NCBI GenBank assembly: GCA_021157815.1
Contig: JAGGVT010000044.1
Location: 1 to 6,909, forward strand
Direction of reading: 5' to 3'
Origin: a bacterium
GTDB taxonomy: Bacteria > JAJVIF01 > JAGGVT01
Length of the DNA stretch: 6,909 nucleotides
The position numbers and the translations under genes are program-made. Numbering within the stretch: the stretch's first letter is position 1; every line of letters starts with the position of its first letter. The notes under the pieces were generated by a model that worked only from the letters and a program-made list of their open reading frames with translations, made no database searches and had not been told where the DNA came from. Positions 1 through 6,909 of this stretch are shown piece by piece.

Positions 1-14
1 CTCAATTGAAGCCT

Positions 15-21
15 AAGGAGG
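15..21 (+). promoter_or_regulatory. Shine-Dalgarno sequence of the lipoprotein gene
   Basis: AAGGAGG lies 7 bases before the ATG at 29. It is a near-perfect anti-16S match at ideal spacing and fixes the start of the lipoprotein gene at that ATG rather than at later methionines. The promoter must lie upstream of the window. Confidence 0.85.
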
Positions 22-28
22 CCCTATC

Positions 29-3000
29 ATGTTATGCTCCAGGTCATCTTATGCATTATTGCTGTTCTTTTTCGCTCTAATGTTGACATCGTGTTCATCT
101 GGAGGAGGCATTACAACACCATCGCCGGATGACAGTGCTTTCCAGGCGTCATCCTACTCCGATTTTCCAGTCGCGGTAAGTGGCTGGTTAGCGGATGGGA
201 GCCCGTCCGGTGGTACAGGAATGCTTGGAATATTCCAGGCGCATATTGATATTGCGAACCTGTCAGGTGAACTTGTGCCATTGAGAGATGGCGCACTTGC
301 CGATGTCATAGAAGCAATTGACATTACAGGATTCCTGACTGTTTCGCCTTGTTACGATTGTGTAAAACTTGAAAGCGTTTCGCTTAACTCATCCGGTAAT
401 CTTGTTCTGTCCATCGCGATTAAACATCCATTCCCGATGGGCAATCCTAGCAATCCGATTACCTCGATGAACCGTGCTGATCTGATTGTTTATAACGTTG
501 AAGGCATTATTGTTACTGACGGCGCGGGAATATACAATGCTCTGGGCGAGAGATATCACGAACCGCTGCTTGCTAATGCCGATGGTTACACCGCTTATCT
601 GGATTCATCTCTTGATGACATCCTGAATACGACAACGACAATTCATCCGTACATTCTCCACTTTGATGATTTTACATCCGGCAACTACAACGTGTCGTCT
701 CATCCTGAAACAGGATTCCCACCCGCTCCAACCGAGCCATCCGGTAATCTGGTTATGGGGCAGGGAGCGGATTTTGATTCGCAGGAATATGAATTCGACA
801 TTGCCGAGGATGTTAGTTTCGATTTCATTTATGCCATTAGCGCGACATATGGAATCGCGGCTGCAAGCAAACTTGAAAGATTTACACCGGCCGCGATGGT
901 TCCTCAGCACAATAAAAAAGCCGCGAGCACTGTCGAGATTGAGATTGTCAGTATGAACCTTATGAGCGGTAATCCGTTATCTGACGCGGATATTAATGTC
1001 AAAGTGCTTGATATGAACCATGGTGTCGCGGAAGGTTCAGGCCTTGATGAAATGCTTGCTGCCAGTGATGTCGCGCAGATTTCAATCATGGTGCCTGATG
1101 TCATGTCAACCCAAATTACGGATACCAATCCGTCTCCGGTTTCCGGTGCGCCTCGCGACCCGGCAGACCCGTTGACCTATCCCTATACGATTACCAACAG
1201 CGGCGATGCCGATGCGGGTGATTATTACGGTCTTGTCAAGGTTCTGGACAGCTATCCACCCGCACAAAACACACTTCCTCTTCTTGAAGGCATGGAGGGA
1301 ATCGAGCGGGTTGGTCCAACTGACAATCCACTGGATGGCTTGTTCGCAATAACTGAATTTGCCACCTATCAGGTGTTTCAGGTCTCTGTGGGTTATGGCT
1401 GCGGACCTATCACCGGCCAGATTGACTCACCGGAATGCCCGATAACGACATTTGTCAGTGGTCTCACACAGAATTTCGTAGTTTCTGCAGCGTCAGACAA
1501 CGGCGGAAATATTGTTGAATATCAAATGGATTACGATTATGACGGCACAACTTTTGACATTGACGCGTCAAACACGGATGGCATTTTCGATGATACAGGC
1601 CCATATGTAAATCCGAACTGCGGTACGCCGCCTGAGGACCCGGTAACAATTACTGTTGCTTTCAGGGCGACTGATGATTGCACGCCTCCAAATATAACCA
1701 TTTTCGCGGAATGCGAAATTACAGTTGACGTATGTGAGTCACCGCTTTATCTCTACGAACCTGATCCGGATAGATCATCACTGATTATTTCAGGCCCGAC
1801 AGTTGACCAGCCGGTTGATCCAGCCGGTGAACTTGATTTGGGAGTCTGTGAAAATGCAGGGGAGGCTGATATCGATGGCGTTTATGTATATGACGAATGG
1901 AATCAGATAAGCCGATTCGACCATGATTATGTGAATTCCATTTTCCAGGCGCCGGGACTGGTTCCCTCCAATGATACAGGTACGCATCCCCTTCCCGATG
2001 ATGGAATGCCGGGATACCGTCTTGATGTCGCTGAAAACGGTTACGTGATTTCTTCCTACTTCGACATGAATGAAACAATGGACCTGTCAGGTATTGATCC
2101 TCTCTTATATGATCCATTCCCCGAAGGAAATTTGTGGGTTCACTGGGAACCGACACTTCCCCGTCCGACCCAGATACCGCCTGATCCAGGCGACCCATGG
2201 CCGCATGATCCTTTCCTCGCGCTTGTATGCGTGGATACAACTGAACCACTTGAAAACCAGATTGCATGGGAAGGCTGGGATGAATCGAATCATGTTACTG
2301 TCAGCTCACCAGCGCCAGGCGATCCACAGGGGTCTGCCCCTTATGATCAGGCTGAGGATGTTCTTTCCGTGATGTTCAGAAATACGAATCCGGCATTAAT
2401 GGAACCCGGTACGCCTGATTTTGGCTATAGGATTATTTACTACGGCCATTATCCACCATATTATGTTGCTCCCACATTCTACACACTCTACGATTACGCT
2501 TGGAATCTTGGCGGCGTCAACGGAGAGGAAATAGTCGGTGTTGATAGATCAGACAAGGACTGGTTATTCATGTGTGTAAGCGGTCCAATGTTTGCCGCAT
2601 CTATCTCTTCAGGCTCAACAGAAAACCTGATTCTGCTTGATTGTAATCAACCCGGCAGCCAGGCATGGGTGCTTGATGTGGATACCGCGCTTGAAACACT
2701 TCTCGGTTATACGCTTGATGGCGCGATTCTCGATGTCGAGTGTGTGCCTTATGATGACAACAATCCAATCATTTTTGATGACGGCACTGGCGAGGAAGCT
2801 CCCCAGTTTGCCGCGCTTGGCGCAATCCTGCATGAAAATGGCCACATTTATCTGCTCGCTTTCGATGACACACCCGGCAACGAGGCGTTTATTTTGTTCC
2901 AGGATATTGATGGCACAACGGCGATTACCGGTGACCCCAAACATATCGATGTTGGTGAAACAACAATGGATATCCACGTGACCAGTTCCGATGGAACCAA

Positions 3001-3037
3001 CGCTTACGCAACAGTATTTACGTTAACTGAACAGTAA
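29..3037 (+). CDS. Large secreted lipoprotein, 1002 aa, with PKD-like region
   Basis: The protein is predicted to be exported and lipid-anchored; its function is unknown. Seen: a short n-region with one Arg (R5), a hydrophobic stretch at about residues 8-20, then the lipobox L19-T20-S21-C22 followed by Ser and a Gly-rich linker. Ser after the Cys would favour the outer membrane if the E. coli Lol rule applies. No other membrane segment is visible. Residues 45-455 are beta-rich with no family I can name, and include a CxxC pair (C108, C111). Residues about 459-569 resemble a PKD/Ig-like beta-sandwich (N-I-V-E-Y followed by D-Y-D-Y-D-G). Residues about 575-1002 are rich in short beta-strand and turn patterns and could be a propeller or further beta-sandwiches. 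Acidic D/N-rich loops suggest possible calcium binding (inference). The start is set by the strong ribosome site, and a terminator follows the stop, so the gene ends its transcript. No catalytic residues are recognised; a surface binding or structural role is most likely. Confidence 0.92.
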   Translation: MLCSRSSYALLLFFFALMLTSCSSGGGITTPSPDDSAFQASSYSDFPVAVSGWLADGSPSGGTGMLGIFQAHIDIANLSGELVPLRDGALADVIEAIDITGFLTVSPCYDCVKLESVSLNSSGNLVLSIAIKHPFPMGNPSNPITSMNRADLIVYNVEGIIVTDGAGIYNALGERYHEPLLANADGYTAYLDSSLDDILNTTTTIHPYILHFDDFTSGNYNVSSHPETGFPPAPTEPSGNLVMGQGADFDSQEYEFDIAEDVSFDFIYAISATYGIAAASKLERFTPAAMVPQHNKKAASTVEIEIVSMNLMSGNPLSDADINVKVLDMNHGVAEGSGLDEMLAASDVAQISIMVPDVMSTQITDTNPSPVSGAPRDPADPLTYPYTITNSGDADAGDYYGLVKVLDSYPPAQNTLPLLEGMEGIERVGPTDNPLDGLFAITEFATYQVFQVSVGYGCGPITGQIDSPECPITTFVSGLTQNFVVSAASDNGGNIVEYQMDYDYDGTTFDIDASNTDGIFDDTGPYVNPNCGTPPEDPVTITVAFRATDDCTPPNITIFAECEITVDVCESPLYLYEPDPDRSSLIISGPTVDQPVDPAGELDLGVCENAGEADIDGVYVYDEWNQISRFDHDYVNSIFQAPGLVPSNDTGTHPLPDDGMPGYRLDVAENGYVISSYFDMNETMDLSGIDPLLYDPFPEGNLWVHWEPTLPRPTQIPPDPGDPWPHDPFLALVCVDTTEPLENQIAWEGWDESNHVTVSSPAPGDPQGSAPYDQAEDVLSVMFRNTNPALMEPGTPDFGYRIIYYGHYPPYYVAPTFYTLYDYAWNLGGVNGEEIVGVDRSDKDWLFMCVSGPMFAASISSGSTENLILLDCNQPGSQAWVLDVDTALETLLGYTLDGAILDVECVPYDDNNPIIFDDGTGEEAPQFAALGAILHENGHIYLLAFDDTPGNEAFILFQDIDGTTAITGDPKHIDVGETTMDIHVTSSDGTNAYATVFTLTEQ

Positions 3038-3065
3038 TCGATAAGCGCATGGAATTTTAAAATTC

Positions 3066-3099
3066 AACCTCTCTGCAATCAGAGAGGTTTTTACTTTTT
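3066..3099 (+). terminator. Rho-independent terminator after the lipoprotein gene
   Basis: A 7-bp perfect stem, CCTCTCT (3068-3074) with AGAGAGG (3081-3087), closes a 6-base loop and is extended by two A-T pairs. T-rich tracts follow at 3088-3092 and 3095-3099. It begins 28 bases after the stop codon, so the lipoprotein transcript should end here and the glycosyltransferase gene should be transcribed separately. Confidence 0.88.
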
Positions 3100-3129
3100 C
3101 GAGACTTCTGAAAAAAGGAAATAAATGGC

Positions 3130-3202
3130 AGCCCGGTTTCTCATTAACCGGGGTAATGCGTGGATATTACCCATATTTTCACGGCTAATGAGAAGCCGGG
3201 CT
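3130..3202. repeat. Nested long inverted repeat in the intergenic gap
   Basis: The outer arms at 3130-3150 and 3182-3202 are 21 bases each and pair at 19 positions, plus one G-T wobble and one A-C mismatch. Directly inside the left arm, GGGTAAT (3151-3157) pairs perfectly with ATTACCC (3166-3172) around an 8-base loop. A 9-base bulge (3173-3181) separates the inner and outer stems on the right side. There is no T-tract after it and a proper terminator already lies upstream, so it is unlikely to be just a terminator. The arm sequence recurs in diverged form at 6869-6909, which suggests a dispersed palindromic element of the REP or small MITE kind. No coding capacity and no clear target-site duplication are seen. 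Confidence 0.8.
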
Positions 3203-3206
3203 ACAA

Positions 3207-3212
3207 TATAAT
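3207..3212 (+). promoter_or_regulatory. Possible -10 box before the glycosyltransferase gene
   Basis: TATAAT sits just downstream of the inverted repeat and 59-68 bases before the likely ATG codons. No convincing -35 element is found at 16-18 bases upstream, where the right arm of the repeat lies. This is offered only because the upstream terminator means the next gene needs its own promoter. Confidence 0.2.
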
Positions 3213-3270
3213 GAATCTATTTGAGAGGTCTCTTTATTGATTGTTGATTAACGCTGTTTACTCCGATAAA

Positions 3271-4380
3271 ATGAACGCAATGCCAAAACAGAATCCGCGT
3301 AAACCGAAAGTCCTGAATGTTGGCTACCATCCGCCTCCACCCGGCGGCATGGCTAATTTCATAGATAATTTCGAGCAAAGCGGAATAAAAGATCTGTATC
3401 AGATTCGCGGATTTGATACAGATTATCCTCGATGGCTGAAAAAACTGCGACCGCTGACCGTGCTGTATCTTCCCATCATGTACCTGCACTATTTGTGGGT
3501 GCTAATCACGTTCCAACCAGATGTTATCCATATTCACACCCCGGCTTTCAACGCGTTTTATAAACATTCAGTTTTTGTAAAAATTGCCAGAGAGAGAAAA
3601 ATCCCAATCGCGTTTCATATTCATGCGGGGAAATTCAAGGAATTTTACGACAACCTGAAGGAATCACGCAAACGGGATGTGCGCAATAAACTAAAGCAGG
3701 CGGATATTCTTATAGTGCTTTCACATTATTGGAAGGATTTTTTCACCGGCCTTTACCCATCCGAAAAAATCAGAGTTGTTGAAAACGGAATCCCGGCTGA
3801 TAAATTCAGCCCGGCGGATAAAGCCAACCAGACGAAACCCCCGAACTTCATATATGTCGGAAGACTGCTTGAACAGAAGGGAATTGACGAATTACTCGAA
3901 GCCGCCCGTGAGGTTTTCAAGGTTTATCCTGATTCGCATCTGACAATCGCAGGTGGTGAGGAGGCCGCGAGATTTAAACGGAAATCCGATGAATTGGGAT
4001 TATCCGAAAACATAACTTTCACCGGGGAGGTAGTCGGGAATAGCCTTATCGAATTATACCAGAGCGCGGATATTTTTGTCCTGCCGTCGCACGCCGAGGG
4101 AATGCCTCTTGTTTTGCTTGAGGCGATGTCGGTTGGGCTTGCATGTATCGCAACAAATGTCGGGGCTATTCCGGAGGTTTTGAACGAGTCAGGTGGAATC
4201 ATTATTCCGCCAAAGGATGTTCACGCGCTTAAAAACGCGATGCTTGAACTGGCAGGCAATCCGGATAAGGTTAATTCAATGGGTATCGTGAATCGTAACA
4301 TTATCCAGAGAGATTTTTCCTTCGATGTCGTGGCTGAAAAAATGCGAAAAATCTATAATGAGCTGATTCTTGCTAATTAA
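3271..4380 (+). CDS. GT4-family glycosyltransferase (GT-B fold)
   Basis: Predicted cytoplasmic retaining glycosyltransferase that moves a sugar from a nucleotide-sugar donor to a glycan or lipid-linked acceptor. Such enzymes usually serve polysaccharide, O-antigen or exopolysaccharide assembly; donor and acceptor cannot be read from sequence. Numbering from the ATG at 3271 (369 aa): the N-terminal acceptor domain has a Pro/Gly loop (P21-G26, followed by M-A-N-F), a D-V-I-H-I-H-T-P strand (84-91) and H-I-H-A-G (116-120). The C-terminal donor domain starts near 191 with Y-V-G-R-L-L-E-Q-K-G (R198 and K203 match the conserved donor-phosphate Arg and Lys). It carries the E-x7-E motif at E276 and E284 within H-A-E-G-M-P-L-V-L-L-E. 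Length is normal for the family and the gene is intact. The start is uncertain: a TTG at 3241 has GAGAGG 12 bases ahead, while ATGs at 3271 and 3280 lack a clear ribosome site but better fit the usual short N-terminus before the first beta-strand. No neighbouring sugar genes are in the window. Confidence 0.93.
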   Translation: MNAMPKQNPRKPKVLNVGYHPPPPGGMANFIDNFEQSGIKDLYQIRGFDTDYPRWLKKLRPLTVLYLPIMYLHYLWVLITFQPDVIHIHTPAFNAFYKHSVFVKIARERKIPIAFHIHAGKFKEFYDNLKESRKRDVRNKLKQADILIVLSHYWKDFFTGLYPSEKIRVVENGIPADKFSPADKANQTKPPNFIYVGRLLEQKGIDELLEAAREVFKVYPDSHLTIAGGEEAARFKRKSDELGLSENITFTGEVVGNSLIELYQSADIFVLPSHAEGMPLVLLEAMSVGLACIATNVGAIPEVLNESGGIIIPPKDVHALKNAMLELAGNPDKVNSMGIVNRNIIQRDFSFDVVAEKMRKIYNELILAN

Positions 4381-4384
4381 CAGT

Positions 4385-4413
4385 TTGGTTAATCGGATTA
4401 TATATCTTATAAT
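4385..4413 (+). promoter_or_regulatory. Candidate sigma70-type promoter for the cytochrome gene
   Basis: TTGGTT (4385-4390) and a consensus TATAAT (4408-4413) are separated by 17 bases, just after the glycosyltransferase stop codon. Transcription from here would give a leader of roughly 160 bases before the ATG at 4578. An alternative is TTGACC (4479-4484) with TTTGAT (4503-4508), spacing 18. The 197-base gap contains no T-tract terminator, so read-through from the glycosyltransferase gene is also possible. The octamer TTAATCGG occurs twice in the gap (4389-4396, 4492-4499); any operator role is speculative. Confidence 0.35.
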
Positions 4414-4577
4414 AGAATCATTGAAATCCTTGGGATATTCTGAGTATTGATTGAATGAGAGTACTTTTATCAGTGATTTTGACCTGCATGATTAATCGGC
4501 GTTTTGATTGCTTTTTATAGAACTGTTATCACCAATCTGCCGGGGAAAACGGTAATCTAACAGGAACAATCAACAAC

Positions 4578-6815
4578 ATGAGCAACCGAAAAAGCAAGAA
4601 AACAAATGATACTTCCTCTCAGGGAAGTGGTTCAGCAGGGATAATAATTATAATCGTGATTCTCCTTTGCGCGTTTGGAGGTTTTCTGCATGTCTCCTCG
4701 CGTTCAGGATATTGTTCGAAATGCCACGAGATGCAGCCATATGTTGAAACCTGGGCTGTTTCCAACCACAAAGATGTTTCATGCGTAAAATGCCATTATT
4801 CACCGGGGAGTAAATCCGCATTCCGAAGCAAGTTCATTGGCGCTCGGATGCATCTTAAAAAACTCACTCAGTCCTGGTCCGGCCGGCGCCCTCTGGCGCA
4901 TGTTCGTGACAGTTCATGCTCGACCGATTCATGTCATCCAAGTGCTGATATGCAGGCGCCGATTATTCATGAAAATGTCTCTTTCAGACATACTTCACAC
5001 ATGGGATCTCAAAGGCGCGGGCAACAGCTGGCATGCACATCGTGCCATTCCGAGATTGTGCATGGTGACGTAAGAACCATTACAAACGAAACTTGTTTTT
5101 TATGCCATCTCAGGCCAGTCGAGGGCGAGACTCTTGAAACCAGTTTCATGGCAAAATGCACGAACTGCCATAATCCGCCATCGAAGATTCTATCGAGGAA
5201 TGGAATCGAGATTAATCATCTTGACGAAAAAACAGCCGGCATGAAATGCACTCAATGCCATCATTTGATTGCATCCGGTGACGGCGATGCGCCGGTTGTT
5301 CGATGCCTCCAGTGCCATTCGGATGTCGATGTGATTAATAAAATCGAGGATGTCGCTTTTCTGCATGATACTCATGTTACAAAACGCGGCATGGTGTGTT
5401 CGAGATGCCATGACAAGATAGAACACAAAATGCCTGAGATTAACGAGACTATTCCAGCTGACTGCGAATCGTGCCATCCGGGACATCATGAGGCGCAGAC
5501 GCTGCTTTACAATACTTATTCATTTAATGAGGACGAGAGTTACGCGTCAGCCGAATTTATGGCTCATATCGCCTGTAAATCCTGCCATATTCACAAGGTC
5601 GGCGACAGGTTGGACAAGGATGGAATCAACTATCTTGCAAGCGCGCAATCGTGTAATACATGCCATTATTCCCAATTCGGCAGTTTCCTTGAGGAATGGA
5701 GACGTTCAATAGATCGCATGCTGAACGATGTTCGTTCAGAAATCCTGATAACAAAACCTAAAATCAAAGCAACGTCATTTTCTGTAAAGAAAAAAGAGGA
5801 ATTTACAAAACTGCTCGATGATGCCGAAATGAAACTTCTTCTGGTTGAGCGTGGCAAGAGTGTCCATAATATAAGTTATTGCGATACGTTGATAAGGCGG
5901 GCGCATGATAAGGTCAATCAGGTGCTTTCAGATATCGGTGCGAAAACAATCGAGTCGGAAAGAATAGAGGCATACAGGTTCGCATCCAAAGAGCAGTGCA
6001 ACATGTGCCATTTCGGGATCGCGGATCACACAACCCTCTTTGGCTCAATATCTTTTCCCCATTCACCGCATTTGGCTGAAGGAAACCTGCCGTGTACAAC
6101 TTGTCACGTTTTTACATCCAGCTGGGAGCCTCACGGTGAACTTAAATTCAAGGATTCCGAGGGATGCAAGCAATGCCATGGCAAGGACTCCGGATGCGTG
6201 TCGTGCCACAGCGGATTTGAATCAACGCCAATCTCAGTTTATGGAAAGACATTCATCCACAAGCCGCATCTTGATAACGGTGATTTAAAATGCCTCGATT
6301 GCCATTTCCCGGAATCAGATGAAACCACACATGGCCAGTTGCGACTTGAGAGAGCATCCGATTGCACAAAATGCCATCACGGACCTGAGCAGGAATTAAT
6401 CTGTGCGGATTGCCATAATGTACAGGCAAAGCTACAAGATGGGAAAATTCCGTATTCGGATATTTTAAATACGGGATCGCATGATTTCTCCTGCGATAAA
6501 TGCCACGATATGTCATCAAAATACAATCGCACCGTTGTCATTCGGAAATGCGCCGGATGCCATGATAGTTCTTATACGGGCAAAGTTGATAAATGGCTTG
6601 CGGAGTCTAAAAAAGGGCTTCTGAAAATCAGCAACCTGATTAAACGGGCAAATAAAATCAGCCTGACAAAAAAACAGGCTGAGGAACTTGAAAGAATCAC
6701 CAAACGGGCAAGGTTCCTTTCGAAAGATCCAGTTCCGGGTGTTCATAATTATGATCTGTGGGGTGATATCCTGACAAGGGATATCGAAACGCTTCGTGAA
6801 TGGCTGGGCGATTAA
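4578..6815 (+). CDS. NapC/NrfH-anchored 21-heme c-type cytochrome
   Basis: Predicted inner-membrane cytochrome facing the periplasm that takes electrons from the quinol pool and passes them along a heme chain. Seen (745 aa): a basic, Ser-rich cytoplasmic tail, one TM helix (about 21-38), then 20 CxxCH motifs whose first Cys is at 46, 69, 153, 173, 194, 224, 243, 274, 296, 333, 359, 474, 506, 530, 540, 572, 596, 609, 639 and 658. One CX4CH is at C114-H120. The TM helix, CSKCHEM at 46-52 (the CxxCHxM pattern of NrfH heme 1), the W-x3-S-x-H segment and the second CxxCH match the NapC/NirT/NrfH head. Beyond it the protein repeats an F-x-H-x2-H / CxxCH / H / CxxCH module at about 134-179, 259-302, 491-546 and 557-615. 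Heme-free helical segments at 364-473 and 663-745 each contain V-H-N (429-431, 722-724). The 29 His outside the motifs are enough for bis-His ligation of most hemes. No CxxCK is present, so it is not a normal NrfA. NapC/NrfH proteins have about 4-5 hemes and 150-200 aa, so this is a greatly enlarged relative. AGGAA at 4562-4566 is a modest ribosome site. The final electron acceptor is unknown. Confidence 0.95.
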   Translation: MSNRKSKKTNDTSSQGSGSAGIIIIIVILLCAFGGFLHVSSRSGYCSKCHEMQPYVETWAVSNHKDVSCVKCHYSPGSKSAFRSKFIGARMHLKKLTQSWSGRRPLAHVRDSSCSTDSCHPSADMQAPIIHENVSFRHTSHMGSQRRGQQLACTSCHSEIVHGDVRTITNETCFLCHLRPVEGETLETSFMAKCTNCHNPPSKILSRNGIEINHLDEKTAGMKCTQCHHLIASGDGDAPVVRCLQCHSDVDVINKIEDVAFLHDTHVTKRGMVCSRCHDKIEHKMPEINETIPADCESCHPGHHEAQTLLYNTYSFNEDESYASAEFMAHIACKSCHIHKVGDRLDKDGINYLASAQSCNTCHYSQFGSFLEEWRRSIDRMLNDVRSEILITKPKIKATSFSVKKKEEFTKLLDDAEMKLLLVERGKSVHNISYCDTLIRRAHDKVNQVLSDIGAKTIESERIEAYRFASKEQCNMCHFGIADHTTLFGSISFPHSPHLAEGNLPCTTCHVFTSSWEPHGELKFKDSEGCKQCHGKDSGCVSCHSGFESTPISVYGKTFIHKPHLDNGDLKCLDCHFPESDETTHGQLRLERASDCTKCHHGPEQELICADCHNVQAKLQDGKIPYSDILNTGSHDFSCDKCHDMSSKYNRTVVIRKCAGCHDSSYTGKVDKWLAESKKGLLKISNLIKRANKISLTKKQAEELERITKRARFLSKDPVPGVHNYDLWGDILTRDIETLREWLGD
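6048..6422 (+). repeat. Tandem duplicated triheme module within the cytochrome
   Basis: Residues 491-546 and 557-615 are two adjacent copies of the same unit: F-x-H-x-P-H-L, then CxxCH, then H-G-x-L, then CxxCH and a closely following CxxCH. The first 44 residues align without a gap, and I count 17 identities by hand, including all heme ligands. The spacing before the third heme differs by 3 residues. This shows growth of the protein by in-frame duplication followed by divergence. Confidence 0.8.
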
Positions 6816-6868
6816 CAAATCCGAGCTATACAATATATATACATATCTCTGTGTATTGGATAATAAAA

Positions 6869-6909
6869 TAACCCGGTGTCCATTCACCGTGGATAATTTG
6901 TAACCCGGC
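6869..6909. repeat. Partial, diverged copy of the 3130-3202 repeat (cut by window end)
   Basis: CCCGGTGTCCATTCACCG (6872-6889) followed by TGGATAAT matches the left arm and inner stem of the 3130-3202 element: CCCGGT, TC, CATT, ACCG, GG and TAAT are shared in order, with a one-base gap in each of two places. TAACCCGG also appears twice (6869-6876 and 6901-6908). The element lies 54 bases after the cytochrome stop. The opposite arm, if it exists, lies beyond the window. Confidence 0.45.

Follow-up and report, generated by a model that had tools for sequence, protein, structure and literature searches.

A predicted 21-heme cytochrome with an NrfH-like head and its widespread family of 18-heme relatives

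A 21-heme gene with an NrfH-like head

The window, by which we mean the whole stretch of DNA analysed, is 6,909 bases long and coincides exactly with its contig. On the forward strand it carries an open reading frame for a 745-amino-acid protein, P0001, whose translation contains 20 CxxCH motifs and one CX4CH motif (C114-H120). For comparison, shuffles of P0001 with the same composition contain a mean of 0.17 and a maximum of 3 CxxCH motifs. One strong hydrophobic segment is present at approximately residues 18-40 (hydropathy of 2.75 per residue over 19 residues), and the best value elsewhere, past this segment, is 0.64. A sequence-only reading of the window had described this same arrangement, with the motifs following a single TM helix, and motif count, hydropathy and the AF2 model all agree with it. 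In Pfam searches the N-terminus matches PF03264 and the remainder of the protein matches cytochrome c7/c3 families. P0001 contains no CxxCK motif. The gene, its TM helix and its heme sites are located as follows (60/60 denotes alignment in all rows of a 60-sequence family alignment):

4578..6815, +, coding sequence of the 21-heme cytochrome P0001, 745 aa (ORF and motif count)
4629..4697, +, single N-terminal TM helix, residues 18-40 (AF2 helix H18-40, hydropathy peak)
4713..4727, +, heme 1, CSKCH (60/60)
4782..4796, +, heme 2, CVKCH (60/60)
4917..4937, +, heme 3, CSTDSCH, a CX4CH motif (cysteines and His 60/60)
5034..5048, +, heme 4, CTSCH (60/60)
5094..5108, +, heme 5, CFLCH (60/60)
5157..5171, +, heme 6, CTNCH (60/60)
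5247..5261, +, heme 7, CTQCH (60/60)
5304..5318, +, heme 8, CLQCH (60/60)
5397..5411, +, heme 9, CSRCH (60/60)
5463..5477, +, heme 10, CESCH (60/60)
5574..5588, +, heme 11, CKSCH (60/60)
5652..5666, +, heme 12, CNTCH (60/60)
5997..6011, +, heme 13, CNMCH (60/60)
6093-6107, 6165-6179 and 6195-6209, +, hemes 14-16 (three-heme cassette copy 1)
6291-6305, 6363-6377 and 6402-6416, +, hemes 17-19 (three-heme cassette copy 2)
6492..6506, +, heme 20, CDKCH (60/60)
6549..6563, +, heme 21, CAGCH (60/60)

Upstream of P0001 lie a GT4 glycosyltransferase gene (window 3241-4380; Pfam) and a lipoprotein-like ORF of 1002 aa (window 29-3037), for which no Pfam or NCBIfam match was found. A stretch weakly resembling the latter (24% over 326 aa) is present on another host contig, L038. 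Scans for promoters and terminators returned sites no more numerous than in shuffles. The earlier observation that no porin or reductase is encoded in the window is true of the 6909-base contig, but the contig ends at the window edges, so that the missing genes tell of the assembly rather than of the organism. Tetranucleotide correlation between this contig and five others of the same genome is 0.83-0.92, compared with 0.44-0.80 for eight loci of other organisms. Mis-binning is unlikely because the profile is better fitted by contigs of its own genome. The P0001 gene is absent from three genomes of the same class searched at E 1e-10, and the sole result of a plasmid search was one weak NapC/NirT match confined to the head.

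The head itself, together with the residues that bear on its possible quinol site, is located as follows:

4626..5069, +, NrfH-like head, residues 17-164, hemes 1-4 (NrfH fold match, TIGR03153, PF03264)
4731..4733, +, M52 of CxxCHxM, equivalent to NrfH Met49, heme-1 ligand (60/60)
4830..4832, +, K85, equivalent to Lys82 of the NrfH quinol site (K in 59/60, R in one)
4851..4853, +, H92, aligned to NrfH Asp89 in the family alignment (H only here)
5061..5072, +, H162-V165 (V in place of a His found in 59/60, column 272)

Predicted residues 17-164 align with NrfH (2vr0) at Z 8.1 with 129 aligned (VIA-align on the AF2 model). The profile check proposed in the sequence-only reading gives a PF03264 match of 28.7 bits, above the cut-off of 24.1, and the genome-level search gives 33.2 bits. 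P0001 does not reach the cut-off of TIGR03153, the NrfH equivalog model (40.7 vs 134.2 bits), although all 60 aligned family members match this model and 59 of them match PF03264. The family profile finds the NrfH structure in the PDB at 1.5e-12. As in NrfH, heme 1 carries a CxxCHxM motif (M52), such that the description of an NrfH-like first heme stands. So does the fusion of an NrfH-like anchor with a long heme array in a single chain, on the evidence of the NrfH profile, the sequence and a fold match that extends to residue ~164.

The proposal that the head oxidises quinol fares less evenly. P0001 has M52, H64 and K85 at the positions of Met49, His61 and Lys82 in D. vulgaris NrfH, and these residues are kept in 60, 60 and 59 of the 60 sequences, respectively. 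However, the equivalent of NrfH Asp89, reported to be essential for menaquinol oxidation (PMC10654088), is not acidic: this column holds V, L or I in 58 of 60 sequences, T in one, and H92 in the window protein. A gapped pairwise alignment places M91, and not H92, at this position, and an acidic residue is absent from P0001 in both alignments. Further departures near the head are Y95K (Y in 59/60), W106L (W in 54/60) and E108H (E or D in 59/60), and three residues upstream of V165 the protein has a His (H162) where Gln is found in 58/60. Moreover, many relatives encode an adjacent Rieske/cytochrome b pair, which might be the real quinol oxidase. Judged from these residues, quinol oxidation by the head is not established, the Asp89 position being hydrophobic in nearly all relatives.

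Repeated heme units and the family of relatives

Beyond hemes 1-7, P0001 consists of two repeat units, the second of which contains a duplicated cassette:

5286..5924, +, repeat unit A, residues 237-449, five hemes and a three-helix bundle with VHNxxY
5979..6812, +, repeat unit B, residues 468-745, nine hemes and a terminal helical bundle
6039..6236, +, three-heme cassette copy 1, residues 488-553 (aligned to copy 2)
6237..6443, +, three-heme cassette copy 2, residues 554-622 (aligned to copy 1)
6573..6806, +, C-terminal helical bundle with a VHN motif, residues 666-743 (AF2, pLDDT ~90)

Units A and B are homologous (hhalign probability 99.8, E 4e-30, 195 columns), and unit B has nine hemes in P0001 versus six in the common family form. 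The cassette copies align with a score of 93, whereas shuffles in which C and H were held fixed reach a mean of 46.9 (sd 13.7, max 89, n=1000), and in the 60-row alignment hardly any other sequence shares the motifs that P0001 has at residues 530, 540 and 572. On this comparison of the copies, the three extra hemes of P0001 are a tandem copy of a three-heme unit. Three relatives (L042, L050 and L101) also have three additional hemes in this unit, with four more after it in L101. Heme number rises from 18 to 21 at three separated places in the tree (the window protein, L042 and L050) and stands at 25 in L101. These gains look independent because they are scattered on the tree and because L047, a close sister of L042, has 18 hemes.

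The AF2 model of P0001, computed without hemes, has a mean pLDDT of 73.9. When compared by VIA-align, residues 288-455 of this model match the ends of NrfA and octaheme nitrite reductases (Z 7-8), and residues 591-745 give matches at Z 10-10.8 that include MccA (Z 10.7) and OcwA (Z 10.0). A separate model of residues 100-462 agrees with the full model (MccA Z 12.5, OcwA Z 11.9). Our statements on fold rest on VIA-align Z values of 8-12.5, which helical bundles inflate according to the aligner's own warning, and Foldseek returned nothing under E 0.001 for either model. Such matches are weak alone for helical bundles, but they agree with the sequence profile matches, in which the family profile finds OcwA at 2.3e-23 and the S-layer cytochrome 6qvm at 1.2e-16 in the PDB, both of them Gram-positive proteins. 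By these profile comparisons, the family core begins with an NrfH-like head, continues through three linking hemes and ends in two copies of an OcwA/NrfA-like heme-and-helix unit.

Relatives occur in 8 of 59 other genomes, some with 12 hemes (~470 aa) and some with 18 (~670 aa). A scan of GTDB genomes yielded 294 confirmed stretches of the family; the query was a four-sequence alignment, as a nine-sequence alignment held no stretch conserved enough. The best 80 of the 294 come from Zixibacteria, Gemmatimonadota, Aminicenantes, Ignavibacteria, Marinimicrobia, Calditrichota, Bipolaricaulota, Acidobacteriota, TA06 and others. Eighteen hemes occupy identical columns in 60 of 60 aligned sequences, and most members are of about equal length, so that the architecture is a family trait rather than a lone curiosity. 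Sixteen distal ligand candidates are found family-wide for the eighteen core hemes. The constancy of these hemes and of most distal His residues in 60 divergent sequences implies strong selection on the array.

P0001 has the 18 core hemes, M52, the head and the duplicated heme-helix unit of this family. It forms the longest branch of the tree (3.74), with an uncertain placement near Zixibacteria, and is, by its sequence, an unusually divergent and enlarged member of a widespread unnamed 18-heme family. NCBIfam and Pfam contain no model for the whole protein, and NCBIfam matches fall far below their cut-offs. No paper describing an NrfH-headed 18-heme family was found in the literature searched, nor was any characterised homologue of equal size, and PDB matches are partial. 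The 12-heme relatives were considered as candidates for Geobacter CbcC or GSU2935. The reading frame of one of them (L017:8200-10002, - strand) runs upstream into response-regulator-like receiver sequence, due either to fusion or to read-through. Two further loci (L024:5582-7531, - strand, and L025:7689-9518, + strand) encode long multi-TM proteins that combine eight hemes with an NrfH-like head and are ImcH-like in layout, apparently with many more TM segments.

Gene neighbourhoods and the host's electron-transfer genes

Among 71 loci of relatives for which the ORF was recovered, cytochrome b is present in 35, Rieske in 29, NrfD in 21, FeS genes in 22 and another multiheme cytochrome in 65, with cytochrome b on the same strand and within 6 kb in 32. 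Because many contigs are short, the true counts may be higher, and the labels derive from clustering and the reading of representatives rather than from a profile search of each neighbour. A common gene order is Rieske, cytochrome b, 9-heme, 18-heme. At L112, from a MAG labelled Caldithrix abyssi, an 18-heme NrfH-headed gene faces a cluster of 9-heme, cytochrome b and Rieske genes. According to the genome paper of C. abyssi, the species has Rieske and cytochrome b genes but no NapC, and the gene beside cytochrome b is called an epsilon-Hao (PMC5317091). Cytochrome b was undetected in some family-bearing genomes, including the near-complete G010 and G023; these have 18-heme relatives, and thus the protein need not depend on a cytochrome b. 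A 433-aa barrel-like gene is present in seven loci, nearly all with 14-heme and 7-heme cytochromes, and this set could possibly form an outer-membrane conduit. Eight Ignavibacteria-type clusters with the 18-heme gene (L074, L081, L082, L093, L094, L106, L108 and L119) also contain 4-heme, conserved 433-aa barrel-like, 14-heme and 7-heme genes, again a candidate conduit.

Neither Rieske nor bc-type cytochrome b was detected in the host draft genome (~91% complete) or on the contig, and the host likewise yielded no NrfA. The host genome has no second PF03264 protein, which makes P0001 its only NapC-type candidate link. An MtrB-type porin (PF11854) was not found in the host, although barrels are easily missed, and a search of the host for the relatives' barrel family, also negative, shows little because it had no positive control. 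The host does encode a cytochrome c assembly protein and two molybdopterin oxidoreductases. At L037 (G000:C206, 4883-10831) it carries Hmc-like FeS and NrfD genes (HmcB/HmcC-like), a possible second quinone link, clustered with a 13-heme cytochrome that has an octaheme tetrathionate-reductase-like part, an 18-heme cytochrome and a 4-heme protein. An HAO-like octaheme protein (PF13447, 118 bits) is encoded near a contig end at L038 (G000:C61, 6550-7911, - strand) and is a possible reductase partner. Long proteins with a four-heme cytochrome part at the end are found at L039:3488-4945, where the N-terminal part appears phosphoesterase-like by eye, and at L041:7842-9548.

Proposed role and comparison with named systems

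The probable function of P0001 is to move respiratory electrons outward from the inner membrane. We see about an even chance that it serves as an inner-membrane-anchored periplasmic wire fed from menaquinol, either directly or via an NrfD/Hmc-like complex. The anchor, the homology of the head, the 21 heme sites, the duplicated unit and the tandem growth of the last unit, as read from the sequence, form the frame of this proposal. The TM helix and NrfH-like tetraheme head would sit at the membrane with the array facing the periplasm, and the three linking hemes and the two homologous OcwA/NrfA-like units (five and nine hemes) would extend from the head. Menaquinol electrons would enter at head heme 1, perhaps through direct quinol oxidation there, flow outward along a presumably continuous chain that might be of considerable length, and exit at the C-terminal end to a putative periplasmic or outer-membrane acceptor. 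For this host, we prefer oxidation of quinol by the head itself because no bc complex was found. Conversely, the loss of NrfH Asp89 speaks against a wire that is fed directly, and the host's Hmc-like set may be a rival quinone link. The negative porin searches and the modest mean pLDDT of the heme-free AF2 model also weigh against the wire.

Possible, if less likely, is an arrangement in which the head is solely an anchor or relay and a membrane partner oxidises quinol and feeds the wire, this partner being Rieske/cytochrome b in many relatives and an NrfD/Hmc-type complex in the host. Such a division of labor is favored by the cytochrome b and Rieske genes of the relatives (35/71 and 29/71 loci), by the 32 cases of a nearby same-strand cytochrome b, by NrfD and FeS genes in 21-22 loci, by the HmcB/HmcC-like genes of the host and by the absence of Asp89 across the family. 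However, the host's NrfD set is on a different contig from P0001, and the NrfH-site Met, His and Lys are kept almost without exception, which would not obviously be needed by a mere anchor. We regard as doubtful the idea that the lineage lost the Rieske/cytochrome b partner typical of its relatives and that the wire then became a quinol oxidase in its own right, with H92 replacing Asp89 at heme 1, the Y95K/W106L/E108H changes and the added three-heme cassette. If true, a single polypeptide would link the quinol pool to the distal side of the periplasm.

The wire might instead run inward, with outside or periplasmic donors reducing quinone. Homologues of CymA and CbcL are present in metal oxidisers as well as in metal reducers (PMC6295460), and the host's Hmc/Qrc-like set could also work with quinones, but inward flow seems improbable given that neither an iron-oxidation system nor any other donor system was identified and that few relatives are cultured. 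It is quite improbable that P0001 is itself a terminal reductase of nitrite, hydroxylamine, sulfite or metal. Residues 288-455 and 591-745 do have fold matches to MccA, OcwA, NrfA and HAO, and up to two core hemes lack a distal ligand candidate, yet the matches are limited to the last hemes and helices, outside the catalytic heme region, and the CxxCK motif is absent. A decaying or mis-binned gene, as the long branch and the missing His at residue 165, constant elsewhere in the family, might suggest, is extremely improbable in view of the open 745-aa frame, the 18 intact core hemes and a composition that fits the host.

Aside from the proposed role of P0001 as a menaquinol-fed wire, the relatives make up a large unnamed family with an NrfH-type anchor and at least 14 further hemes, beside bc-type genes in many phyla. 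The family offers a defined protein for testing a link between the menaquinol pool and a multiheme periplasmic chain without cytochrome c1, and the three-heme cassette shows how heme wires may lengthen.

P0001 resembles NrfH in its one N-terminal TM helix, CxxCHxM heme 1, His61 and Lys82 equivalents and predicted fold. The four-heme NrfH passes its electrons to NrfA, whereas P0001 has 17 further hemes in the same chain, a CX4CH motif at heme 3 and no Asp89 equivalent. More generally, NapC/NrfH quinol dehydrogenases are small, with four or five hemes, compared with 21 hemes in 745 aa. OcwA (6i5b) and the Carboxydothermus S-layer cytochrome (6qvm) are the best PDB profile matches to the heme-helix units and share the end fold, but they belong to the cell wall or S-layer and lack an NrfH head. 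NrfA, HAO and MccA likewise match P0001, which has no CxxCK, only in the end fold. P0001 has no match to the NCBIfam model for ExtM, the later name of GSU2935 (PMC13194489), and does not reach the cut-off of the DmsE/MtrA decaheme model TIGR03508 (40.6 vs 192.2 bits).

By gene order alone, many family loci resemble Geobacter GSU2930-2937, a Rieske/cytochrome b cluster with 10- and 12-heme genes (PMC2825233), and the Kuenenia (anammox) complexes of Rieske/cytochrome b with multiheme subunits (PMC12954380). The nearest described fusion is ImcH of Geobacter, a proposed inner-membrane quinol oxidase in extracellular electron transfer with three TM segments, 6-10 hemes and a CX3CH first motif (PMC6295460). 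As in P0001, a NapC/NirT-like region is prolonged by more hemes in one chain, but P0001 has one TM helix, no CX3CH motif, a CX4CH motif at heme 3 and 21 hemes.
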